Shown one piece after another: positions 1 through 64,000 of a DNA stretch of 64,000 bases. Origin of the DNA: Rhizobacter sp. AJA081-3 (GTDB lineage: Bacteria > Pseudomonadota > Gammaproteobacteria > Burkholderiales > Burkholderiaceae_C). The position numbers and the translations under genes were made by a program. The stretch spans positions 3,100,001-3,164,000 of the forward strand of contig NZ_CP059067.1 in the NCBI RefSeq assembly GCF_017795745.1. The letters run 5' to 3'. Positions within the stretch are counted from its first letter, which is position 1. Every line of letters starts with the position of its first letter. The notes beneath the pieces are model-generated. The model ran no database searches. It saw only the letters and a list, made by a program, of their open reading frames with translations, and was not told the DNA's origin.

Positions 1-198
1 CAGGTGCAGGCCGCACTCGCGCGCCTCCACGTGCGCGCGCACCACGCCGGCGAGCGAGCATTCGTCGGTGATGGCCAGCGCCGCGTAGCCGAGCTGCTGC
101 GCACGCCGCACCAGCTCGCCGGGCTGCGAGGCGCCGCTCAGGAAGCTGAAGCAGCTGGCGCAGTGCAGCTCGGCGTAACCCGGAAGGGCGCGGCGCAT
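1..198 (-). CDS. dnaE2: Error-prone DNA polymerase DnaE2 (ImuC), N-terminus, cut by window edge
   Basis: The first 66 codons of an error-prone DNA polymerase III alpha subunit read on the minus strand from ATG at 198. The translation shows the family N-terminus: YAELHC near residue 8, FSFLSGAS, then [16 protein letters not shown], which belongs to the PHP domain. DnaE2 works with ImuA/ImuB in SOS-induced translesion synthesis. Its start lies inside the 3' end of intI (61 bp overlap, different frame), so translation may be coupled. No imuB is seen upstream where the usual imuA-imuB-dnaE2 order would place it; intI occupies that place. The rest of the gene is outside the window. Confidence 0.93.
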
Positions 199-1343
199 GG
201 CGATGGTTCCTCGGCAGACAGGTGCCACGCCGGCGGGTCGGGCTCGCGGGCGTAGCGGCCGGCGCCGGCCGGCCAGGGCGGCGGTGCCCCGGCCGCGGCA
301 GACGGTGCGGCGGGCACGTGCAGCTGGTCGAGCGGGCTGCGCACCGCGCCGCCGCCGAGCTTGAGCACGTGGGTGTAGATCATGGTGGTGCTGACGTCGG
401 CGTGGCCGAGCAGCTCCTGCACGGTGCGGATGTCGTAGCCCGACTGCAGCAGGTGCGTCGCGAAGGAATGGCGCAGCGTGTGCGGCGAGGCGGGCTTGTG
501 GATGCCGGCCTCGTTCAGCGCGCGCTTGAAGGCGCGCTGCAGGGCCTGGTCGAACATGTGGTGGCGGCGCTTTGGGGGCGGGGGCGCGTCCTGCGCCTCG
601 CGGCCCAGCGGGCGCTCGCGCGGATCGACCGACAGCGTGGCCTGCGGGAAGACCCAGAACCAGGCCCAGGACTCGGCCGCGCGCGGGTACTTGCGCGAGA
701 GCGCGTGCGGCAGGTTCACGCCGGCGACACCGGCGGCGCGGTCGGCCGCCCACAGCGCGTGCGCCTGAGCCAGCTGCGCGCGCAGCGGCGCCTCGAGTGC
801 AGCCGGCAGCATGACGATGCGGTCCTTGCCGCCCTTGCCTTCGCGCACGACGATGGCGCGGCGGTCGAAGTCGATGTCCTTCACGCGCAGGCGCAGGCCC
901 TCCATCAGGCGCAGGCCGGTGCCGTAAAGCAGCTGCGCGAACAGCTGCAGCACCGGCCAGGGCGCGAGCGCCGCGAGCACGCGCGCCACCTCGTCGTGCG
1001 ACAGCACCACCGGCAAGCGCGCCTGGCGCTGCGGGCGGCCGATCTCGTCCATCCAGGGCACACGCTGGTTGAGCACCTTCTGGTAGAGGAACAGCAGCGC
1101 AGACAGCGCCTGCTTGTGCGTGGCCGGCGCGACCTGGCGCTCGGAGGCCAGCCAGGTGAGGAAGGCCTCGACCTCGGCCCCCGACATCTCGGCCGGATGG
1201 CGCAGCCCATGGAAGCGGATGAAGGCACGCACCCAGTGCACGTAGGCCTGCTCGGTGCGCAGGCTGTAGTGCATGTAGCGCGCCTGCATGCGCAGGAGGT
1301 CGAGCAGACGGGGGCTGGCTGGTGGAGGCTGCAGGTGGTTCAT
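138..1343 (-). CDS. intI: Integron integrase IntI (tyrosine recombinase)
   Basis: A 401-residue tyrosine recombinase that recombines attI with folded single-stranded attC sites. Catalytic residues are visible: R145 in TGLRL, H288 and R291 in [13 protein letters not shown]314 in [10 protein letters not shown], and nucleophile Y323 in MIYTHVLK. The integron-specific insertion is present around residues 215-234 ([19 protein letters not shown]), separating IntI from XerC/D. The start at 1343 is chosen because an AGGAAGGA ribosome site (complement of 1351-1358) precedes it and homology begins there; an upstream in-frame extension to 1586 is unlikely. IntI proteins usually end soon after the VRSPLDQL segment, but this one carries about 60 more Pro/Ala-rich residues that run into dnaE2. 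The promoter contains a LexA box, so SOS control is expected. Confidence 0.96.
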
Positions 1344-1350
1344 GGCGACA

Positions 1351-1358
1351 TCCTTCCT
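1351..1358 (-). promoter_or_regulatory. Ribosome binding site of intI
   Basis: On the minus strand this reads AGGAAGGA, seven bases upstream of the ATG at 1343. It decides the intI start against the longer in-frame extension. Confidence 0.7.
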
Positions 1359-1372
1359 CGGGTTGCAATGGA

Positions 1373-1392
1373 TACTGTACATATGTACAGTA
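1373..1392. promoter_or_regulatory. LexA (SOS) box upstream of intI
   Basis: TACTGTACATATGTACAGTA is a perfect 20-bp palindrome that contains the CTG-N10-CAG core of the proteobacterial LexA operator. It lies 30 bp upstream of the intI start. On the minus strand a TTGATA element (complement of 1394-1399) abuts it, so LexA binding would cover the space between -35 and -10. LexA control of intI is established in several integrons; here the same operator may also serve dnaE2 downstream and the divergent gene at 1486. Confidence 0.92.
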
Positions 1393-1393
1393 C

Positions 1394-1399
1394 TATCAA
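1394..1399 (-). promoter_or_regulatory. Putative -35 element of the intI promoter
   Basis: On the minus strand this reads TTGATA. A poor -10 match (CAGTAT) follows about 16 bases later, overlapping the end of the LexA box. The element is weak by itself; position relative to the operator is the main support. Confidence 0.4.
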
Positions 1400-1485
1400 A
1401 CCGAATGCGCCGCAATCCTGGGCTGGATGCCGATCTCCACCCTTCGTGCCGCGTCGCACAGCCCAGCCCCGCCAGGGCGTACCCG

Positions 1486-1875
1486 ATGCCTGCGTCCAGC
1501 CAGAAGCGCCCAGCACAGGAACGCGACTCGTCGATCGGACGGCTGCGCATCGCCAAGCGGTATGCGCCGACCCAGAACGGGGCCAAACGATTCCTGCGCC
1601 GCTACGGAGAGCAGTTGGTATGCGTCCGCCATCGCCTGAGCGATGATGGGAAAGTCCGCCACACGACCATCGAACTACTGGTCGAAAGCACGCCCGTCGT
1701 CTCGAGAATGCGTAGCATCATTGCCCTACGCATTCCGCAGGCCGACAAGGGAAGCCGGCAGTTGCTGATGGCCTGCGACGCAAAGTGGAAGCCGAAAGAG
1801 CGCCTCTGGCTGGTCCCTCAGCTCGTCGCCAAGAATCTGAAGCTGCTCAGATATCGCGTCCCGATGCCTGGGTGA
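1486..1875 (+). CDS. Conserved hypothetical protein between intI and attI
   Basis: A 129-residue basic, soluble protein transcribed away from intI. It has a regular fold-like pattern ([37 protein letters not shown], then a C-terminal half rich in Lys and Arg) and resembles short conserved hypothetical proteins of betaproteobacteria; I cannot name a function. No GTTAGGC lies at its 5' end and no attC at its 3' end, so it belongs to the fixed platform, not to a cassette. In most integrons attI directly follows intI, so this interposed gene is unusual. The ATG at 1486 is the start that fits; an in-frame extension to 1288 would overlap intI. Confidence 0.7.
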
Positions 1876-1929
1876 ACCCGCATCGCGGCCTGTGGCAGTA
1901 TCCGACGGCATGCAGCAGCAAATTGCCAT

Positions 1930-1968
1930 AAGCCGCAACTGCAGAATGATCCCTAAATCACGTTAGGC
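1930..1968 (+). other. attI: attI primary cassette insertion site
   Basis: The array begins at CTAAATCACG|TTAGGC, with the crossover expected between G1962 and T1963. The sequence to the left is unique platform DNA and the sequence to the right is the first cassette. There is no R'' partner or palindrome, which separates it from the attC sites. The left limit is approximate. Confidence 0.85.
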
Positions 1969-1976
1969 GTCACCAG

Positions 1977-2435
1977 ATGCACAAGAGCGCGCGCCGACTG
2001 GCCCTTCTCGTAGCAACGCTTCTCGCTGCCTGTAGCGAGATGGGGAATGACACAGGCCAAATCAGCCAGCGCATCGGCGACCTGGCGAAGAAGCCTGAAA
2101 CCAAGGAGGTGCGGCTGGCTGAGCTCACTTCCTTTGGTTGGGACCGCTTCTTCATCTTCAAGCCGGGCACGAAGCGCGAAGAGATCTGTGATTTCATCGG
2201 TGCCAAGCGTCCCAGCTGTGGCCGGGTCATCCGGTACGAATCGGTGCCCCAGACTCATGTCGCACTCGTGTTCGGGTTGGGCAATCAGCTAACTCACACC
2301 GAACTTCATGCTCTGGCTAACGGGCGGTTCAATCTGCCGCCTTCCGAGCGCGGCTACCCCAAAGAATCCGCCATCTTCAAGGTGCGCCGCGCTTTGTCCG
2401 GTACGGAGCAAGAGGTCTGGCTCGAGCCGCAGTGA
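1977..2435 (+). CDS. Putative lipoprotein, copy 1 (first cassette)
   Basis: A 152-residue protein with a signal peptide and lipobox (LVATLLAAC, Cys at about residue 19), so probably an outer-membrane or periplasmic lipoprotein. The mature part has two Cys pairs at most and no family I recognise. It is the cassette nearest attI, hence the most recently inserted and best placed for transcription. An apparently identical cassette, including its attC, lies at 46192-46650. Confidence 0.8.
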   Translation: MHKSARRLALLVATLLAACSEMGNDTGQISQRIGDLAKKPETKEVRLAELTSFGWDRFFIFKPGTKREEICDFIGAKRPSCGRVIRYESVPQTHVALVFGLGNQLTHTELHALANGRFNLPPSERGYPKESAIFKVRRALSGTEQEVWLEPQ

Positions 2436-2436
2436 C

Positions 2437-2562
2437 GCCTAACCCTTCGCTGGAGCCGACTCGCACCGGCATGGCACTTGGCCCGCTTCCCGGAGTGGTT
2501 CATCATCCGTCCAGCGGGCCAAGCACCACACCGGCGCTCGCGCCTCAGCTCAAACGTTAGGC
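2437..2562 (+). repeat. attC 1
   Basis: R'' GCCTAAC, R' GTTAGGC; arm type II; loop GTTCATCAT. Apparently identical to attC 73, which closes the second copy of the same cassette. Confidence 0.95.
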
Positions 2563-2577
2563 AACGCAAGTCCCACC

Positions 2578-3072
2578 ATGCCACCAGCAAGTAGTCTCAC
2601 GTCAGCCGATGCACGTTTCCAAGAAGCCGCCACCGTGCTGGGGTACTCGTTCGACGGTGAACTCAAGGTCGGCGGCAACTACGTCCCGCTGGTACGCGAT
2701 GGCGCAACGCTATACATCAGTGGTCAAGTGCCCCGTGTCGGAAGCACCGTCGTGGTCACGGGGCGGGTAGGTGCCGAGGTCACCCTCGCTCAGGCGCAAG
2801 TTGCGGCCAAGGTTTGCGCCATGCGCGCACTGGCATTGCTGCAACGCGAGCTCGGGTCGCTCGAAAACGTGCGCCAGGTCTTGCGGGTCACGGTGTACAC
2901 ACAGTCCGCCGCCGAGTTCACGCAGCAAAGCGAGGTAGCAGATGGAGCGTCCGAGCTATTGCATTCTGTGTTGGGTGAAGCTGGCAAACACACTCGTACG
3001 TCCGTTGGCGTCTACCAATTGCCCAAGAACGCGAGTGTCGAGCTTGATCTCATTGCTTCCTCCAAGGCGTAG
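2578..3072 (+). CDS. RidA family protein (YjgF/UK114)
   Basis: A 164-residue member of the Rid superfamily, trimeric proteins of which RidA hydrolyses reactive enamines/imines from amino-acid metabolism. Signature stretches are LYISGQVPRVG, the central helix with AMRALALLQRELGSLENVRQVLRVTVYTQ, and the C-terminal RTSVGVYQLPKNASVELDLIA. It keeps an Arg in the RTSVG position that corresponds to the substrate-binding Arg of archetypal RidA, though the exact activity is unknown. Not closely related to the shorter RidA cassettes at 34541 and 56164. Confidence 0.85.
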   Translation: MPPASSLTSADARFQEAATVLGYSFDGELKVGGNYVPLVRDGATLYISGQVPRVGSTVVVTGRVGAEVTLAQAQVAAKVCAMRALALLQRELGSLENVRQVLRVTVYTQSAAEFTQQSEVADGASELLHSVLGEAGKHTRTSVGVYQLPKNASVELDLIASSKA

Positions 3073-3085
3073 AGCATCGCGCGTT

Positions 3086-3212
3086 GCCTAACCCTTCGCT
3101 GGAGCGGACCGCCACCGGCCTGGCACTTGGGCCGCGAGTCGCTCAGGCTTAGCATCCGCCTCGCGGCCCAAGCGCCATTCCGGCGTCGGCCCGCTCAGCT
3201 CAAACGTTAGGC
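3086..3212 (+). repeat. attC 2
   Basis: R'' GCCTAAC, R' GTTAGGC; arm type I; loop TTAGCAT. Closes the RidA cassette. Confidence 0.95.
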
Positions 3213-3236
3213 CTCATCAGAGAGACAGGGAGAACC

Positions 3237-3905
3237 ATGGCCCGCACAAGTGATCGAGATCTCTTTCTCAAGCGATTGGCGAAGCTTTCCGGAGCAGACG
3301 GTGGCTTTGTGACCAACGAAGCGCTCCGTGCCGAACTCAAGTGGGAGAAGCCGAAGTACCGAGCAATTCACAGTTCACTGCGACAGGAAGAGCTCATAGT
3401 CGTCAAGCGAGGTCGCGGTGGCCTGGTCGCACTTGCGGGCAACAAGAAGACAGAGCGAATGAAGATCTTCGTCTCCTACAGTCACGTGGACAAGGATCTC
3501 AAAGACCGCCTTGTCAAACACCTTCGCCCTCTCGAGCACGAGAATCTCGTTGAGGTTTGGGTTGATCATCAGATCAAGGCCGGAGACGACTGGGACAAGG
3601 AGATCGCGAAGAAGCTCGGGGAAGCCGACATAGTTCTCACCCTCGTAAGCATCGACTTCATCAATTCGAAGTACTGCTACGACATCGAGCTCGAGAAGGC
3701 TCTCGAACGCGAAGCAGACGGTGAGTCCCAGGTGATACCGGTGATCTTGAGAAGTTGCCTCTGGACGAAGTCACCATTGGGGCGTTTGAAGGCACTTCCA
3801 ACCGACGGAAAGGCCGTAACGACGTGGAGCGACATCGACGAAGCCCTCACAGTCGTCGCGTCCGGCGTGCGCGACGCGGCCATTGCGCTGCTAGAACATG
3901 GCTAA
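3237..3905 (+). CDS. Winged-helix plus TIR-domain protein
   Basis: A 222-residue two-domain protein. Residues 1-72 look like a winged helix-turn-helix (FVTNEALRAELKW, IHSSLRQEELIVVKRGRGGLVAL). Residues 75-200 are a TIR domain of the bacterial TIR_2 kind: MKIFVSYSHVDKDL, VEVWVDHQIKAGDDW, ADIVLTLVSIDFINS, and YCYDIELEKALE, whose Glu is the expected NAD-hydrolase catalytic residue. Bacterial TIR proteins often act in abortive phage defence by destroying NAD or by making signal molecules. Here no sensor partner is in the cassette; the HTH could sense DNA or control its own expression. AGGGAGAACC precedes the ATG. Confidence 0.85.
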   Translation: MARTSDRDLFLKRLAKLSGADGGFVTNEALRAELKWEKPKYRAIHSSLRQEELIVVKRGRGGLVALAGNKKTERMKIFVSYSHVDKDLKDRLVKHLRPLEHENLVEVWVDHQIKAGDDWDKEIAKKLGEADIVLTLVSIDFINSKYCYDIELEKALEREADGESQVIPVILRSCLWTKSPLGRLKALPTDGKAVTTWSDIDEALTVVASGVRDAAIALLEHG

Positions 3906-3910
3906 ATGAG

Positions 3911-4036
3911 GCCTAACCCTTCGCTCGAGCCGACTCGCACCGGCATGGCACTTGGCCCGCCTACTGGACTGGTACATCATCCATCCGGCGGGCCAAGCGC
4001 CACACCGGCGCTCGCGCCTCAGCTCAAACGTTAGGC
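3911..4036 (+). repeat. attC 3
   Basis: R'' GCCTAAC, R' GTTAGGC; arm type II; loop GTACATCAT. Closes the TIR cassette. Confidence 0.95.
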
Positions 4037-4052
4037 CTCACACCACTCACCT

Positions 4053-4538
4053 ATGGGCTCCTACGGCCTCCAATCAGTTCCAACCGGTGCCTGCGTTCAG
4101 TTCATTGACGAAGTACCGAACGCAGAAGACCTTCAAGTACTTGTCGAATCACTCGTCGAGAAGCGGATCAAGGTCGTCTACATCGACTGCGAGGTTTTCC
4201 TTCAAGCACCTTGGCGGATTCCCGACGAAGTTGGCCGCCAAGCAGGTACCGAGTTCCCACCGTACAGCGAGGAACGAGAGGTGAACTGGGTGAGATTCTG
4301 GGACGACCTGGTGTCACTAGGGCACAGAGCCGAGGTCGGCCTCGTGATCGTCTTAGACAATGCGCGACCGCTGTGGGAGCAGAACAGGAAGTTCATCACC
4401 ACGTTCGTCGAGAACTTCCTCCACGGCCTCCGCCCATGGGTCAAGCGAGATGTTCCGTACCACCTCTGCATCCAGCTTGAGCCGTCAGAACTGGTCGCAA
4501 AGCTGCTCAAGCCGCTCGCCGCCAGCAGTGAGGCCTAA
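4053..4538 (+). CDS. Barstar-like (barnase inhibitor) protein, tentative
   Basis: A 161-residue acidic soluble protein. An N-terminal strand-helix unit ends in KVVYIDC, as in barstar folds (short beta strand then Asp), and later there are NWVRFWDDLVSLG and GLVIVLDNARPLWEQN, recalling the WDxL segment followed by a hydrophobic strand in barstar-family inhibitors. If correct it would neutralise a secreted or toxin RNase, but no RNase lies in the neighbouring cassettes. Its stop is the TAA of the R'' box. Confidence 0.55.
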   Translation: MGSYGLQSVPTGACVQFIDEVPNAEDLQVLVESLVEKRIKVVYIDCEVFLQAPWRIPDEVGRQAGTEFPPYSEEREVNWVRFWDDLVSLGHRAEVGLVIVLDNARPLWEQNRKFITTFVENFLHGLRPWVKRDVPYHLCIQLEPSELVAKLLKPLAASSEA

Positions 4539-4659
4539 CCCTTCGCTCGAGCGGACCTCCACCGGCCTGGCACTTGGCCCGCGAAGCGCTCGCTGTCATC
4601 ATCCGCTTCGCGGGCCAAGCGCCATCCCGGCGTCGGCCCGCTCAGCTCAAACGTTAGAC
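4533..4659 (+). repeat. attC 4
   Basis: R'' GCCTAAC, R' variant GTTAGAC; arm type I; loop TGTCATCAT. Supplies the stop of the barstar-like gene. Confidence 0.95.
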
Positions 4660-4689
4660 CTCGCAGAAGTCACGCCCTGCCCATAAGTC

Positions 4690-5064
4690 ATGTTCGATCA
4701 TGTCGTCTTCGGCGTCAGCGACTACGCCACTGCCAAGGCATTCTTTGTCAAAGCGCTCGAGCCACTTGGTGTGGCTATCGTCTCAGAGGGCCCGCTTGGT
4801 ATCGAGCTGTGCCGCCCGAATGAAACTTCTTCGCTGTGCATTCGCCTGCAGCCGGAGCCTCAGCCAGCGCACCTTCACCTGGCCTTCCAGGCGCTCAATC
4901 GAGAGCAGGTGGAGGCGTTCTATAGCGCAGCCCTCGCAGCCGGCGGCAAGGACAACGGTGCTCCGGGCGTCCGTCCGCAGTACCACCCGAATTACTTCGC
5001 CGCGTTCGTCATCGGCCCGGATGGGCACAACATCGAGGCGGTTTGCCATAGGCCAGCAGCTTAG
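4690..5064 (+). CDS. VOC family (glyoxalase/bleomycin-resistance fold) protein
   Basis: A 124-residue single VOC module: start MFDHVVFGVSDYATAKAFF, middle HLAFQALNREQVEAFYSAALAAGG, and C-terminal FVIGPDGHNIEAVCH. His4 and the Glu of IEAVCH are at the usual metal-ligand positions. Substrate unknown. It is clearly homologous to the VOC cassette at 8133 (shared AGGKDNGAPG, RP.YHPNY, GPDGHN.EAVCH), so these are paralogous cassettes. Confidence 0.85.
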   Translation: MFDHVVFGVSDYATAKAFFVKALEPLGVAIVSEGPLGIELCRPNETSSLCIRLQPEPQPAHLHLAFQALNREQVEAFYSAALAAGGKDNGAPGVRPQYHPNYFAAFVIGPDGHNIEAVCHRPAA

Positions 5065-5108
5065 CCAAGCTCAGCACTCCTACCCGCAGGCCATGCGTCG
5101 CGAGCGAG

Positions 5109-5235
5109 GCCTAACCCTTCGCTGGAGCGGACCGCCACCGGCCTGGCACTTGGCCCGCTTCCCGGAGTGGTACATCATCCGTCCAGCGGGCCAAGCGCCA
5201 TCCCGGCGTCGGCCCGCTCAGCTCAAACGTTAGGC
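5109..5235 (+). repeat. attC 5
   Basis: R'' GCCTAAC, R' GTTAGGC; arm type I; loop GTACATCAT. Closes the first VOC cassette. Confidence 0.95.
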
Positions 5236-5276
5236 CTCAGAGTCGAGGAAGTCGAGCTGCCTCCATCACCGCGCCA

Positions 5277-5600
5277 ATGCGATCGAAGCCAATACGGACG
5301 CACAGTCCGATGTACCGCACCCGCACGAACTGGCGCTTCCTGAGTCGACCGGAGCTTCGGTTGCTCATGTCAGGTCTCGCTGATTGGGAGTCCCGTTCCA
5401 CAGGCCAAGCGTTAGCTCGCATTCGCAGAAAGCGCTTGGAGGCAGTAGCGTTCTTCCGCAAGCATCATGGTCCGCTATTGGACGATCGCCTATGGGTGTC
5501 ACTGCGTGGCCCCGTGGAGCAACGACCGGAACAATGGCTCTCGCGTAGGCACGACCCACGGCTTGAAAGACTTCGCGGTGTGCTCTGGCACGAAACGTGA
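5277..5600 (+). CDS. Hypothetical protein, uncertain ORF
   Basis: A 107-residue Arg-rich reading frame, possibly starting at a second ATG at 5309 (96 residues). It has a plausible helical middle (RIRRKRLEAVAFFRKHHGPLLDDRLWV) but no family I know. Minus-strand frames of similar length exist in the same cassette (for example 5237-5461), so strand assignment is uncertain. It ends 70 bp before attC 6. Confidence 0.4.
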   Translation: MRSKPIRTHSPMYRTRTNWRFLSRPELRLLMSGLADWESRSTGQALARIRRKRLEAVAFFRKHHGPLLDDRLWVSLRGPVEQRPEQWLSRRHDPRLERLRGVLWHET

Positions 5601-5672
5601 ACCACCAATGCTCTGGATGGCAATCCGTCAGCAGGCGGCGCTCGTCATCCCAGCCAATCCTCAAGCGCTGAG

Positions 5673-5798
5673 GCCTAACCCTTCGCTCGAGTGGACCGCC
5701 ACCGGCCTGGCACTTGGCCCGCGAAGCGCTCGCTGTCATGATCCGCTTCGCGGGCCAAGCGCCATCCCGGCGTCGGCCCCTCAGCTCAAACGTTAGGC
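5673..5798 (+). repeat. attC 6
   Basis: R'' GCCTAAC, R' GTTAGGC; type I variant with GAGTGGACCGCC and right arm GTCGGCCCCTCAG; loop TGTCATGAT. Confidence 0.95.
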
Positions 5799-5806
5799 CG
5801 CACAGC

Positions 5807-6271
5807 ATGCGTCTACTCCTTTGTGCCCTGGCAATCACCTCGCTGCAGGTTTCGGCGCAGCCAGTGGAGCCTTGCAGCTTCGTGGTTGGTCACGGCTCGC
5901 TCCGAGGCGAGTCTGCCGCTTCTAGTTCTCCGCCGCAGCCAGAATGGTTCATCGTCTCAGGCAGAGCCGAAGTTCAAATCAAAGCCACTACGTTGCACGC
6001 AAAGTTCTTCGACTCTCGGGCGCCGACAGAGGTGTCACACGAGTTCTCCGCCAAGCTTTCTCGTGCGCCCAGCACAGCAGCGCGAAGCCAGGCTCGTGTC
6101 GCGGCGCAACTGCGCACGCTTGGCACCGACAGTGGGGACGACTCCCTTTCTGGATCGTTTGCCATCGAGCCCAGTCAATCTGGTCGTCAGCGCTACTTGC
6201 TCCGCTCCTTGGTCGTACACAACGCCTTCTCGTATGTCGGCATCTCCTGCTACGCAAAGAGTGCGGCCTAA
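5807..6271 (+). CDS. Exported hypothetical protein, copy 1
   Basis: A 154-residue protein with a clear signal peptide (MRLLLCALAITSLQVSAQ). Mature part has Cys residues near both ends and a Ser/Ala-rich composition. No family recognised. Copy 2 at 60282-60746 differs by one residue near the start (Leu to Val). Ends on the R'' TAA. Confidence 0.72.
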   Translation: MRLLLCALAITSLQVSAQPVEPCSFVVGHGSLRGESAASSSPPQPEWFIVSGRAEVQIKATTLHAKFFDSRAPTEVSHEFSAKLSRAPSTAARSQARVAAQLRTLGTDSGDDSLSGSFAIEPSQSGRQRYLLRSLVVHNAFSYVGISCYAKSAA

Positions 6272-6392
6272 CCCTTCGCTGGAGCGGACCGCCACCGGCC
6301 TGGCACTTGGGCCGCGAGGCTCTCAGGCTTAGCATTCGCCTCGCGGCCCAAGCGCCATCCCGGCGCCGGCCCACTCAGCTCGAACGTTAGGC
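6266..6392 (+). repeat. attC 7
   Basis: R'' GCCTAAC, R' GTTAGGC preceded by CTCGAACG instead of CTCAAACG; arm type I; loop TTAGCAT. Confidence 0.95.
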
Positions 6393-6479
6393 CTCAGAGC
6401 CAAGCACCGAGGCACCCTGTCTCACCGAATGCCACCCATGTTGAGTTCGCTATCTGTTGGTACGACCGGAGTCTTGTAA

Positions 6480-6779
6480 GTGCGCGTGGTAGCAAACCCT
6501 GTTAGTGCCACCGTCACTGGCGTCTACTGCGGAGTCGTCCTGCTCGTGCTAGCTCCGTACATCGATGGCCCATCAAGCAGTTCGTTGTGGCTCGTCTTCG
6601 GTGCGCTTGCCGTTGGAGTCCCCGCGTTCTTCTTCGTTCTCGGCATCAAGCGCCACGAAATGGTGGGACTGTGGCTACTAGAGCGCAGCCTTCTCACTCG
6701 CGTTGCTGCGTTCTTGCTTGCGGCTGCGGCAAGCGCTGCACTGGGAACCATGTTCCAGTCGTTGCTGCGCTCGAGTTGA
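6480..6779 (+). CDS. Small membrane protein
   Basis: About 99 residues from a GTG start, with three hydrophobic segments (GVYCGVVLLVLAPYI, LWLVFGALAVGVPAFFFVLGI, VAAFLLAAAASAALGTM). An in-frame GTG two codons later is an alternative start. Function unknown. Confidence 0.6.
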   Translation: MRVVANPVSATVTGVYCGVVLLVLAPYIDGPSSSSLWLVFGALAVGVPAFFFVLGIKRHEMVGLWLLERSLLTRVAAFLLAAAASAALGTMFQSLLRSS

Positions 6780-6822
6780 GCATAGCCACACAGGCACATG
6801 GCATTCCTCGCCACGCGCTGAG

Positions 6823-6951
6823 GCCTAACCCTTCGCTCGAGGCGGACCTCCACCGGCATGGCACTTGGGCCGCGAGCCGCTCATGGTCTATGCTGCGCCT
6901 CGCGGCCCAAGCACCACGCCGGTTCCGGCCCGCTCAGCTCAAACGTTAGGC
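6823..6951 (+). repeat. attC 8
   Basis: R'' GCCTAAC, R' GTTAGGC; type I with an extra G (GAGGCGGACC) and right arm GGTTCCGGCCCGCTCAG; loop TCTATGCTG; 129 bp. Confidence 0.95.
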
Positions 6952-6962
6952 CGCACAACGCG

Positions 6963-7322
6963 ATGACACGACGACCCCCTCCCCCAAGTCGATCACCAGC
7001 CGGTACCACCGTCTTCGAGAGGCTCTTGGGCACGATCTTGGGTGGGTTATCTGGCGCTTTGCTGTATGCCGCAGTTCAGATGTTCGCACTCTCGCCAGTT
7101 CACGCACATGATCGTTGGAGCGTTGCAGGCCCCGGAAAGGGGTATGTCCTGACCGGAGCCATACTGGGATTCCTTCTAGGTCTTTCATTTGCCAAGTGGC
7201 TGTGGTCTGTTGCAGTCGATCAAGTGGAGGTCACGGCCGGTGATTGGGGCTTCTGGCTAATTCTCGTAGCAATCGTCGTAGTTGTTGTCATACTTCTTTT
7301 TAGATACTTCGGTGTTTCATAG
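6963..7322 (+). CDS. Membrane protein with Pro-rich N-terminus, copy 1
   Basis: A 119-residue protein: Pro/Arg-rich start, then three transmembrane segments (LLGTILGGLSGALLYAAVQM, YVLTGAILGFLLGLSFA, FWLILVAIVVVVVILLF). No family recognised. Copy 2 is at 58472-58831 with several substitutions, so the pair has diverged slightly. Confidence 0.68.
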   Translation: MTRRPPPPSRSPAGTTVFERLLGTILGGLSGALLYAAVQMFALSPVHAHDRWSVAGPGKGYVLTGAILGFLLGLSFAKWLWSVAVDQVEVTAGDWGFWLILVAIVVVVVILLFRYFGVS

Positions 7323-7370
7323 TCGCCTCGCTAGTGCGACATGCAGCGCTTCTGCCACGTTTGTGGTGCG

Positions 7371-7497
7371 GCCTAACCCTTCGCTGGAGCGGACCTCCAC
7401 CGGCCTGGCACTTGGCCCGCGAGGCGCTCAGGCTTAGCATGCGCCTCGCGGGCCAAGCGCCATCCCGGCGTCTGCCCGCTCAACTCAAACGTTAGGC
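7371..7497 (+). repeat. attC 9
   Basis: R'' GCCTAAC, R' GTTAGGC; arm type I; loop TTAGCAT; CAACTCAAACG before R'. Confidence 0.95.
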
Positions 7498-7509
7498 CGC
7501 ACAGAACCC

Positions 7510-7938
7510 ATGACGCTGCCCTTCGAGTATCAGAACGCCTCACTCGAATTCGAACGGTTCATGCTGGACGCCAGAGAACGCGCTGGCCTCGGTACGACCA
7601 ACATGACATGGAACATGGTGGTCGGCGTCCTACACACCTTTCGTCGCCGGCTCTCTATCGAGGAGGCTCTGCGCTTTGCGGCTGTGCTGCCTCCCGTCCT
7701 GCGCGCCCTGTTCATCGAAAACTGGGAGCCCGATCAGCCTGTCGCCAGGTTTGGCACCAACGACGAACTGCTCGCTGAGGTTCGTTCTCTTCGGCCAGAG
7801 CACAACTTCTCGCCTCCAAACGCCATTCAAGCCGTAGCTGGTGCCCTGCGCAAGCATGTTGATGTGGCTGCACTTGAGCGCGTTCTTTCAACCCTGCCAG
7901 CAGGAGCACAGCGCTTTTGGTCGGTCGAGGCCGAGTAA
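7510..7938 (+). CDS. DUF2267-like protein
   Basis: A 142-residue soluble helical protein. The pattern RFMLDARERAGL, then VVGVLHTFRRRLSIEEALRFAAVLPPVLRALFIENW fits the DUF2267 family, which is of unknown function. Typical length for one DUF2267 module. Confidence 0.7.
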   Translation: MTLPFEYQNASLEFERFMLDARERAGLGTTNMTWNMVVGVLHTFRRRLSIEEALRFAAVLPPVLRALFIENWEPDQPVARFGTNDELLAEVRSLRPEHNFSPPNAIQAVAGALRKHVDVAALERVLSTLPAGAQRFWSVEAE

Positions 7939-7956
7939 GTCAAGCGCGGCAGTGCG

Positions 7957-8083
7957 GCCTAACCCTTCGCTGGAGCGGACCTCCACCGGCCTGGCACTTG
8001 GGCCGCGAGGCGCTCAGGCTTAGCATTCGCCTCGCGGCCCAAGCGCCATCCCGGCGTCGGCCCGCTCAGCTCAAACGTTAGGC
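7957..8083 (+). repeat. attC 10
   Basis: R'' GCCTAAC, R' GTTAGGC; arm type I; loop TTAGCAT. Confidence 0.95.
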
Positions 8084-8132
8084 CTCCGAGGGCAGCAATC
8101 GAGGCCTCTCGATCATCCAGCGCGGAGGTGTC

Positions 8133-8501
8133 ATGTTCGACCACGTAGGTTTCGGAGTCTCCAACTTGGCGGAAAGCAAGGCGATCTTCCTCAAGGCGCT
8201 TGAACCACTGAAGGTCACGCTCGTGATGGAAGGCCCTTACGGGGTTGGCATCGGGCAGAACAACAAGCCTTCGCTCTGGCTTCACCAAACGCAAGGCGTC
8301 ACTGCCCCGCTTCACATTGCCTTCTCTGCCACCAGTCGAGCGGAAGTTGACGCCTTCTACAAGGCTGCGCTCGCTGCGGGCGGCAAAGACAACGGAGCGC
8401 CTGGCCTGCGCCCTCACTACCACCCGAACTACTACGGAGCCTTTGTCATCGGCCCGGACGGCCACAACGTCGAAGCTGTGTGCCACAAGCCGGAGGCCTA
8501 A
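8133..8501 (+). CDS. VOC family protein
   Basis: A 122-residue VOC module homologous to the cassette at 4690: MFDHVGFGVSNLAESKAIF at the start and YYGAFVIGPDGHNVEAVCH at the end with the expected His and Glu metal ligands. Substrate unknown. Stop codon is in R''. Confidence 0.85.
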   Translation: MFDHVGFGVSNLAESKAIFLKALEPLKVTLVMEGPYGVGIGQNNKPSLWLHQTQGVTAPLHIAFSATSRAEVDAFYKAALAAGGKDNGAPGLRPHYHPNYYGAFVIGPDGHNVEAVCHKPEA

Positions 8502-8622
8502 CCCTTCGCTGGAGCGGACCTCCACCGGCCTGGCGCTTGGCCCGCTTCCCGGAGTGGTACATCATCCGTCCAGCGGGCCATGCGCCATCCCGGCGTCGGC
8601 CCGCTCAGCTCAAACGTTAGGC
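8496..8622 (+). repeat. attC 11
   Basis: R'' GCCTAAC, R' GTTAGGC; arm type I; loop GTACATCAT. Confidence 0.95.
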
Positions 8623-8650
8623 CGCAGAAACCAACGCTCGCGCCCCTCGC

Positions 8651-9163
8651 ATGCTCATTCCTACTCTGGAGACCGATCGCTTGAGGCTTGTCCCGCCAAC
8701 GAGCGCCTGCGAAGCAGCATACGAAGCCTTCTACACCGACGCATCGGCATCGCAACACTACGGTGGCCCGTTGTCTGCCGGGCAAGCTTGGGCGCGTCTG
8801 GCCACCGATCTGGGAAGCTGGCATCTCCAAGGGTTTGGCGTCTGGGCCGTTGAGCTCAAGGAAGATCAAGCCATCGTAGGCACTTGTGGCTTTTGGCAGG
8901 GCAAGGGCTGGCCGAGAGAGCTCACATGGTGGTTACTTCCGGCTGCGCGCGGCAAAGGCGTAGCCGTTGAAGCCTCCTGCGCGGCAATCCGCCATGCGTA
9001 TCAGGTGTTCGGCTGGCAAGAGGTTCAAACGTACATGAACGACAGCAACACCGTCGCTCGGGGCTTGGCCGCTCGGCTTGGCGGTCAAGTCATCGGCCGG
9101 CGGCTGTTTCCCGATGGGCTGGAACGCGATGTCTTCCGCCTCCCGCCACCCACTGCGGCCTAA
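8651..9163 (+). CDS. GNAT N-acetyltransferase (RimJ/RimL type), copy 1
   Basis: A 170-residue GCN5-related acetyltransferase of the RimJ/RimL group: opening LIPTLETDRLRLVPPT, central WAVELKEDQAIVGTCGFW, then the acetyl-CoA region AARGKGVAVEASCAAIRHAY and NDSNTVARGLAARLGG. Typical full length. Copy 2 (14840-15352) differs at one residue (Gly to Ser in AARGKG), a change within the acetyl-CoA loop. The two copies have different attC sites. Stop is the R'' TAA. Confidence 0.9.
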   Translation: MLIPTLETDRLRLVPPTSACEAAYEAFYTDASASQHYGGPLSAGQAWARLATDLGSWHLQGFGVWAVELKEDQAIVGTCGFWQGKGWPRELTWWLLPAARGKGVAVEASCAAIRHAYQVFGWQEVQTYMNDSNTVARGLAARLGGQVIGRRLFPDGLERDVFRLPPPTAA

Positions 9164-9286
9164 CCCTTCGCTCGAGGCGGACCTCCACCGGCATGGCACT
9201 TGGGCCGCGAGGCTCTCCAGGTTTATCCTCCGCCTCGCGGCCCAAGTGCCATTCCGGCGTCGGCCCGCTCAGCTCAAACGTTAGGC
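9158..9286 (+). repeat. attC 12
   Basis: R'' GCCTAAC, R' GTTAGGC; type I with extra G (GAGGCGGACC); loop TTTATCCTCC. Differs from attC 22 although the genes they close are nearly identical. Confidence 0.95.
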
Positions 9287-9289
9287 GTC

Positions 9290-9670
9290 ATGAAGGTCCC
9301 GACTGCGCCGGCATCACCGCTCACTTCCTGGCTACCTCCGCGAGGCTGGCCACGATATCTATTCATGCTGTGGTTCGCGCTTTGCCTCGTGGTCTTGGCC
9401 TTCACTTTTTGGGTGTACGCCCCAGGTCCGCGCTCTGACGCAATGGTCCTGTTCGCCTGGGCAATGGTTGCACTTGGCTTTCCAGCCAGCCTTGCTGTTT
9501 CACTAGCAATCGCTTCCATGCTCTCTTTGGCAGATGCAGTTCCGCTGCTTCAGTCGGCATCCGTTCCAAACTGGTTGGGGTTACCGCTCCTTTGGTGCGC
9601 CTTCTGTGCCGCAGGTTACCTGCAGTGGTTCGTGCTCGTGCCAAGAGTCTGGCGCCGTCTCCGCGCATAG
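9290..9670 (+). CDS. Membrane protein, hypothetical
   Basis: A 126-residue protein with four hydrophobic segments (YLFMLWFALCLVVLAFTFWV, MVLFAWAMVALGFPASLAVSLAI, LGLPLLWCAFCAAGYLQWFVL). The ATG lies only four bases after R', so no normal ribosome site is inside the cassette; initiation may rely on the preceding attC. No family recognised. Confidence 0.65.
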   Translation: MKVPTAPASPLTSWLPPRGWPRYLFMLWFALCLVVLAFTFWVYAPGPRSDAMVLFAWAMVALGFPASLAVSLAIASMLSLADAVPLLQSASVPNWLGLPLLWCAFCAAGYLQWFVLVPRVWRRLRA

Positions 9671-9715
9671 AGTCCCAAGCGTAGCCAACGGCCAAGCAGA
9701 GCAATCCGCGATGAC

Positions 9716-9844
9716 GCCTAACCCTTCGCTCGAGGCGGACCTCCACCGGCCTGGCACTTGGCCCGCGAAGCGCTCGCTGTCTATCATTCGCTTCGCGGGC
9801 CAAGCGCCATCCCGGTTCCGGCCCGCTCAGCTCAAACGTTAGGG
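9716..9844 (+). repeat. attC 13
   Basis: R'' GCCTAAC, R' variant GTTAGGG; type I with extra G and right arm GGTTCCGGCCCG; loop TGTCTATCAT. Confidence 0.95.
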
Positions 9845-9854
9845 CTCACAGTCG

Positions 9855-10403
9855 ATGCACGCGTGGAGCACGATACAACTGACAAACGTTGATTCGTCAA
9901 CGCTTGGCCTTGCCGACTTGGCAGTTCGCCATCAGCCCACGTACAGCCGCTTCAAGGCGTACCGGTCCGAGGTATTGGAGGCGTGCATATTCTTGGAGAG
10001 CAGGCTTGAGGTACTCCTCTGCCAGCTGTTCATTGGCGACGACCCTGCGCGCATTCAGCTGTTCCGGTCCCTAGTGCTCGAGCCAGAGTCAGGCTCGTTC
10101 TTCGCCAAGTGGCGCATGTTGCGTGGCGCATTCGAGATCGCCGGGGTTCCCCGCCACGTCCTCACTGAGTCCAAGCGCAAGGAGCTACTCACAGGGCTCA
10201 AGGAACTAAACGATTGCCGCAACAGGTTTGCCCACGGGGTGCTGTACATCGACGTACGCGACGGGCGTCCGCTCTTGGAGTACTACGAGTCAGGCAAGAA
10301 GAGCCAGTACCTGAGTGACGAATACGTTCAGTCGGTTCTGCTGGCCGCGGAATCTACGCATGCACTGCTTGAAGCTGTAGTCCAGGCAGCCAGTGAGCCC
10401 TAA
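9855..10403 (+). CDS. HEPN-like hypothetical protein
   Basis: A 182-residue helical protein. Residues around 127-135 read ELNDCRNRFAHG, an R-x4-H motif in a helix like those of HEPN-fold RNases and related proteins. The N-terminal half has a long helix (VLEACIFLESRLEVLLCQLF) that could pair with it in the usual dimer. A defence or toxin RNase role is possible but unproven. Ends on CCCTAA in R''. Confidence 0.6.
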   Translation: MHAWSTIQLTNVDSSTLGLADLAVRHQPTYSRFKAYRSEVLEACIFLESRLEVLLCQLFIGDDPARIQLFRSLVLEPESGSFFAKWRMLRGAFEIAGVPRHVLTESKRKELLTGLKELNDCRNRFAHGVLYIDVRDGRPLLEYYESGKKSQYLSDEYVQSVLLAAESTHALLEAVVQAASEP

Positions 10404-10526
10404 CCCTTCGCTCGAGGCGGACCTCCACCGGCATGGCACTTGGGCCGCGAGCCGCTCATGGTCTATGCTGCATCTCGCGGCCCAAGCACCACGCCGGTTC
10501 CGGCCCGCTCAGCTCAAACGTTAGGC
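10398..10526 (+). repeat. attC 14
   Basis: R'' variant CCCTAAC, R' GTTAGGC; type I with extra G; loop TCTATGCTG. The R'' variant matches the GTTAGGG at the 5' end of the same cassette. Confidence 0.95.
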
Positions 10527-10555
10527 ATCGCAATTCTGTCCGGCGCCCTTTCAAC

Positions 10556-10969
10556 ATGAAGCCTTCCGTCCTGCTTGGCGTCACTGTGGGCTGGCTAGCG
10601 CAGCTCGGACTAAACACCATTCTTCCAATTGCAGTCCTCACCGTCAGTCGCATCTTCGCGCTGGGAACAGAAGGCAATGCTCTGTGGCCCGAGAGCCCGA
10701 GCGAAAGCAGTCATCCTGTCTGGTATGCAATACAAGCATCAGTTTTCATTGGGTCGGTCGCTGCAGGTTGGCTCGCTGGCGCGCTATCTCCAAGGAGGTC
10801 CATAGCGCCGCCCCTGGTACTTGTGCCTCTGAGCCTTCTGAGTACCGCCTTCGAGCAAATTCCCCGCCCTCTCTCGCCCTTAGTCCTCGTTGTTTGGGCC
10901 GGAGGTCCGTGCTTGGCCCTAGTGCTCGGCTGGCTCATCGCCCGCTTCGCGCGACGCAGCGATGCCTAA
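10556..10969 (+). CDS. Membrane protein, hypothetical
   Basis: A 137-residue protein with four predicted transmembrane segments (LLGVTVGWLAQLGLNTILPI, IQASVFIGSVAAGWLAGAL, PPLVLVPLSLLSTA, LVLVVWAGGPCLALVLGWLI). Function unknown. Stop codon lies in R''. Confidence 0.65.
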   Translation: MKPSVLLGVTVGWLAQLGLNTILPIAVLTVSRIFALGTEGNALWPESPSESSHPVWYAIQASVFIGSVAAGWLAGALSPRRSIAPPLVLVPLSLLSTAFEQIPRPLSPLVLVVWAGGPCLALVLGWLIARFARRSDA

Positions 10970-11090
10970 CCCTTCGCTGGAGCGGACCGCCACCGGCCTG
11001 GCACTTGGCCCGCTTCCCGGAGTGGTACATCATCCGTCCAGCGGGCCAAGCGCCATCCCGGCGTCGGCCCGCTCAGCTCAAACGTTAGGC
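10964..11090 (+). repeat. attC 15
   Basis: R'' GCCTAAC, R' GTTAGGC; arm type I; loop GTACATCAT. Confidence 0.95.
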
Positions 11091-11136
11091 CTCACAGAAC
11101 ACACGATGGTGGTCGTTCGCGGCCAGAGGAGATCAA

Positions 11137-11604
11137 GTGACGTCTCGCAGAGTTGCCTTGTTCGCTGGTGCGGGTGCCGTAGGTGCCGCCTTGGGCGCAG
11201 CGGGATGCGCCTCCAAAGGAACATCTGCGTCGCGTACTGACTTGTTGGCCCAGGTGCGCCTCGCAGAAGAGAACTTCGCGGCCACCATGGCGCGCAGAGA
11301 TGCGGCGGCATTCGCTGAGTTCATCTCGCAAGACGCTGTCTTCATCAATGGAGGCAATCCACTCCGTGGCAGGGCGGCGATCGTCGAGTACTGGTCAAAG
11401 TTCTTCGCTCCTGCAACAGCACCATTTGCCTGGCGGCCCGAGCTTGTTGAAGTCGCCTCCTCCGGTACGCTGGGCTACACCGAAGGCCCCGTCCTGTCGC
11501 CCACGGGTGCCGTCTTCGCCAAGTTCTTCACCACTTGGCAGTTGGGCCCAGGCGGCAAATGGCTCGTCGTCTTCGACAACGGGTACAGCGTCTGCAAAGC
11601 CTAG
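11137..11604 (+). CDS. SnoaL/DUF4440-like lipoprotein
   Basis: A 155-residue protein from GTG, preceded by AGAGGAGA. The start has a twin Arg (TSRRVAL), a hydrophobic stretch and lipobox GAAGC, so it is likely a lipoprotein, possibly Tat-exported. The rest is an NTF2-like SnoaL/DUF4440 domain: RLAEENFAATMARRDAAAFAEFISQDAVFINGG, RGRAAIVEYWSKFF, and FTTWQLGPGGKWLVVFDNG. Such domains bind small molecules; activity unknown. Confidence 0.8.
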   Translation: MTSRRVALFAGAGAVGAALGAAGCASKGTSASRTDLLAQVRLAEENFAATMARRDAAAFAEFISQDAVFINGGNPLRGRAAIVEYWSKFFAPATAPFAWRPELVEVASSGTLGYTEGPVLSPTGAVFAKFFTTWQLGPGGKWLVVFDNGYSVCKA

Positions 11605-11618
11605 GCCGAAGCAGTGAG

Positions 11619-11744
11619 GCCTAACCCTTCGCTGGAGCCGACTCGCACCGGCATGGCACTTGGCCCGCGAGCCCGTCGTTCTTATCATCGGCCTCGCGGG
11701 CCAAGCACCATCCCGGCGCTCGCGCCTCAGCTCAAACGTTAGGC
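11619..11744 (+). repeat. attC 16
   Basis: R'' GCCTAAC, R' GTTAGGC; arm type II; loop TTCTTATCAT. Confidence 0.95.
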
Positions 11745-11812
11745 CTCACAGTTGGAACGGCGAGATCGTTCGTCGCCCTTTCTAGCAGCAACACATCTAC
11801 CGGAGGACTTGC

Positions 11813-12202
11813 GTGCTACACGGAACATGTCATTGCGGTTCTGTCTCATGGGAGTTCAAAGGAATGCCCGAGTCAGCCACAGCCTGCAACTGCACGGTCT
11901 GTCGGCGCTATGGCGCCTTGTGGGCCTACGACTACGAGAACGAAGGCATCTCGTTCTCTGGCTCTACCAAGATCTATGTGCGAGGCAAAGCAATCGAGTT
12001 TCACTTCTGCCCGAGTTGCGGCTGCGTGGCGCTGTGGCGCGCGCAAGGATCAGATGAACAGGGTCGCCGTCGAATCGCAGTCAATCTTCGGCTCACGGAG
12101 CCCGAGCCGATTGCCAGTCTGCCCATCGATCACTTCGAAGGGTTGAACACATTCGACGACCTCCCACGCGACGGTCGGTGCATCAAAGACATGTGGTTCT
12201 AG
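11813..12202 (+). CDS. GFA family (glutathione-dependent formaldehyde-activating-like) zinc protein, copy 1
   Basis: A 129-residue protein from GTG with CGGAGGA upstream. The Mss4-like GFA fold is marked by Cys pairs CHCGSV near the N-terminus, CNCTVCRRYG, and FCPSCGC, which bind two zinc ions. Family members include Gfa, which was reported to promote the glutathione-formaldehyde reaction, but most are uncharacterised. Copy 2 at 60936-61325 appears identical, with identical leader and attC. Confidence 0.88.
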   Translation: MLHGTCHCGSVSWEFKGMPESATACNCTVCRRYGALWAYDYENEGISFSGSTKIYVRGKAIEFHFCPSCGCVALWRAQGSDEQGRRRIAVNLRLTEPEPIASLPIDHFEGLNTFDDLPRDGRCIKDMWF

Positions 12203-12215
12203 AGCCAGCAGTGAG

Positions 12216-12342
12216 GCCTAACCCTTCGCTGGAGCGGACCTCCACCGGCCTGGCACTTGGCCCGCGAAGCGCTCGCTGTCATCATCCGCTTCGCGGGCCA
12301 AGCACCATCCCGGTTCCGGCCCGCTCAGCTCAAACGTTAGGC
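12216..12342 (+). repeat. attC 17
   Basis: R'' GCCTAAC, R' GTTAGGC; arm type I, right arm GGTTCCGGCCCG; loop TGTCATCAT. Same as attC 97. Confidence 0.95.
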
Positions 12343-12351
12343 CGCAAGACC

Positions 12352-12756
12352 ATGCGAATCGTCCCCCTGGTGCTTTGTGCACTGACCGCTTTCATCGCTA
12401 CAGTTTCCGCAGTGCGCGCCGCACCGATGAACAAATGCATCATCAACGGCAGCGTCACGTACCAGCAATCGCCGTGTCCTTCGACTCAAGCTCGAAGGGA
12501 CCCCACGCTCGAGGAGCTGAACGCCGCTGAAAGGAAGCGACGTGCCGTAGCTGCGTCCGCCGCGACCGCAGCACCCAGGGACGCTGCTCCTGCGCCCGCA
12601 ATGACTTCCCGCGGCTTCAGTTGCGACGGAAGAAAATACTGCTCTCAGATGCGGTCATGTGCCGAAGCCAAGTACTTCCTTGCCAACTGCCCCGGTGTGA
12701 AGATGGACGGCGACAACGATGGCATCCCCTGCGAGGAGCAGTGGTGCGGGCCCTAG
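12352..12756 (+). CDS. Secreted excalibur-domain protein
   Basis: A 134-residue protein with a signal peptide (VLCALTAFIATVSAVRAA). The segment after it (MNKCIINGSVTYQQSPCP) resembles a DUF4124-type Cys pair, an Ala/Arg-rich linker follows, and residues 95-133 form an excalibur calcium-binding domain: CSQMRSCAEAKYFLANCPGV then DGDNDGIPCEEQWC with the Asp ladder. Probably periplasmic; role unknown. Confidence 0.85.
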   Translation: MRIVPLVLCALTAFIATVSAVRAAPMNKCIINGSVTYQQSPCPSTQARRDPTLEELNAAERKRRAVAASAATAAPRDAAPAPAMTSRGFSCDGRKYCSQMRSCAEAKYFLANCPGVKMDGDNDGIPCEEQWCGP

Positions 12757-12787
12757 CGCCAGACCGGCAGTGCGCTCAGGAGTTGCG

Positions 12788-12913
12788 GCCTAACCCTTCG
12801 CCGGAGCCGACTCGCACCGGCATGGCACTTGGCCCGCCTCCTGGAGGGGTACATCATCCATCCGGCGGGCCAAGCGCCATCCCGGCGCTCGCGCCTCAGC
12901 TCAAACGTTAGGC
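12788..12913 (+). repeat. attC 18
   Basis: R'' GCCTAAC, R' GTTAGGC; arm type II starting CCCTTCGCCGGAG; loop GTACATCAT. Confidence 0.95.
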
Positions 12914-12918
12914 CGCAT

Positions 12919-13332
12919 ATGCAAGTCCGAGCGATTCAGCCGCACGAACTCGAGTACGCGCGGAAACTGCTCGTCGGCGCGGGCTGGGATCGCCAGGTCG
13001 CCACTCCGGAAGAGTTCGCGTTGCTGGTCACGCAGTCACAGCTTTCGCTGGTAGCGGTCCGCGAGGGAGAAGTAGTTGGCTTTCTGCGCGCACTCACCGA
13101 TGGCCTCACCAACGGCTATATCTCTATGGTCGTCGTTCATCCTGCGTATCAGCGTCAAGGCGTGGGCAGAGCACTCGTACTCGCGGCCATGGGAAACAAT
13201 GAGCGAATGACATGGGTACTGCGAGCGGGTCGCTCGGACGGTCTAGCTACTTTCTACGAGAAGTTGGGCTTCTCCCGCTCGACGGTGGCCATGGAGCGTC
13301 CAGGCAAGGTCAAGCCGTCAGCGAGTAGCTGA
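12919..13332 (+). CDS. GNAT N-acetyltransferase
   Basis: A 137-residue GNAT enzyme: SLVAVREGEVVGFLRALTDG, then ISMVVVHPAYQRQGVGRALVLAAM with the acetyl-CoA pyrophosphate loop QRQGVGRA, and FYEKLGFSRS near the end. Substrate unknown. ATG is six bases after R'. Confidence 0.88.
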   Translation: MQVRAIQPHELEYARKLLVGAGWDRQVATPEEFALLVTQSQLSLVAVREGEVVGFLRALTDGLTNGYISMVVVHPAYQRQGVGRALVLAAMGNNERMTWVLRAGRSDGLATFYEKLGFSRSTVAMERPGKVKPSASS

Positions 13333-13375
13333 GTCGGCAAGATCCAATGGCTCCTCGCGGCGAGCAAAGCATGCG

Positions 13376-13502
13376 GCCTAACCCTTCTCTGGAGCGGACC
13401 TCCACCGACCTGGCACTTGGCCCGCGAAGCGCTCAGGCTTAGCATGCGCCTCGCGGGCCAAGCGCCATCCCGGCGTCGGCCCGCTCAGCTCAAACGTTAG
13501 GC
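13376..13502 (+). repeat. attC 19
   Basis: R'' GCCTAAC followed by CCTTCTCT (one base off the common CCTTCGCT); R' GTTAGGC; arm type I; loop TTAGCAT. Confidence 0.95.
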
Positions 13503-13525
13503 CGCACTACACCCAGGGAGCACAC

Positions 13526-13954
13526 ATGGCAGCGCGCTCAGTCAATCGCAGAGATCTCCTCACACTGGCCCTGGCCGGCGTCGGCGTCATGTGGTTCGTC
13601 GCCACCAACAAGAAGCCCTCTGTGCACTACACCGTGCCGGAGGTCGACCTGGCGAGCGCAAAGGCGCTCATTGATGCTGGCGCGAAGGTCATCGACGTTC
13701 GTACCGAGAAGCAGTTCAAGGCGCGGCATCTCCCGAACGCAGCACTGATTTCACTTGAGGTCCTTCGCGTCGGCATTCCAGCGTCGCTGTTGGCCGCCAA
13801 GGAAAGCCGCATCGTCGTTTACTGCGGCGACGGTACTTCTACCGGTCCAGAGGCAACCCATATCCTTGTCCAGGCCGGCTTCACCAACGTGGCGAACATG
13901 AAGTCCGGCATCGAAGGCTGGTCATCGGCCGGGCTCCCGACGGTGCAAGGCTAG
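13526..13954 (+). CDS. Membrane-anchored or exported rhodanese-like protein
   Basis: A 142-residue protein with an N-terminal twin-Arg plus hydrophobic segment (NRRDLLTLALAGVGVMWFV) and one rhodanese domain: DLASAKALIDAGAKVIDVRTEKQFKARHLPNA, and the active-site loop VVYCGDGTSTG with catalytic Cys. Expected to transfer sulfur from a persulfide, outside the cytoplasm. CAGGGAGC precedes the ATG. Confidence 0.87.
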   Translation: MAARSVNRRDLLTLALAGVGVMWFVATNKKPSVHYTVPEVDLASAKALIDAGAKVIDVRTEKQFKARHLPNAALISLEVLRVGIPASLLAAKESRIVVYCGDGTSTGPEATHILVQAGFTNVANMKSGIEGWSSAGLPTVQG

Positions 13955-13982
13955 CCACGGCTTGGGCAGGCTGCACAGTGCG

Positions 13983-14109
13983 GCCTAACCCTTCGCTGGA
14001 GCGGACCGCCACCGGCCTGGCACTTGGCCCGCTTCCCGGAGTGGTACATCATCCGTCCAGCGGGCCAAGCGCCATCCCGGCGTCGGCCCGCTCAGCTCAA
14101 ACGTTAGGG
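13983..14109 (+). repeat. attC 20
   Basis: R'' GCCTAAC, R' variant GTTAGGG; arm type I; loop GTACATCAT. Confidence 0.95.
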
Positions 14110-14118
14110 CTCATACGC

Positions 14119-14691
14119 ATGCCACGGAACATCACCGCCGCCGTGCTCTGCTTCGCTACCCTTGCCTTAGCGGCCTGTGCGTCAAGGCCTCCCCCTCCAA
14201 AGATTCCGCATGGTGTCCCGTTCTCCGGAGTCGAGGCACCACCACCTGGGAGTGCGAGGCTGTACGTTTTCCGCCCAGACTTCGCGGAATCATTGAACGG
14301 CGAGCGTCCGACATTGCTTGTAGACGGCATAGCTCAGTCCCTTCTCGGCAGAGAGCAGTACGACTCGTTCTCCCTCAAGCCGGGCCGCCATGTCATAGCG
14401 TTGTCACCGGGGCCAAAGGAGGCGAACACATGGAGTTCCGAGACCAGCGTAGAGCTAGAGGCCGGTGCGATCTACTTCCTAGCAGCATGGAACCTCACGT
14501 CATACGAAACCAGAACCTCGCTTGAGCCGCTATGGGTGGGCCGATACGTGACATTCGTCTCTCAATCGTACGGAAGCATTGTCGACGCTGGAGTGCGATT
14601 CGAACTGGTCCCGACCGAGCAAGCGCTTCCAATACTGCGCAGCATGCACCGCTCAATTCCATCCGCCGTACCGGTGAAGAATGAGCCCTAA
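14119..14691 (+). CDS. DUF2846-like lipoprotein
   Basis: A 190-residue lipoprotein (LCFATLALAACAS). After a Pro-rich linker comes a domain with ARLYVFRPDF, LLVDGIAQSLL, YDSFSLKPGRHVIAL and VELEAGAIYFLAA, the pattern of DUF2846 lipoproteins (unknown function). Ends on CCCTAA in R''. Confidence 0.72.
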   Translation: MPRNITAAVLCFATLALAACASRPPPPKIPHGVPFSGVEAPPPGSARLYVFRPDFAESLNGERPTLLVDGIAQSLLGREQYDSFSLKPGRHVIALSPGPKEANTWSSETSVELEAGAIYFLAAWNLTSYETRTSLEPLWVGRYVTFVSQSYGSIVDAGVRFELVPTEQALPILRSMHRSIPSAVPVKNEP

Positions 14692-14811
14692 CCCTTCGCT
14701 GGAGCCGACTCGCACCGGCATGGCACTTGGCCCGCCTACTGGAGTGGTTCATCATCCATCCGGCGGGCCAAGCGCCATCCCGGCGCTCGCGCCTCAGCTC
14801 AAACGTTAGGC
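14686..14811 (+). repeat. attC 21
   Basis: R'' variant CCCTAAC (matching the GTTAGGG at the 5' end of this cassette), R' GTTAGGC; arm type II; loop GTTCATCAT. Confidence 0.95.
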
Positions 14812-14839
14812 CGCAGAAACCAACGCTCGCGCCCCTCGC

Positions 14840-15352
14840 ATGCTCATTCCTACTCTGGAGACCGATCGCTTGAGGCTTGTCCCGCCAACGAGCGCCTGCG
14901 AAGCAGCATACGAAGCCTTCTACACCGACGCATCGGCATCGCAACACTACGGTGGCCCGTTGTCTGCCGGGCAAGCTTGGGCGCGTCTGGCCACCGATCT
15001 GGGAAGCTGGCATCTCCAAGGGTTTGGCGTCTGGGCCGTTGAGCTCAAGGAAGATCAAGCCATCGTAGGCACTTGTGGCTTTTGGCAGGGCAAGGGCTGG
15101 CCGAGAGAGCTCACATGGTGGTTACTTCCGGCTGCGCGCAGCAAAGGCGTAGCCGTTGAAGCCTCCTGCGCGGCAATCCGCCATGCGTATCAGGTGTTCG
15201 GCTGGCAAGAGGTTCAAACGTACATGAACGACAGCAACACCGTCGCTCGGGGCTTGGCCGCTCGGCTTGGCGGTCAAGTCATCGGCCGGCGGCTGTTTCC
15301 CGATGGGCTGGAACGCGATGTCTTCCGCCTCCCGCCACCCACTGCGGCCTAA
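14840..15352 (+). CDS. GNAT N-acetyltransferase (RimJ/RimL type), copy 2
   Basis: A 170-residue duplicate of the enzyme at 8651-9163 with one substitution, Gly to Ser in AARSKG, which lies in the acetyl-CoA-binding region. The leader between R' and the ATG is also the same, but the attC that follows is of a different sub-type. Stop is in R''. Confidence 0.9.
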   Translation: MLIPTLETDRLRLVPPTSACEAAYEAFYTDASASQHYGGPLSAGQAWARLATDLGSWHLQGFGVWAVELKEDQAIVGTCGFWQGKGWPRELTWWLLPAARSKGVAVEASCAAIRHAYQVFGWQEVQTYMNDSNTVARGLAARLGGQVIGRRLFPDGLERDVFRLPPPTAA

Positions 15353-15475
15353 CCCTTCGCTCGAGGCGGACCTCCACCGGCATGGCACTTGGCCCGCGCG
15401 GCGCCCGCTGTCTATCATTCGCCTCGCGGGCCAAGCGCCACGCCGGTTCCGGCCCGCTCAGCTCAAACGTTAGGC
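15347..15475 (+). repeat. attC 22
   Basis: R'' GCCTAAC, R' GTTAGGC; type I with extra G, right arm GGTTCCGGCCCG; loop TGTCTATCAT. Confidence 0.95.
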
Positions 15476-15486
15476 CGCACAAACCC

Positions 15487-15864
15487 ATGTTCGAGCAACT
15501 TCGAAGAGCCTTTGGCGACCCCTCACCAGAGAGCCTCATTGCTGCAGCGAAAGCCACTTTGCGCAGTCCGAACGCGCCCCTGCAGGAGCGAGCGGCTGCA
15601 ATTGAACGCCTCTCGGTCGAGCTCGATGCCGAGTCAAAAGGGTTGGTGCTCTCTCACGCGGCAGATCCGCTTCGCCATGAGTGGCTGCAGCAAACTGCGG
15701 GAGAGGCGGTTGCTCAGATGCTTCAGTCTGGCACGCTGCGAGTGGAGGACGTCAAGTCACTGTCGCCCGTCGCGGCTGCAACTGTCGTCTCCATCCTTGG
15801 CGAGGTCGGGAGTCAAGAAACCCAAGCCCTGCTTGTACGCATCGAGGCAATTTCGCAGGCGTAA
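15487..15864 (+). CDS. Hypothetical helical protein
   Basis: A 125-residue soluble protein made almost wholly of helices (LIAAAKATLRSPNAPLQERAAAIERLSVELDA, WLQQTAGEAVAQMLQSG), resembling HEAT-like repeats but too short to assign. Function unknown. Confidence 0.6.
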   Translation: MFEQLRRAFGDPSPESLIAAAKATLRSPNAPLQERAAAIERLSVELDAESKGLVLSHAADPLRHEWLQQTAGEAVAQMLQSGTLRVEDVKSLSPVAAATVVSILGEVGSQETQALLVRIEAISQA

Positions 15865-15916
15865 CACTACTCGCCACACCTCGCCAAGGGCTCCACCGCC
15901 TGGCGCAGAGAGTGCG

Positions 15917-16043
15917 GCCTAACCCTTCGCTCGAGCGGACCTCCACCGGCCTGGCACTTGGCCCGCGAGGCGCCCAGGCTTAGCATCCGCCTCGCGGGCC
16001 AAGCGCCATTCCGGTGTCGGCCCGCTCAGCTCAAACGTTAGGC
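15917..16043 (+). repeat. attC 23
   Basis: R'' GCCTAAC, R' GTTAGGC; arm type I; loop TTAGCAT. Confidence 0.95.
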
Positions 16044-16075
16044 AGCGCAGGCATCCACCGCGCCCATTTATAGCC

Positions 16076-16561
16076 ATGATTTCTACGGCCCGAGTCCTCT
16101 CGGACAAAGCCCTCCAACTTTCCGCTGGCAGGCCGTGCGTTGAATGGGCCATCGGCATGCTTGAACTCGGTCACTCAGGCGAGTACCTGCAGATGCTCGC
16201 ATCACTTTCAGGCACGCTGAATCACTTCGAAGTCGCTGACTTTCGAGACCGAGCGCTTGAGGAACTCGGAGTGAGACCGGCAGAGGAGACGGAGGCTGTC
16301 GCTTCCTACGCAGCTGAAGTGCTTCAAGACTTCTTGCTGGGCAAGACTGCCATGCGAGAGGCGCTGTCAACAGTCAAGGATCTCTGCATTGCAGCGGACA
16401 TGCTGCAGGAACTGTATGACTTCTACCTTCTGTTCTTTGCGCTGGATGATCTGCTCGAAATTGGTACGCAGCATTATTGGGATGGCGCAGACCTTTCCAA
16501 TATCGAGGGAATTGTTAGGTCCCGCATCGGCGGGTTCTTGGCCAGGCGCAGCGCTGCCTAA
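16076..16561 (+). CDS. Hypothetical acidic protein
   Basis: A 161-residue acidic, helical soluble protein (MLELGHSGEYLQMLASLSG, VLQDFLLGKTAMREALSTVKDLCIAADM). It resembles conserved hypothetical proteins of unknown function; no motif seen. Stop in R''. Confidence 0.62.
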   Translation: MISTARVLSDKALQLSAGRPCVEWAIGMLELGHSGEYLQMLASLSGTLNHFEVADFRDRALEELGVRPAEETEAVASYAAEVLQDFLLGKTAMREALSTVKDLCIAADMLQELYDFYLLFFALDDLLEIGTQHYWDGADLSNIEGIVRSRIGGFLARRSAA

Positions 16562-16682
16562 CCCTTCGCTGGAGCGGACCGCCACCGGCCTGGCACTTGG
16601 GCCGCGAGGCGCTCAGGCTTAGCATTCGCCTCGCGGCCCAAGCACCATTCCGGCGTCGGCCCGCTCAGCTCAAACGTTAGCC
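16556..16682 (+). repeat. attC 24
   Basis: R'' GCCTAAC, R' variant GTTAGCC; arm type I; loop TTAGCAT. Confidence 0.95.
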
Positions 16683-16689
16683 GTCTCAA

Positions 16690-17409
16690 ATGCAGCAGCC
16701 AGCCTTCTCCCACGAGCAAGCGTTGCCATCGCTCAAGGTCAACAAAGACCTCCTGGAAGCGCTGGAGAAGTACCTCGTCAAGCGCTTCTCCGATGCGTTG
16801 CAGACATCAGAAGAAGAGATACGCAAGCGGTACTCCCTGCAGATTGAGGATAGCTTGGGCACCGAGAAGCTCGCGTCAGTCGAGCAGATGAGCGCCACAA
16901 AGTTTGCCGACAGCACATCTCAGGTCGAGGTCGAACTGGACTCCCCCTACAGGGAAGACGGTCAGCGCATGCGCGTTCGCGTGAGATTCTCGAAGGGGCG
17001 CCTGTTCTCCACGCTCGCCGTATCCGCTGCAGCGCCCAACGCGAGAGAGCTGGTTCTTGGGGTACGCGATGGGCTCTTGCGCGTGCTTGAACCGCATAAG
17101 ACATGGAACTCGCTGGCTCATCCATCCTCTGCTGGCTGGGGTATCGGCATAGGCCTTGGCGGCTGGATGATGTACGGACTATTCGCCGCCGATGCAAAGT
17201 CTACGTACTTCCCTTTCCTCCTTGCAGCCTTCACTTTGCTTTGGCTGTACCTCTTCGCCTTCGGCCCGCTCCGCCCGTATTCGACCTTTGAGTCTCGTGC
17301 CTCAGAACGCAACGAGAAGATTTGGAGCTGGCTCATTGCTGGCTTAGGCACCTTTCTCTTGTTCGGAACGCTGCTCACGCTCTATCGTCGCTCGGTACTC
17401 GGCTTCTAG
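16690..17409 (+). CDS. Hypothetical protein with C-terminal membrane segments
   Basis: A 239-residue protein, long for this array. Residues 1-140 are charged and soluble, probably cytoplasmic; residues 150-235 contain three or four transmembrane segments (WGIGIGLGGWMMYGLFA, YFPFLLAAFTLLWLYLFAFG, WLIAGLGTFLLFGTLLTLY). No family recognised. Confidence 0.65.
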   Translation: MQQPAFSHEQALPSLKVNKDLLEALEKYLVKRFSDALQTSEEEIRKRYSLQIEDSLGTEKLASVEQMSATKFADSTSQVEVELDSPYREDGQRMRVRVRFSKGRLFSTLAVSAAAPNARELVLGVRDGLLRVLEPHKTWNSLAHPSSAGWGIGIGLGGWMMYGLFAADAKSTYFPFLLAAFTLLWLYLFAFGPLRPYSTFESRASERNEKIWSWLIAGLGTFLLFGTLLTLYRRSVLGF

Positions 17410-17417
17410 TCGGAGAC

Positions 17418-17544
17418 GGCTAACCCTTCGCTGGAGCGGACCTCCACCGGCCTGGCACTTGGCCCGCTTCCCGGAGTGGTACATCATCCGTCCAGCGGGC
17501 CAAGCACCATTCCGGCGTCGGCCCGCTCAGCTCAAACGTTAGGC
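17418..17544 (+). repeat. attC 25
   Basis: R'' variant GGCTAAC (matches GTTAGCC at this cassette's 5' end), R' GTTAGGC; arm type I; loop GTACATCAT. Confidence 0.95.
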
Positions 17545-17931
17545 AGCACCACGGAACGCTGAAGGTGCTCGCCACCGTCGCTGGGCGGCAGTCGCCGCCA
17601 AAGACCCAATGCACTCGCTGGCCACGTCTGCGCAGCTTCGCCGAAGACTGAGTGGCAATGCTCAAGCGCCACGGTCGGCGCAACTGCCAAGTCTGCTCAG
17701 TTGGCAGCGCTTCGCGGCCACGAGCCTCTGTCTCTCGATGCACTGGCTTCAGTCAGTCCGTGGTGCCGCCGCCACTCGGAAGGCTCTGCCCTCGTTCACC
17801 GCCGGCGATGGCGGCGGACTGAGCGGCGCTTGCTCCAGTTCCCCGCGCTGGCGCAACAGCGGCCAGAAGTGAAAGGCAATGCCTGTGTGCCTCGCTCTCT
17901 CGCATCGGCTGGGTTCGCCTCGAGCAGTGCT
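17545..17931 (+). repeat. Gene-poor cassette family, member 1
   Basis: A 387-bp cassette without a convincing gene, repeated at 36130, 42609, 43122 and 54479 and, more divergent, at 41446. It opens with GCAGCACCACGG and has a hairpin GGCGGC-AGTC-GCCGCC near its start and a second GC-rich hairpin (CCGCC/GGCGG) in the middle. An 87-codon frame (17609-17872) stays open in five members, but a second frame is open in most of them too, and differences between members are not concentrated at third codon positions. An RNA, promoter or structural role fits better than a protein. Confidence 0.6.
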
Positions 17932-18057
17932 GCCTAACCGGTCGCTCGAGTGGACTCGCACCGGCAAGGCACTTGGCCCGCGAGCCGCTCACTGTCATCA
18001 TTCGCCTCGCGGGCCAAGCGCCATCCCGGCGCTCGCCCCTCAGCTCAAACGTTAGGC
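17932..18057 (+). repeat. attC 26
   Basis: R'' GCCTAAC followed by CGGTCGCTCGAGTGG, a variant limited to the gene-poor cassettes; R' GTTAGGC; arm type III-like; loop TGTCATCAT. Confidence 0.95.
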
Positions 18058-18067
18058 ATCAGAACCC

Positions 18068-18811
18068 ATGATCTACGAACCCTACATGTCCGCAATACAA
18101 GTCCTGTACAAGGCCTGGTTCCGTGGCGAGAAGCGTGTCCGGCTGACGATCGCTGGAAGCATCATCTTGGTGGGACTCGCCGTACTGATCGTCGCCGTTG
18201 TTCAGCCGGCGGGTTTGGAGAAGAAGCTTTCCGAGACCATCGCCGGCGCTCTTGCTGCGACGGCGGCCATACTGACGTTTGGAGTCATCGCATATCAGAA
18301 CTTACTCGAGGAGGAGGCGCGAAAGACAAAGATCGAGAAGGTCGAAGAGAGCGTTCGGGAGAATCCGGAGAAGCCCCAACTTGCCTGGGATCTCGCACGT
18401 ACGAAGCTGGAGAGCTATCTCGATCGCAACCTCGGGCAAGTTCGCTCGATCTACTGGCTGACTCTCTTCGTTATGGTCGTCGGTTTTGCATTCATCCTGT
18501 ACGGTCTTTGGCACGCATTTCAGACACCTGATCGCCTGCCGGTGGCAATTGTCGCCTCCGCGTCTGGCGTCATCATCTCGTTTATCGGCGGCTCGCTTCT
18601 TCTGATCTATCGATCGATCCTGACGCAGTCCAAAGACTATGTACAGGTGCTTGAGCGCATCAACGCTGTCGGCATGGCAGTACAAGTCATTTCAAACATC
18701 CCCGATTCGAGCGCCGCGCTTCGAGACCAAACCACAGCGGAGTTGGCCAAACAGTTGCTCGGCCTCTATGCGGCTCCACCGAAACTTCCACCCGCCGGAG
18801 CTGATGCCTAA
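18068..18811 (+). CDS. TRADD-N-associated-type membrane protein
   Basis: A 247-residue membrane protein. Layout: TM segments at about 27-47 (IAGSIILVGLAVLIVAVV) and 59-77 (AGALAATAAILTFGVIAY), a charged cytoplasmic linker with the segment LESYLDRNLGQVRSIYWL, TM segments at about 138-158 and 172-195, then LERINAVGMAVQVISNIPD. This matches the membrane domain found next to TRADD-N domains in bacterial conflict systems. No TRADD-N domain is present. A pore or membrane-effector role is an inference. Confidence 0.68.
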   Translation: MIYEPYMSAIQVLYKAWFRGEKRVRLTIAGSIILVGLAVLIVAVVQPAGLEKKLSETIAGALAATAAILTFGVIAYQNLLEEEARKTKIEKVEESVRENPEKPQLAWDLARTKLESYLDRNLGQVRSIYWLTLFVMVVGFAFILYGLWHAFQTPDRLPVAIVASASGVIISFIGGSLLLIYRSILTQSKDYVQVLERINAVGMAVQVISNIPDSSAALRDQTTAELAKQLLGLYAAPPKLPPAGADA

Positions 18812-18931
18812 CCCTTCGCTGGAGCCGACTCGCACCGGCATGGCACTTGGCCCGCGAAGCCGTGGTTCTTATCATCGGCCTCGCGGGCCAAGCGCCATCC
18901 CGGCGCTCGCGCCTCAGCTCAAACGTTAGGC
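18806..18931 (+). repeat. attC 27
   Basis: R'' GCCTAAC, R' GTTAGGC; arm type II; loop TTCTTATCAT. Confidence 0.95.
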
Positions 18932-18950
18932 CTCGCACACGCCAGGCATC

Positions 18951-19472
18951 ATGCAATCGGTCGCAAGAACGCAGCTTCATCCGCATCTGCAACTCGCGCT
19001 CCAGTGGAGTTGCAACCCGATCTGCATAGAGATTGACTTCTACGGCACGCCCACGGCGTGCATTCGTAGTTCTAACAGCCTGTCACTCTTACGGTTGGAA
19101 GAGCATGAAGCCCGTGCAGTGTTTGAGTCGCTAACTCGCTTGCTCGGCCTGGACCCATCGGGTCGAAAACATGGCTTTGCGCAGCTGCGCATTGACGATG
19201 AGCCATTTCAGTTCAACATCTGCCCGCAGCTGGGCGGTGTCATCGGTACGCTCCATCGCCTGCGCGCTTCTCAAGAAGCTGCTTCAGTGAATTCCGATCT
19301 TCCAGGCCAGCAAGAACTGCCTTCTGAGCCTGCCGAAGCCTCAACTTCTGAACACGCCTCTAGGGTGCCTCTACTCCTCCCAGTACAGCCGATACAAGCC
19401 TCTCTGCCCTTTCCGCAAGCGAAGCGGAGTTGGTTACGCGAATTGCTTGCTCAGCTCTTTAACAAGCGTTGA
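18951..19472 (+). CDS. Hypothetical protein
   Basis: A 173-residue soluble protein. Residues 1-105 look folded (LQLALQWSCNPICIEIDFYG, LLRLEEHEARAVFESLTRLLGLD, DEPFQFNICPQLGG); the C-terminal third is Ser/Glu/Pro-rich and ends in a basic helix (SWLRELLAQLFNKR). No family recognised. Confidence 0.62.
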   Translation: MQSVARTQLHPHLQLALQWSCNPICIEIDFYGTPTACIRSSNSLSLLRLEEHEARAVFESLTRLLGLDPSGRKHGFAQLRIDDEPFQFNICPQLGGVIGTLHRLRASQEAASVNSDLPGQQELPSEPAEASTSEHASRVPLLLPVQPIQASLPFPQAKRSWLRELLAQLFNKR

Positions 19473-19489
19473 GGCCGTAGTTCACCGAG

Positions 19490-19616
19490 GCCTAACCCTT
19501 CGCTGGAGCGGACCGCCACCGGCCTGGCACTTGGCCCGCTTCCCGGAGTGGTACATCATCCGTCCAGCGGGCCAAGCGCCATTCCGGCGTCGGCCCGCTC
19601 AGCTCAAACGTTAGGC
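19490..19616 (+). repeat. attC 28
   Basis: R'' GCCTAAC, R' GTTAGGC; arm type I; loop GTACATCAT. Confidence 0.95.
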
Positions 19617-19640
19617 AGCGCGGGCGACCTCGTGTTCGGC

Positions 19641-20171
19641 CTACGCTCGGTCAACACGACACTGGAAGCAGTTGTACTTCGAGCGAATATGAACATAGGC
19701 CACATCGGGGTTGCTCAGTATTCGCTCGCACTCGGCACCAAGCTCGCTTCCAGCCACCACGTTACCGGTCTCGTAGCGGATCCAGTCGTCGTGCCCGTAA
19801 CCCCTTATCAGCGCAGGTTGCAGGTAGGCAAACCATACCGGCAATCCTTCTGCCTCGTACCTCTTGCACGCACGCTGGTGCAGGAAGATTGGTCCAACTT
19901 CCGCGTACGGCTGCAGTCTGCTAAATGGCCGGTACGCCAGCACCAACTTGTCGTCGCCCTCGGCAATCAATTGCAGGCAGTGCCTACACGGGTTGGCCAG
20001 TCCAACAGCCTTGGCGCGCACTGCCCGCTGGCCGTTCGCATCTTCGCCACCCTTGCGCACCAGGCTCACGATATCCGAGTCAATTCCGCGCACTGCAAGC
20101 TTCACTTTGCCGCTCCCGTCTGCAACGAGCCATCCTCGCCGTTGTGCGCATTCCAACAGCAAGCTCGCCAA
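19641..20171 (-). CDS. DUF1203 family protein, in reverse orientation
   Basis: A 176-residue protein on the minus strand, opposite to almost every other cassette gene. The DUF1203 signature is clear: NPCRHCLQLIAEGDDKLVLAYRPF, QPYAEVGPIFLH, YETGNVVAG and the C-terminal VAYVHIRSKYNCFQCRVDRA. Function of the family is unknown. Because a Pc promoter read-through would give antisense RNA, the gene probably has its own promoter. The cassette ends match each other (GTTAGGCAGCGC and GCGCTGCCTAAC), so the whole cassette, not a later inversion, is reversed. Confidence 0.85.
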   Translation of the reverse strand: MASLLLECAQRRGWLVADGSGKVKLAVRGIDSDIVSLVRKGGEDANGQRAVRAKAVGLANPCRHCLQLIAEGDDKLVLAYRPFSRLQPYAEVGPIFLHQRACKRYEAEGLPVWFAYLQPALIRGYGHDDWIRYETGNVVAGSELGAECERILSNPDVAYVHIRSKYNCFQCRVDRA

Positions 20172-20223
20172 CGGTCTGGCCGCTTCCGGACACGTCAGCC
20201 CCGAGCCCAGTTCAAGCAGCGCT

Positions 20224-20350
20224 GCCTAACCCTTCGCTGGAGCGGACCTCCACCGGCCTGGCACTTGGGCCGCGAGGCTCTCAGGCTTAGCATCCGCCTC
20301 GCGGCCCAAGCGCCATCCCGGCGTCGGCCCGCTCAGCTCAAACGTTAGGC
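20224..20350 (+). repeat. attC 29
   Basis: R'' GCCTAAC, R' GTTAGGC; arm type I; loop TTAGCAT. Follows the reversed DUF1203 gene. Confidence 0.95.
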
Positions 20351-20384
20351 CTCAGTACAGCCACTCTGCCTATCGCACAGACTC

Positions 20385-20833
20385 ATGAACGCCCCTCAGT
20401 ATCAGTGGAGCTGCCACGTCTGCCAAGCCTCAAATCGGGCAGGAACTTCTCTGCGTGCTTCTTGCGGATTCCCGGCCACAGCAACGGGAAAAGACATACA
20501 TGCGGCAGAACTTGCCCGCCGAAGCACAGATCCGATAGCACCCAGTGCGCACCGCGAAGAACGAAGGAGCCTTCGCTCACTCAACACAGTCGCGTTCCTC
20601 ACTACTTTCTTCATTGGGTACGTGGTCACTCGCGGGCTGGTGACTGGCTCGCTGCCACAGACGGTTTCTCTCATCCACAACCTACCCATTCTTGTCTTCT
20701 TCCGAGTGCGGGCTTTCTGCTCCGGCGAAGACTGAAGAAGCAGGAATTCCCGCCACCCATCTACCTCGCATTTCACCTCTCTAGCGGCTGGCTCTTCGGT
20801 CTCGGGTGGGCTACGCGTTTGGCCGCCAAGTAG
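20385..20833 (+). pseudogene. Zinc-ribbon membrane protein, copy 1, frameshifted
   Basis: A decayed copy of the gene at 37642-38091. A one-base deletion near 20702 (CTTCTTCCGAG here, CTTCTTCTCGAG there) replaces the last transmembrane part after VFF with 10 unrelated residues and a stop at 20735. In addition the third zinc Cys (SLCASC) is Arg here (SLRASC). Both lesions hit key parts, so this copy is probably inactive; the frame resumes to the same TAG at 20831-20833. Confidence 0.82.
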
Positions 20834-20850
20834 CACACCGCAGTAATGAG

Positions 20851-20976
20851 GCCTAACCCTTCGCTGGAGCGGACTCGCACCGGCATGGCACTTGGCCCGC
20901 AAGGCGCTCACTGTCATCATTCGCCTCGCGGGCCAAGCACCATACCGGCGCTCTCCGCTCAGCTCAAACGTTAGGC
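20851..20976 (+). repeat. attC 30
   Basis: R'' GCCTAAC, R' GTTAGGC; arm type III (right arm GCTCTCCGCTCAG); loop TGTCATCAT. Differs from attC 59 of the intact copy. Confidence 0.95.
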
Positions 20977-20990
20977 GTCAAAGGGTTCGC

Positions 20991-21407
20991 ATGGTTGATC
21001 TCACCACTATCTCTGCGGCAGTTGGTTCGCTCAAGGCTGCGACGGAGATCGCGAAGTTCATCAAGGACAGCGATATTTCCCTGGAGAAGGCTGAGCTAAA
21101 GCTGAAGCTTGCCGACCTCATTAGTGCACTGGCTGACGCCAGGATCGAAATGGCCACGCTTCAGGAAGGAATGGCAGCGAGAGAGCAGCAAATCCGCGAC
21201 CTCGAGGCAAAGCTGAAGGGCGCGCAAGCACTGTCGTTCGATGGAGCTGTTTACTGGCAAGCCGACGACGCCGGAGGGCGAGATGGCCCGTTCTGTCAGC
21301 GTTGCCATGATGCGGACTCCAAGCGCGTACGCTTACAACCCGGCCAGAACTCAGGCACTTGGTACTGTCGCCAGTGCAAAGCTGGCTACCACTCGCGCAG
21401 TCGATAG
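20991..21407 (+). CDS. Coiled-coil plus zinc-ribbon hypothetical protein
   Basis: A 138-residue protein. Residues 1-30 are a hydrophobic helix (ISAAVGSLKAATEIAKFI), residues 30-85 a coiled coil (LEKAELKLKLADLISALADARIE), and residues 100-135 a zinc ribbon with CQRC and CRQC pairs. Similar proteins are scattered among bacteria without known function; defence-associated and prophage neighbours are possible. Confidence 0.7.
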   Translation: MVDLTTISAAVGSLKAATEIAKFIKDSDISLEKAELKLKLADLISALADARIEMATLQEGMAAREQQIRDLEAKLKGAQALSFDGAVYWQADDAGGRDGPFCQRCHDADSKRVRLQPGQNSGTWYCRQCKAGYHSRSR

Positions 21408-21443
21408 CCACCTCGCCAGCCAGTTCCACGAACGAGCACTGAC

Positions 21444-21569
21444 GCCTAACCCTTCGCTGGAGCCGACTCGCACCGGCATGGTACTTGGCCCGCCTCCTGG
21501 AGTGGTACATCATCCATCCGGCGGGCCAAGCGCCATCCCGGCGCTCGCGCCTCAGCTCAAACGTTAGAC
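21444..21569 (+). repeat. attC 31
   Basis: R'' GCCTAAC, R' variant GTTAGAC; arm type II; loop GTACATCAT. Confidence 0.95.
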
Positions 21570-21628
21570 GTCATCGCGGCCGCATCGCATCGCCCCACCA
21601 GTCCTTAGCAAGCACCAATCACAACGCC

Positions 21629-21964
21629 ATGCCCGACTCACCCACCATCCGCGAATTGGTCGAGTACGGACTGACGAACGCGGCAGAAGGACGAACGGTT
21701 CAGGTCCCTTTGCAAGATCTCCTCTTCGTCAATCAAGTTTTGGGTGAGTTGGTGCGCTTCTTTCATCAACCAGAGCACTTCCCCAATCTGGCCGCGCTGC
21801 GAGGCTTTCTGGGCAGTCAAGGTGACGGCGGTGCCTATGAGGTCATGGCAGAGGCTTACTACACAAGACTCAGAGGGATGCTCCCGCCAGACATCGAATC
21901 CCTGGTCGCTTCCGGAGCACTCGATCATCCATCACCTCCCGCCTACTATCGGAATGACGCCTAA
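21629..21964 (+). CDS. Hypothetical protein
   Basis: A 111-residue soluble protein with helices (IRELVEYGLTNAAEGRTV, LLFVNQVLGELVRFFHQPEHF). No family recognised. Stop in R''. Confidence 0.6.
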   Translation: MPDSPTIRELVEYGLTNAAEGRTVQVPLQDLLFVNQVLGELVRFFHQPEHFPNLAALRGFLGSQGDGGAYEVMAEAYYTRLRGMLPPDIESLVASGALDHPSPPAYYRNDA

Positions 21965-22084
21965 CCCTTCGCTGGAGCCGACTCGCACCGGGATGGCACT
22001 TGGCCCGCGAGCCCGTGGTTCTTATCATCGGCCTCGCGGGCCAAGCACCATCCCGGCGCTCGCGCCTCAGCTCAAACGTTAGGC
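21959..22084 (+). repeat. attC 32
   Basis: R'' GCCTAAC, R' GTTAGGC; arm type II; loop TTCTTATCAT. Confidence 0.95.
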
Positions 22085-22094
22085 ATCACGAGCC

Positions 22095-22529
22095 ATGCGC
22101 TATCCCGCAGTGCTTGATCCATCCAAAGTCGGTATGTATCCAGCCTTGGCAAAGTCCGGTGGCGGCTACGTGTGGGACGAGGTGCTCGAATACAGAGTCT
22201 GGTGTCATCCAGAGCGCGGAGCCACGGATCTGGATCAAGGCAACGACTACTACTTCCCGTTCGCGTCATACGAAGAGGCACTTGCCTTCTCGGACGCGAC
22301 CGCCGGAGCAGAAAAGCCAATCGCACTCGTCCTTCAGCGAGAGTTCATCGATGAGTCTGAACCCGGCGTGTTTGTCCACGTCGTTCGTGAGCGCGTGGCC
22401 GAATGGGCGGTCAGCTTCTTGTCGAGGCCTCGCCGGGATCATCGAACAATCCCAGACTTCTTCTCCCCTCCGGCACCCTCCAATCGCCTCGAAATCATTC
22501 GTGGCTTGGCTCCGCGCGGTGATGCCTAA
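22095..22529 (+). CDS. Conserved hypothetical protein
   Basis: A 144-residue soluble protein with a distinctive start (YPAVLDPSKVGMYPALAKSGGGYVWDEVLEYRVWCHPE) and a region FASYEEALAFSDATAGAEKPIALVLQREFI. I recall similar conserved hypothetical proteins in proteobacteria but no function. Stop in R''. Confidence 0.68.
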   Translation: MRYPAVLDPSKVGMYPALAKSGGGYVWDEVLEYRVWCHPERGATDLDQGNDYYFPFASYEEALAFSDATAGAEKPIALVLQREFIDESEPGVFVHVVRERVAEWAVSFLSRPRRDHRTIPDFFSPPAPSNRLEIIRGLAPRGDA

Positions 22530-22649
22530 CCCTTCGCCGGAGCCGACTCGCACCGGCATGGCACTTGGCCCGCTTCCCGGAGTGGTCCATCATCCGTACA
22601 GCGGGCCAAGCGCCATACCGGCGCTCGCGCCTCAGCTCAAACGTTAGGC
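22524..22649 (+). repeat. attC 33
   Basis: R'' GCCTAAC followed by CCTTCGCCGGAG; R' GTTAGGC; arm type II; loop GTCCATCAT. Confidence 0.95.
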
Positions 22650-22772
22650 ATCACAAGAACCACCTCGGGACCGTGTAGTGCCAGTCGAATTCACTGCTCG
22701 CCCAGGCTCGTCTGAATGGCCTCGGACGTCGCGAGTCATGCCCGCCTTTGAGGCTGAACGAAATCCATCCCC

Positions 22773-23108
22773 ATGAACGCGCTCCAAGCTCGGGCACTCT
22801 TGGAAAGATTGGCGCTCCAGTCAGGGCTAGAGGTATCCACTGCCTCTTCAATTGGCGAGTCGAGGGCCTGGGTCTGTCGTGCGATCGGTGAACGAGCCGA
22901 ACTGCGGCTCTCTTGGCGGCAATCCGATCAGCGGCTCACACTAGAGGTTTCTCAAGGGCCGCCTAGCGGCAATGTCGCCGGCTGGCTGCTTCTGTACGGC
23001 GATGCCTGCGCAGCCCAAGAACTGCCTGAACCCGAATGTTCGGAGCGCAGCTTCGAAAACTGCGTGTCGTATGGCTTAGAACTCATGGCGCCGCGGCAGG
23101 CGCAGTGA
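22773..23108 (+). CDS. Hypothetical protein
   Basis: A 111-residue soluble protein (MNALQARALLERLALQSG, AELRLSWRQSDQRLTLEV). It starts 123 bp into the cassette; the leader shows nothing recognisable. Cassette end complementarity has one mismatch (GTTAGGCATCAC against GTGACGCCTAAC). Confidence 0.55.
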   Translation: MNALQARALLERLALQSGLEVSTASSIGESRAWVCRAIGERAELRLSWRQSDQRLTLEVSQGPPSGNVAGWLLLYGDACAAQELPEPECSERSFENCVSYGLELMAPRQAQ

Positions 23109-23109
23109 C

Positions 23110-23236
23110 GCCTAACCCTTCGCTGGAGCGGACTCGCACCGGCATGGCACTTGGCCCGCGAGGCTCTCAGGCTTAGCATCCGCCTCGCGGGCCAAGCACC
23201 ATCCCGGCGCTCGCCCGCTCAGCTCAAACGTTAGGC
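23110..23236 (+). repeat. attC 34
   Basis: R'' GCCTAAC, R' GTTAGGC; arm type III; loop TTAGCAT. Confidence 0.95.
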
Positions 23237-23285
23237 CGCACAACCAACAGCGCCCGCGCCCCCTCCGCCCTAAGCTCGTACGCCA

Positions 23286-23642
23286 ATGCACACAACAGCC
23301 AAAGTGCCGACCTGGAAGTTCTGGCTTGCATGGCTAGTGCTGGTCCTCTACCTCGCCCTGTTTTCCCTTGTGCTTCTTCGAGAGTGGTATGTCGTCGGTT
23401 ACGTGGCCGACCCAGCAATACTGGCAACGTATCCATTCGGTTCGGAAGGCCCTGCCGCCGGTGCGCGCAACTACGCCAATGCTGAGATCTACGCGCGCAC
23501 TGCCGCACTCAATGGCTTGGCTTCAACAACGTTATTGCTCATGGCACTTGTTGCCGGGTGGTGTCGGTCCAGGAGATTGCTCGGCACTTGCCTGGTGTTC
23601 GCTGCATCTGCGGTGGTGTGGGGCATCGCGAGTGCGGCCTAA
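23286..23642 (+). CDS. Membrane protein, hypothetical
   Basis: A 118-residue protein with three hydrophobic segments (FWLAWLVLVLYLALFSLVLL, LASTTLLLMALVAGWC, LLGTCLVFAASAVVWGIA). Function unknown. Stop in R''. Confidence 0.65.
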   Translation: MHTTAKVPTWKFWLAWLVLVLYLALFSLVLLREWYVVGYVADPAILATYPFGSEGPAAGARNYANAEIYARTAALNGLASTTLLLMALVAGWCRSRRLLGTCLVFAASAVVWGIASAA

Positions 23643-23762
23643 CCCTTCGCTGGAGCGGACTCGCACCGGCATAGCACTTGGCCCGCGAGGCGCTTCAGGT
23701 CATCATCCGCCTCGCGGGCCAAGCGCTATCCCGGCGCTCTCCGCTCAGCTCAAACGTTAGGC
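23637..23762 (+). repeat. attC 35
   Basis: R'' GCCTAAC, R' GTTAGGC; arm type III (GCTCTCCGCTCAG); loop AGGTCATCAT. Confidence 0.95.
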
Positions 23763-23770
23763 CGCACACG

Positions 23771-24181
23771 GTGACACCGGAGGACATCAAGCAGCAGTTG
23801 ATGGCGAACGCCAAAGAGATCACGCGTCTCAACCAAAGGATCGATGAGACCGTACGCAACCGCGGCAAGAACGCCAAGGCCCTGGACGATTGGAAGAGCG
23901 CTTGCGCCGAGTTTCATCGGCGCTACGAAGAACTTGCGTTCCCCGGCGGGTATGAGGGGGCGCATGAGCGCATCTTGGCCGGGGAACCGAACACAATCGA
24001 AGTCGCCCTCTGCTTCCTCGAGTGCCGGCCATACTTCTTTCGGTCTGGCTACATGTACAAGGCTCTACTCCGCAAGGTCAAGCAAGCACCCTTATCGGAG
24101 GCTCAAGAACAGCGGCTTCATCTCGTGCTCGAACGAGTTACCCAGTGGCAAGCCGCTCGGCGGTCAAAACTTGCGGCCTAA
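23771..24181 (+). CDS. Hypothetical helical protein
   Basis: A 136-residue protein from GTG, eight bases after R'. Charged N-terminal coiled-coil-like region (IKQQLMANAKEITRLNQRIDETVRNRG), then a folded part with ALCFLECRPYFFRSGYMYKALLRKV. No family recognised. Stop in R''. Confidence 0.66.
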   Translation: MTPEDIKQQLMANAKEITRLNQRIDETVRNRGKNAKALDDWKSACAEFHRRYEELAFPGGYEGAHERILAGEPNTIEVALCFLECRPYFFRSGYMYKALLRKVKQAPLSEAQEQRLHLVLERVTQWQAARRSKLAA

Positions 24182-24301
24182 CCCTTCGCTCGAGCCGACC
24201 CGCTCCGGCAAGGCGCTCTGGCCGCCCACAGCCCAGTACCATGTTGCTCTGGTCGGCCAGAGCGCCTTGCCTCCACGGTCGGCTCAGCTCAAACGTTAGG
24301 C
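24176..24301 (+). repeat. attC 36, divergent class
   Basis: R'' GCCTAAC, R' GTTAGGC, but the middle is unlike the common types. The arms read CCGACCCGCTCCGGCAAGGC and GCCTTGCCTCCACGGTCGG. The inner stem is GCGCTCTGGCCG pairing with CGGCCAGAGCGC, around a loop containing GTACCATG. Only attC 94 shares this form. Confidence 0.92.
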
Positions 24302-24306
24302 CTCAC

Positions 24307-24777
24307 ATGGAGCCGTCCGTTCAGGGAGCACGATTCCAGATGCACCTCCTCCAACACCTACTCGCACTTGCCATCGTGGCAGTCCCAACAATGTCAGACG
24401 CACAGGTTCAGCAGTTCTCTGAAGGTCAGGTTTGGCACTACCGCACACGCGCCTCCGAGCCGAACTCCACGTTGCTCATCAATAAGGTCGAGGTTCAGCC
24501 GAAGCTTGGTGAAGTCTTTCATGTGAGCGTTCGCGATGTGCGCGTTAGGAACAAGCACGCTCCGGGTGGAATGTCTACCGAGCTACCGCACTTCCCGGTA
24601 TCCCGAACCACGCTTCAAGCCTCTGTCACCAAGTTGGTCGGAACCGCGCCGGTTAACCCCGAGTACCGTGAAGGCTATGAAACCTGGCGAAAGGCATTCG
24701 AAGAGGGGAATGCCGGCGTCTTCACGATCTCAGTAGCCGAGATTGTTAGCAACGTCGAGTCAATCATCAACAAATAG
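24307..24777 (+). CDS. Exported hypothetical protein
   Basis: A 156-residue protein; a hydrophobic signal (LLQHLLALAIVAVPTMSDAQ) lies after 12 residues, so the true start could be the in-frame ATG at 24340. Mature part begins VQQFSEGQVWHYRTRASE and is otherwise unrecognised. Confidence 0.65.
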   Translation: MEPSVQGARFQMHLLQHLLALAIVAVPTMSDAQVQQFSEGQVWHYRTRASEPNSTLLINKVEVQPKLGEVFHVSVRDVRVRNKHAPGGMSTELPHFPVSRTTLQASVTKLVGTAPVNPEYREGYETWRKAFEEGNAGVFTISVAEIVSNVESIINK

Positions 24778-24785
24778 CAGGTGAG

Positions 24786-24912
24786 GCCTAACCCTTCGCT
24801 CGAGCGGACCTCCACCGGCAAGGCACTTGGCCCGCGAGCCGGTCAAGGTCATCATCCGTCTCGCGGGCCAAGTGCCTTCCCGGCGTCGGCCCGCTCAGCT
24901 CAAACGTTAGGC
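24786..24912 (+). repeat. attC 37
   Basis: R'' GCCTAAC, R' GTTAGGC; arm type I; loop AAGGTCATCAT. Confidence 0.95.
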
Positions 24913-24939
24913 GTCGCAACCCGCACATGCGAGGTGCTC

Positions 24940-25365
24940 ATGGCTGAAGCGAAGACCAAGCCAACGCAAGCGTCGGTGGAGCGGTACATCGATGCAATCG
25001 CCGACCCTGAGCGCCGCGGGGACGCCGAGTCGTTGCTCAAGCTCATGCGCCGCGCCACAGCAAGCCCCAGTGATGTGGGCTCAAGCATCGTAGGCTTTGG
25101 CAAGTACCCGTACAGCTACGCCACTGGTCGTTCGGGCGAGTCTTGCGCCACAGGCTTTGCCGCCCGCAAAGGCGACATCAGCGTCTACCTGGTGGCAAGC
25201 GGGCCGTCTCAACAGGAACTTCTGTCGCGGCTGGGCAGACACAAGATGGGTAAGTCATGTCTGTCCATCAAGCGCCTGGCGGACGTTGATCTTAAAGTGC
25301 TGGAGCAGCTCGTTGCCGAGTCGTACGCCGAGGTTCATCGCCTTCACCCAAGCAGCGACGCCTAA
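24940..25365 (+). CDS. DUF1801 family protein
   Basis: A 141-residue protein with the DUF1801 (YdhG-like) pattern: SVERYIDAIADPERRGDAESLLKLM, GFGKYPYSYATGRSGESCATGFAARKGDISVYLV and GKSCLSIKRLADVDLKVLEQLV. Family function unknown. A second DUF1801 cassette of different sequence is at 55539. Stop in R''. Confidence 0.83.
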   Translation: MAEAKTKPTQASVERYIDAIADPERRGDAESLLKLMRRATASPSDVGSSIVGFGKYPYSYATGRSGESCATGFAARKGDISVYLVASGPSQQELLSRLGRHKMGKSCLSIKRLADVDLKVLEQLVAESYAEVHRLHPSSDA

Positions 25366-25486
25366 CCCTTCGCTGGAGCGGACCGCCACCGGCCTGGCAC
25401 TTGGCCCGCGAAGCGCTCAGGCTTAGCATGCGCCTCGCGGGCCAAGCACCATTCCGGCGTCGGCCCGCTCAGCTCAAACGTTAGGC
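25360..25486 (+). repeat. attC 38
   Basis: R'' GCCTAAC, R' GTTAGGC; arm type I; loop TTAGCAT. Confidence 0.95.
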
Positions 25487-25489
25487 GTC

Positions 25490-25969
25490 ATGAAACACGC
25501 AACCGTACTGCTCTGCGCCTTGGCTTCATGCTTGCAGGTGTTTGCCGCTGACGTTCAGCGTCCCGTGGGAACGAATTGCCAGCTGTCGTCACCACCTGAG
25601 TCGGCTGGTGAAGAAATGAACCATGGCATGGTCTTGCGGATATTTCCACGCGCCAAAGACATTGACTCGAACTACACAGGTTGCCAGGTAATGTTGGCTC
25701 CCAATGAGGGCAAGTGGGTCGTCGTCTCACTCACCGAAGTAGTCAGGGGTGACCCAATACGAATCTGGTCTGAACACGAGCCCAATTCGACGGTACTTGC
25801 TTGCTTGTTCAAGAACGGCAACGTCGTTCGGGGCGATCCTGGCACCTGCCCAGCACCAGAGTTCTTGCTAGTGAAGTCACTGGCTCCCGGCTGCGTGCGC
25901 GTCGTACAAGACACCGTGGCCAAGTCCGGCCTTGGTACACCATGGCCGCTGGAATGCAAGTACGAGTGA
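25490..25969 (+). CDS. Secreted hypothetical protein
   Basis: A 159-residue protein with a signal peptide (TVLLCALASCLQVFAAD) and about six Cys in the mature part, suggesting disulfides in the periplasm. No family recognised. The ATG is four bases after R'. Confidence 0.68.
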   Translation: MKHATVLLCALASCLQVFAADVQRPVGTNCQLSSPPESAGEEMNHGMVLRIFPRAKDIDSNYTGCQVMLAPNEGKWVVVSLTEVVRGDPIRIWSEHEPNSTVLACLFKNGNVVRGDPGTCPAPEFLLVKSLAPGCVRVVQDTVAKSGLGTPWPLECKYE

Positions 25970-25974
25970 ATGAC

Positions 25975-26101
25975 GCCTAACCCTTCGCTGGAGCGGACCT
26001 CCACCGGCCTGGCACTTGGCCCGCGAGGCTCTCATGGTTAGCATCCGCCTCGCGGGCCAACCGCCATCCCGGCGCCGGCCCGCTCAGCTCAAACGTTAGG
26101 C
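25975..26101 (+). repeat. attC 39
   Basis: R'' GCCTAAC, R' GTTAGGC; arm type I; loop GGTTAGCAT. Confidence 0.95.
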
Positions 26102-26126
26102 CGCACAGCCCACGAGCATTGCACCC

Positions 26127-26537
26127 ATGAGCGATCAAGACATTGCCACCGATGAGGAAGAGTTTCACAGCTCCTTCCGCATCTTCCTGAACGCTGTTGA
26201 AATGCTCTCGTCTTCACCAGAAGAACAGTGCCGCCTCATGGGCAACTACAACGTAGCGTGGGAGCTCAAGGAAGACGTTCAGGCTGGCAAGTATTTGGTA
26301 GGCCGCGGCTATCTCACTCCAGACGAAGAAGCCTGGGTTCAAGCACTTGCCGCAGCACTAGACCCGATCGACACCCAAGTCCTTCCAAGTGGCAGCGGCG
26401 CGGACACCAATCTCGTGGCCATGTCGCATCCTTCCTGGGCACCGGCTAGGTACCTGGCAGCGGAGGTCCTGCTCAAGCTCGCTGCATCAGCTGCATCCAA
26501 CGCCAAGTTCTTGCGGCTCCCGCAAAGTGCGGCCTAA
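26127..26537 (+). CDS. Hypothetical protein
   Basis: A 136-residue acidic soluble protein (FRIFLNAVEMLSSSPEEQCRLMGNYNVAWELKEDV, WAPARYLAAEVLLKLAASA). Resembles small conserved hypothetical proteins of unknown role. Stop in R''. Confidence 0.62.
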   Translation: MSDQDIATDEEEFHSSFRIFLNAVEMLSSSPEEQCRLMGNYNVAWELKEDVQAGKYLVGRGYLTPDEEAWVQALAAALDPIDTQVLPSGSGADTNLVAMSHPSWAPARYLAAEVLLKLAASAASNAKFLRLPQSAA

Positions 26538-26658
26538 CCCTTCGCTCGAGCGGACCTCCACCGGCCTGGCACTTGGCCCGCGAAGCGCTCAGGCTTAGCA
26601 TGCGCCTCGCAGGCCAAGCACCATCCCGGTTCCGGCCCGCTCAGCTCAAACGTTAGGC
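26532..26658 (+). repeat. attC 40
   Basis: R'' GCCTAAC, R' GTTAGGC; arm type I, right arm GGTTCCGGCCCG; loop TTAGCAT. Confidence 0.95.
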
Positions 26659-26674
26659 TGCACAGGCATCACCC

Positions 26675-27139
26675 GTGTCCACCCAGTTCCAGTTCACGAC
26701 CGACACATCGACGCTCTGCGTATTCGATCTGGCGGCACTCCGGCACCGATTCGAAGAAGACGCCGATTGGTGGGTTCACCCACCGAGTGTCCAGCTGTCG
26801 GAACTCAATGCCTCCAATGCTGCATTCATCGACCTGGGCGCTGATGGCAGCTACTCGGGCACGCTCGAAGAAGAAGTCATTCCCAGCCCAAGCCTGGTCC
26901 TTGTTCTGTCTTGCCCGAGCGGGAGTGTCTTCGTAGGTGCAGCAGAGGAGACGACTGCTGAAGGAATGGAACCCGATTGCTCTCGCGGTGGGCTCTTGCT
27001 CAGTATCCAACCGGGCACGTACCAGTTGAGTCTCGCCAGGCAAGGTGCCCGCGCTCTGCGTATGAGCCTGTCACTCTCGCAGGCTCGGTCAGGCAACGGC
27101 TTCACCTCACCGCTGCGTCTTGCTGAGAGTGCAGCCTAA
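26675..27139 (+). CDS. DUF6386-like protein, copy 1
   Basis: A 154-residue soluble protein from GTG (FTTDTSTLCVFDLAALRHRF, DWWVHPPSVQLSELNASNAAFIDLGADGSYSGTL). The opening fits what I recall of the DUF6386 family; function unknown. Copy 2 at 62362-62826 appears identical in protein. Stop in R''. Confidence 0.65.
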   Translation: MSTQFQFTTDTSTLCVFDLAALRHRFEEDADWWVHPPSVQLSELNASNAAFIDLGADGSYSGTLEEEVIPSPSLVLVLSCPSGSVFVGAAEETTAEGMEPDCSRGGLLLSIQPGTYQLSLARQGARALRMSLSLSQARSGNGFTSPLRLAESAA

Positions 27140-27260
27140 CCATTCGCTGGAGCGGACCTCCACCGGCAAGGCACTTGGCCCGCGAGCCGGTTAAGGTCAT
27201 CATCCGTCTCGCGGGCCAAGCACCTTCCCTGCGTCGGCCCGCTCAGCTCAAACGTTAGGC
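27134..27260 (+). repeat. attC 41
   Basis: R'' GCCTAAC followed by CATTCGCT; R' GTTAGGC; arm type I; loop AAGGTCATCAT. Like attC 99, which closes copy 2. Confidence 0.95.
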
Positions 27261-27267
27261 CTCGCGA

Positions 27268-27651
27268 ATGCGATATCTGCCGCACTACAAATGGTACCTA
27301 GCCTCTGCCGCTCTGGTGGCGATGGCACGTTGGTCCGTTGTGGCGTTTCTTGTTCTTCTTCTCTCTTCGCGGTTCACACACACACTTCCCAAGAGCTCAA
27401 TTGCCGTCGCTTTCGGCGTGCTAGCAGTCTGCGGCTCCAGCGTCTTCGCCATTGCCTTGTGGCTTCGCTGCCCCATCTGCGCGAAGCGTGTCCTCTTAAC
27501 TTGGAATGCCGACAATCCGGAGAACCAGCGTATCCAAGCGCTGCCGCTGTGGAAGCGAGTCAAAGACGTCTTCTTCCCTAGCGAGTTGTCGGGCCGAGAG
27601 GTTTGCTGCGTCCACTGCGGCACCCGGCTGCGGCTCCGGCGCGAGGCCTAA
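27268..27651 (+). CDS. Membrane protein with C-terminal zinc ribbon
   Basis: A 127-residue protein: two transmembrane segments (WSVVAFLVLLLSSRF, IAVAFGVLAVCGSSVFAIALW) followed by Cys pairs CPIC and CVHC that could bind one zinc. Function unknown. Stop in R''. Confidence 0.68.
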   Translation: MRYLPHYKWYLASAALVAMARWSVVAFLVLLLSSRFTHTLPKSSIAVAFGVLAVCGSSVFAIALWLRCPICAKRVLLTWNADNPENQRIQALPLWKRVKDVFFPSELSGREVCCVHCGTRLRLRREA

Positions 27652-27772
27652 CCCTTCGCTGGAGCGGACCGCCACCGGCCTGGCGCTTGGCCCGCTTCCC
27701 GGAGTGGTTCATCATCCGTCCAGCGGGCCAAGCGCCATCCCGGCGTCGGCCCGCTCAGCTCAAACGTTAGGC
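27646..27772 (+). repeat. attC 42
   Basis: R'' GCCTAAC, R' GTTAGGC; arm type I; loop GTTCATCAT. Confidence 0.95.
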
Positions 27773-27826
27773 CTACCTGCTACCTCACTGCCAACCTGTA
27801 CCTAAGAACCTCGGGAGAAGAACTTC

Positions 27827-28318
27827 ATGCGGAAACTGATCGCTGCTCTGGCTCTGTCACTTGGCCTCGGTGCATGTGCAACCTACGAGCCGGTTCCCAA
27901 AGAGTACACAGGCCCAACCGCTTCAGTCACCGACACCGGCACCTCAGAGGATGGAACGAAGGCGAGAATGTTTGCGCTCATGGCGATTGACGGCAATCGC
28001 ATCAACAACGCTTTCTCGGCGAGTGCTAACGCGAGCTACGGTCGTGGCGCTAGCCTGACCACCGTCTATCCAGAACGCAAGGTGCAGGCGCGCCCCATGA
28101 AGGTCCTCATTCGGGGCAGTCATGCGACAGGCGCCCCAATCCACGCCATGGCGAGTCAAATGGCCGGTACGTTCTTCTCGGTGGAAGGAACTGTCGATTT
28201 CACAGCTGAAGCCGGCCGCACTTACGAAGTCAAGGGCGAACTGACAAAGGAAAAGTCTTCGGTGTGGATCGAAGACACCAGCACTGGCAAGCCAGTGACG
28301 GCAGTAATCTCCAAGTAG
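27827..28318 (+). CDS. Putative lipoprotein
   Basis: A 163-residue lipoprotein (LALSLGLGACATYEPV). The mature domain (VTDTGTSEDGTKARMFALMAIDGNRINNAFSASANAS) resembles a group of proteobacterial lipoproteins of unknown function. CGGGAGAAG precedes the ATG. Confidence 0.75.
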   Translation: MRKLIAALALSLGLGACATYEPVPKEYTGPTASVTDTGTSEDGTKARMFALMAIDGNRINNAFSASANASYGRGASLTTVYPERKVQARPMKVLIRGSHATGAPIHAMASQMAGTFFSVEGTVDFTAEAGRTYEVKGELTKEKSSVWIEDTSTGKPVTAVISK

Positions 28319-28325
28319 CGGGCAG

Positions 28326-28451
28326 GCCTAACCCTTCGCTGGAGCCGACTCGCACCGGCGTGGCACTTGGCCCGCGAGCCAGCCGTTCTTATCATCCGTC
28401 TCGCGGGCCAAGCGCCCCACCGGCGCTCGCGCCTCAGCTCAAACGTTAGAC
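28326..28451 (+). repeat. attC 43
   Basis: R'' GCCTAAC, R' variant GTTAGAC; arm type II; loop TTCTTATCAT. Confidence 0.95.
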
Positions 28452-28471
28452 AACTCCAGGACGAGATTCCC

Positions 28472-29131
28472 ATGCGCCTTGTCGGCCTCATTCTGCTTTC
28501 AAGTGCGCTGCTCCTTGGATGCGCAGCCAAGCCAGTTGTAAGACCCCTCACGTCCGAGTCGTCCAAAGCGATTGTTGTCAAGGCGATCGCGACAAACAAC
28601 AAGGGTCGCGAGATTGAGCTGCTTCCATACGCTGGAAAGCTGACCGCATGGTTCCCCGTTGTGCAAGGCTCCATCTTCGGCAATCCGACCGACGCCGCCG
28701 TCTACAGCGTGCCAGTGATCCTTGGAGAGGACTTCGTACTCGATCTTCGCCAACTTGAATCAGCAGCCCGCCCCTACGCATCCTCGCTCACAGGCGAAAT
28801 GCTCAATCCGACGATTCGATCTGAACCTTCTTCGATGAAACTGGCGCGCATAGGGACGTTCTTCTACGATCTGGATCAATCCAAGATCGTTTCCGGAGCA
28901 GCCTTTCTCGACGACGCATCTCGCGACTTCTTCGTACTCATCTACTCAGATCGTCCCGGCATCATTCGAGGCCACTTCAGGCTTGGGCCAGACACGGTCG
29001 ATGCGGACCTAGAGATTCAGGAGCCTGGACTTTCTTGGCTTCGAGCCACGAAGGTAGAACAAGGCTATCGCCTGCGCGTCAGCCGCGGAGCAGAACGTCT
29101 TCTCTTGGGGACCATGGGTGTTCAGGAGTGA
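28472..29131 (+). CDS. Putative lipoprotein
   Basis: A 219-residue lipoprotein (LLSSALLLGCAAKP). The mature part has a beta-rich look (VVKAIATNNKGREIELLPYAG, FVLIYSDRPGIIRGHFRLG, LEIQEPGLSWLRATKV). No family recognised. Cassette ends match over 11 bases (GTTAGACAACT and AGTTGTCTAAC). Confidence 0.72.
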   Translation: MRLVGLILLSSALLLGCAAKPVVRPLTSESSKAIVVKAIATNNKGREIELLPYAGKLTAWFPVVQGSIFGNPTDAAVYSVPVILGEDFVLDLRQLESAARPYASSLTGEMLNPTIRSEPSSMKLARIGTFFYDLDQSKIVSGAAFLDDASRDFFVLIYSDRPGIIRGHFRLGPDTVDADLEIQEPGLSWLRATKVEQGYRLRVSRGAERLLLGTMGVQE

Positions 29132-29154
29132 ACTGCGAATCGCACAGCAGAGTT

Positions 29155-29280
29155 GTCTAACCCTTCGCTGGAGCCGACTCGCACCGGCATGGCACTTGGC
29201 CCGCGAGCCAGTCGTTCTTATCATCCGTCTCGCGGGCCAAGCGCCACACCGGCGCTCGCGCCTCAGCTCAAACGTTAGGC
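29155..29280 (+). repeat. attC 44
   Basis: R'' variant GTCTAAC (matches GTTAGAC at this cassette's 5' end), R' GTTAGGC; arm type II; loop TTCTTATCAT. Confidence 0.95.
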
Positions 29281-29418
29281 GTCACTGGCAACACTCGTGC
29301 GCCATTCGCGTTCTTCGCCATCTAGTAGCACTGGAGTCTGCGCATGCGCGCGGCTGAGGCGCGAGTTTCCTTGGAGAAGGTAGGGCGGAGGCAGAATGCT
29401 TGGTCAGGCTCGCACCAT

Positions 29419-29730
29419 ATGGAGCAAGAGTTGAGTCAACCTGAAGCAACGGCGCTCTCCACAGCCAAGAGTTGGCTATTCCGCGCCAAGCTGGTGTCCA
29501 TCGCCTGCGTCGCTTTCGTGCTTCTCCTAGCAAATACACCGCTGCTTGGCGAGGCAACGCGATTCACCGCAAGTGCAATGGCACTCGCTATCGGGGCAGT
29601 CGCCTTCATCTTGGGCATCCGCCAGGCAATGCTGATTCCGCGCCTGGAACGCGAAGCGCAGCAACTAGGCGCTTTGCCCGCTTCCACACAGGCTGGCAAA
29701 GAGCAGGTACGCCAAGAAGGTGACGCCTAA
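29419..29730 (+). CDS. Membrane protein, hypothetical
   Basis: A 103-residue protein with two transmembrane segments (LVSIACVAFVLLLANTPLL, ASAMALAIGAVAFILGI). An in-frame ATG at 29344 would add 25 residues of low-complexity sequence; the inner start is preferred because the protein-like pattern begins there. Stop in R''. Confidence 0.58.
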   Translation: MEQELSQPEATALSTAKSWLFRAKLVSIACVAFVLLLANTPLLGEATRFTASAMALAIGAVAFILGIRQAMLIPRLEREAQQLGALPASTQAGKEQVRQEGDA

Positions 29731-29850
29731 CCCTTCGCTCGAGCGGATTCGCACCGGCATGGCACTTGGCCCGCGAGGCGCTCACTGTCATCATTCGCCT
29801 CGCGGGCCAAGCGCCACACCGGCGCTCTCCGCTCAGCTCAAACGTTAGGC
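29725..29850 (+). repeat. attC 45
   Basis: R'' GCCTAAC, R' GTTAGGC; type III variant with GCGGATTCGCACCGG and GCTCTCCGCTCAG; loop TGTCATCAT. Confidence 0.95.
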
Positions 29851-29860
29851 CTCGGAAACA

Positions 29861-30181
29861 ATGCCCCGTTCCAGCTCAACGTCCCCTTCGCTCTTCGACC
29901 GAGTGTTCGCAGGTGCACTTTGCGCTGGCGGTCTCACCTTGATCTACGGCGCCTGGAGCTTCCTTCACTACAGCCGTGTCCAGTACTTCGAGCAAGGCAG
30001 CATCTTCAAGTTCTTGGCTGGCATTGCCTTTGCCGCCGGGTTCGTGCTGGGCATCAATCGCACAGCCGATCTGCTGTCCGATCTCGCATTCCCGTCCACC
30101 GGTCGCAGCACGTCCACGTCTCGGGTGGTGCTTGTCTTGCTCGGCGCAGTGGTGTTGTGGCTAGCACTTGAGTACCTCTAG
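29861..30181 (+). CDS. Membrane protein, hypothetical
   Basis: A 106-residue protein with three transmembrane segments (VFAGALCAGGLTLIYGAWSFL, FLAGIAFAAGFVLGI, VVLVLLGAVVLWLALEYL). Function unknown. Confidence 0.66.
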   Translation: MPRSSSTSPSLFDRVFAGALCAGGLTLIYGAWSFLHYSRVQYFEQGSIFKFLAGIAFAAGFVLGINRTADLLSDLAFPSTGRSTSTSRVVLVLLGAVVLWLALEYL

Positions 30182-30253
30182 TCCCGGTGCGCTCAGGCGG
30201 CCACCGCCGGTTCCCTACAAGGCCAATCGGTCAAGCCACGGCTGCTCACCGAG

Positions 30254-30379
30254 GCCTAACCCTTCGCTGGAGCCGACTCGTACCGGCATGGCACTTGGCC
30301 CGCGAGCCAGTCATTCTTATCATCCGTCTCGCGGGCCAAGCACCATACCGGCGCTCGCGCCTCAGCTCAAACGTTAGGC
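30254..30379 (+). repeat. attC 46
   Basis: R'' GCCTAAC, R' GTTAGGC; arm type II (CGACTCGTACCGG); loop TTCTTATCAT. Confidence 0.95.
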
Positions 30380-30414
30380 GTCACCACACTACTCTCGTCC
30401 GGCGACTGCACTCA

Positions 30415-30846
30415 ATGCAATCCACCGAGACCGCTTCGGCTGCCAGGAGACCATTCGCACTATGGGCAGCGTTCGGGCTGCTAGTAGCCGACGCGCTGAT
30501 TGGTGCCGTCTCGCCGCATGTGCTCTTCAGCTTGTCGCCGGCATCACGGGGCTGGGAACTTCCCTTTCAGCCTGGCGTGTGGATCCTGGCACTACTCCAG
30601 GTATTGGTTGCGCTCCTCCTACTCAGGGGCGTCTCTTGGCTGCGTTACCTTCTAGCAGCGCTGGTGCTTACCATCATCGCAGACCAACTACTCCACACAA
30701 GTCTGTCGAACCGCTTTCAGAGCTTCCCTTTGGCTACGTTGCGAGACGGACTCAGCGCGCTTCTTCAAGTCGCCGCCGTCCTATTGCTCTTCGTACCGCG
30801 TTCCGCTACTTGGTTTCGGCAAGTGCGCACCGGCAGTGACGCCTAA
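30415..30846 (+). CDS. Membrane protein, hypothetical
   Basis: A 143-residue protein with four transmembrane segments (FALWAAFGLLVADALIGAV, GVWILALLQVLVALLLL, LRYLLAALVLTIIADQLL, LSALLQVAAVLLLFV). Function unknown. Stop in R''. Confidence 0.66.
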   Translation: MQSTETASAARRPFALWAAFGLLVADALIGAVSPHVLFSLSPASRGWELPFQPGVWILALLQVLVALLLLRGVSWLRYLLAALVLTIIADQLLHTSLSNRFQSFPLATLRDGLSALLQVAAVLLLFVPRSATWFRQVRTGSDA

Positions 30847-30967
30847 CCCTTCGCTGGAGCGGGACCTCCACCGGCATGGCACTTGGCCCGCGAGGCGTTG
30901 TGGTTCATCATCCGCCTCGCGGGCCAAGCGCCATCCCGGCTCCGGCCCCTCAGCTCAAACGTTAGGC
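30841..30967 (+). repeat. attC 47
   Basis: R'' GCCTAAC, R' GTTAGGC; type I variant with an extra G (GAGCGGGACC) and right arm CTCCGGCCCCTCAG; loop GGTTCATCAT. Confidence 0.95.
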
Positions 30968-31075
30968 CTCAGAACGCCCCGCTTGTCGCCTGGGCCGCAC
31001 GAGAAATCGCGAAGAACCAGCCTGCTCTTTGGGCGGCGCTGCCGACTACATCTAAACCGAACCGCGGAGCACCAC

Positions 31076-31300
31076 ATGAAGAAGGCATCCGCAGAAGCGC
31101 TGATGCAAAAGCTGCTTGCACTGAGTCACGCGATGGATCAGGTCTGCGCACAGATCGATCAGCTCGAATCAGACGAAGAGAAAGCGCAGCTGCGCCGCGG
31201 CATGAGCGGAATGCTGGCAGATGTCTACACCGAGTTGATGCGCCCACTCATTCAGCAGTATCCCGAACTAGACCCAGACACACCGGCCTCAGAAGGCTGA
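31076..31300 (+). CDS. Small helical hypothetical protein
   Basis: A 74-residue acidic protein (MQKLLALSHAMDQVCAQIDQLESDEEKAQLRRG), probably a helical hairpin. No family recognised. It is preceded by about 110 bp of leader inside its cassette. Confidence 0.58.
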   Translation: MKKASAEALMQKLLALSHAMDQVCAQIDQLESDEEKAQLRRGMSGMLADVYTELMRPLIQQYPELDPDTPASEG

Positions 31301-31362
31301 AACATGGGTGGTTCCTGCCGTAGCACGCCAAGCCTGTGGCTTCTTGCTCGCAAGACACTGAG

Positions 31363-31488
31363 GCCTAACCCTTCGCTCGAGTGGACCGCCACCGGCAAGG
31401 CACTTGGCCCGCGCAACGGCTAGTGTCATCATCCGCTGCGCGGGCCAAGCGCCTCACCGGCGCCGGCCCCTCAGCTCAAACGTTAGGC
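31363..31488 (+). repeat. attC 48
   Basis: R'' GCCTAAC, R' GTTAGGC; type I variant (GAGTGGACCGCC, right arm GCCGGCCCCTCAG); loop GTGTCATCAT. Confidence 0.95.
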
Positions 31489-31493
31489 GTCGA

Positions 31494-31901
31494 ATGTCCA
31501 AGGCCTCTGTCTTCGCACTTCTCTTCGTTGCCGTTGCGGCGGCTTTGGGAGTACTTCTTCTGCTACGAGGCGCTTCCGCAGCTGAGCCAACTGGAGATGC
31601 TGCTGTCATTGCGCAACTTCGCAATGCCGGATCCGATCTCACCAAACCGCACCCAGTTGAGTTCTTCATGTACTTCCCTACTGAAGCAGCGGCGAAGCGT
31701 GTCGCTGACAAACTCAACTCGCAAGGCTTCACTGCTAGTGTCAAACCAGCGGCGTCCGGCGGTCTACCTTGGCACACGTTCGCTACACGCCGACTTGTCC
31801 CAACGGTCGAGGCAATGGTCAAGTTGCGTGCGGAGCTCACAGCACTCTGCGCGCTAGAGGGTGGCGAGTACGACGGATGGGGAACACCGATAGTCAAATG
31901 A
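31494..31901 (+). CDS. RraB-type (ribonuclease E inhibitor B) protein with N-terminal membrane segment
   Basis: A 135-residue protein: N-terminal hydrophobic helix (FALLFVAVAAALGVLLLL), then an RraB domain with VIAQLRNAGSDLTKPHPVEFFMYFPTEAAAKRVADKL and the C-terminal GGEYDGWGTP. RraB in Escherichia coli binds RNase E and lowers its activity; the membrane anchor would place the domain outside the cytoplasm or at the membrane, so an RNase E role is uncertain. Confidence 0.8.
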   Translation: MSKASVFALLFVAVAAALGVLLLLRGASAAEPTGDAAVIAQLRNAGSDLTKPHPVEFFMYFPTEAAAKRVADKLNSQGFTASVKPAASGGLPWHTFATRRLVPTVEAMVKLRAELTALCALEGGEYDGWGTPIVK

Positions 31902-31911
31902 GTGCGACGAC

Positions 31912-32038
31912 GCCTAACCCTTCGCTGGAGCGGACCGCCACCGGCCTGGCACTTGGCCCGCGAGGCGCCCAGGCTTAGCATCCGCCTCGCGGGCCAAGCG
32001 CCATTCCGGTGTCGGCCCGCTCAGCTCAAACGTTAGGC
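31912..32038 (+). repeat. attC 49
   Basis: R'' GCCTAAC, R' GTTAGGC; arm type I; loop TTAGCAT. Confidence 0.95.
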
Positions 32039-32064
32039 CGCACCCCGTAACCCTTGAGGCACGC

Positions 32065-32232
32065 ATGTTTAGGAAGTCCATCTTCGCGCCGCTCGTGCTC
32101 ATCATTCTGGGCGCGCTCTTCCTGCTGTCCAACCTAGGCATTCTGCCCCGCCTTGGGCCTCTATTCGCACGTTGGTGGCCGCTCATCCTCATTGCAGTCG
32201 GCCTCGTCTTGCTTTCGCGTCGCATGCGCTGA
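32065..32232 (+). CDS. Small two-TM protein (LiaI/LiaF-like transmembrane region)
   Basis: A 55-residue protein with two transmembrane helices (FAPLVLIILGALFLLSNLGIL and WWPLILIAVGLVLLS) joined by a short Pro-Arg turn, the pattern of the LiaI/LiaF N-terminal region (DUF5668-like). It shares its cassette with the gene at 32245, 12 bp downstream, so this is a two-gene cassette. Confidence 0.75.
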   Translation: MFRKSIFAPLVLIILGALFLLSNLGILPRLGPLFARWWPLILIAVGLVLLSRRMR

Positions 32233-32244
32233 GTAGCGGGCGCA

Positions 32245-32538
32245 ATGCGGCTCATCTTCGTAGCCGTTGGCGCTTTTGTCGCCAGTGTGGTGGGTCTGGC
32301 CTTAGCCGGCGTCGCAATCTGGCGTCTGCGGTGCGAGGGCTTCGGGTGCATCGGTATCGGTGTTGCGTGGTTTGCCTGGGTCACAGCGTTTGCGCTTGTG
32401 CTCGTCGTCGGTTTGGTTCTTCATTCGCGGCCGTCGCTGGGAAAGGTCGGCGTCATTACCACCAGAGCCGCGCTTATCGTTCAGGCCATCTTGGCGCTGG
32501 TTGCTCTCGCAGCCTGGTTCGCCAACAGTGCGGCCTAA
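32245..32538 (+). CDS. Membrane protein, hypothetical (second gene of cassette)
   Basis: A 97-residue protein with three transmembrane segments (FVAVGAFVASVVGLALAGVAI, GVAWFAWVTAFALVLVVGLVL, AALIVQAILALVALAAWFA). Directly follows the small LiaI-like gene, so the two may work together. Stop in R''. Confidence 0.64.
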   Translation: MRLIFVAVGAFVASVVGLALAGVAIWRLRCEGFGCIGIGVAWFAWVTAFALVLVVGLVLHSRPSLGKVGVITTRAALIVQAILALVALAAWFANSAA

Positions 32539-32659
32539 CCCTTCGCTGGAGCGGACCGCCACCGGCCTGGCACTTGGGCCACGAGGCTCTCAGGTATAGC
32601 ATTCGCCTCGCGGCCCAAGCGCCACGCCGGCGTCGGCCCGCTCAGCTCAAACGTTAGGC
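32533..32659 (+). repeat. attC 50
   Basis: R'' GCCTAAC, R' GTTAGGC; arm type I; loop GTATAGCAT; inner stem GGGCCACGAGG with one change. Confidence 0.95.
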
Positions 32660-32668
32660 CGCACCAAG

Positions 32669-32866
32669 ATGCAATCGAGCCACAGCCGAGATCGGTTCCT
32701 GAGCCGAGCCTTCATGATCTGCTGGCTCATTGCAGTGCTGGGCTTCCTGATCTACTTCTTCTCCGGAGTTCGCTGGGCACTGCACGCCATGCTCGCAGCT
32801 GCTCTTGTTGGGGTAGTCGTAGGAGCAATCAGGTTCTTGTCTTCCGCATCCGAGCAGCAAAACTGA
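32669..32866 (+). CDS. Small membrane protein
   Basis: A 65-residue protein with two transmembrane segments (FMICWLIAVLGFLIYFFSGV, HAMLAAALVGVVVGAIRFL). Function unknown. About 220 bp without a recognisable gene follow before attC 51 (32867-33090); they hold GCTTAAC near 32965 but no palindrome. Confidence 0.6.
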   Translation: MQSSHSRDRFLSRAFMICWLIAVLGFLIYFFSGVRWALHAMLAAALVGVVVGAIRFLSSASEQQN

Positions 32867-33090
32867 GTCGCATGCTGCTCCCGCTTCAGCCCCACATCCA
32901 CCTCCATCCTTCCGCAGTTGGCTAGCTTCCCATGGCGCTCAGAATTCGCTAGGTCGCAGTGGCGCTTAACCCAAGCTGGTTCACCTGGCCATTCGTGCAG
33001 CCCCAAGCGTGTGCCACGCGCCTATCACTCCTTTGAGCTAGGTCTACAGGCTTGTCACTCATAGCCTCCATGCCAGTTGTGCCAGGTGCG

Positions 33091-33217
33091 GCCTAACCCT
33101 TCGCTGGAGCGGACCGCCACCGGCCTGGCACTTGGGCCGCGAGGCGCTCAGGTTTATGCTGCACCTCGCGGCCCAAGCGCCATTCCGGCGTCGGCCCGCT
33201 CAGCTCAAACGTTAGGC
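33091..33217 (+). repeat. attC 51
   Basis: R'' GCCTAAC, R' GTTAGGC; arm type I; loop TTTATGCTG. Confidence 0.95.
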
Positions 33218-33220
33218 CTC

Positions 33221-33496
33221 ATGCCCAAAGTCGCGCGATACGCGTTCGTCCTTCTCGCGTTCACCTTCCTGCTGGCCGCAACAATTGTGCTTGCGCAGCG
33301 CTTGGCGGGCGATAGCGACACGTCGCTCCTGGTTCCCTGTGCACTCTTGCTCGTCGGTCTCGGACTCGGAGCGCTACCTTGGTACCTCAGTGCGTCTAAG
33401 GATGAAGAGTCCGAGTGTTCTGATTCGTCAAGAAGCGAAGCTGAGTCGGAAGAAGCCCAGGCTGAAGCAGAAGGCGAGCCAACTGTCCACGAGTAG
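33221..33496 (+). CDS. Membrane protein with acidic tail
   Basis: A 91-residue protein with two transmembrane segments (YAFVLLAFTFLLAATIVLA, LLVPCALLLVGLGLGALPWYL) and a very acidic C-terminal tail (Glu/Ser/Ala, residues 60-91). Starts four bases after R'. Function unknown. Confidence 0.62.
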   Translation: MPKVARYAFVLLAFTFLLAATIVLAQRLAGDSDTSLLVPCALLLVGLGLGALPWYLSASKDEESECSDSSRSEAESEEAQAEAEGEPTVHE

Positions 33497-33616
33497 TTGT
33501 GACTTGCTTCACCGAGTCCGCGCCATCTCGTACAACCGCGTTCAACACGAACGAGAGCTTGCAGGAGAAAGCGTGTCTTCTAGCCTTGGGGACAAAGCTG
33601 CCAGCCCGCGAATGAG

Positions 33617-33742
33617 GCCTAACCCTTCGCTGGAGCCGACTCGCACCGGCATGGCACTTGGCCCGCGAGCCAGTCGTTCTTATCATCGGTCTCGCGGGCC
33701 AAGCACCACACCGGTGCTCGCGCCTCAGCTCAAACGTTAGGC
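33617..33742 (+). repeat. attC 52
   Basis: R'' GCCTAAC, R' GTTAGGC; arm type II; loop TTCTTATCAT. Confidence 0.95.
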
Positions 33743-33759
33743 CTCACAGAGCAACAACC

Positions 33760-34365
33760 ATGACAGTCCACTCCGCCAAGTCGCTGTTCGATCAAAACAT
33801 TCAGAGCGCTCAGGAATGCCTCGATCTGTTCGATGGACTGTCAAAGCTGAAGGTAAACGTAAACCTTGACTGGCTGCTTCGAGCCGCCATCGTTTTTGCA
33901 GTATCCGCGCTAGACACCTATTTTCACGACAAGGTGAAGTACAAGGTGGGCCACTTTTCGCTCAATGACCTGCCTCCTCAGCTTGCAAACTTCCAGATTC
34001 CGATTCGTGAGCTTGTCACCTGGGATGAGGCGCAGCGGAAGGGAAACGTCCTCCGCAATTGGGTTACCGACCACCTTTCCGTCCGGCCACTCCAGTCCCC
34101 CACCGCGATCGCGGATGCGATGAAGCTAGCTGGGTATGAGAGCCTTTGGGATCGCATCGAACCGAACAAGACGCACAAGCAGGCTCTCCTAGAGAAGTTC
34201 AACTCGTTGATCAAGCGCCGCAACCAGATCTCCCACGAAGGAGATCGCGAGCAGTCTCGTCGCAGTGGGAAGAAGCTGCGCGAGATCACGCGGGACTCGG
34301 TCGAAACGACAATCAAGTTCGTTGAGGATCTCATCGTGAAGGTCGAGACTGCGTTCCCCAAGTGA
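33760..34365 (+). CDS. HEPN-domain protein (RiboL-PSP-HEPN-like)
   Basis: A 201-residue helical protein. The N-terminal helix pair (ECLDLFDGLSK, WLLRAAIVFAVSALDTYFHDKV) and the late motif LIKRRNQISHEGDR, with R-x4-H, match HEPN proteins of the RiboL-PSP type. HEPN domains act as metal-independent RNases in toxin-antitoxin and phage-defence systems. No antitoxin nucleotidyltransferase is seen beside it. Confidence 0.78.
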   Translation: MTVHSAKSLFDQNIQSAQECLDLFDGLSKLKVNVNLDWLLRAAIVFAVSALDTYFHDKVKYKVGHFSLNDLPPQLANFQIPIRELVTWDEAQRKGNVLRNWVTDHLSVRPLQSPTAIADAMKLAGYESLWDRIEPNKTHKQALLEKFNSLIKRRNQISHEGDREQSRRSGKKLREITRDSVETTIKFVEDLIVKVETAFPK

Positions 34366-34366
34366 G

Positions 34367-34493
34367 GCCTAACCCTTCGCTCGAGCGGACCTCCACCGGG
34401 ATGGCACTTGGCCCGCGAAGCACTCAGGCTTAGCATGTGCCTCGCGGGCCAAGCGCCATCCCGGCGTCGGCCCGCTCAGCTCAAACGTTAGGC
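34367..34493 (+). repeat. attC 53
   Basis: R'' GCCTAAC, R' GTTAGGC; arm type I; loop TTAGCAT. Confidence 0.95.
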
Positions 34494-34540
34494 CTCAGAG
34501 CACGAGCTTTGTCGCCACCAGTTCAATCGAAGGATTCAAA

Positions 34541-34921
34541 GTGGCCCGCCAGATCGTGTTCACACCAAAGGCGGCCAAGCCGCCACCTTCCTACAGCCAG
34601 GCGGTAAAGGCCGCGGGCCTTGTCTTCGTGTCGGGCACGGCGCCAACTGATCCCGCCACTGGCGCGATCAAGGGAACAACCATCCAAGAGCAAACGCGTC
34701 AGTGCCTGTCCAACATCCAAGCCATTCTCGAAGCGGCAGGCAGTTCGCTCGACAAGATCGTCAGTGTCACAGTCGTGCTGGCCGAGGAAGACGACTTCCC
34801 CGGAATGAACGAAGAGTGGCTCAAGTGGTTTCCTTCAGATCCGCCAGCACGCCAAGGTGCCAAGCTTCCCGCTCGCATCCCCGGCCTGAAGGTGTCCATT
34901 GCAGCCATCGCTGAGGCCTAA
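34541..34921 (+). CDS. RidA family protein, copy 1
   Basis: A 126-residue Rid protein from GTG: YSQAVKAAGLVFVSGTAPTDPATG, EQTRQCLSNIQAILEAAGSSLDKIVSVTVVLAEEDDFPGMNEEW, and the end ARQGAKLPARIPGLKVSIAAIA. The position that carries the catalytic Arg in archetypal RidA reads Ala-Lys-Leu-Pro here, so deaminase activity is doubtful. Copy 2 at 56164-56544 has a few substitutions and a different attC. Stop in R''. Confidence 0.87.
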   Translation: MARQIVFTPKAAKPPPSYSQAVKAAGLVFVSGTAPTDPATGAIKGTTIQEQTRQCLSNIQAILEAAGSSLDKIVSVTVVLAEEDDFPGMNEEWLKWFPSDPPARQGAKLPARIPGLKVSIAAIAEA

Positions 34922-35042
34922 CCCTTCGCTGGAGCGGACCTCCACCGGCCTGGCACTTGGCCCGCGAAGCGCTCAGGCTTAGCATGCGCCTCGCGGGCCA
35001 AGCGCCATTCCAGCGTCGGCCCGCTCAGCTCAAACGTTAGGC
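34916..35042 (+). repeat. attC 54
   Basis: R'' GCCTAAC, R' GTTAGGC; arm type I; loop TTAGCAT. Confidence 0.95.
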
Positions 35043-35156
35043 AGCACAGCCACACCACGCCGCCCATCAGCGCGTTTTGCTACCGGAGCATCCGCTCGCT
35101 TGTAGCCACGGCGATCCTTCGCAGGAGAATGCGTTCTACTGCTACGGGAGACGCAA

Positions 35157-35432
35157 ATGCCAATCGAGCTGAACCGCGAGGCACGAAACCAAGCCGTCGC
35201 GTCTATCGAGCGCTACTTCGCAGAAGAACTCGATCAACGCATTGGGAACATTGGCGCAAGCGCCCTACTGAGCTTCTTCCTCGAAGAGGTGGGGCCACTC
35301 GTCTACAACCAGGCTGTCAGCCAGGTACAGGAGCGCCTTCAGGAGCGAGTTCAAGAACTGGACATCGAGTTCAACGAGGAAGAACTCCAATACTGGCGTC
35401 GTCGTCAAGCGCCTTCCAAGCCCAAGCGGTAG
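35157..35432 (+). CDS. DUF2164 family protein
   Basis: A 91-residue protein matching DUF2164: IELNREARNQAVASIERYFAEELDQRIGNIGASALLSFFLEEVGPLVYNQAV. Function unknown; full length for the family, plus a short basic tail. GGGAGAC precedes the ATG. Confidence 0.85.
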   Translation: MPIELNREARNQAVASIERYFAEELDQRIGNIGASALLSFFLEEVGPLVYNQAVSQVQERLQERVQELDIEFNEEELQYWRRRQAPSKPKR

Positions 35433-35446
35433 GCCAAGAGGGTGCT

Positions 35447-35573
35447 GCCTAACCCTTCGCTGGAGCGGACCTCCACCGGCCTGGCACTTGGCCCGCGAAG
35501 CGCTCAGGCTTAGCATGCGCCTCGCGGGCCAAGCGCCATCCCGGCGCCGGCCCGCTCAGCTCAAACGTTAGGC
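35447..35573 (+). repeat. attC 55
   Basis: R'' GCCTAAC, R' GTTAGGC; arm type I; loop TTAGCAT. Confidence 0.95.
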
Positions 35574-35720
35574 GTCGAAACCAAGGCCGGATGCACGGCG
35601 GCCCTAAAGTCGATCACACAACGGGCCTTTACCGTTGCACTACCGAGATGTGGGAGCGAGAAGGACTCGCCCTCTTCTTCAGGGCACTCTTGCCCGATGC
35701 GATTGCCGAACTGGCAAGCA

Positions 35721-35942
35721 CTAGTCCCCGCGCAACTTCAGTTTCACTAGCAGAGGAGCCAGTTCGCTCCACAGAGCGGCCTCCTCGAGCGTGAGCGCCT
35801 CGGGTTCTTTCGACAAACCAAGAACTTCAATGAACGGAGGCGCGCGCCCGAAGAGCGTTATGTTGCGCGCCATGTAGAACTGAGCAACGACCTCTCGTGG
35901 CTCCTGCCCTGGATACCTAGTCCGAATTCTCAGCATGTCCAT
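35721..35942 (-). CDS. Possible reverse-oriented small protein
   Basis: A 73-residue frame on the minus strand (LRIRTRYPGQEPREVVAQFYMARNI, EPEALTLEEAALWSELAPLLVKLKLRGD) looks more protein-like than the plus-strand frame 35591-35794 that overlaps its 3' end. No family recognised. If real it is the second reversed cassette in the window. The part 35574-35720 holds nothing else. Confidence 0.42.
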   Translation of the reverse strand: MDMLRIRTRYPGQEPREVVAQFYMARNITLFGRAPPFIEVLGLSKEPEALTLEEAALWSELAPLLVKLKLRGD

Positions 35943-36002
35943 AGCATATCGTCACGGGCAGCGCCACCGCAGAAAGCCTCAGCCTCCGCGCCCGAGATCG
36001 AC

Positions 36003-36129
36003 GCCTAACCCTTCGCTGGAGCGGACCTCCACCGGCCTGGCACTTGGGCCGCGAGGCTCTGAGGTTTAGCATCCGCCTCGCGGCCCAAGTGCCATTCCGG
36101 TTCCGGCCCGCTCAGCTCAAACGTTAGGC
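36003..36129 (+). repeat. attC 56
   Basis: R'' GCCTAAC, R' GTTAGGC; arm type I, right arm GGTTCCGGCCCG; loop TTTAGCAT. Confidence 0.95.
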
Positions 36130-36516
36130 AGCACCACGCAACGTTGAGGGTGCTCGCCACCGTCGCTGGGCGGCAGTCGCCGCCAAAGACCCAATGCACT
36201 TCCTGGCCACGCCTGCGCAGGTTCGCCAAAGGCTGAGTGGCAATGCTCAAGTGCCATGGTCGGCGCATTTGCCAAGCGCGCTCACTCTGCAGCGCTTCGC
36301 GGCGACCAAGCTCTGTCGCTCGCTCCATTGGCTTCAGTCAGTCCTTGGTGCCGCCGCCAGGCGGAAGGCTCTGCCCTCGTTCACCGCCGGCGATGGCGGC
36401 GGACTGAGCAGCGCCTGCTCCAGCTCCCCGCTGTGGCGCGTCAGCGGCCAATAGTGCAAGCCAATGCCTCGGTGCTGCGGTCTCCAGCATCGGTTGGGTT
36501 CGCCTCGAGCAGTGCT
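36130..36516 (+). repeat. Gene-poor cassette family, member 2
   Basis: Same layout and length as the cassette at 17545. It is the most diverged of the five close members; many of its differences would change amino acids in the shared 86-codon frame (36194-36454), arguing against a conserved protein. Both GC-rich hairpins are kept. Confidence 0.6.
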
Positions 36517-36642
36517 GCCTAACCGGTCGCTCGAGTGGACTCGCACCGGCATGGCACTTGGCCCGCGAGGCGCTCGCTGTCATCATTCGCCTCGCGGGCC
36601 AAGCACCATCCCGGCGCTCGCCCCTCAGCTCAAACGTTAGGC
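36517..36642 (+). repeat. attC 57
   Basis: R'' GCCTAAC followed by CGGTCGCTCGAGTGG; R' GTTAGGC; loop TGTCATCAT. Closes a gene-poor cassette. Confidence 0.95.
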
Positions 36643-36667
36643 AGCACAGCCCTGTCCGTACACTACG

Positions 36668-37444
36668 ATGCCTTCAAACTCCTCTGCGTTCTCGTACCAG
36701 AGCTGGGCCGAACGTGCACGCTCTCAGCCCGAGTTCAGAGCCGCAACAGAGTTGCTCAGCGCAGATGCCAGGGCAACGGACAGGCTCTTCTTCGGCGTAC
36801 GAACTTCAGGGGAAGGCACAGCGGGCATCTATGTCGAGCTCTACTACGAGCCAACTGCGCGAATTCTGTCCGCTTGCATGTTCACCTTCGTTGTACCGGA
36901 GGACGGCTTCCTCACCGAGGAGACGGCAAAGCTCAGCCAAGTTCAGCTGGCTAGGCCCGTGCAACCGTTCACCGATCTGATCTCCTCAACGGCACCGAGA
37001 AGAACTATCTGGTTTGACATACACCTCGAACTTGTCGAGCCTTCTTCGACAGAGGTCCCCGTCTCCAGCGCCAGTGCTCGCCTACGCAAGATCTACTCAG
37101 GCGCTTCTCCGTATTGCGGGCCGAAGATCCTCCCCACCGCTCTACCCAGTCGCGATCAGAACTTGCGTGTCTTCGGCAGGCTACTTTCCGGTGGCCAGTT
37201 CTTCTGCCCAAACTGCTCGGGGATCGGTGCTTTTGACGACATGGCCATACCGAAGGCCGATTGGGACTCAGGCGCCACTGGGTATGCGCTCTACTCCTGC
37301 AACCGAGTTTGTGGTCGTGTAGCCTGCAACGTTTGCGGCGGCTCCGGCGGCAAGTTCGCGAGTTGGTATCTGGAGGAGCACCCGGAGCTTGCGGAGGTTG
37401 TCTTTGCCGCCGGTAGCGGACTGCGACCTTCCTCAGAGTCGTAA
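36668..37444 (+). CDS. Hypothetical protein with DnaJ-like Cys motifs
   Basis: A 258-residue soluble protein, the longest hypothetical in the array. Residues 1-175 show no known domain. The C-terminal part has CPNCSGIG and CNVCGGSGG, similar to the CxxCxGxG zinc repeats of DnaJ, separated by about 45 residues with another Cys pair (SCNRVCGR). Function unknown. Confidence 0.66.
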   Translation: MPSNSSAFSYQSWAERARSQPEFRAATELLSADARATDRLFFGVRTSGEGTAGIYVELYYEPTARILSACMFTFVVPEDGFLTEETAKLSQVQLARPVQPFTDLISSTAPRRTIWFDIHLELVEPSSTEVPVSSASARLRKIYSGASPYCGPKILPTALPSRDQNLRVFGRLLSGGQFFCPNCSGIGAFDDMAIPKADWDSGATGYALYSCNRVCGRVACNVCGGSGGKFASWYLEEHPELAEVVFAAGSGLRPSSES

Positions 37445-37481
37445 CTCCTTACTCACCGCATCGGTCGTTCTTGCGAGTGCT

Positions 37482-37607
37482 GCCTAACCCTTCGCTGGAG
37501 CCGACTCGCACCGGCATGGCACTTGGCCCGCCTCCTGGCTTAGTACATCATCCATCCGGCGGGCCAAGCGCCACACCGGCGCTCGCGCCTCAGCTCAAAC
37601 GTTAGGC
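37482..37607 (+). repeat. attC 58
   Basis: R'' GCCTAAC, R' GTTAGGC; arm type II; loop TAGTACATCAT. Confidence 0.95.
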
Positions 37608-37641
37608 CTCAGTACAGCCACTCTGCCTATCGCACAGACTC

Positions 37642-38091
37642 ATGAACGCCCCTCAGTATCAGTGGAGCTGCCACGTCTGCCAAGCCTCAAATCGGGCAGG
37701 AACTTCTCTGTGTGCTTCTTGCGGATTCCCGGCCACAGCAACGGGCAAAGACATACAAGCGGCAGAACTTGCCCGCCGAAGCACAGATCAGATAGCACCA
37801 AGTGCGCACCGCGAAGAACGAAGGAGTCTTTGCTCACTCAACACAGTCGCGTTCCTCGCTACTTTCTTCATTGGGTACATGGTCACTCGCGGGCTGGTGA
37901 CTGGCTCGCTGCCACAGACCGTTTCTCTCATCCACAACCTACCCATTCTTGTCTTCTTCTCGAGTGCGGGCTTTCTGCTCCGGCGAAGACTAAAGAAGCA
38001 GGAATTCCCGCCACCCATCTACCTTGCATTTCACCTCTCTAGCGGCTGGCTCTTCGGTCTCGGGTGGGCTACGCGTTTGGCCGCCAAGTAG
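37642..38091 (+). CDS. Zinc-ribbon membrane protein, copy 2 (intact)
   Basis: A 149-residue protein: N-terminal zinc ribbon (CHVC and CASC), a charged linker, then three transmembrane segments (TVAFLATFFIGYMVTRGLV, LPILVFFSSAGFLL, IYLAFHLSSGWLFGLGWA). Its frame shows what the copy at 20385 has lost. Function unknown. Confidence 0.74.
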   Translation: MNAPQYQWSCHVCQASNRAGTSLCASCGFPATATGKDIQAAELARRSTDQIAPSAHREERRSLCSLNTVAFLATFFIGYMVTRGLVTGSLPQTVSLIHNLPILVFFSSAGFLLRRRLKKQEFPPPIYLAFHLSSGWLFGLGWATRLAAK

Positions 38092-38108
38092 CACACCGCA
38101 GTGATGAG

Positions 38109-38235
38109 GCCTAACCCTTCGCTCGAGCGGACTCGCACCGGCATGGCACTTGGCCCGCGAAGCGCTGAGGCTTAGCATGCGCCTCGCGGGCCAAGCACCA
38201 CACCGGCGCTCGCCCGCTCAGCTCAAACGTTAGGC
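38109..38235 (+). repeat. attC 59
   Basis: R'' GCCTAAC, R' GTTAGGC; arm type III; loop TTAGCAT. Confidence 0.95.
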
Positions 38236-38238
38236 CTC

Positions 38239-38640
38239 ATGTCCGCCGATCCCGAACAACTCGCTGCTCTCCGTATCGTCGAGGCGATTCGTGCTGCGTT
38301 CCCAGCAGAAGCGGCGGAAATCGATGAGCTACTTGCGAGGGATGGCTACGAGAACGCCCCTCACACTTGGGTCGAGCGCTTCTCTCAGTTCACCACAGAC
38401 GCCATCAAGCGCGGCGAGGTCACAACGGCAAGCGCGCACCTCAACTTGCTATCACGGCTCCTTGCTCAGGGCAACGATTTCACTCTCCGCTGCATCGACG
38501 TCGCATACGTCGAATCTCTGATGTGGGACGTTGAAGACGAAAAACTCAAGAAGAGTGGGTGGAAGTTGGTTCCCGCAAACCTGCGAGCGCTCTACGTCGA
38601 GATGTGGGGCGAAAGACCATTCATGAAGGGTGTGAAATGA
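38239..38640 (+). CDS. DUF7674-like hypothetical protein
   Basis: A 133-residue soluble acidic protein (WVERFSQFTTDAIKRGEVTTASAHLNLLSRLL, CIDVAYVESLMWDVEDE, GWKLVPANLRALYVEMWGERP). The ending resembles DUF7674 proteins; function unknown. ATG four bases after R'. Confidence 0.62.
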   Translation: MSADPEQLAALRIVEAIRAAFPAEAAEIDELLARDGYENAPHTWVERFSQFTTDAIKRGEVTTASAHLNLLSRLLAQGNDFTLRCIDVAYVESLMWDVEDEKLKKSGWKLVPANLRALYVEMWGERPFMKGVK

Positions 38641-38641
38641 G

Positions 38642-38767
38642 GCCTAACCCTTCGCTCGAGCCGACTCGCACCGGCATGGCACTTGGCCCGCGAAGCCGTG
38701 GTTCTTATCATCGGCCTCGCGGGCCAAGTGCCATACCGGCGCTCGCGGCTCAGCTCAAACGTTAGGC
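38642..38767 (+). repeat. attC 60
   Basis: R'' GCCTAAC, R' GTTAGGC; arm type II, right arm GCTCGCGGCTCAG; loop TTCTTATCAT. Confidence 0.95.
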
Positions 38768-38772
38768 TGCAC

Positions 38773-39285
38773 TTGCAACTCACTGCACTCGCGTGGAGCT
38801 TCACAGCCGCGGTGTTGGTGCACAACGCCGAGGAAGCCGCATTCCTGCCTCGTTGGTCGCGCAGTGCAGCGCGCTGGTATCGCCCGGTGAGTGACTCAGA
38901 GTTCCGCTTTGCGGTCGGCGTTCTCTCTGCGTTGTTCTTGGCACTCACATTCGCAGCAACTCTGGCGGTCGCGCCTGGCTGGCTGGTCAAGCACGTTTTC
39001 GCAGGCTATGTAGTCGCCATGCTCGCCAACGCGCTTGTCCCGCACCTGGCTGCCACGGTCGCGCTCCGGAGGTACATGCCAGGCACCGCCACTGCTTGGC
39101 TGCTGGTAGTGCCGTTTGGCGCCGTGTATCTGCACTCAGCCGTTCAGCAGCGTCAAGTCGAGTTGCGCGTTCTCGCTTGGGTTGCGCCCACGGTCGCATT
39201 GGTACTGCTGGCGGCCATTCCGCTTCTCCTGCTCGCGGGTCGGCGTCTTTGGCCATCCTCTTGGCGCGCAAACAGTGCAGCCTAA
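38773..39285 (+). CDS. HXXEE-domain membrane protein
   Basis: A 170-residue protein from TTG, six bases after R'; no ATG or GTG lies in frame before the conserved motif. HNAEEAAFLPRW near residue 17 is the HXXEE signature. About five transmembrane segments follow (VGVLSALFLALTFAATLAV, HVFAGYVVAMLANAL, AWLLVVPFGAVYLH, VALVLLAAIPLLLLA). The conserved His/Glu suggest a membrane enzyme, unproven. Stop in R''. Confidence 0.78.
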   Translation: MQLTALAWSFTAAVLVHNAEEAAFLPRWSRSAARWYRPVSDSEFRFAVGVLSALFLALTFAATLAVAPGWLVKHVFAGYVVAMLANALVPHLAATVALRRYMPGTATAWLLVVPFGAVYLHSAVQQRQVELRVLAWVAPTVALVLLAAIPLLLLAGRRLWPSSWRANSAA

Positions 39286-39405
39286 CCCTTCGCTGGAGCC
39301 GACTCGCACCGGCATGGCACTTGGCCCGCGAGCCCGTGGTTCTTATCATCGGCCTCGCGGGCCAAGCGCCATCCCGGCGCTCGCGCCTCAGCTCAAACGT
39401 TAGGC
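39280..39405 (+). repeat. attC 61
   Basis: R'' GCCTAAC, R' GTTAGGC; arm type II; loop TTCTTATCAT. Last attC before the internal attI-like site. Confidence 0.95.
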
Positions 39406-39533
39406 CTCACCCCAAATCCGCTCCTGCCCACCGGAGAGTCTTGGTGCCAAGCTTGCTGACCCTCCTAGTACACCCGCCCTGCCCGACTGAACCTGTGTGC
39501 ACATCTAGGAACCTGTTCCCAGGTATGGCAAAG
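39406..39533 (+). other. Non-coding segment ending in an attI-like core
   Basis: A 128-bp stretch with no gene-length frame. It starts like a cassette (TTAGGCCTCACC after G39399) but has no attC at its 3' end; instead it runs into the attI-like core. It may be the left flank of a second attI or the remnant of a cassette joined to one. Confidence 0.5.
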
Positions 39534-39555
39534 TGATGTCTAAATCACGTTAGGC
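39534..39555 (+). other. Internal attI-like site
   Basis: TGATGTCTAAATCACG|TTAGGC. The platform attI at 1947-1968 reads TGATCCCTAAATCACG|TTAGGC, two mismatches in 22 bases. The next bases GTC are the same in both but belong to the following cassettes. No R'' or palindrome lies to the left, so it is not an attC. Further left the two sites differ. Confidence 0.72.
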
Positions 39556-39576
39556 GTCGCAGTCACCCACCTTGCT

Positions 39577-39789
39577 ATGTCCGCAAGTCCCTCTCCTGAA
39601 GCTGTCGTCCGGGAGTTCTGGCGCCTGATGGGAACGAACGACTTCCACGCGGTCAAGCCCGTCCATTCGCCCGAGGTGGTAGTCGAGTGGCCGCAGTCCA
39701 AGGAGCGCATCCGTGGGCCGGAGAACTTTGCGCGCATGAACGCGGCTTGCGCTCGCGAGAGGCAACGCCTAAGGTCGGTCTGCAAGTAG
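39577..39789 (+). pseudogene. Truncated SnoaL-like gene
   Basis: Seventy residues with the first half of a SnoaL/NTF2-like domain (VVREFWRLMGTNDFHAVKPVHSPEVVVEWPQSKERIRGPENFARMNA), after which the family normally continues for about 50-60 more residues. Here the frame changes into CARERQRLRSVCK and stops; GCCTAAGG occurs at the change, suggesting a fusion at an old R'' box. Confidence 0.72.
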
Positions 39790-39800
39790 GGGTGAGGGCC

Positions 39801-40052
39801 ATGCGGAAAAGGACGGCGAGATGGCTAACGGCGGCCGCCTGCTTCGCCGGCATGGCGATGTACAGCTATCTTTTTCGGTTGCATCTGTGGCAGCCGCTGC
39901 TAGAAAGCATTGCAGGGCTCCCGATGCTGGTGCGGAACGTGATCATCATTCTCGCGGCCTCACCCATTTTTCTGCTCGCGACCTATGCCCTCCATGTTCT
40001 GAAGCCATCGGCGAACAAGAAGTATGAGAGAAGCGGCTTTGACGATGTCTGA
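39801..40052 (+). CDS. Membrane protein, hypothetical (second gene of cassette)
   Basis: An 83-residue protein with two transmembrane segments (WLTAAACFAGMAMYSYLF, LVRNVIIILAASPIFLLATYAL) and a basic C-terminus. It lies 11 bp after the truncated SnoaL gene in the same cassette. Function unknown. Confidence 0.58.
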   Translation: MRKRTARWLTAAACFAGMAMYSYLFRLHLWQPLLESIAGLPMLVRNVIIILAASPIFLLATYALHVLKPSANKKYERSGFDDV

Positions 40053-40103
40053 TGGCTTGGCTGGTCCTTGGCATCTAGAGCCAGGCGGCGGAAAAACGGC
40101 GAC

Positions 40104-40229
40104 GCCTAACCCTTCGCTCGAGCCGACTCACACCGGCGTGGCACTTGGCCCGCTTCCCGGAGTGGTTCATCATCCGTCCAGCGGGCCAAGTGCCACACCG
40201 GCGCTCGCGGCTCAGCTCAAACGTTAGGG
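40104..40229 (+). repeat. attC 62
   Basis: R'' GCCTAAC, R' variant GTTAGGG; type II variant (CGACTCACACCGG, right arm GCTCGCGGCTCAG); loop GTTCATCAT. Confidence 0.95.
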
Positions 40230-40242
40230 CGCTAAACACACC

Positions 40243-40644
40243 ATGCCCATCATCGTCACAGCCGATGAAGAGCTGCTCGTTGGAACCCCTGCGGTAATCG
40301 ATGGAGCCGCGCCAGAGTCGTCCTTTGCAGCAGTGTTCGAAGACGACGGAGACACTGGCTATCTCTATGCGCTCGACACAAGTCTGTCTGGCCAGCAGAT
40401 CCAGGACGCTCTACACATCTACAACGTGTCGAACGTCAGCGACCGACATTTGCCTTCGCAAGTCAAGATCGGCTGGTCCACCGACAGTACAAAGGTCGTA
40501 CTTCTCATCAATGGCTATCCACATGCGGTCTTTGACTTTGCCGCCAAGCGCGGCTATTGCCGTTCGGGGTTCCCTCCTCCCGCAGCCAATGGAGCATGGT
40601 CGGGTCATGAGTGGTCTGAGCAGGCGCTACAACTGTTCGCATAG
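40243..40644 (+). CDS. DUF2251 family protein
   Basis: A 133-residue protein with the DUF2251 pattern: AVIDGAAPESSFAAVFEDDGDTGYLYALD, then VKIGWSTDSTKVVLLINGYPHAVFDF. Function unknown; family length. Confidence 0.8.
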   Translation: MPIIVTADEELLVGTPAVIDGAAPESSFAAVFEDDGDTGYLYALDTSLSGQQIQDALHIYNVSNVSDRHLPSQVKIGWSTDSTKVVLLINGYPHAVFDFAAKRGYCRSGFPPPAANGAWSGHEWSEQALQLFA

Positions 40645-40648
40645 CGCG

Positions 40649-40775
40649 CCCTAACCCTTCGCTCGAGCGGACCTCCACCGGCAAGGCACTTGGCCCGCGA
40701 GCCGGTTAAGGTCATCATCCGTCTCGCGGGCCAAGCGCCTTCCCGGCGTCGGCCCGCTCAGCTCAAACGTTAGGC
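40649..40775 (+). repeat. attC 63
   Basis: R'' variant CCCTAAC (matches GTTAGGG at the 5' end of the cassette), R' GTTAGGC; arm type I; loop AAGGTCATCAT. Confidence 0.95.
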
Positions 40776-40781
40776 CCCACA

Positions 40782-41324
40782 TTGAGAACGAGAACTATCG
40801 TCCTGGCTTTCACTGTCTGCACGCTCGCGCTGTGCGGGGGCTTGCTGTTCGTGGACGAGCCAACCCCTTCCGAGGCGGCAAAAGGGCAGGTTCTCGGCGA
40901 CTTCGATGTCTCAGGCACTGCAGATCCTCCAGCGAACTTTTCTGTAGAGGCGAGCACATTCACGGCGGGAGGTGCACTCCATATCGAAAAGCTGGAGTTC
41001 TTCCACAATGTCGGTGCCGTTCCTCCGGTCACGCTGACCAAAGGCGAAGGCGGCACTGCTGTTGTGCATATCTGGGCGCGTCGGCCACTTGTCCAACTGA
41101 TCGGTACGAAGTGCGAGTTCGCTCGAACCGTTCGCTTCTCAATCCCAACTCCGTTGCTTGTCGGCGTCACGCGCGTACTACTCGTCAATCACGACACTGG
41201 CGCTACACAGGTACTCGTCGAGAACGAGGCATTGGCCAGCCTTCTTCGGGAGCCGGAGCTTGCCTCAGCAAGCGGACGCTGGTCTAAAGCGCTCCCTGTG
41301 GCGGGCAACGGGTGCGGGGCCTAA
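40782..41324 (+). CDS. Exported or anchored hypothetical protein
   Basis: A 180-residue protein from TTG, six bases after R'. N-terminal hydrophobic segment (IVLAFTVCTLALCGGLLFV), then a beta-rich part (FDVSGTADPPANFSVEASTF, VHIWARRPLVQLIG, VRFSIPTPLLVGVTRVLLV). No family recognised. Stop in R''. Confidence 0.62.
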   Translation: MRTRTIVLAFTVCTLALCGGLLFVDEPTPSEAAKGQVLGDFDVSGTADPPANFSVEASTFTAGGALHIEKLEFFHNVGAVPPVTLTKGEGGTAVVHIWARRPLVQLIGTKCEFARTVRFSIPTPLLVGVTRVLLVNHDTGATQVLVENEALASLLREPELASASGRWSKALPVAGNGCGA

Positions 41325-41445
41325 CCCTTCGCTGGAGCGGACCGCCACCGGCATGGCACTTGGGCCGCGAAGCGCTCAGATTTATGCTGCGCCTCGCGGC
41401 CCAAGCGCCATCCCGGCGTCGGCCCGCTCAGCTCAAACGTTAGGC
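41319..41445 (+). repeat. attC 64
   Basis: R'' GCCTAAC, R' GTTAGGC; arm type I; loop TTTATGCTG. Confidence 0.95.
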
Positions 41446-41838
41446 AGCACGGCCAATCCATAGCGGCGCTCGCCACGGTCGCTGCGGCGGCGGTCGCCGC
41501 CAAAAACCGAATGCCTCTTTAGCCAAGGCTCGCTGGTCGGTCGCAACAGTGGAAGCAACATCGCTCAAGCTGTACCTGCGGTGCGTCAGCGAATCGGAGT
41601 TCAAGCCAAGTGCTCATCGGTCGGCCTCGCCGCCAGCTCGTACCGCCGCTCAGGTCAGTCAGTCGGTGGGGCCGCCTGGCGGCGGCTGTTCCCGCCTGCG
41701 CTCATCGCTCGTGGGGCGGAACACCAAATTCATCACCCCGGCTCGGGTTCCCACCCCCGGCGCAGCTGCGACCAGTCTCCAAGGCTATCGGCTTCCTGGC
41801 TTCGCCCCACGCCTGCCACCGCCGCGTGCACTCGGTGC
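41446..41838 (+). repeat. Gene-poor cassette family, divergent member
   Basis: A 393-bp cassette with no convincing gene. It opens GCAGCAC, keeps GCTCGCCAC(C/G)GTCGCTG and the hairpin GGCGG-CGGT-CGCCGCC, and later GTCAGTC before a GC-rich palindrome, in the order seen in the five close members. Elsewhere the sequence differs. Overlapping frames (41549-41845, 41581-42015) run into attC and are not credible genes. Confidence 0.5.
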
Positions 41839-41965
41839 TGCCTAACCCTTCGCTGGAGCCGACTCGCACCGGCGTGGCACTTGGCCCGCCGGCCGGTCTG
41901 GTCCATCATCCGTCCAGCGGGCCAAGCGCCACACCGGCGCTCGCGCCTCAGCTCAAACGTTAGGC
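41839..41965 (+). repeat. attC 65
   Basis: R'' GCCTAAC, R' GTTAGGC; arm type II; loop GTCCATCAT. Unlike the other gene-poor cassettes, this attC is a common type. Confidence 0.95.
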
Positions 41966-41983
41966 GTCACCAAGCCACCGGAC

Positions 41984-42481
41984 ATGTTCCTCATCCGTCA
42001 GCTCGCTACCGCTGATTCGCTCGAAGAGCTTACGCATCTGCTACATCGAGCCTATGCGCCGTTGGGCGCCATGGGCCTCAACTACACCGCAGTGAATCAG
42101 CCAACCGAAACAACGGTCCGTCGCATCTCGGACGGTCAGTGCTTCGTCGCGGAATGGCAGGGGCAACTCGCAGGAACGGTACTTGCCAAGCCAACCGAGC
42201 ATTCCAGCGAGTGCGAGTACTTCGCTCGCCAGGGCGTGGCCACACTGCGGCAATTCGGGGTCGCGCCGCAACTTCAGGGCCGCGGCATCGGTAAGGCTCT
42301 CGTTCAAGCCTGCGAAGCCTGGGCGCTCGAGCGCGAGTTTCGCGAACTGGCGCTCGACACAGCTGAACCAGCAACGCATCTGCTTCAGCTCTACTCTCGC
42401 TTGGGCTTTTCACCAGTCGGCTTTGTTCAGTGGTCCGGCAAGGTCTACCGTAGCGTCGTCATGAGCAAGGCGCTGCAGTGA
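41984..42481 (+). CDS. GNAT N-acetyltransferase
   Basis: A 165-residue GNAT enzyme: CFVAEWQGQLAGTVLAKP, LRQFGVAPQLQGRGIGKALVQACEAWA with the acetyl-CoA loop QGRGIGKA, and LYSRLGFSPVGF. Substrate unknown. Confidence 0.88.
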   Translation: MFLIRQLATADSLEELTHLLHRAYAPLGAMGLNYTAVNQPTETTVRRISDGQCFVAEWQGQLAGTVLAKPTEHSSECEYFARQGVATLRQFGVAPQLQGRGIGKALVQACEAWALEREFRELALDTAEPATHLLQLYSRLGFSPVGFVQWSGKVYRSVVMSKALQ

Positions 42482-42482
42482 C

Positions 42483-42608
42483 GCCTAACCCTTCGCTGGA
42501 GCCGACTCGCACCGGCATGGCACTTGGCCCGCGAGCCCGTGGTTCTTATCATCGGCCTCGCGGGCCAAGCGCCATGCCGGCGCTCGCGCCTCAGCTCAAA
42601 CGTTAGGC
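42483..42608 (+). repeat. attC 66
   Basis: R'' GCCTAAC, R' GTTAGGC; arm type II; loop TTCTTATCAT. Confidence 0.95.
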
Positions 42609-42995
42609 AGCACCACGGAATGCTGATGGTGCTCGCCACCGTCGCTGGGCGGCAGTCGCCGCCAAAGACCAAATGCACTCCCTGGCCACGTCTGCGCAAG
42701 CTCGCCAAAGACTGAGTGGCAATGCTCAAGCGCCACGGTCGGCCCATCTGCCAAGCCTGCTCAGTTGGCAGCGCTTCGCGGCCACGAGTCTCTGTCTCTC
42801 GATGCGCTGGCTTCAGTCAGTTCGTGGTGCCGCCGTCACTCGGAAGGCTCTGCTCTCGTTCACCGCCGGCGATGACGGCGGCCTGAGCAGCGCTTGCTCC
42901 AGTTCCCTGCGGTGGCGCGTCGGCTGCCAGTAGTGCACCCCAATGCCTCGGCACTTCGCTCTTCTGTCTCGGTTTGGTTCGCCCCGAGCAGTGCT
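42609..42995 (+). repeat. Gene-poor cassette family, member 3
   Basis: Same layout as 17545, 387 bp. The second of the two open frames is broken here by a TGA where other members have TGG (near 42873), and the first frame (42673-42933) has several substitutions at its end. It sits directly before another member at 43122. Confidence 0.6.
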
Positions 42996-43121
42996 GCCTA
43001 ACAGGTCACTCGAGTGGACTGCCACCGGCAAGGCACTTGGCCCGCGCGCCGGTTCAGGTCATCATCCGCCTCGCGGGCCAAGCGCCTTCCCGGCGTCAGC
43101 CCCTCAGCTCAAACGTTAGGC
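42996..43121 (+). repeat. attC 67
   Basis: R'' GCCTAAC followed by AGGTCACTCGAGTGG; right arm GTCAGCCCCTCAG; R' GTTAGGC; loop AGGTCATCAT. Same form as attC 68 and 86. Confidence 0.95.
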
Positions 43122-43508
43122 AGCACCACGGAACGCTGAAGGTGCTCGCCAACGTCGCTGGGCGGCAGTCGCCGCCAAAGACCAAATGCACTCGCTGGCT
43201 ACCTCTGCGCAAGCTCGGCAAAGACTGAGTGGCCATGCTCAAGCGCCACGGTCGGCGCATCTGCCAAGTCTGCTCAGTTGGCAGCGCTTCGCGGCCAGCA
43301 GCCTCTGTCTCTCGATGCGCTGGCTTCAATCAGTTCATGGTGCCGCCGCCACTCGGAAGGCTCTGCTCTCGTTCACCGCCGGAGATGGCGGCGGACTGAG
43401 CGGCGCTTGTTCCAGTTCCCCGCGCCGGCGCATCAGCGGCCAGAAGTGAAAGGAAATGCCTGTGTGCCTCGCTCTCTCGCATTGGCTTGGTTCGCCTCCA
43501 GCAGTGCT
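43122..43508 (+). repeat. Gene-poor cassette family, member 4
   Basis: Tandem neighbour of member 3, 387 bp, closest to the member at 54479. The 87-codon frame 43186-43449 is open. Confidence 0.6.
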
Positions 43509-43634
43509 GCCTAACAGGTCACTCGAGTGGACTGCCACCGGCAAGGCACTTGGCCCGCGCGCCGGTTCAGGTCATCATCCGTCTCGCGGGCCAAGCGCCT
43601 TCCCGGCGTCAGCCCCTCAGCTCAAACGTTAGGC
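43509..43634 (+). repeat. attC 68
   Basis: R'' GCCTAAC followed by AGGTCACTCGAGTGG; R' GTTAGGC; loop AGGTCATCAT. Closes a gene-poor cassette. Confidence 0.95.
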
Positions 43635-43646
43635 GTCACAAGCACC

Positions 43647-44177
43647 GTGTCCCGTCCTGCCATCGTCTTCATCTGTAGTCTTGCCGCATTTGCGCTGACG
43701 CTCATTTCCGTTCCAGTCGCCATTCGGTTCACGTTCGCACCGCTGAACTACTGGTTCACAGGTCTATCGGCGCTGTCAGTGCCTGCGAGCGCTCTGTTCT
43801 GGGCCAAGTCCATGCCAGTCACTAGCAATCGTTCCCTAGCCCTAGCTCTCGCCGCGGTCGTGGCCGTACCACTCGTCCCGTATGGCTTACTTGCGTTTTC
43901 GGAAAGTGCGCGCATGGAGGGCGCGAGCGATCCTTCCTATCGTCTCCTGAGCGAGGTTGGTCGCCCCATAGGCTCCTACCGGCTCTACCAGACCAACTGT
44001 GGCGCTTCATGCTCTTACGGGCTCGAACTTCGACGAGAGTTCTCAGCACTCAACTTCGTGAGCGCTGTCCGTCCCGTCTGGCAGGCAGCGGCAGAAGATG
44101 CGGCCACCCTGCGAGCAGCAGCCAATGGCAGCGTTCAAGTAGTGCGGGGCGAGTATGTACTTCACTCACAAGAGTAG
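43647..44177 (+). CDS. Membrane protein, hypothetical
   Basis: A 176-residue protein from GTG with three transmembrane segments (VFICSLAAFALTLISVPVAI, WFTGLSALSVPASALFW, LALALAAVVAVPLVPYGLLAF), followed by an extracytoplasmic or cytoplasmic tail with CGASC. No family recognised. Confidence 0.62.
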   Translation: MSRPAIVFICSLAAFALTLISVPVAIRFTFAPLNYWFTGLSALSVPASALFWAKSMPVTSNRSLALALAAVVAVPLVPYGLLAFSESARMEGASDPSYRLLSEVGRPIGSYRLYQTNCGASCSYGLELRREFSALNFVSAVRPVWQAAAEDAATLRAAANGSVQVVRGEYVLHSQE

Positions 44178-44181
44178 TGAC

Positions 44182-44308
44182 GCCTAACCCTTCGCTCGAG
44201 CGGACTCGCACCGGGATGGCACTTGGCCCGCGAGGCTCTCATGGCTAGCATCCGCCTCGCGGGCCAAGCGCCATCCCGGCGCTCGCCCGCTCAGCTCAAA
44301 CGTTAGGC
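44182..44308 (+). repeat. attC 69
   Basis: R'' GCCTAAC, R' GTTAGGC; arm type III; loop GCTAGCAT. Confidence 0.95.
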
Positions 44309-44324
44309 AACGCCAGCACCATTC

Positions 44325-44879
44325 ATGCAGCTAGTGCGACCGTCTGAACTTCACTTGCCAAGCTACGTGGCGGCGCTGGAGCGTGGGTGGTCCGCGGACA
44401 ACCTGCGACCCGAATCGGCACAAGAAGAACTTGCCCGCGTCCGGACAGACGCTCAAGCGTTCGTTGCAAGCATGGAGGACCGCGAAGCCAAGGGCCCGCC
44501 AGTAGCTCTCCCGGACGGCTCAGTCGTCAACCGCCTCCCCGGCTTTCGGCGCTGGCTGTGGGACGGAGAGTTCTGCGGAACCATTGGCTTCCGATGGCAA
44601 GAAGGAACAACCGCATTGCCGCCGCACTGCCTCGGTCACATCGGCTATGCAGTCGTTCCCTGGAAGCAGAGGCTTGGCTATGCCAAAGCGGCGCTTGCGC
44701 AGCTACTACCGGAAGCCAAGTGTGTTGGGCTGCCCTTTGTTGAGATCACGACCGATCCAGAAAACACCTCCTCCCAGCGCGTCATCCTGGCCAATGGTGG
44801 CGTTCTGGTAGAGCACTTCACCAAGCCACCACAGTTCGGCAGCAAGCCCGGGCTGAGGTTTCGCATCGCGCTTGCATAG
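44325..44879 (+). CDS. GNAT N-acetyltransferase
   Basis: A 184-residue GNAT enzyme: RRWLWDGEFCGTIGFRWQEG, IGYAVVPWKQRLGYAKAALAQLLPEA in the acetyl-CoA region, and TDPENTSSQRVILANGGVLVEHF. This layout is typical of the group annotated as GNAT acetyltransferases with an N-terminal ALERGWS segment. Substrate unknown. Confidence 0.87.
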   Translation: MQLVRPSELHLPSYVAALERGWSADNLRPESAQEELARVRTDAQAFVASMEDREAKGPPVALPDGSVVNRLPGFRRWLWDGEFCGTIGFRWQEGTTALPPHCLGHIGYAVVPWKQRLGYAKAALAQLLPEAKCVGLPFVEITTDPENTSSQRVILANGGVLVEHFTKPPQFGSKPGLRFRIALA

Positions 44880-44883
44880 CGTT

Positions 44884-45009
44884 GCCTAACCCTTCGCTCG
44901 AGTGGACCCGCACCGGCATGGCCCTTGGCCCGCGAGGCTTCTCAGGTCATCATCCGCCTCGCGGGCCAAGCGCCACACCGGCGCGGTCCCCTCAGCTCAA
45001 ACGTTAGGC
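44884..45009 (+). repeat. attC 70
   Basis: R'' GCCTAAC, R' GTTAGGC; variant arms GAGTGGACCCGCACCGG and GCGCGGTCCCCTCAG; loop AGGTCATCAT. Confidence 0.95.
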
Positions 45010-45107
45010 CGCACAGGCACCAACCGATGCGCCTGCAACGAATGGCAATCGCAATAGCGGGCTGGTATGGCAATGGCTTTCAGGCGCAACTCTGTGGGAG
45101 AGCATGA

Positions 45108-45422
45108 ATGATTCTGGTACTGGGCAGCTTGGTTGCGCAGGAAGCTCTTTTCGCCAAGGCTCTTGCTCTCAGCCAAGAGCACGTTGCCCGCTCGCGCGCA
45201 GAACCCGGCTGCATCTCCCACGCTGTTCACCGAGATGTAGAGAATCCCCTGCGTCTTGTCTTCGTCGAGGAGTGGCAAGACCAAGAGGCACTAGTGGCGC
45301 ACTTCAAGCTTCCTGCGTCTCGCGCCTTTGCCAAGGCCATGGCCGAGATCTCATCGCAACCGCCAAGCATGTCAGTCCTTCATGCAAGCCCGGTTCAGCT
45401 GCCCGGCAAGAGTGCGGCCTAA
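45108..45422 (+). CDS. Antibiotic biosynthesis monooxygenase (ABM)-like protein
   Basis: A 104-residue dimeric alpha/beta-barrel (ABM/YgiN) protein: ALSQEHVARSRAEPGCISHAVHRDVENPLRLVFVEEWQDQEALVAHFKLP. Members include quinol monooxygenases, but substrate cannot be told. The cassette leader 45010-45107 also holds a short frame without support. Stop in R''. Confidence 0.83.
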   Translation: MILVLGSLVAQEALFAKALALSQEHVARSRAEPGCISHAVHRDVENPLRLVFVEEWQDQEALVAHFKLPASRAFAKAMAEISSQPPSMSVLHASPVQLPGKSAA

Positions 45423-45543
45423 CCCTTCGCTCGAGCGGACCGCCACCGGCCTGGCACTTGGCCCGCGAGGCGCCCAGGCTTAGCATCCGCCTCGCGGGCC
45501 AAGCGCCATCCCGGCGTCGGCCCGCTCAGCTCAAACGTTAGGC
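45417..45543 (+). repeat. attC 71
   Basis: R'' GCCTAAC, R' GTTAGGC; arm type I; loop TTAGCAT. Confidence 0.95.
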
Positions 45544-45546
45544 GGC

Positions 45547-46038
45547 ATGAGCAACCCACTGCGACGCGCATCGCTCAAAGCTCTGGCCGGAGTCTTACTC
45601 GCTCCGACTACAGCGCTAGCACAGCCAAAGGGAGAAAACAGAATGCCATCCGTCGCCAAAGGCACCTTCACCGTTGAGATGAAGCCTCAAGCCGAGCCAA
45701 GCGCGGCAGAAGGAGTGAGCCTTGGTCGCATGTCGCTCGACAAGCGGTTCGAAGGTGATCTGGTTGCCACCGGCAAAGGCGAAATGCTCACAGCGCTCAC
45801 GCCCGTCAAGGGTTCCGCGGGCTATGTGGCTATCGAGCGGGTCGCTGGAACACTCCATGGCCGCGACGGGAGCTTCGTCTTTCAGCACAGCGGCACCATG
45901 GATCAAGGGGCACAGCGGCTGTCCATCACGGTTGTGCCTGATTCCGGCACCGGCGCCTTGGCGGGAATCTCAGGCATGTTCAAGATCAACATCACCGAAG
46001 GCAAGCACTTCTACGAGTTCGAGTACTCGCTCCCTTAG
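45547..46038 (+). CDS. Exported DUF3224 family protein
   Basis: A 163-residue protein. Twin-Arg-like start (NPLRRASLKALAGVLLAPTTALAQ) then DUF3224: GTFTVEMKPQ, LGRMSLDKRFEGDLVATGKGEML, GYVAIERVAGTLHGRDGSFVFQHSGTM, and the ending FYEFEYSLP. A beta-barrel family related to dirigent/AOC-like folds; function unknown. Most DUF3224 proteins are cytoplasmic, so the signal is unusual. Confidence 0.85.
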   Translation: MSNPLRRASLKALAGVLLAPTTALAQPKGENRMPSVAKGTFTVEMKPQAEPSAAEGVSLGRMSLDKRFEGDLVATGKGEMLTALTPVKGSAGYVAIERVAGTLHGRDGSFVFQHSGTMDQGAQRLSITVVPDSGTGALAGISGMFKINITEGKHFYEFEYSLP

Positions 46039-46057
46039 TGCAGGCTGAGGCAATGCC

Positions 46058-46183
46058 GCCTAACCCTTCGCTGGAGCCGACTCGCACCGGCATGGCACTT
46101 GGCCCGCTTCCCGGTCTGGTCCATCATCCGTCCAGCGGGCCAAGCGCCATACCGGTGCTCGCGCCTCAGCTCAAACGTTAGGC
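46058..46183 (+). repeat. attC 72
   Basis: R'' GCCTAAC, R' GTTAGGC; arm type II; loop GTCCATCAT. Confidence 0.95.
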
Positions 46184-46191
46184 GTCACCAG

Positions 46192-46650
46192 ATGCACAAG
46201 AGCGCGCGCCGACTGGCCCTTCTCGTAGCAACGCTTCTCGCTGCCTGTAGCGAGATGGGGAATGACACAGGCCAAATCAGCCAGCGCATCGGCGACCTGG
46301 CGAAGAAGCCTGAAACCAAGGAGGTGCGGCTGGCTGAGCTCACTTCCTTTGGTTGGGACCGCTTCTTCATCTTCAAGCCGGGCACGAAGCGCGAAGAGAT
46401 CTGTGATTTCATCGGTGCCAAGCGTCCCAGCTGTGGCCGGGTCATCCGGTACGAATCGGTGCCCCAGACTCATGTCGCACTCGTGTTCGGGTTGGGCAAT
46501 CAGCTAACTCACACCGAACTTCATGCTCTGGCTAACGGGCGGTTCAATCTGCCGCCTTCCGAGCGCGGCTACCCCAAAGAATCCGCCATCTTCAAGGTGC
46601 GCCGCGCTTTGTCCGGTACGGAGCAAGAGGTCTGGCTCGAGCCGCAGTGA
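46192..46650 (+). CDS. Putative lipoprotein, copy 2
   Basis: A 152-residue protein apparently identical to the first cassette of the array (1977-2435), including leader and attC. Since cassettes enter at attI, this is probably the parent and the copy at attI the recent product, made without loss of the original. Confidence 0.8.
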   Translation: MHKSARRLALLVATLLAACSEMGNDTGQISQRIGDLAKKPETKEVRLAELTSFGWDRFFIFKPGTKREEICDFIGAKRPSCGRVIRYESVPQTHVALVFGLGNQLTHTELHALANGRFNLPPSERGYPKESAIFKVRRALSGTEQEVWLEPQ

Positions 46651-46651
46651 C

Positions 46652-46777
46652 GCCTAACCCTTCGCTGGAGCCGACTCGCACCGGCATGGCACTTGGCCCG
46701 CTTCCCGGAGTGGTTCATCATCCGTCCAGCGGGCCAAGCACCACACCGGCGCTCGCGCCTCAGCTCAAACGTTAGGC
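46652..46777 (+). repeat. attC 73
   Basis: R'' GCCTAAC, R' GTTAGGC; arm type II; loop GTTCATCAT. Matches attC 1. Confidence 0.95.
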
Positions 46778-46830
46778 CGCACGGGCGCCACCATGGTGTC
46801 CACTCGGCCGCTGCGCTCCTGGAGGCATCG

Positions 46831-47202
46831 TTGAATCTGAACACTGCACGAGTCTTTGTCCGCGACATCGCTCAAGCGCGAGAGTTCTACGCCAACAAGC
46901 TCGGGCTCAAGGTCAAGGCTGAGAGCCAAGCGCAGGGCTACTGCGTGTTCAGCAGTGGCAATTGCGAGTTGGTCGTCGAGTCAGTCGCTCCGGACGCGCC
47001 ACCAGACGAGCAAGCACTCGTCGTCAGGTTCACCGGGCTGTCGTTTCTGGTGCCAAGTGTTCACGTGACACACCAGGACCTTGTCTCCAAGGGAGTAGTG
47101 TTCACTGGGGCACCCGAGCGTCAGTTCTGGGGTGGCACGCTGGCAACCTTCAGCGATCCGGAGGGCAATGAGTTCCAAGTCGTGCACAGAGATGCGGCCT
47201 AA
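46831..47202 (+). CDS. VOC family protein (glyoxalase superfamily)
   Basis: A 123-residue VOC module from TTG, with GGAGG six bases upstream: ARVFVRDIAQAREFYANKLGLKV, CELVVESVAP, and WGGTLATFSDPEGNEFQVVH near the end. The first metal position (usually His) is replaced by Arg/Val, so metal binding may be altered. Substrate unknown. Stop in R''. Confidence 0.84.
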   Translation: MNLNTARVFVRDIAQAREFYANKLGLKVKAESQAQGYCVFSSGNCELVVESVAPDAPPDEQALVVRFTGLSFLVPSVHVTHQDLVSKGVVFTGAPERQFWGGTLATFSDPEGNEFQVVHRDAA

Positions 47203-47323
47203 CACTTCGCTCGAGCGGACCGCCACCGGCCTGGCACTTGGGCCGCGAGGCGCTCAGGCTTAGCATTCGCCTCGCGGCCCAAGCGCCATTCCGGCGTCGG
47301 CCCGCTCAGCTCAAACGTTAGGC
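47197..47323 (+). repeat. attC 74
   Basis: R'' GCCTAAC followed by ACTTCGCT; R' GTTAGGC; arm type I; loop TTAGCAT. Confidence 0.95.
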
Positions 47324-47338
47324 GTCTAAGGAACCTCT

Positions 47339-47842
47339 GTGATCGTCCGAGCAGAAGAGTCGCAGGATCAGCAAGCTGTCAGATCTGTGAATCTGGCAGC
47401 CTTCGAGACTGCGGCGGAAGCCAATCTCGTTGACGCGCTGCGCCAGCAAGCTCACCCACTTGTCTCCTTGGTCGCCCAGGTGGGCGACGATGTTGTCGGC
47501 CACATCATGTTCAGCCCCGTTTCCCTTGAGGGGCACGCAGAGCTGAGCCTCATGGGGTTGGCTCCAATGTCCGTCTTGCCGGCGCATCAGCGCAAGGGTG
47601 TGGGCTCTGCCTTGGTCCGTACCGGTCTGCAGCGCTGCCGCGCACTCGGCGTTGGGGCAGTTGTTTTGCTCGGACACCCAGGCTACTACCCTCGCTTCGG
47701 CTTTCAGCCATCGGTTCCCTTCGGCATTACCTCGGAATACGACGCACCGCCAGAGGCCTTCATGGTCCTGGAGCTTCAGCCAGGCTACTTGGGTGGCGCA
47801 TCGGGAACCGTCAAGTTCCACGCGGCATTCCAAGACGCCTAA
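47339..47842 (+). CDS. GNAT N-acetyltransferase (YhbS-like), copy 1
   Basis: A 167-residue GNAT enzyme from GTG: VAQVGDDVVGHIMFSPV, LSLMGLAPMSVLPAHQRKGVGSALVRTGLQRCRALG with the acetyl-CoA loop QRKGVGSA, and VLLGHPGYYPRFGFQPS. This matches YhbS-like acetyltransferases. Copy 2 is at 49801, two cassettes away, with a handful of changes and a different attC loop. Stop in R''. Confidence 0.9.
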   Translation: MIVRAEESQDQQAVRSVNLAAFETAAEANLVDALRQQAHPLVSLVAQVGDDVVGHIMFSPVSLEGHAELSLMGLAPMSVLPAHQRKGVGSALVRTGLQRCRALGVGAVVLLGHPGYYPRFGFQPSVPFGITSEYDAPPEAFMVLELQPGYLGGASGTVKFHAAFQDA

Positions 47843-47963
47843 CCCTTCGCTGGAGCGGACCTCCACCGGCCTGGCACTTGGCCCGCTTCCCGGAGTGGTA
47901 CATCATCCGTCCAGCGGGCCAAGCGCCATCCCGGCGTCGGCCCGCTCAGCTCAAACGTTAGGC
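47837..47963 (+). repeat. attC 75
   Basis: R'' GCCTAAC, R' GTTAGGC; arm type I; loop GTACATCAT. Confidence 0.95.
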
Positions 47964-48008
47964 AGCACAGGGCACGCTTGCGGTGTTCGCAGCGTTGTAG
48001 AAGCAGCC

Positions 48009-48428
48009 ATGGCAGTGCACCTCGATCACCTCATGATCCCCTCCAAGAGCAGCGAGGCTGCAGCTCGCACGCTCGCGGAGATCCTCGGAGTCACCTGGGC
48101 CCCTGCAAAGGTCGGCCCCTTCATCGCGGTTCACGTAAACGACAGCCTCACGATCGACTTCGATGAATGGACAGATGAGTTCCCCAAAGGGCACTACTGC
48201 TTCCGCGTCAGCGAGCTGGAGTTTCAAGTCATCCTGGCCAGGTTGGTCGCCTCGGGCATCGCCTACCGCAGCCTTCCTCACGGTCCGAACGACTACCAGG
48301 TCAATACATCCCTGGGCAGCCTCATCGTCTACTGGGACGAACCAGACGGTCATGTCTGGGAGTTGCTCACGCAGAGCTACGCTCGAGACTCCGGCAAACA
48401 GACGGGCCAAACCCAGAGTGCTGCCTAA
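48009..48428 (+). CDS. VOC family protein
   Basis: A 139-residue VOC module: VHLDHLMIPSKSSEAAARTLAEILG, FIAVHVNDSLTIDF, HYCFRVSELEFQVILARLVASGIAYRS, and VYWDEPDGHVWELLT. His and Glu ligands are at the expected places. Substrate unknown. Stop in R''. Confidence 0.85.
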   Translation: MAVHLDHLMIPSKSSEAAARTLAEILGVTWAPAKVGPFIAVHVNDSLTIDFDEWTDEFPKGHYCFRVSELEFQVILARLVASGIAYRSLPHGPNDYQVNTSLGSLIVYWDEPDGHVWELLTQSYARDSGKQTGQTQSAA

Positions 48429-48548
48429 CCCTTCGCTGGAGCCGACTCGCACCGGGATGGCGCTTGGCCCGCTTACCGGAGTGGGTCATCATCCGTCCAG
48501 CGGGCCAAGCGCCATCCCGGCGCTCGCGCCTCAGCTCAAACGTTAGGC
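48423..48548 (+). repeat. attC 76
   Basis: R'' GCCTAAC, R' GTTAGGC; arm type II; loop GGGTCATCAT. Confidence 0.95.
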
Positions 48549-48587
48549 GTCAGCCACTCACACGCTCCACTGACCGTCGAGGAGGAG

Positions 48588-49067
48588 ATGTCAAAGCTCC
48601 GAGTAGTACTTGCCCTAGCTGCAGGCCTTACGCCACTGGCGGCCATCTCCGCTCCGGAGACTCCGAGCGCAATCAGGGAGGCATTTCCGCCAGCGGTACA
48701 ACTTTGTCGCACCGAGGGCGCCGAAGAGATTGGCCTGCGCCTACTCTCTGGTTGGTCTCGCTGCTTTGCCAAGTCACTGCCGCCAGGTTCGCAGGCTGTA
48801 CTTGTCGGCAAGCTCCCAATCCTGATTCCAGCGGGCGCTGGTTCAACGACCTCTGTTCGCGTGGAGTACTCCAGCGATACCACGACATTGATTAGCGAGG
48901 GAACGGGAGCAGTAGGCATCATGATGATTGCCGACGTACGGAAGACTGAAGCCTGTGCCGCGGAGGTCCAGATCCGCGGCGCGAGCAAGTTCATCAATAC
49001 CATCGCTCACAAGTCTGCGCGGTTCGTTGACGATCCAAATGCGAAGTGTCCCGCCGACGATCGATAA
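48588..49067 (+). CDS. Secreted hypothetical protein
   Basis: A 159-residue protein with a signal peptide (LRVVLALAAGLTPLAAISA) and four Cys in the mature part. Beta-rich middle (AVLVGKLPILIPAGAGSTTSVRV). No family recognised. GAGGAG abuts the ATG. Confidence 0.66.
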   Translation: MSKLRVVLALAAGLTPLAAISAPETPSAIREAFPPAVQLCRTEGAEEIGLRLLSGWSRCFAKSLPPGSQAVLVGKLPILIPAGAGSTTSVRVEYSSDTTTLISEGTGAVGIMMIADVRKTEACAAEVQIRGASKFINTIAHKSARFVDDPNAKCPADDR

Positions 49068-49104
49068 CTTGAATACTTCTTTCGGCCAATGCTGAGCACG
49101 TGAC

Positions 49105-49230
49105 GCCTAACCCTTCGCTCGAGCCGACTCGCACCGGCATGGCACTTGGCCCGCGAGTCGCTGGTTCTTATCATTCGCCTCGCGGGCCAAGCGCCATCCC
49201 GGCGCTCGCGCCTCAGCTCAAACGTTAGGC
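49105..49230 (+). repeat. attC 77
   Basis: R'' GCCTAAC, R' GTTAGGC; arm type II; loop TTCTTATCAT. Confidence 0.95.
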
Positions 49231-49246
49231 GTCACGAGTTGCACCT

Positions 49247-49618
49247 ATGTCGCGTGGCTACCGCCTCTTTGTCTTCTACGCCGCTGTAGCGCTTCTGGCG
49301 ATTGATGTGTACGCCGTGCTCTCCCGTTTCATGGGGGCACCCGCCGATTCGGTGTCGTGGCAGAAGACACTCTTCGCACTTCTCTTGCAGGCTATCGCAC
49401 TTGCCATCCTCATCGCTTGCTCGTACTACATGAGCATCGCAAAGCTTCCACTCGTCGAAGGCTCCTCGCGTCTGTGGTCTCCAGGCTGGCGCATCGTCCC
49501 ATTCTTCGCGGCTTGCTTGTTGGCGGCGTACTCGTACCAGATGCTCTTCAATGCTTTGAACTGCGGCTCTCATCCATTGCCCACAAACCGTGGTCAAACC
49601 ACATGCCCAAGCAGGTAA
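49247..49618 (+). CDS. Membrane protein, hypothetical
   Basis: A 123-residue protein with three transmembrane segments (YRLFVFYAAVALLAIDVYAVL, TLFALLLQAIALAILIACSYYM, WRIVPFFAACLLAAYSYQMLF). Function unknown. Confidence 0.65.
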   Translation: MSRGYRLFVFYAAVALLAIDVYAVLSRFMGAPADSVSWQKTLFALLLQAIALAILIACSYYMSIAKLPLVEGSSRLWSPGWRIVPFFAACLLAAYSYQMLFNALNCGSHPLPTNRGQTTCPSR

Positions 49619-49658
49619 ATGGCTCACGCCAAGTGCGGCTTCCTGCTCCGGCAGTGAC

Positions 49659-49785
49659 GCCTAACCCTTCGCTGGAGCGGACCTCCACCGGCAAGGCACT
49701 TGGGCCGCGAGGCTCTTGTGGTTAGCATCCGCCTCGCGGCCCAAGCACCTTCCCGGCGTCTGCCCGCTCAGCTCAAACGTTAGGC
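49659..49785 (+). repeat. attC 78
   Basis: R'' GCCTAAC, R' GTTAGGC; arm type I; loop GGTTAGCAT. Confidence 0.95.
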
Positions 49786-49800
49786 GTCTAGGAAACCTCT

Positions 49801-50304
49801 GTGATCGTCCGAGCAGAAGAGCCGCAGGATCATCAAGCTGTCAGATCTGTGAATCTGGCAGCCTTCGAGACTGCAGCGGAAGCCAATCTCGTTGACGCGC
49901 TGCGCCAGCACGCTCACCCACTTGTCTCCTTGGTCGCCCAGGTGGGCGAAGAGGTTGTCGGCCACATCATGTTCAGCCCCGTTTCCCTCGAGGGGCACGC
50001 AGAGCTGAGCCTCATGGGGTTGGCTCCAATGGCCGTCTTGCCGGCGCATCAGCGCAAGGGTGTGGGCTCTGCCTTGGTCCGTACCGGTCTGCAGCGCTGC
50101 CGCGCACTCGGCGTTGGGGCAGTTGTTTTGCTCGGACACCCAGGCTACTACCCTCGCTTCGGCTTTCAGCCATCGGTTCCCTTCGGCATTACCTCGGAAT
50201 ACAACGCACCGCCAGAGGCCTTCATGGTCCTGGAGCTTCAGCCAGGCTACTTGGGTGGCGCATCGGGAACCGTCAAGTTCCACGCGGCATTCCAAGACGC
50301 CTAA
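49801..50304 (+). CDS. GNAT N-acetyltransferase (YhbS-like), copy 2
   Basis: A 167-residue near-duplicate of the gene at 47339, also from GTG. Changes include Ser to Pro and Gln to His near the start, Asp-Asp to Glu-Glu in the VGEEVVG strand and Ser to Ala in LAPMAVLP. The catalytic core is kept. Stop in R''. Confidence 0.9.
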   Translation: MIVRAEEPQDHQAVRSVNLAAFETAAEANLVDALRQHAHPLVSLVAQVGEEVVGHIMFSPVSLEGHAELSLMGLAPMAVLPAHQRKGVGSALVRTGLQRCRALGVGAVVLLGHPGYYPRFGFQPSVPFGITSEYNAPPEAFMVLELQPGYLGGASGTVKFHAAFQDA

Positions 50305-50425
50305 CCCTTCGCTGGAGCGGACCGCCACCGGCATGGCACTTGGCCCGCGAGGCGCCCAGGCTTAGCATCCGCCTCGCGGGCCAAGCGCCATCCCGGCGTC
50401 GGCCCGCTCAGCTCAAACGTTAGCC
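50299..50425 (+). repeat. attC 79
   Basis: R'' GCCTAAC, R' variant GTTAGCC; arm type I; loop TTAGCAT. Confidence 0.95.
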
Positions 50426-50433
50426 GTCACCAA

Positions 50434-50889
50434 GTGCCCCAGGTCCACGAACTCCTCGAACTCGATCTACTGACATTGCGCGAACACACGGAACGCGCGG
50501 GTGATCGGCTTGATCCGGACCGCCTGCGCAACTCGATCGAGACTGCGCTTCCAGTTTCTGAGGTTGCTTTCGTTCGTCGTCAGGGCGCACTTGTCGCGTA
50601 CGCCATGCTCCAGCCTCGCGAGGCCGGGCAGTGGTTCGTCACAGGATTCAACACCCATCCCGAGCATCGCAGCGCTCCAGTGTTCCGAGCACTCTTCCGC
50701 CAGCTCCTGGAAATCGCATCACGCCGAGGCATCACCTCGCTGCGAAGCAATGTCTACAAGACGAACCGCCTGTCCATGGCCTTCCATGCTCGCCTCGGGT
50801 TTCGGGTCACTCGGGAGAATGCAAAGGGAGTGGAGTTCACAGCCACCGTCCCCGAGCTACTGGCAAAGAGCGGTCTGGTCGCGCAGTGA
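50434..50889 (+). CDS. GNAT N-acetyltransferase
   Basis: A 151-residue GNAT-fold protein from GTG: VAFVRRQGALVAYAMLQPREAGQWFVTGFNTHPEHRSAPVFRALFRQLLEIA and SNVYKTNRLSMAFHARLGFRVTR. The acetyl-CoA loop (HRSAPVFRAL) departs from the usual Q/RxxGxG/A, so activity is less sure. Confidence 0.82.
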   Translation: MPQVHELLELDLLTLREHTERAGDRLDPDRLRNSIETALPVSEVAFVRRQGALVAYAMLQPREAGQWFVTGFNTHPEHRSAPVFRALFRQLLEIASRRGITSLRSNVYKTNRLSMAFHARLGFRVTRENAKGVEFTATVPELLAKSGLVAQ

Positions 50890-50890
50890 C

Positions 50891-51017
50891 GGCTAACCCT
50901 TCGCTGGAGCGGACCGCCACCGGCCTGGCACTTGGCCCGCTTCCCGGAGTGGTACATCATCCGTACAGCGGGCCAAGCGCCATCCCGGCGTCGGCCCGCT
51001 CAGCTCAAACGTTAGGC
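50891..51017 (+). repeat. attC 80
   Basis: R'' variant GGCTAAC (matches GTTAGCC at this cassette's 5' end), R' GTTAGGC; arm type I; loop GTACATCAT. Confidence 0.95.
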
Positions 51018-51033
51018 CTCACCACCTGAACCG

Positions 51034-51447
51034 ATGGACGTCCTTCGTCTCCCTGGAAACTCTTGGTTCATCCAGTTTGAGCAATCGCGCGGCTGGGGCT
51101 GTACAGCCCAAGGGGGCCAAATCTGGTTCGCGGAGCGAGAGAACTTCGTTCCGTTGCTTCCGCTGCTTGAACAGCCATGGCCTGAAGCTTCAGCGTTGGT
51201 CAGCGCAGCGTGTAAAGCCGCCCAAGTCGAAGCAGAGTTCCCGTTCGAACAAGTTGTCCTAGAAGCTCTAGCTTGGCCCACCGAGGGCTGGCCGAGCCTC
51301 GCGCTTACCTGGTTTTCTCAGGGCTTCCCTGTCTCTAGCGCCGCTCGCCAAGAACTGGCTGCACTTTCCCAGAACAAGGCAATGCCGCAACGCCTTCGTC
51401 ATCAGGCCTTTGCCCACTCTAAGGCACGCAGAGCCAGTGAGGCCTAA
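51034..51447 (+). CDS. Hypothetical protein
   Basis: A 137-residue soluble protein (LRLPGNSWFIQFEQSRGWGCTAQGGQIWFAERENF, WPSLALTWFSQGFPVS). No family recognised. Stop in R''. Confidence 0.6.
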   Translation: MDVLRLPGNSWFIQFEQSRGWGCTAQGGQIWFAERENFVPLLPLLEQPWPEASALVSAACKAAQVEAEFPFEQVVLEALAWPTEGWPSLALTWFSQGFPVSSAARQELAALSQNKAMPQRLRHQAFAHSKARRASEA

Positions 51448-51568
51448 CCCTTCGCTGGAGCGGACCTCCACCGGCCTGGCACTTGGCCCGCGAGGCTCTC
51501 AGGCTTAGCATGCGCCTCGCGGGCCAAGCGCCATTCCGGCGTCGGCCCGCTCAGCTCAAACGTTAGGC
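51442..51568 (+). repeat. attC 81
   Basis: R'' GCCTAAC, R' GTTAGGC; arm type I; loop TTAGCAT. Confidence 0.95.
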
Positions 51569-51655
51569 GTCACAACCCGAACCGAGCGCACTCGCCACCG
51601 CGAGCACATGCCCATCTGTCAGGTTCCACGAGCGAACATCAACCAGGAGTTGCGA

Positions 51656-51949
51656 ATGAGCACGTATGTGATCTTCGACGTCGAGATTCGCGACATGCTT
51701 CGGTATCAAGAATTCATGAAAGGCGTCAAGCCCGCACTTGATGCAGCAGGTGCACGCTACCTCGCACGTGGAGGCGCGCACAAGGTGCACGAAGGCGATT
51801 GGCAGCCACGGCGGATTGTGATCCTTGAGTTTCCGTCGGTCGCTGCGTGGGAATCGTTCTACACAGGCCCCGTCTACCAAGGACTCAAGGCAATCCGAGA
51901 CGAATGCAGTTCTGCGAGGTTAGTTTCAGTGGAAGGCATTGAACCCTAA
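51656..51949 (+). CDS. DUF1330 family protein
   Basis: A 97-residue dimeric alpha/beta-barrel protein of the DUF1330 family: YVIFDVEIRDMLRYQEFMKGVKPALDAAGARYLARGG, RIVILEFPSVAAWESFYTGPVYQGLKAIRDE. The ATG at 51656 is preferred over one at 51608 because AGGAG lies at 51646 and homology starts there. Function unknown. Confidence 0.85.
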   Translation: MSTYVIFDVEIRDMLRYQEFMKGVKPALDAAGARYLARGGAHKVHEGDWQPRRIVILEFPSVAAWESFYTGPVYQGLKAIRDECSSARLVSVEGIEP

Positions 51950-51969
51950 GTTGCCAAGCCGCCAGTGAC

Positions 51970-52096
51970 GCCTAACCCTTCGCTGGAGCGGACCGCCACC
52001 GGCCTGGCACTTGGGCCGCGAGGCTCTGACGTTTAGCATCCGCCTCGCGGCCCAAGCGCCATTCCGGCGTCGGCCCGCTCAGCTCAAACGTTAGGT
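51970..52096 (+). repeat. attC 82
   Basis: R'' GCCTAAC, R' variant GTTAGGT; arm type I; loop GTTTAGCAT. Confidence 0.95.
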
Positions 52097-52143
52097 TCGC
52101 TAGAGGCAGAATAGCTCTCGGGAGCGAAATCAAAGGGGGAAAC

Positions 52144-52902
52144 ATGCCGTTCGCCGGACTAGGGCTTCACGTTGTCATCGCCATACTCTGCGCGATCCAC
52201 GCGATCCGCACGCGCCAGCAGATGTACTGGCTCTTCATCCTTTTCGCGTTCCCGTTGCTGGGAAGTTTGGTCTACTTCTTTGCCGTCTATATGCCCAACT
52301 CTCGCCTGGAGCGCGGCGCGATGAAGGCCGTATCTGCGGCGGTAAAGGCCATTGATCCGACGCGCGAAGTACGTGAGGCGAGAGTCGCATTCGCAGATGC
52401 GCCTACGGCGCAAAACCAAATGCGGTTGGCTGCTGCGCTCCTTGAAGTTGGTGAAGCTGCAGAGGCTGCGCAGCAGTATCAGTCTTGCCTTCAGGGCCCC
52501 TTCGCCTCTGACCCCGACATCCGGATCGGAGCCGCAAGGTCTTTCGTCGAGTGTCAGCGCTACGCGGATGCCTTGCGCTACCTGGAGCCTCTGCGCGCGG
52601 AAAGACCTGAGTTCCGCGCAGAGTCCGTATCTCTGTTGCTTGCGCGTTCCTATGCCGGAACATCGCGGGGATCAGAAGCCAGGGCAGAGTTCGAGTCAGC
52701 AATCGCAAAGTTTGGCACGTACGAGAGTAGGGCTGAGTACGCCATCTGGGCTTATGCGATGGGTGATACGGGAACAGCCGAACGGCTAGCTGCAGAGTTG
52801 GAGAAGATATCTTCTCGCTGGAACTCGCTGACGCGCGAACTTAATGAGCCGGTCACTCGCCGTCTCGCAGCCGCAAGGGCACTAGCCAGCAAGCGAACCT
52901 AA
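52144..52902 (+). CDS. TPR protein with N-terminal membrane domain
   Basis: A 252-residue protein. Residues 1-50 have two transmembrane segments like the N-terminus of phospholipase-D-type synthases (YWLFILFAFPLLGSLVYFF). Residues 80-245 form about four TPR-like helical pairs (AQNQMRLAAALLEVGEAAEAAQQYQSCL, FVECQRYADALRYLEPL, LARSYAGTSRGSEARAEFESAIAKFG). Probably a scaffold at the inner membrane. Ends on the ACCTAAC R''. Confidence 0.8.
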   Translation: MPFAGLGLHVVIAILCAIHAIRTRQQMYWLFILFAFPLLGSLVYFFAVYMPNSRLERGAMKAVSAAVKAIDPTREVREARVAFADAPTAQNQMRLAAALLEVGEAAEAAQQYQSCLQGPFASDPDIRIGAARSFVECQRYADALRYLEPLRAERPEFRAESVSLLLARSYAGTSRGSEARAEFESAIAKFGTYESRAEYAIWAYAMGDTGTAERLAAELEKISSRWNSLTRELNEPVTRRLAAARALASKRT

Positions 52903-53023
52903 CCCTTCGCTGGAGCGGACCTCCACCGGCCTGGCACTTGGGCCGCGAGGCGCTCAGGCTTAGCATTCGCCTCGCGGCCCAAGCGCCATTCCGGCGTCGG
53001 CCCGCTCAGCTCAAACGTTAGGC
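52897..53023 (+). repeat. attC 83
   Basis: R'' variant ACCTAAC (matches GTTAGGT at this cassette's 5' end), R' GTTAGGC; arm type I; loop TTAGCAT. Confidence 0.95.
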
Positions 53024-53039
53024 ATCACAGGGCAACATC

Positions 53040-53546
53040 GTGCGGGTAGTCAACGTCCACGAACGCAACTTCCGCTGCAGCCCACAACAGGCTGCGCAGC
53101 TTCTGGATTCACTGTCCTCGCCAAGAGACATGCTGTGGCCGTCGCAATCTTGGCCGCGTATGCGCTTGGACCGACCACTCGGCCTCGGTGCCACTGGAGG
53201 CCACGGACCTATCCGCTACTCCGTCATTGCCTACGAGCCGGGCAAGAGGGTCACTTTTGAGTTCATCTCGCCACGGGGTTTCGTGGGTACGCACTGGTTT
53301 GAGGTCTTGGGCCACGAGCCCACCGGGACTGTGCTGCGGCACACCATCGACATGTCTCTTAAGGGGGCCGCACTGCTCTCCTGGCCCGTAGCCGTCCGTC
53401 CTCTTCACGACGCGCTCGTCGAGGATGCGTTAACCAACGCTCAGGCGGCTCTTGGCGAGCAACCTACTCCAGTACCTTGGTCAGCCTGGGTTCGGGTTCT
53501 TCGCAGAGTGGTCGGCCGTCGTACTAAGCGGCGCAGTGATGCCTAA
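53040..53546 (+). CDS. SRPBCC-fold protein
   Basis: A 168-residue protein from GTG: FRCSPQQAAQLLDSLSSPRDMLWPSQSWPRMRLDRPLG, GPIRYSVIAYEPGKRVTFEFISPRGFVGTHWFEV, TVLRHTIDMSLKG. This is the pattern of START-like SRPBCC ligand-binding proteins. Ligand unknown. Stop in R''. Confidence 0.78.
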   Translation: MRVVNVHERNFRCSPQQAAQLLDSLSSPRDMLWPSQSWPRMRLDRPLGLGATGGHGPIRYSVIAYEPGKRVTFEFISPRGFVGTHWFEVLGHEPTGTVLRHTIDMSLKGAALLSWPVAVRPLHDALVEDALTNAQAALGEQPTPVPWSAWVRVLRRVVGRRTKRRSDA

Positions 53547-53666
53547 CCCTTCGCTGGAGCCGACTCGCACCGGCATGGCACTTGGCCCGCCTCCTGGAGT
53601 GGTTCATCATCCATCCGGCGGGCCAACCGCCATCCCGGCGCTCGCGCCTCAGCTCAAACGTTAGGC
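53541..53666 (+). repeat. attC 84
   Basis: R'' GCCTAAC, R' GTTAGGC; arm type II; loop GTTCATCAT. Confidence 0.95.
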
Positions 53667-53671
53667 CGCAT

Positions 53672-54358
53672 TTGAACCTCCGCGTCGTCTTCATCGCAGC
53701 GTTCTTGGCTCCCACCATTGCCGCGGCTGCCGAGAGTCAGTGCTACGGGAGCGTGAGCAACGGTCGGATAGAAGGTAGCGTCAAGCTTCCTGTGAGCGGC
53801 GCCAATTTCTCCGCGTACAGCGCGCTCGCCGCTACAGCCGGGCGAACGCACGTTCACTCCAAGGTCGCAGCCATCGTTGAGGCCAGCTACAAGGCTCTTG
53901 CGGCGGCTCATCCAGACACGCGATATGTCTATGGTGAAACAGGCTGGCCCTCAGGCGGCCGGTTTCGGCCTCACCGAACTCATCAGAACGGTCTCTCCAT
54001 CGACTTCTTCGTCCCTGTGCGGGACGCGCGAGGCCAATCGGTTCCTTTGCCCACGAACCTCTCAGCCAAACTGGGCTACGACGTGGAGTTCACCCAGGAA
54101 GCCAAGTACGGCGAGTACACGATCGACTTCGACGCGTTGTCGGAACACCTCTACCAACTCGACGTCGCGGCTAGGGCGGCAGGCTCGGGCCTGACACTCG
54201 TGATCTTCGATACCCAGTACCTTCCCCGCCTGTTTGCCACCCAGCGAGGCGCGTATCTCAAGGAGCACCTGCCTTTCATGAAGGGCAAGCCGTGGGTTCG
54301 CCACGACGAGCACTACCACGTGGACTTCGCAGTCCCATGCAAGCCCAATGCGGCCTAA
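53672..54358 (+). CDS. MepA-like (M74) penicillin-insensitive murein endopeptidase
   Basis: A 228-residue exported protein from TTG, six bases after R', with a signal peptide (LRVVFIAAFLAPTIAAAAE). It has the zinc-ligand pattern of the LAS/M74 group: GGRFRPHRTHQNGLSIDFFVPV (His and Asp ligands) and RHDEHYHVDFAV (catalytic and ligand His). Expected to cut peptidoglycan cross-links in the periplasm. Stop in R''. Confidence 0.85.
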   Translation: MNLRVVFIAAFLAPTIAAAAESQCYGSVSNGRIEGSVKLPVSGANFSAYSALAATAGRTHVHSKVAAIVEASYKALAAAHPDTRYVYGETGWPSGGRFRPHRTHQNGLSIDFFVPVRDARGQSVPLPTNLSAKLGYDVEFTQEAKYGEYTIDFDALSEHLYQLDVAARAAGSGLTLVIFDTQYLPRLFATQRGAYLKEHLPFMKGKPWVRHDEHYHVDFAVPCKPNAA

Positions 54359-54478
54359 CCCTTCGCTGGAGCCGACTCGCACCGGGATGGCACTTGGCCC
54401 GCTTCCCGGAGTGGTACATCATCCGTCCAGCGGGCCAAGCGCCATCCCGGCGCTCGCGCCTCAGCTCAAACGTTAGGC
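54353..54478 (+). repeat. attC 85
   Basis: R'' GCCTAAC, R' GTTAGGC; arm type II; loop GTACATCAT. Confidence 0.95.
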
Positions 54479-54865
54479 AGCACCACGGTGCGCTGATGGT
54501 GCTCGCCACCGTCGCTGGGCGGCAGTCGCCGCCAAAGACCAAATGCACTCCCTGGCCACCGCTGCGCAAGCTCGCCAAAGACTGAGTGGCCATGCTCAAG
54601 CGCCACGGTCGGCGCATCTGCCAAGCCTGCTCAGTTGGCAGCGCTTCGCGGCCACGAGTCTGTGTCTCTCGATGCGCTGGCTTCAGTCAGTTCATTGTGC
54701 CGCCGCCACTCGGAAGGCTCTGCTCTCGTTCACCGCCGGCGATGGCGGCGGTCTGAGCGGCGCTTGTTCCAGTTCCCCGCGCCGGCGCATCAGCGGCCAG
54801 AAGTGAAAGGCCATGCCTGTGTGCCTCGCTCTCTCGCATCGGCTTGGTTCGCCTCGAGCAGTGCT
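54479..54865 (+). repeat. Gene-poor cassette family, member 5
   Basis: Same layout and length as 17545 and nearly the same as 43122. The 87-codon frame 54543-54806 is open. Both GC-rich hairpins are present. Confidence 0.6.
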
Positions 54866-54991
54866 GCCTAACAGGTCACTCGAGTGGACTGCCACCGGCA
54901 AGGCACTTGGCCCGCGCGCCGGTTCAGGTCATCATCCGTCTCGCGGGCCAAGCGCCTTCCCGGCGTCAGCCCCTCAGCTCAAACGTTAGGC
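54866..54991 (+). repeat. attC 86
   Basis: R'' GCCTAAC followed by AGGTCACTCGAGTGG; R' GTTAGGC; loop AGGTCATCAT. Same form as attC 67 and 68. Confidence 0.95.
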
Positions 54992-55058
54992 GTCATACGG
55001 TGCGCCGCACCTCGCAGACAACGATTCATTCAATCGCAACGTACTGTCAGTGTTCGCG

Positions 55059-55376
55059 ATGGCCATCAACCCGCATGCTCAACTACTTCGCTCAAAGCGC
55101 GACCTCTTGCGCTCGACCCTCTGGGCGGCAGCCATTGCAGTGCCGCTATTGCTTTGGGGTTCTAGTGCAAGCATGGCGCTAGCGCACGTAGGCGGGCCAC
55201 TGGTTCTCCTGTTCGCGCCTGTACTGCCGGTGCTGCTACTGTTTGGCTCGGGCGGAGTGTTCGCTGGTGCTCCTGAGCTGGTATTCAATGTGGCGGCATG
55301 CCTAGCCGAGTTCGTGGGCGTGTTCGCAGTCGTGCATGTCGTGCGTTCACTATTTGCCGGGCCGCCAAGAGAATGA
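55059..55376 (+). CDS. Membrane protein, hypothetical
   Basis: A 105-residue protein with three transmembrane segments (STLWAAAIAVPLLLWG, GGPLVLLFAPVLPVLLLFG, AACLAEFVGVFAVVHVV). An in-frame GTG at 55050 is an alternative start. Function unknown. Confidence 0.62.
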   Translation: MAINPHAQLLRSKRDLLRSTLWAAAIAVPLLLWGSSASMALAHVGGPLVLLFAPVLPVLLLFGSGGVFAGAPELVFNVAACLAEFVGVFAVVHVVRSLFAGPPRE

Positions 55377-55377
55377 C

Positions 55378-55504
55378 GCCTAACCCTTCGCTGGAGCGGA
55401 CCGCCACCGGCCTGGCACTTGGCCCGCGAGGCGCACAGGCTTAGCATCCGCCTCGCGGGCCAAGCGCCATTCCGGCGCCGGCCCGCTCAGCTCAAACGTT
55501 AGGG
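55378..55504 (+). repeat. attC 87
   Basis: R'' GCCTAAC, R' variant GTTAGGG; arm type I; loop TTAGCAT. Confidence 0.95.
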
Positions 55505-55538
55505 CGCACAGAACCACTCGAGAGGCTCGTCAAGCGAT

Positions 55539-55970
55539 ATGAAGCCCATCACGAACCTCGCCGTGGCCAAGGCCTTCGACACTTACCCGCCCGCCATGCG
55601 CCGCAAGTTGCTGGCGCTGCGCGAGTTGATTCTTCAGACCGCGGCGTCTACGCAAGGCGTTGGCGAAATCGACGAAGCGCTCAAGTGGGGCGAACCTGCC
55701 TACCTCACAGCCGAATCAGGTAGCGGGAGTACGGTTCGAATCGACTGGAAGGCGTCTAAGCCGAACCAGTACGCCATGTACTTCAACTGCCAAACCACTC
55801 TGGTCGAAACGTTCAAGACGCTGTTCCCCAACGAGTTCACCTACGAAGGCAATCGCGCAATCGTCTTCCAGGAGTCAGCGCCCATCCCCAAGGATGCTCT
55901 GGCCTTCTGCGTAGCTGCGGCGCTCACGTATCACCGTACCGGCAAAGCCAAGCGCGCCGGTAGCGCGTGA
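55539..55970 (+). CDS. DUF1801 (YdhG-like) protein
   Basis: A 143-residue protein: VAKAFDTYPPAMRRKLLALRELILQTA, GEIDEALKWGEPAYLT, VRIDWKASKPNQYAMYFNCQTTLVETFKTLFP. Matches the DUF1801 domain; function unknown. Distinct from the DUF1801 protein at 24940. Confidence 0.85.
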   Translation: MKPITNLAVAKAFDTYPPAMRRKLLALRELILQTAASTQGVGEIDEALKWGEPAYLTAESGSGSTVRIDWKASKPNQYAMYFNCQTTLVETFKTLFPNEFTYEGNRAIVFQESAPIPKDALAFCVAAALTYHRTGKAKRAGSA

Positions 55971-55990
55971 GCTGCAGGGCAAAGAATGCG

Positions 55991-56116
55991 CCCTAACCCT
56001 TCGCTGGAGCCGACTCGCACCGGCATAGCGCTTGGCCCGCGAGCCCGTGGTTCTTATCATCGGCCTCGCGGGCCAAGCGCCATCCCGGCGCTCGCGCCTC
56101 AGCTCAAACGTTAGGC
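55991..56116 (+). repeat. attC 88
   Basis: R'' variant CCCTAAC (matches GTTAGGG at this cassette's 5' end), R' GTTAGGC; arm type II; loop TTCTTATCAT. Confidence 0.95.
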
Positions 56117-56163
56117 CTCAGAGCACGAGCTTTGGCGCCACCAGCTCAGCCGAAGGATGCAAA

Positions 56164-56544
56164 GTGTCCCGCCAAATCGTGTTCACTCCAAAGGCGGCTA
56201 AGCCGCCACCGACCTACAGCCAGGCGGTAAAGGCCGCGGGCCTTGTCTTCGTGTCAGGCACGGCGCCAACTGATCCCGCCACTGGCGCAATCATCGGAAC
56301 AACCATCCAAGAGCAGACCCGTCAGTGCCTGTCCAACATCCAGGCTATCCTCGAAGCGGCAGGCAGTTCGCTCGACAAGATCGTCAGCGTCACAGTCGTG
56401 CTGGCCGAGGAAGACGACTTCCCCGGTATGAATGAAGAGTGGCTCAGGTGGTTTCCTTCGGATCCGCCAGCGCGCCAAGGTGCCAAGCTTCCCGCTCGCA
56501 TCCCGGGCCTGAAAGTGTCCGTTGCAGCCATCGCTGAGGCCTAA
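56164..56544 (+). CDS. RidA family protein, copy 2
   Basis: A 126-residue near-copy of the protein at 34541, from GTG at the matching position. Changes are few (for example Ala to Ser at residue 2, Ser to Thr in PPTYSQ, Lys to Ile in GAIIGTT, Lys to Arg in WLRWF). Its attC has type III arms, unlike attC 54. Stop in R''. Confidence 0.87.
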   Translation: MSRQIVFTPKAAKPPPTYSQAVKAAGLVFVSGTAPTDPATGAIIGTTIQEQTRQCLSNIQAILEAAGSSLDKIVSVTVVLAEEDDFPGMNEEWLRWFPSDPPARQGAKLPARIPGLKVSVAAIAEA

Positions 56545-56665
56545 CCCTTCGCTCGAGCGGACTCGCACCGGCATGGCACTTGGCCCGCGAGGCGCCCAGG
56601 CTTAGCATCCGCCTCGCGGGCCAAGCGCCATCCCGGCGCTCGCCCGCTCAGCTCAAACGTTAGGC
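56539..56665 (+). repeat. attC 89
   Basis: R'' GCCTAAC, R' GTTAGGC; arm type III; loop TTAGCAT. Confidence 0.95.
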
Positions 56666-56673
56666 CTCACAGC

Positions 56674-57108
56674 GTGATACCGCGGACTCCCTGGCAACTG
56701 GCATTCGCTGCATTCCTTGCGATGGCGAGCGCCACTGCCATCTCATCCGAGGCTGAGCCACCGGCAATCCTCAAGCTTCGTCAAGGCGGCGAGCTGTCGT
56801 GCGAGCCTGCGTTACCGCACTTCTGCGAGAACGTGCATGTACGGTGTGCGGGCAAAACGGCGGTAGCAACCTTTCCCTTCAAGCTACGCGCAGCGCTGGG
56901 AAGCAAGTCCGTCGCGCTCGTGGCCCAAGACGAAGAGGACCAACGCATCTATGTGGGCGCCAGTTCCGTATGGGCCGAAGACAGCAGCTACTTGCTGCTG
57001 TCGCCGCGCAGCGCCAACGGCTACGTCAAGCTTTTGTCGGACGGCAAGTACGTTTTCAGGCACTACATCCAAGGGCGTGGAGTCATGTCGCTCGGTCTGT
57101 GCAAGTGA
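56674..57108 (+). CDS. Secreted hypothetical protein
   Basis: A 144-residue protein from GTG, eight bases after R', with a signal peptide (WQLAFAAFLAMASATAISSEA). Four Cys in the mature part; beta-rich (YVGASSVWAEDSSYLLLSP, YVKLLSDGKYVFRHYI). No family recognised. Confidence 0.65.
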   Translation: MIPRTPWQLAFAAFLAMASATAISSEAEPPAILKLRQGGELSCEPALPHFCENVHVRCAGKTAVATFPFKLRAALGSKSVALVAQDEEDQRIYVGASSVWAEDSSYLLLSPRSANGYVKLLSDGKYVFRHYIQGRGVMSLGLCK

Positions 57109-57163
57109 GGCATCTCCTGCCCTACTCTGCAACTACGCAGGTCAGAGCCCGAATACGAGTGAG

Positions 57164-57290
57164 GCCTAACCCTTCGCTGGAGCGGACCTCCACCGGCCTG
57201 GCACTTGGCCCGCGAGGCGCCCAGCCTTAGCATCCGCCTCGCGGGCCAAGCGCCATTCCGGTGTCGGCCCGCTCAGCTCAAACGTTAGGC
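57164..57290 (+). repeat. attC 90
   Basis: R'' GCCTAAC, R' GTTAGGC; arm type I; loop CTTAGCAT. Confidence 0.95.
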
Positions 57291-57293
57291 CGC

Positions 57294-57812
57294 ATGATGA
57301 AACATCAGTTGACGCTGGTAGCGCTCAGCACTCTGGTATTTGCCGCTGCCTGGTGTTCAGAAGTCAAAGCGCAGACACCCGAATACGGGATAAAGGACGA
57401 CCGTCCTGCCGCTGGCTCGGCCATTCGCCCATACGCGGTACGCGGTTCTGCGATTCCTATAGACAAGACCTACGGAGAGCTCACACCGGAAGAGAAGCAA
57501 GTCGTCAACACGTGGTATGAGCACATACCGCCTGGCGACGAACCGCCTTTCCCGCTTGAAGGTTTGCGCCCCATTTACGCTGCGCTCAGCAAAGCTCAGG
57601 CAAAACTGATGGCTCAAGGCGAGCTCTACATCTTCGCCACGGTTGATGCCAAGGGCCAGGTGACTTCGACGAAGATCATTGGCAATCCCAGCCCCGAGAT
57701 GACCAAGTTCGCAGCGTCGCTCTTGTTGCTAACCAAGTTCAAGCCAGCTGTATGCGGTGGTGCTCCGTGCATCATGGACTTTCCGTTGCGGCATATGTTT
57801 ATCGTGAACTGA
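57294..57812 (+). CDS. Exported TonB-C-terminal-like protein
   Basis: A 172-residue protein with a signal peptide (LVALSTLVFAAAWCSEVKAQ). The C-terminal part (LYIFATVDAKGQVTSTKIIGNPSPEMTKFAASLLLLTKFKPAVCGGAPC) resembles the TonB C-terminal fold (partner-binding strand then helix). No TonB membrane-energising helix features beyond the signal are seen. A second ATG one codon later is possible. Confidence 0.7.
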   Translation: MMKHQLTLVALSTLVFAAAWCSEVKAQTPEYGIKDDRPAAGSAIRPYAVRGSAIPIDKTYGELTPEEKQVVNTWYEHIPPGDEPPFPLEGLRPIYAALSKAQAKLMAQGELYIFATVDAKGQVTSTKIIGNPSPEMTKFAASLLLLTKFKPAVCGGAPCIMDFPLRHMFIVN

Positions 57813-57816
57813 TGCG

Positions 57817-57942
57817 GCCTAACCCTTCGCTGGAGCCGACTCGCACCGGCATGGCACTTGGCCCGCGAGCCGCTCGTTCTTATCATTCGCCTCGCGGGCC
57901 AAGCGCCATCCCGGCGCTCGCGCCTCAGCTCAAACGTTAGGC
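57817..57942 (+). repeat. attC 91
   Basis: R'' GCCTAAC, R' GTTAGGC; arm type II; loop TTCTTATCAT. Confidence 0.95.
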
Positions 57943-57978
57943 CGCACAGGAAGTCCCATTGCGGATAGAGGACCAACC

Positions 57979-58305
57979 ATGGATACACCTGAAGGACAAA
58001 GACGGCAAGCATTGGCCGCGGAAGCAATCAAGCAAGCACTCGGAACTTCCGCCGGCGCGGAGAGTGTTGCCTTGTTTGTGGAGCACCACGCGGACGAGGT
58101 TCCAAGTGACTACTGGATTCAGCAACTCGGAACAGGCAACCCTGAACCGAGGGAGGTGATTGGTCTGCTACGCCTGCGCGCGTCATGGGGGGAGAACGAC
58201 CTCGAGTACTTTGACTTCACGCTCCCGGGCGAGGTCACACAGTACGTCCTCTCGGTGCACTTCGACAGCGCCGGAAAAATTGACGGAATCTCAATGGAAA
58301 GCTGA
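57979..58305 (+). CDS. Hypothetical protein
   Basis: A 108-residue acidic soluble protein (ASWGENDLEYFDFTLPGEVTQYVLSVHFDSAGKIDGISMES). The ending recalls small immunity-like or DUF2004-type proteins; not firm. Confidence 0.6.
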   Translation: MDTPEGQRRQALAAEAIKQALGTSAGAESVALFVEHHADEVPSDYWIQQLGTGNPEPREVIGLLRLRASWGENDLEYFDFTLPGEVTQYVLSVHFDSAGKIDGISMES

Positions 58306-58334
58306 CTTGAGATGCTTAGGTACGCGAAGATGCG

Positions 58335-58460
58335 GCCTAACCCTTCGCTCGAGCGGACCTCCACCGGCTTGGCACTTGGGCCGCGATGCTCTTCAGCTTA
58401 TCCTCCGCCTCGCGGCCCAAGCGCCAACCCGGCGGGGTCCGCTCAGCTCAAACGTTAGGC
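58335..58460 (+). repeat. attC 92
   Basis: R'' GCCTAAC, R' GTTAGGC; arm type I variant with right arm GGCGGGGTCCGCTCAG; loop CTTATCCTCC. Confidence 0.95.
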
Positions 58461-58471
58461 CGCACAACGCG

Positions 58472-58831
58472 ATGACACGACGACCCCCACCCCCAAGTCG
58501 ATCACCAGCCGGTACCACCGGCTTCGAGAGGCTCTTGGGCACGATCTTGGGTGGGTTGTCTGGCGCTTTGCTGTATGCCGCAGTTCAGATGTTCGCACTC
58601 TCGCCAGTTCACGCACATGATCGTTGGAACCTTGCTGGCCCCGGAAAGTGGTATGTCCTGACCGGAGCCATACTGGGATTCCTTCTAGGTCTTTCATTTG
58701 CCAAGTGGCTATGGTCTGTTGCCGTCGATCAAGTGGAGGTCACGGCCGGTGATTGGGGCTTCTGGCTGATGCTCGTAGCAATCGTCGTAGTCGTTGTCAT
58801 ACTTCTTTTTAGATACTTCGGTGTTTCATAG
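58472..58831 (+). CDS. Membrane protein with Pro-rich N-terminus, copy 2
   Basis: A 119-residue near-copy of the gene at 6963: same three transmembrane segments, with substitutions such as Val to Gly in TTGFERL, Ser-Val to Asn-Leu in RWNLAG and Gly to Trp in GKWYVL. Similar downstream 50 bp and attC type. Confidence 0.68.
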   Translation: MTRRPPPPSRSPAGTTGFERLLGTILGGLSGALLYAAVQMFALSPVHAHDRWNLAGPGKWYVLTGAILGFLLGLSFAKWLWSVAVDQVEVTAGDWGFWLMLVAIVVVVVILLFRYFGVS

Positions 58832-58879
58832 TCGCCTCGCTACTGCGACATGCAGCGCTTCTGCCACGTTTATGGTGCG

Positions 58880-59006
58880 GCCTAACCCTTCGCTGGAGCG
58901 GACCGCCACCGGCCTGGCACTTGGCCCGCGAGGCGCTCAGGCTTAGCATGCGCCTCGCGGGCCAACCGCCATTCCGGCGTCGGCCCGCTCAGCTCAAACG
59001 TTAGCC
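58880..59006 (+). repeat. attC 93
   Basis: R'' GCCTAAC, R' variant GTTAGCC; arm type I; loop TTAGCAT. Confidence 0.95.
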
Positions 59007-59027
59007 ATCACCAAGCACCATTGAGTC

Positions 59028-59525
59028 ATGCTCGCGCAGTTCTTTAAGCGGTACCTCTACATCCAGCTTTCTGCGCAACGCGTCACTGTCCGTGACCCGA
59101 GCAAACACGAGGTGCTCTCCGAAGTACCGGAAATCGCAATTCAACGCCCCGCCACTGGCAAGGCAAAGGTACTCGCCGTTGGCTCAGCTGCACGCGGGAC
59201 AGCCGGCGAAGTCGACACCCAAGTCTTCAATCCCTTCGCGCATCCGCGTTCGCTGGTGTCCGACTTCACGGTCGCTGAGCAGGTTCTCAAGGTGTTCGTC
59301 AAGCGAGCCCAGGGCGACTCAATCCTTCAGCCCAGCCCTGTCGTCATCATGCATCCCCTTGGCCAACACGAGGGTGGGCTCACGCAGGTTGAGCTTCGCG
59401 CCATTCGAGAACTTGCTCTCGGAGCTGGCGCCTCGGAGGTTCACATTTGGCAAGGGCCAGAGCTCACAGATGAACAAGTCCTATCTGGCGAGTACCCTGC
59501 CACCGGCAGTATGTTCATCGAGTAG
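59028..59525 (+). CDS. MreB-like protein, short form
   Basis: A 165-residue actin-fold fragment. YLYIQLSAQRVTVRDPSKHEVLSEVPEIAIQ resembles the MreB phosphate-1 strand region but has no DLGT motif, then KAKVLAVGSAA, FNPFAHPRSLVSDFTVAEQVLKVFVKRA and LTQVELRAIRELALGAGASEVHIWQGP follow the MreB order. True MreB is about 345 residues and needs a full nucleotide site, so this form probably cannot polymerise alone; it could bind to or disturb MreB filaments. Confidence 0.78.
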   Translation: MLAQFFKRYLYIQLSAQRVTVRDPSKHEVLSEVPEIAIQRPATGKAKVLAVGSAARGTAGEVDTQVFNPFAHPRSLVSDFTVAEQVLKVFVKRAQGDSILQPSPVVIMHPLGQHEGGLTQVELRAIRELALGAGASEVHIWQGPELTDEQVLSGEYPATGSMFIE

Positions 59526-59529
59526 TGAT

Positions 59530-59655
59530 GGCTAACCCTTCGCTCGAGCCGACCCGCTCCGGCAAGGCCCACTGGCCGCCAAGAGCTCAGTACCATGTTG
59601 CTCTCGTCGGCCAGTGGGCCTTGCCTCCACGGCCGGCTCAGCTCAAACGTTAGGT
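59530..59655 (+). repeat. attC 94, divergent class
   Basis: R'' variant GGCTAAC, R' variant GTTAGGT. Arms CCGACCCGCTCCGGCAAGGC and GCCTTGCCTCCACGGCCGG; inner stem with CCCACTGGCCG pairing with CGGCCAGTGGG; loop with GTACCATG. Only attC 36 is similar, and the inner stems differ by compensated changes. Confidence 0.92.
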
Positions 59656-59660
59656 CGCCC

Positions 59661-60152
59661 ATGCCGTTTGTCGCGCGCGATAGCACCCCACTTCTTCGCT
59701 CCAAGTTTGGGCTGCCTGATCAGCTTGACTCCAAGCATCCCTATTACTACCGGATCTACGAGCATACCGACCAGCACGCATGGCTCACATCGCAGACCTA
59801 CCAGCACGCATCCGAGACATTTACGGTAGAGGTCCTCATAGTCGATGGAACCATGTACCTCTTGGAGCGGACACTAGGCCCCAGACAAGTAGAGAACTCA
59901 TGGCTCTATACGTTGAGTAGGCTACGTCTCTACGCAGAGTCGGGTGATCATCCGGGTTTGCGCAACAGACTCATGGCCTATCTGGGAGACATCATTGCGC
60001 TTGTGCCTGTGGGCGACGAGACAGTGAAGGTGTCCCCGAAGCTAGAGCTCGAGATTTGCGAGCCAACCGCGGTGGCACGTCGAACAATTGAAGTTCACCC
60101 AAGGGTAGTACGCGAAAACCGGCGCCGTAGCTGCTGCATCACGGCGACCTAA
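59661..60152 (+). CDS. Hypothetical protein
   Basis: A 163-residue soluble protein (YYYRIYEHTDQHAWLTSQTYQHASETFTVEVLIVDGTMYLLERTLG, LRNRLMAYLGDIIALVPVG). No family recognised. Ends on ACCTAA in R''. Confidence 0.62.
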   Translation: MPFVARDSTPLLRSKFGLPDQLDSKHPYYYRIYEHTDQHAWLTSQTYQHASETFTVEVLIVDGTMYLLERTLGPRQVENSWLYTLSRLRLYAESGDHPGLRNRLMAYLGDIIALVPVGDETVKVSPKLELEICEPTAVARRTIEVHPRVVRENRRRSCCITAT

Positions 60153-60273
60153 CCCTTCGCTGGAGCGGACCGCCACCGGCCTGGCACTTGGCCCGCTTCC
60201 CGGAGTGGTACATCATCCGTCCAGCGGGCCAAGCGCCATCCCGGCGCCGGCCCGCTCAGCTCAAACGTTAGGC
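60147..60273 (+). repeat. attC 95
   Basis: R'' variant ACCTAAC (matches GTTAGGT at this cassette's 5' end), R' GTTAGGC; arm type I; loop GTACATCAT. Confidence 0.95.
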
Positions 60274-60281
60274 CGCACAGC

Positions 60282-60746
60282 ATGCGTCTAGTCCTTTGTG
60301 CCCTGGCAATCACCTCGCTGCAGGTTTCGGCGCAGCCAGTGGAGCCTTGCAGCTTCGTGGTTGGTCACGGCTCGCTCCGAGGCGAGTCTGCCGCTTCTAG
60401 TTCTCCGCCGCAGCCAGAATGGTTCATCGTCTCAGGCAGAGCCGAAGTTCAAATCAAAGCCACTACGTTGCACGCAAAGTTCTTCGACTCTCGGGCGCCG
60501 ACAGAGGTGTCACACGAGTTCTCCGCCAAGCTTTCTCGTGCGCCCAGCACAGCAGCGCGAAGCCAGGCTCGTGTCGCGGCGCAACTGCGCACGCTTGGCA
60601 CCGACAGTGGGGACGACTCCCTTTCAGGATCGTTTGCCATCGAGCCCAGTCAATCTGGTCGTCAGCGCTACTTGCTACGCTCCTTGGTCGTACACAACGC
60701 CTTCTCGTATGTCGGCATCTCCTGCTACGCAAAGAGTGCGGCCTAA
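60282..60746 (+). CDS. Exported hypothetical protein, copy 2
   Basis: A 154-residue duplicate of the gene at 5807 with one residue different in the signal peptide (MRLVLC here, MRLLLC there). Stop in R''. Confidence 0.72.
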   Translation: MRLVLCALAITSLQVSAQPVEPCSFVVGHGSLRGESAASSSPPQPEWFIVSGRAEVQIKATTLHAKFFDSRAPTEVSHEFSAKLSRAPSTAARSQARVAAQLRTLGTDSGDDSLSGSFAIEPSQSGRQRYLLRSLVVHNAFSYVGISCYAKSAA

Positions 60747-60867
60747 CCCTTCGCTGGAGCGGACCGCCACCGGCCTGGCACTTGGGCCGCGAGGCGCTCA
60801 GGCTTAGCATTCGCCTCGCGGCCCAAGCGCCATCCCGGCGCCGGCCCGCTCAGCTCAAACGTTAGGC
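60741..60867 (+). repeat. attC 96
   Basis: R'' GCCTAAC, R' GTTAGGC; arm type I; loop TTAGCAT. Confidence 0.95.
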
Positions 60868-60935
60868 CTCACAGTTGGAACGGCGAGATCGTTCGTCGCC
60901 CTTTCTAGCAGCAACACATCTACCGGAGGACTTGC

Positions 60936-61325
60936 GTGCTACACGGAACATGTCATTGCGGTTCTGTCTCATGGGAGTTCAAAGGAATGCCCGAGTCAGC
61001 CACAGCCTGCAACTGCACGGTCTGTCGGCGCTATGGCGCCTTGTGGGCCTACGACTACGAGAACGAAGGCATCTCGTTCTCTGGCTCTACCAAGATCTAT
61101 GTGCGAGGCAAAGCAATCGAGTTTCACTTCTGCCCGAGTTGCGGCTGCGTGGCGCTGTGGCGCGCGCAAGGATCAGATGAACAGGGTCGCCGTCGAATCG
61201 CAGTCAATCTTCGGCTCACGGAGCCCGAGCCGATTGCCAGTCTGCCCATCGATCACTTCGAAGGGTTGAACACATTCGACGACCTCCCACGCGACGGTCG
61301 GTGCATCAAAGACATGTGGTTCTAG
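60936..61325 (+). CDS. GFA family zinc protein, copy 2
   Basis: A 129-residue protein apparently identical to the one at 11813, from the same GTG with the same CGGAGGA. Zinc Cys motifs are intact. Leader and attC are also the same as in copy 1, so the whole cassette was duplicated. Confidence 0.88.
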   Translation: MLHGTCHCGSVSWEFKGMPESATACNCTVCRRYGALWAYDYENEGISFSGSTKIYVRGKAIEFHFCPSCGCVALWRAQGSDEQGRRRIAVNLRLTEPEPIASLPIDHFEGLNTFDDLPRDGRCIKDMWF

Positions 61326-61338
61326 AGCCAGCAGTGAG

Positions 61339-61465
61339 GCCTAACCCTTCGCTGGAGCGGACCTCCACCGGCCTGGCACTTGGCCCGCGAAGCGCTCGCT
61401 GTCATCATCCGCTTCGCGGGCCAAGCACCATCCCGGTTCCGGCCCGCTCAGCTCAAACGTTAGGG
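61339..61465 (+). repeat. attC 97
   Basis: R'' GCCTAAC, R' variant GTTAGGG (from the next cassette); arm type I, right arm GGTTCCGGCCCG; loop TGTCATCAT. Same as attC 17 apart from R'. Confidence 0.95.
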
Positions 61466-61472
61466 CTCACGA

Positions 61473-62210
61473 TTGCGCAACCAGTACGGCCTGCCCCGCG
61501 ACATTCCCGAGGGCGTCAAGCGTGAAGTTCGTCAACGCTGTGGGTACGGCTGCGTAGTCTGTGGCACCGCAATCGTTGAGTACGAGCACGTAAGCCCAGA
61601 GTTCGCCAAGGCTCGATCTCACGACGCGGCAGGCATTGCCCTGCTTTGTCCAACGTGCCACTCGAAGAAGACGCGCAACTTCCTTTCCGCCCGTCGCGTC
61701 CTTGAAGCGATGAAAGAGCCGGCAGCAAAGCGGTCAGGCTTTGCCTTCTCTGAGCTTGAGTCTTCCACGTCACATCCGTATGTGGTGTTTGCCGGAGTGA
61801 CACTAAAGAACTGTGCCACCCCAGTGGAAATCAAGGGCCTTCCCGTACTGCGAATTGAGGACTCCGAAGCCAAGGGCACTCCATATCTCCTCTCAGCGAG
61901 CTTCTTCGATGAAAGGGGTGGTCCGAGCCTCTTCATCCGACAGAACGAGTGGCAGGTGTTTGCGGATTCTTGGGATGTGGAGGCTACAGGCGGTCGGGTC
62001 CTGGTTCGCACCGGGCCAGGCGAAATCGCCCTCTCGCTGAGTTTCTCCCCCGGTGAGGGAGTCATTGTGGAGCGCATTCGCATGTTCTGCGGCGGGTACT
62101 TTCTCGACGGCGGGCGCAATAGCCTCGACATCTTCACGTCCTCGGGCGGTCGGCTCTCGTTTACTGGTGGCGTGATGGACAACTGCAGAGTTGGCTTGTC
62201 ACTTGCGTAG
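61473..62210 (+). CDS. HNH endonuclease domain protein
   Basis: A 245-residue protein from TTG, eight bases after R'. Residues 1-75 are an HNH nuclease: VRQRCGYGCVVCGTAIVEYEHVSPEFAKA, and IALLCPTCHSKKTR, with zinc Cys pairs CVVC and CPTC and the catalytic His in YEHV. The remaining 170 residues form an unrecognised beta-rich domain (VVFAGVTLKNCATPVEIKGLPVLRIED), probably for target or ligand binding. A role in restriction of foreign DNA is possible. Confidence 0.84.
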   Translation: MRNQYGLPRDIPEGVKREVRQRCGYGCVVCGTAIVEYEHVSPEFAKARSHDAAGIALLCPTCHSKKTRNFLSARRVLEAMKEPAAKRSGFAFSELESSTSHPYVVFAGVTLKNCATPVEIKGLPVLRIEDSEAKGTPYLLSASFFDERGGPSLFIRQNEWQVFADSWDVEATGGRVLVRTGPGEIALSLSFSPGEGVIVERIRMFCGGYFLDGGRNSLDIFTSSGGRLSFTGGVMDNCRVGLSLA

Positions 62211-62219
62211 AGCAGTGAG

Positions 62220-62345
62220 CCCTAACCCTTCGCTGGAGCGGACTCGCACCGGCATGGCACTTGGCCCGCGAGGCGCTCACTGTCATCATTCGCCTCGCGG
62301 GCCAAGCACCACGCCGGCGCTCTCCGCTCAGCTCAAACGTTAGGC
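62220..62345 (+). repeat. attC 98
   Basis: R'' variant CCCTAAC (matches GTTAGGG at this cassette's 5' end), R' GTTAGGC; arm type III (GCTCTCCGCTCAG); loop TGTCATCAT. Confidence 0.95.
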
Positions 62346-62361
62346 TGCACAGGCATCACCC

Positions 62362-62826
62362 GTGTCCACCCAGTTCCAGTTCACGACCGACACATCGACG
62401 CTCTGCGTATTCGATCTGGCGGCACTCCGGCACCGATTCGAAGAAGACGCCGATTGGTGGGTTCACCCACCGAGTGTCCAGCTGTCGGAACTCAATGCCT
62501 CCAATGCTGCATTCATCGACCTGGGCGCTGATGGCAGCTACTCGGGCACGCTCGAAGAAGAAGTCATTCCCAGCCCAAGCCTGGTCCTTGTTCTGTCTTG
62601 CCCGAGCGGGAGTGTCTTCGTAGGTGCAGCAGAGGAGACGACTGCTGAAGGAATGGAACCCGATTGCTCTCGCGGTGGGCTCTTGCTCAGTATCCAACCG
62701 GGCACGTACCAGTTGAGTCTCGCCAGGCAAGGTGCCCGCGCTCTGCGTATGAGCCTGTCACTCTCGCAGGCTCGGTCAGGCAACGGCTTCACCTCACCAC
62801 TGCGTCTTGCTGAGAGTGCAGCCTAA
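62362..62826 (+). CDS. DUF6386-like protein, copy 2
   Basis: A 154-residue protein apparently identical to the one at 26675, from the same GTG. At least one silent base differs near the end (CCACTG here, CCGCTG there), as do a few bases in attC. Stop in R''. Confidence 0.65.
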   Translation: MSTQFQFTTDTSTLCVFDLAALRHRFEEDADWWVHPPSVQLSELNASNAAFIDLGADGSYSGTLEEEVIPSPSLVLVLSCPSGSVFVGAAEETTAEGMEPDCSRGGLLLSIQPGTYQLSLARQGARALRMSLSLSQARSGNGFTSPLRLAESAA

Positions 62827-62947
62827 CCCTTCGCTGGAGCGGACCTCCACCGGCAAGGCGCTTGGCCCGCGAGCCGGTTAAGGTCATCATCCGTCTCGCG
62901 GGCCAAGCACCTTCCCGGCGTCGGCCCGCTCAGCTCAAACGTTAGGC
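62821..62947 (+). repeat. attC 99
   Basis: R'' GCCTAAC, R' GTTAGGC; arm type I; loop AAGGTCATCAT. Confidence 0.95.
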
Positions 62948-62960
62948 GTCAGCTCCCACA

Positions 62961-63404
62961 ATGAGTCCCCCAGCCAATCCTGAACCTCCCAAGTCACCCG
63001 AACTCCCCCTGCAGCCGTCGATCGAAACTAATACGCCACCGATCCGACGCCCGCCAGAGATTGGACTGGCCTTTTGGGCAATCATCTCTTCGGCCGCACT
63101 TGGTGCCTTCAGTTTCGTAGCAAGGGGACAGCGCGAGCCACTGTTCATCGTCTTTTGCGTCTTGGCTGTGCTGGTTGCATTTGCGTTCCTCATCCGATCC
63201 GGAAAGAACTGGGCGCGCATCACCTACTTGGTCTTCTTTCTCATCGGCCTCTCAAGCTTTCTCGTCGTTCGTGAGTTGATTGCTCTGAACGGCAAGTTCT
63301 TCTTCGTCATCTTCTGCGTTCAAACAGTGCTTCAAAGCTACGCAGCCTGGCTTGTCTTTCGTCCGCCAGCAAACCGCTGGTTCAGGCGCGGGCGGGCCAA
63401 CTGA
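62961..63404 (+). CDS. Membrane protein with Pro-rich N-terminus
   Basis: A 147-residue protein: Pro-rich first 33 residues, then four transmembrane segments (IGLAFWAIISSAALGAFSFVA, LFIVFCVLAVLVAFAFLI, ITYLVFFLIGLSSFLVV, FFFVIFCVQTVLQSYAAWLVF). Function unknown. Confidence 0.68.
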   Translation: MSPPANPEPPKSPELPLQPSIETNTPPIRRPPEIGLAFWAIISSAALGAFSFVARGQREPLFIVFCVLAVLVAFAFLIRSGKNWARITYLVFFLIGLSSFLVVRELIALNGKFFFVIFCVQTVLQSYAAWLVFRPPANRWFRRGRAN

Positions 63405-63405
63405 C

Positions 63406-63531
63406 GCCTAACCCTTCGCTGGAGCCGACTCGCACCGGCATGGCACTTGGCCCGCGAGCCAGTCGTTCATATCATCCGTCTCGCGGGCCAAGTGCCATCC
63501 CGGCGCTCGCGCCTCAGCTCAAACGTTAGGC
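63406..63531 (+). repeat. attC 100
   Basis: R'' GCCTAAC, R' GTTAGGC; arm type II; loop TTCATATCAT. Confidence 0.95.
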
Positions 63532-63592
63532 CGCTCACAAGCGCACCATTGCCTCACCACCGCGCCCAGGCGCAAACTCGAGGAGACGAGGA

Positions 63593-63964
63593 ATGCTTCA
63601 GCTCAAGCCACTGGACTCAGCTGTACCGATCTTTCAGCAGCTCGGCACTGAGCAGTCACCGGTCATACTGGTCAACGTCTTCAACGTCGAAGCACAAGAC
63701 ATCCCTGCGTTGCTCGACGCTTGGGCTGCGGACGCAAACTGGATGAAGCAGCAAGCGGGCTACATCTCCACTCAGTTGCATCGTGGCATCGGAGGCAGCA
63801 CAGTCTTCCTCAACTACGCCATCTGGGAGTCGGTTGCTCACTTTCGCGCTGCCTTTTCGCACCCGGACTTCAAGAGCGCTCTGGAGCACTACCCATCTTC
63901 CGCGGTTGCCTCCCCGCATCTCTTTGAGCGGCTCACAGTTCCCAACCTTTGCGTGGGTCCCTGA
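63593..63964 (+). CDS. Antibiotic biosynthesis monooxygenase (ABM)-like protein
   Basis: A 123-residue ABM-fold protein: VILVNVFNVEAQDIPALLDAWAADANWMKQQAGYISTQLHRGIGGSTVFLNYAIWESVAHFRAAFSHPDF. The usual pattern of a strand, helix, then W-E-S-V and F-R-A-A-F is clear. GAGGAGACGAGG precedes the ATG. Substrate unknown. Confidence 0.82.
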   Translation: MLQLKPLDSAVPIFQQLGTEQSPVILVNVFNVEAQDIPALLDAWAADANWMKQQAGYISTQLHRGIGGSTVFLNYAIWESVAHFRAAFSHPDFKSALEHYPSSAVASPHLFERLTVPNLCVGP

Positions 63965-63971
63965 ACGAGCG

Positions 63972-64000
63972 GCCTAACCCTTCGCTGGAGCGGACCGCCA
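63972..64000 (+). repeat. attC 101, cut by window edge
   Basis: R'' GCCTAAC and the beginning of a type I left arm (GGACCGCCA). The array continues beyond the window. Confidence 0.9.

Follow-up and report, generated by a model that had tools for sequence, protein, structure and literature searches.

The first positions of the analysed window, a stretch of 64,000 nucleotides from Rhizobacter sp. AJA081-3, raise the question whether an integron integrase gene (intI) and the gene of the error-prone DNA polymerase DnaE2 are governed by one and the same SOS operator. The shuffling of integron cassettes and error-prone repair belong to the outputs of the SOS response, and their genes are usually regarded as separate members of one regulon. 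An earlier sequence-only reading of this DNA had pointed to an overlap of 61 bp between the two genes and to a perfect LexA palindrome upstream of them, both of which were confirmed in the present analysis (positions 138-198 and 1375-1390, respectively). As outlined below, the two genes very probably constitute a single SOS operon that heads a large chromosomal integron.

The intI gene (138..1343, minus strand) encodes a protein of 401 amino acids that scores above the cut-offs of two integrase profiles, TIGR02249 (integron integrase; 451.5 bits, cut-off 265) and NF011946 (480.5 bits, cut-off 435), and thus belongs to the IntI family of integron integrases, as expected for a sedentary chromosomal integron. 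The residues R145, K170, H288, R291, H314 and Y323, which we take to be the catalytic residues, are invariant in an alignment of 25 relatives. Only the first 66 codons of dnaE2 are located in the window (1..198, minus strand; ATG at 198-196). According to the remainder of the gene, which was taken from the genome and extends to genome position 3097007, the protein comprises 1063 amino acids with PHP, Pol III alpha, finger and HHH domains. The best match of its N-terminal 66 residues was NF004225, error-prone DNA polymerase (E 2e-22, 79 bits, the cut-off for the whole protein being 939), and the assignment as a DnaE2-type Pol III alpha subunit is based on this profile for the N-terminal part and on the Pol III alpha domains for the full protein. 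The overlap of the two genes (138..198, minus strand) is out-of-frame, with the stop codon of intI 60 nt into dnaE2, a position that is identical in 9 relatives. A GAGGA motif noticed by eye within intI (208..212, minus strand) is a possible ribosome-binding site of dnaE2, so that the dnaE2 start plausibly has its own ribosome-binding site inside intI.

The candidate single operator of both genes, the LexA (SOS) box CTGTACATATGTACAG (1375..1390), lies 31 bp ahead of the start codon of intI as an exact match, with no other exact copy in the genome (5.40 Mb). It reached 28.2 bits in the matrix scan compared to 5.0 bits for the next best site in the 19 kb locus. The looser palindrome CTGTAYNNNNRTACAG was detected at 5 places in the genome (0 for the reversed control), namely those of a dinB-like Y-family polymerase, imuA-imuB, intI-dnaE2, a UvrD-like helicase and one place without assignment. 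The genome harbours one clear lexA gene (2413570-2414232; 221.7 bits) which itself carries a 20.3-bit box starting 65 bp ahead of its reading frame. By sequence, the LexA box in the promoter and the LexA protein in the genome together assign the gene pair to the SOS regulon.

DnaE2 is only one part of the mutasome. The imuA-imuB genes were detected ~550 kb from intI-dnaE2 behind an SOS box of their own; no DnaE2 match was found in the 15 kb around imuA-imuB, nor any ImuA or ImuB match in the 19 kb around dnaE2. The imuA-imuB-dnaE2 cassette is hence split in this genome, and dnaE2 is located behind intI. A second dnaE2 copy beside a canonical cassette was ruled out, as a search with a DnaE2 query of 471 residues returned a single match with an E value of 1e-90 or lower and none in the 15 kb around imuA-imuB. 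The best DnaE2 matches among those listed from plasmids, at 58-59%, come from Paraburkholderia, which suggests the Burkholderiales.

The cassette array diverges from intI (from position 1962 on the plus strand to the end of the window at 64000) and continues beyond the window to about 117 kb. Its first nucleotides, GTTAGG (1962-1967), are the likely attI junction, assigned by eye. Between 1900 and 64000 there are 88 copies of one attC-like family. Motif searches yielded 168 right-end and 149 left-end matches compared to 0 and 2 on the opposite strand, with the last right-end match at 116,932 and the last attC motif match overall near 117.5 kb; the attC sites thus point in one direction, as in a chromosomal integron. 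Four stretches of 300 bp (families D9-D12) repeat at 100% identity far apart, which is consistent with recent cassette duplication; with regard to a cassette recombination driven by IntI, these identical repeats are only consistent with it. In the same part of the window (1900-64000), several cassettes (D9-D15) have copies of 97-100% identity that are separated by tens of kb, suggesting recent duplication within the array. Furthermore, a reading frame on the plus strand (1486-1875) lies between intI and the likely attI junction, divergent from intI and with no attC before it, and a cassette gene at 3237-3905 resembles, by eye, a TIR-type domain protein.

A search of genomes for intI directly upstream of dnaE2, as the sequence-only reading had proposed, revealed that the layout is widespread in the same family. 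In 399 family genomes the TIGR02249 search gave 182 matches at E 1e-60, 169 of them above the cut-off. The dnaE2 search (the 471-residue query) covered 160 of the 182 intI-positive genomes and detected the gene in 130 of them (73/80 plus 57/80). In at least 30 of these 130 genomes, the window genome included, intI was confirmed on the DNA level to be located upstream of dnaE2 on the same strand, in two cases with one gene in between. This count and the count of 4 given below for other families are lower bounds, the intI places being partly listed and the pairs having first been matched by eye via their coordinates; one further candidate pair (L073) turned out to be unlinked on inspection of the DNA. 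Most intI genes of the family are not linked to dnaE2 (30 of the 160 tested are).

The intI stop codon lies well within dnaE2 in 11 of the 30 loci, in 10 of these at the identical place 60 nt into the gene, and 0 to 85 bp ahead of the dnaE2 match start in another 15, so that an overlap or a gap of ≤85 bp is found in 26 of the 30. The distance amounts to 142 bp in L051 and to 1275 bp in L069 and L070, where one gene on the same strand intervenes, predicted to encode an AAA_14/DUF4143 protein (Pfam; 4530-5741 in L069, with a near-identical frame at 2202-3413 in L070); L074 is linked, but its intI is frameshifted. In L069 and L070, both from genus g60, the intervening gene adjoins short palindromic repeats. 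Similar inverted repeats occur near 2960-3020 in L074, from a third g60 genome, in which the gene is absent, as if a small element had come or gone. Because 19 of the 30 loci lack the deep overlap, a translational coupling of the two genes, judged from these sequences, is not a conserved feature.

The same comparison bears on the possibility that the junction is a product of assembly or of chance. Several of the relatives are indeed represented by fragmented assemblies, but the window genome consists of one contig of 5.40 Mb and the junction is repeated in other genomes including some of 1 to 4 contigs (G212, G344, G149). An assembly artefact was therefore rejected, and we regard this explanation as having next to no probability.

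The search for the plain pattern CTGT-N8-ACAG detected a box at intI in 23 of the 30 linked loci, and a matrix built from 20 boxes, with sites of ~13 bits or more being counted, detected one upstream of intI in 26, three of which (L052, L053, L058) have degenerate boxes found by the matrix only. No LexA site was identified by the matrix between the intI start and dnaE2 in those 26 loci, the best junction site having 1.3 bits; in the window's own locus (L011), too, the box ahead of intI is the only one, dnaE2 having none. The earlier proposal of one SOS operator for both genes is thus supported. Boxes of these very loci served to train the matrix, which makes their scores partly circular; the loci L194-L198, which were outside the training set, gave 27 to 32 bits with the background set for GC-rich DNA. 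The exceptions are L051, which has a 19.0-bit box before dnaE2 and none before intI, L072, whose contig ends inside intI, L074, which has no box and the frameshifted intI, and L075 with only a weak site of 9.1 bits.

LexA boxes at integron intI genes are already known, and among intI genes of the same family that are not beside dnaE2 a box of ≥13 bits was found upstream in 23 of 47 loci. Since boxes are common without linkage, the intI box alone proves little, and the argument for a shared unit rests on the linked dnaE2 genes without a box of their own. Related dnaE2 genes without an adjacent intI have a box within 165 bp upstream in 9 of 10 cases according to the matrix and in 6 of 10 according to the plain pattern. 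No box was found upstream of the unlinked dnaE2 of L081, and L084 has the arrangement imuA-imuB-dnaE2 with a 16.2-bit box before imuA. In the loci L047-L086 (347,588 bp) all 36 sites of ≥13 bits are accounted for by the upstream regions of intI, dnaE2 or imuA. By eye, a ..TACT resembling a -10 element recurs in the left half of the box, both at intI and at unlinked dnaE2 genes.

A separate SOS promoter and terminator between intI and dnaE2, which would speak for separate transcription, were looked for in the window and not found, and a box at dnaE2 occurs in only 1 of the 30 loci (L051). A pattern scan of the window positions 1-2000 revealed neither a terminator-like site nor a promoter-like site on the minus strand; as the scan gave no promoter at the LexA box either, its silence is weak evidence. 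This touches on an explanation in which the integron merely happens to abut dnaE2 and dnaE2 is driven by an unrecognised promoter within intI. Such a scenario could draw on the fact that the scans recognise common promoter and LexA-box types only and on L051, in which dnaE2 has a separate box in spite of being adjacent to intI. However, the order and strand of the genes are constant in the 30 family genomes with the close spacing in 26, and no LexA box lies between them in 26 although unlinked dnaE2 genes are nearly always boxed. Thus, adjacency without a shared transcript seems unlikely, and the one-operon reading is preferred.

Besides its junction, the integrase attracted attention by its C-terminal extension (residues 342-401; 141..320, minus strand), which is rich in proline and alanine and lies beyond the TIGR02249 match. 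In an AlphaFold model of modest quality (mean pLDDT 72.1, pTM 0.58) residues 343-401 have a pLDDT under 50. A tail of ≥30 residues past the usual end was found in 22 of 34 linked integrases compared to 8 of the 106 unlinked integrases whose tail was clean, these counts leaving aside 21 more unlinked loci that gave no clean tail as well as L074, which is linked but has the frameshift. While the integrase core is under purifying selection (pn/ps 0.04-0.38, 9 pairs), the tail evolves fast (pn/ps 0.34-0.87, 26 to 80 codons). A short peptide with varying third codon positions, e.g. AREPxAAYAL or RVxMPxAxY, is often present in the tails; in the window, the peptide AREPDPPAW (residues 365-373; nt 225-251, minus strand) is common to relatives. 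The motif P-x3-Y occurs in 14 of the 34 linked tails and in 4 of the 106 unlinked clean tails. Three of the four unlinked integrases concerned, all from genus g63, carry a good version of the peptide, which weakened its candidacy as a marker of dnaE2 linkage. On account of these unlinked g63 integrases, the peptide seems to track the IntI lineage and not the linkage as such.

With regard to the history of the link, linked integrases are strongly clustered in the IntI tree, whose sample was enriched in linked loci (9 changes compared to 26.8 in shuffled trees, 0 of 500 being as low), and its well-supported branches require at least 5 changes. Linked rows are intermingled with unlinked ones in the DnaE2 tree (9 changes compared to a mean of 9.8 in shuffles, 170 of 500 shuffles being as low), so that gains and losses of the link are not distinguishable there and the tree, being unclustered, does not show simple descent with rare loss. 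Within each of the genera g91 and g107, the integrase at the dnaE2 site belongs to different IntI lineages. When the genes upstream of unlinked dnaE2 were compared with the far end of the array, no shared synteny emerged; only the two g98 loci were clearly alike, in addition to scattered short matches. Integrases ending in LTSER (L016-L019, L021), presumably the ending of class 1 IntI1, occur in several genera, and L016, the one of them included in the IntI tree, falls into the same clade (97/87) as most of the dnaE2-linked integrases.

The link is also present outside the family. A survey of the class comprised 369 genomes, 140 with intI at E 1e-70, of which 138 were searched for dnaE2 and 54 possess it. 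The two genes are linked in at least 4 of them, three from one genus of family f144 (G540, G748, G652) and one from f84 (G707); in the f144 genus all 3 intI-positive genomes drawn carry the link, with a gap of about 4 to 15 bp. In all four the best box is located upstream of intI and none between the genes, L195 having a second site of 13.8 bits inside dnaE2. The families f144 and f84 group together with long branches and moderate support (87/86), and may represent one origin or two. In L197 (G707, about 5167-10284) DnaE2 matched as four pieces on the same strand, and the gene behind intI looks interrupted. Furthermore, in a genome of another family (G517, f121) one LexA box is followed by intI, lexA, imuA and imuB (L198, about 8582-12578, minus strand; lexA 236.5 bits, imuA 196.9 bits), and dnaE2 lies farther along with its own box. 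When ImuA was sought in 80 chosen genomes, 79 gave a match and 74 exceeded the cut-off, with no further intI beside imuA among the listed places that were compared. Among the matches listed from other bacteria, DnaE2, ImuA or ImuB were found near IntI in 0 of 80 control loci within the available flanks, at least 7 of the 80 having <500 bp downstream of intI.

Taken as a pattern, these arrangements might indicate that integron integrases have repeatedly come to lead mutagenesis operons under LexA control (intI-dnaE2 in a large family and in two others, intI-lexA-imuA-imuB in a further one), so that damage would launch shuffling and point mutagenesis jointly in an "evolvability operon", and the conserved peptide in the disordered tail of many linked integrases might dock IntI on the replication or mutasome machinery. 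We consider this wider idea tentative, its chances being a little short of even. A different motive for the same arrangement would be shelter: the operon would be real, and intI would persist there since its careless deletion would part dnaE2 from its promoter, the benefit being the stability of the integrase and not the joint induction. The SOS control of dnaE2 seems to be selected, given the box directly before dnaE2 in 9 of 10 cases where intI is absent, and the place outlives a particular intI, as the g91 and g107 sites hold different IntI lineages; both would fit with shelter. However, intI heads SOS mutagenesis genes elsewhere too (dnaE2 in f144 and f84, lexA-imuA-imuB in f121), and shelter is generally not needed, as most intI genes of the family are unlinked (30 of 160 tested are linked). 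Shelter is therefore possible, with somewhat poorer prospects than the wider idea; it concerns the reason and not the wiring, and can be compatible with the shared operon.

The operon that we prefer for this locus would operate as follows. In the undamaged cell LexA bound to the single box at 1375-1390 would keep both intI and dnaE2 low. Upon DNA damage LexA would be cleaved, and RNA polymerase would start at this site and transcribe intI and then dnaE2, read-through being expected because neither a second LexA box nor a recognisable terminator lies between the genes. Once induced, IntI would excise and insert cassettes, and DnaE2 would cooperate in the mutagenic bypass of lesions with ImuA-ImuB, which would be induced separately. 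From the sequence we infer the shared transcript and its induction, together with any translational coupling and any benefit that joint induction may have. If this is true, damage should turn on gene shuffling and mutation jointly in this bacterium and in many of its relatives. The apparent sharing of a promoter in many species, with similar links elsewhere, would provide a natural and testable system for the old question whether a joint rise of several kinds of variation in stressed bacteria is selected for or a mere by-product of such links. It might also offer a reason for the persistence of integrons of this kind, as careless loss of the integrase region would separate dnaE2 from its promoter.

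We recognised no description of an intI-dnaE2 operon in the accessible parts of the open-access literature (e.g. PMC13114513, PMC8565304, PMC3323433, PMC3108266). Integron integrases controlled by LexA were described by Cambray et al. 2011 (PMC3108266), in the accessible portion of which the words dnaE, imuA and operon are absent. As far as that portion goes, the present locus resembles these systems in having a chromosomal integron intI with a LexA box in its promoter; it differs in that a dnaE2 without its own box comes after intI, so that one box would serve both. The imuA-imuB-dnaE2 SOS mutagenesis cassette is named in the accessible parts of PMC3323433 and PMC8565304. Compared to what is given there, dnaE2 likewise lies behind a LexA box and imuA-imuB are present and also boxed, whereas dnaE2 is here separated from imuA-imuB and set behind intI. 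In the Vibrionaceae, there is a correlation between the presence of imuA-imuB-dnaE2 and the chromosome on which the superintegron is located (PMC3323433), an earlier hint of an association between superintegrons and the mutagenesis cassette. However, the accessible account of the Vibrionaceae concerns a correlation of presence and chromosome and no shared transcription unit, whereas in Rhizobacter sp. AJA081-3 the integrase and the polymerase very probably belong to one operon.
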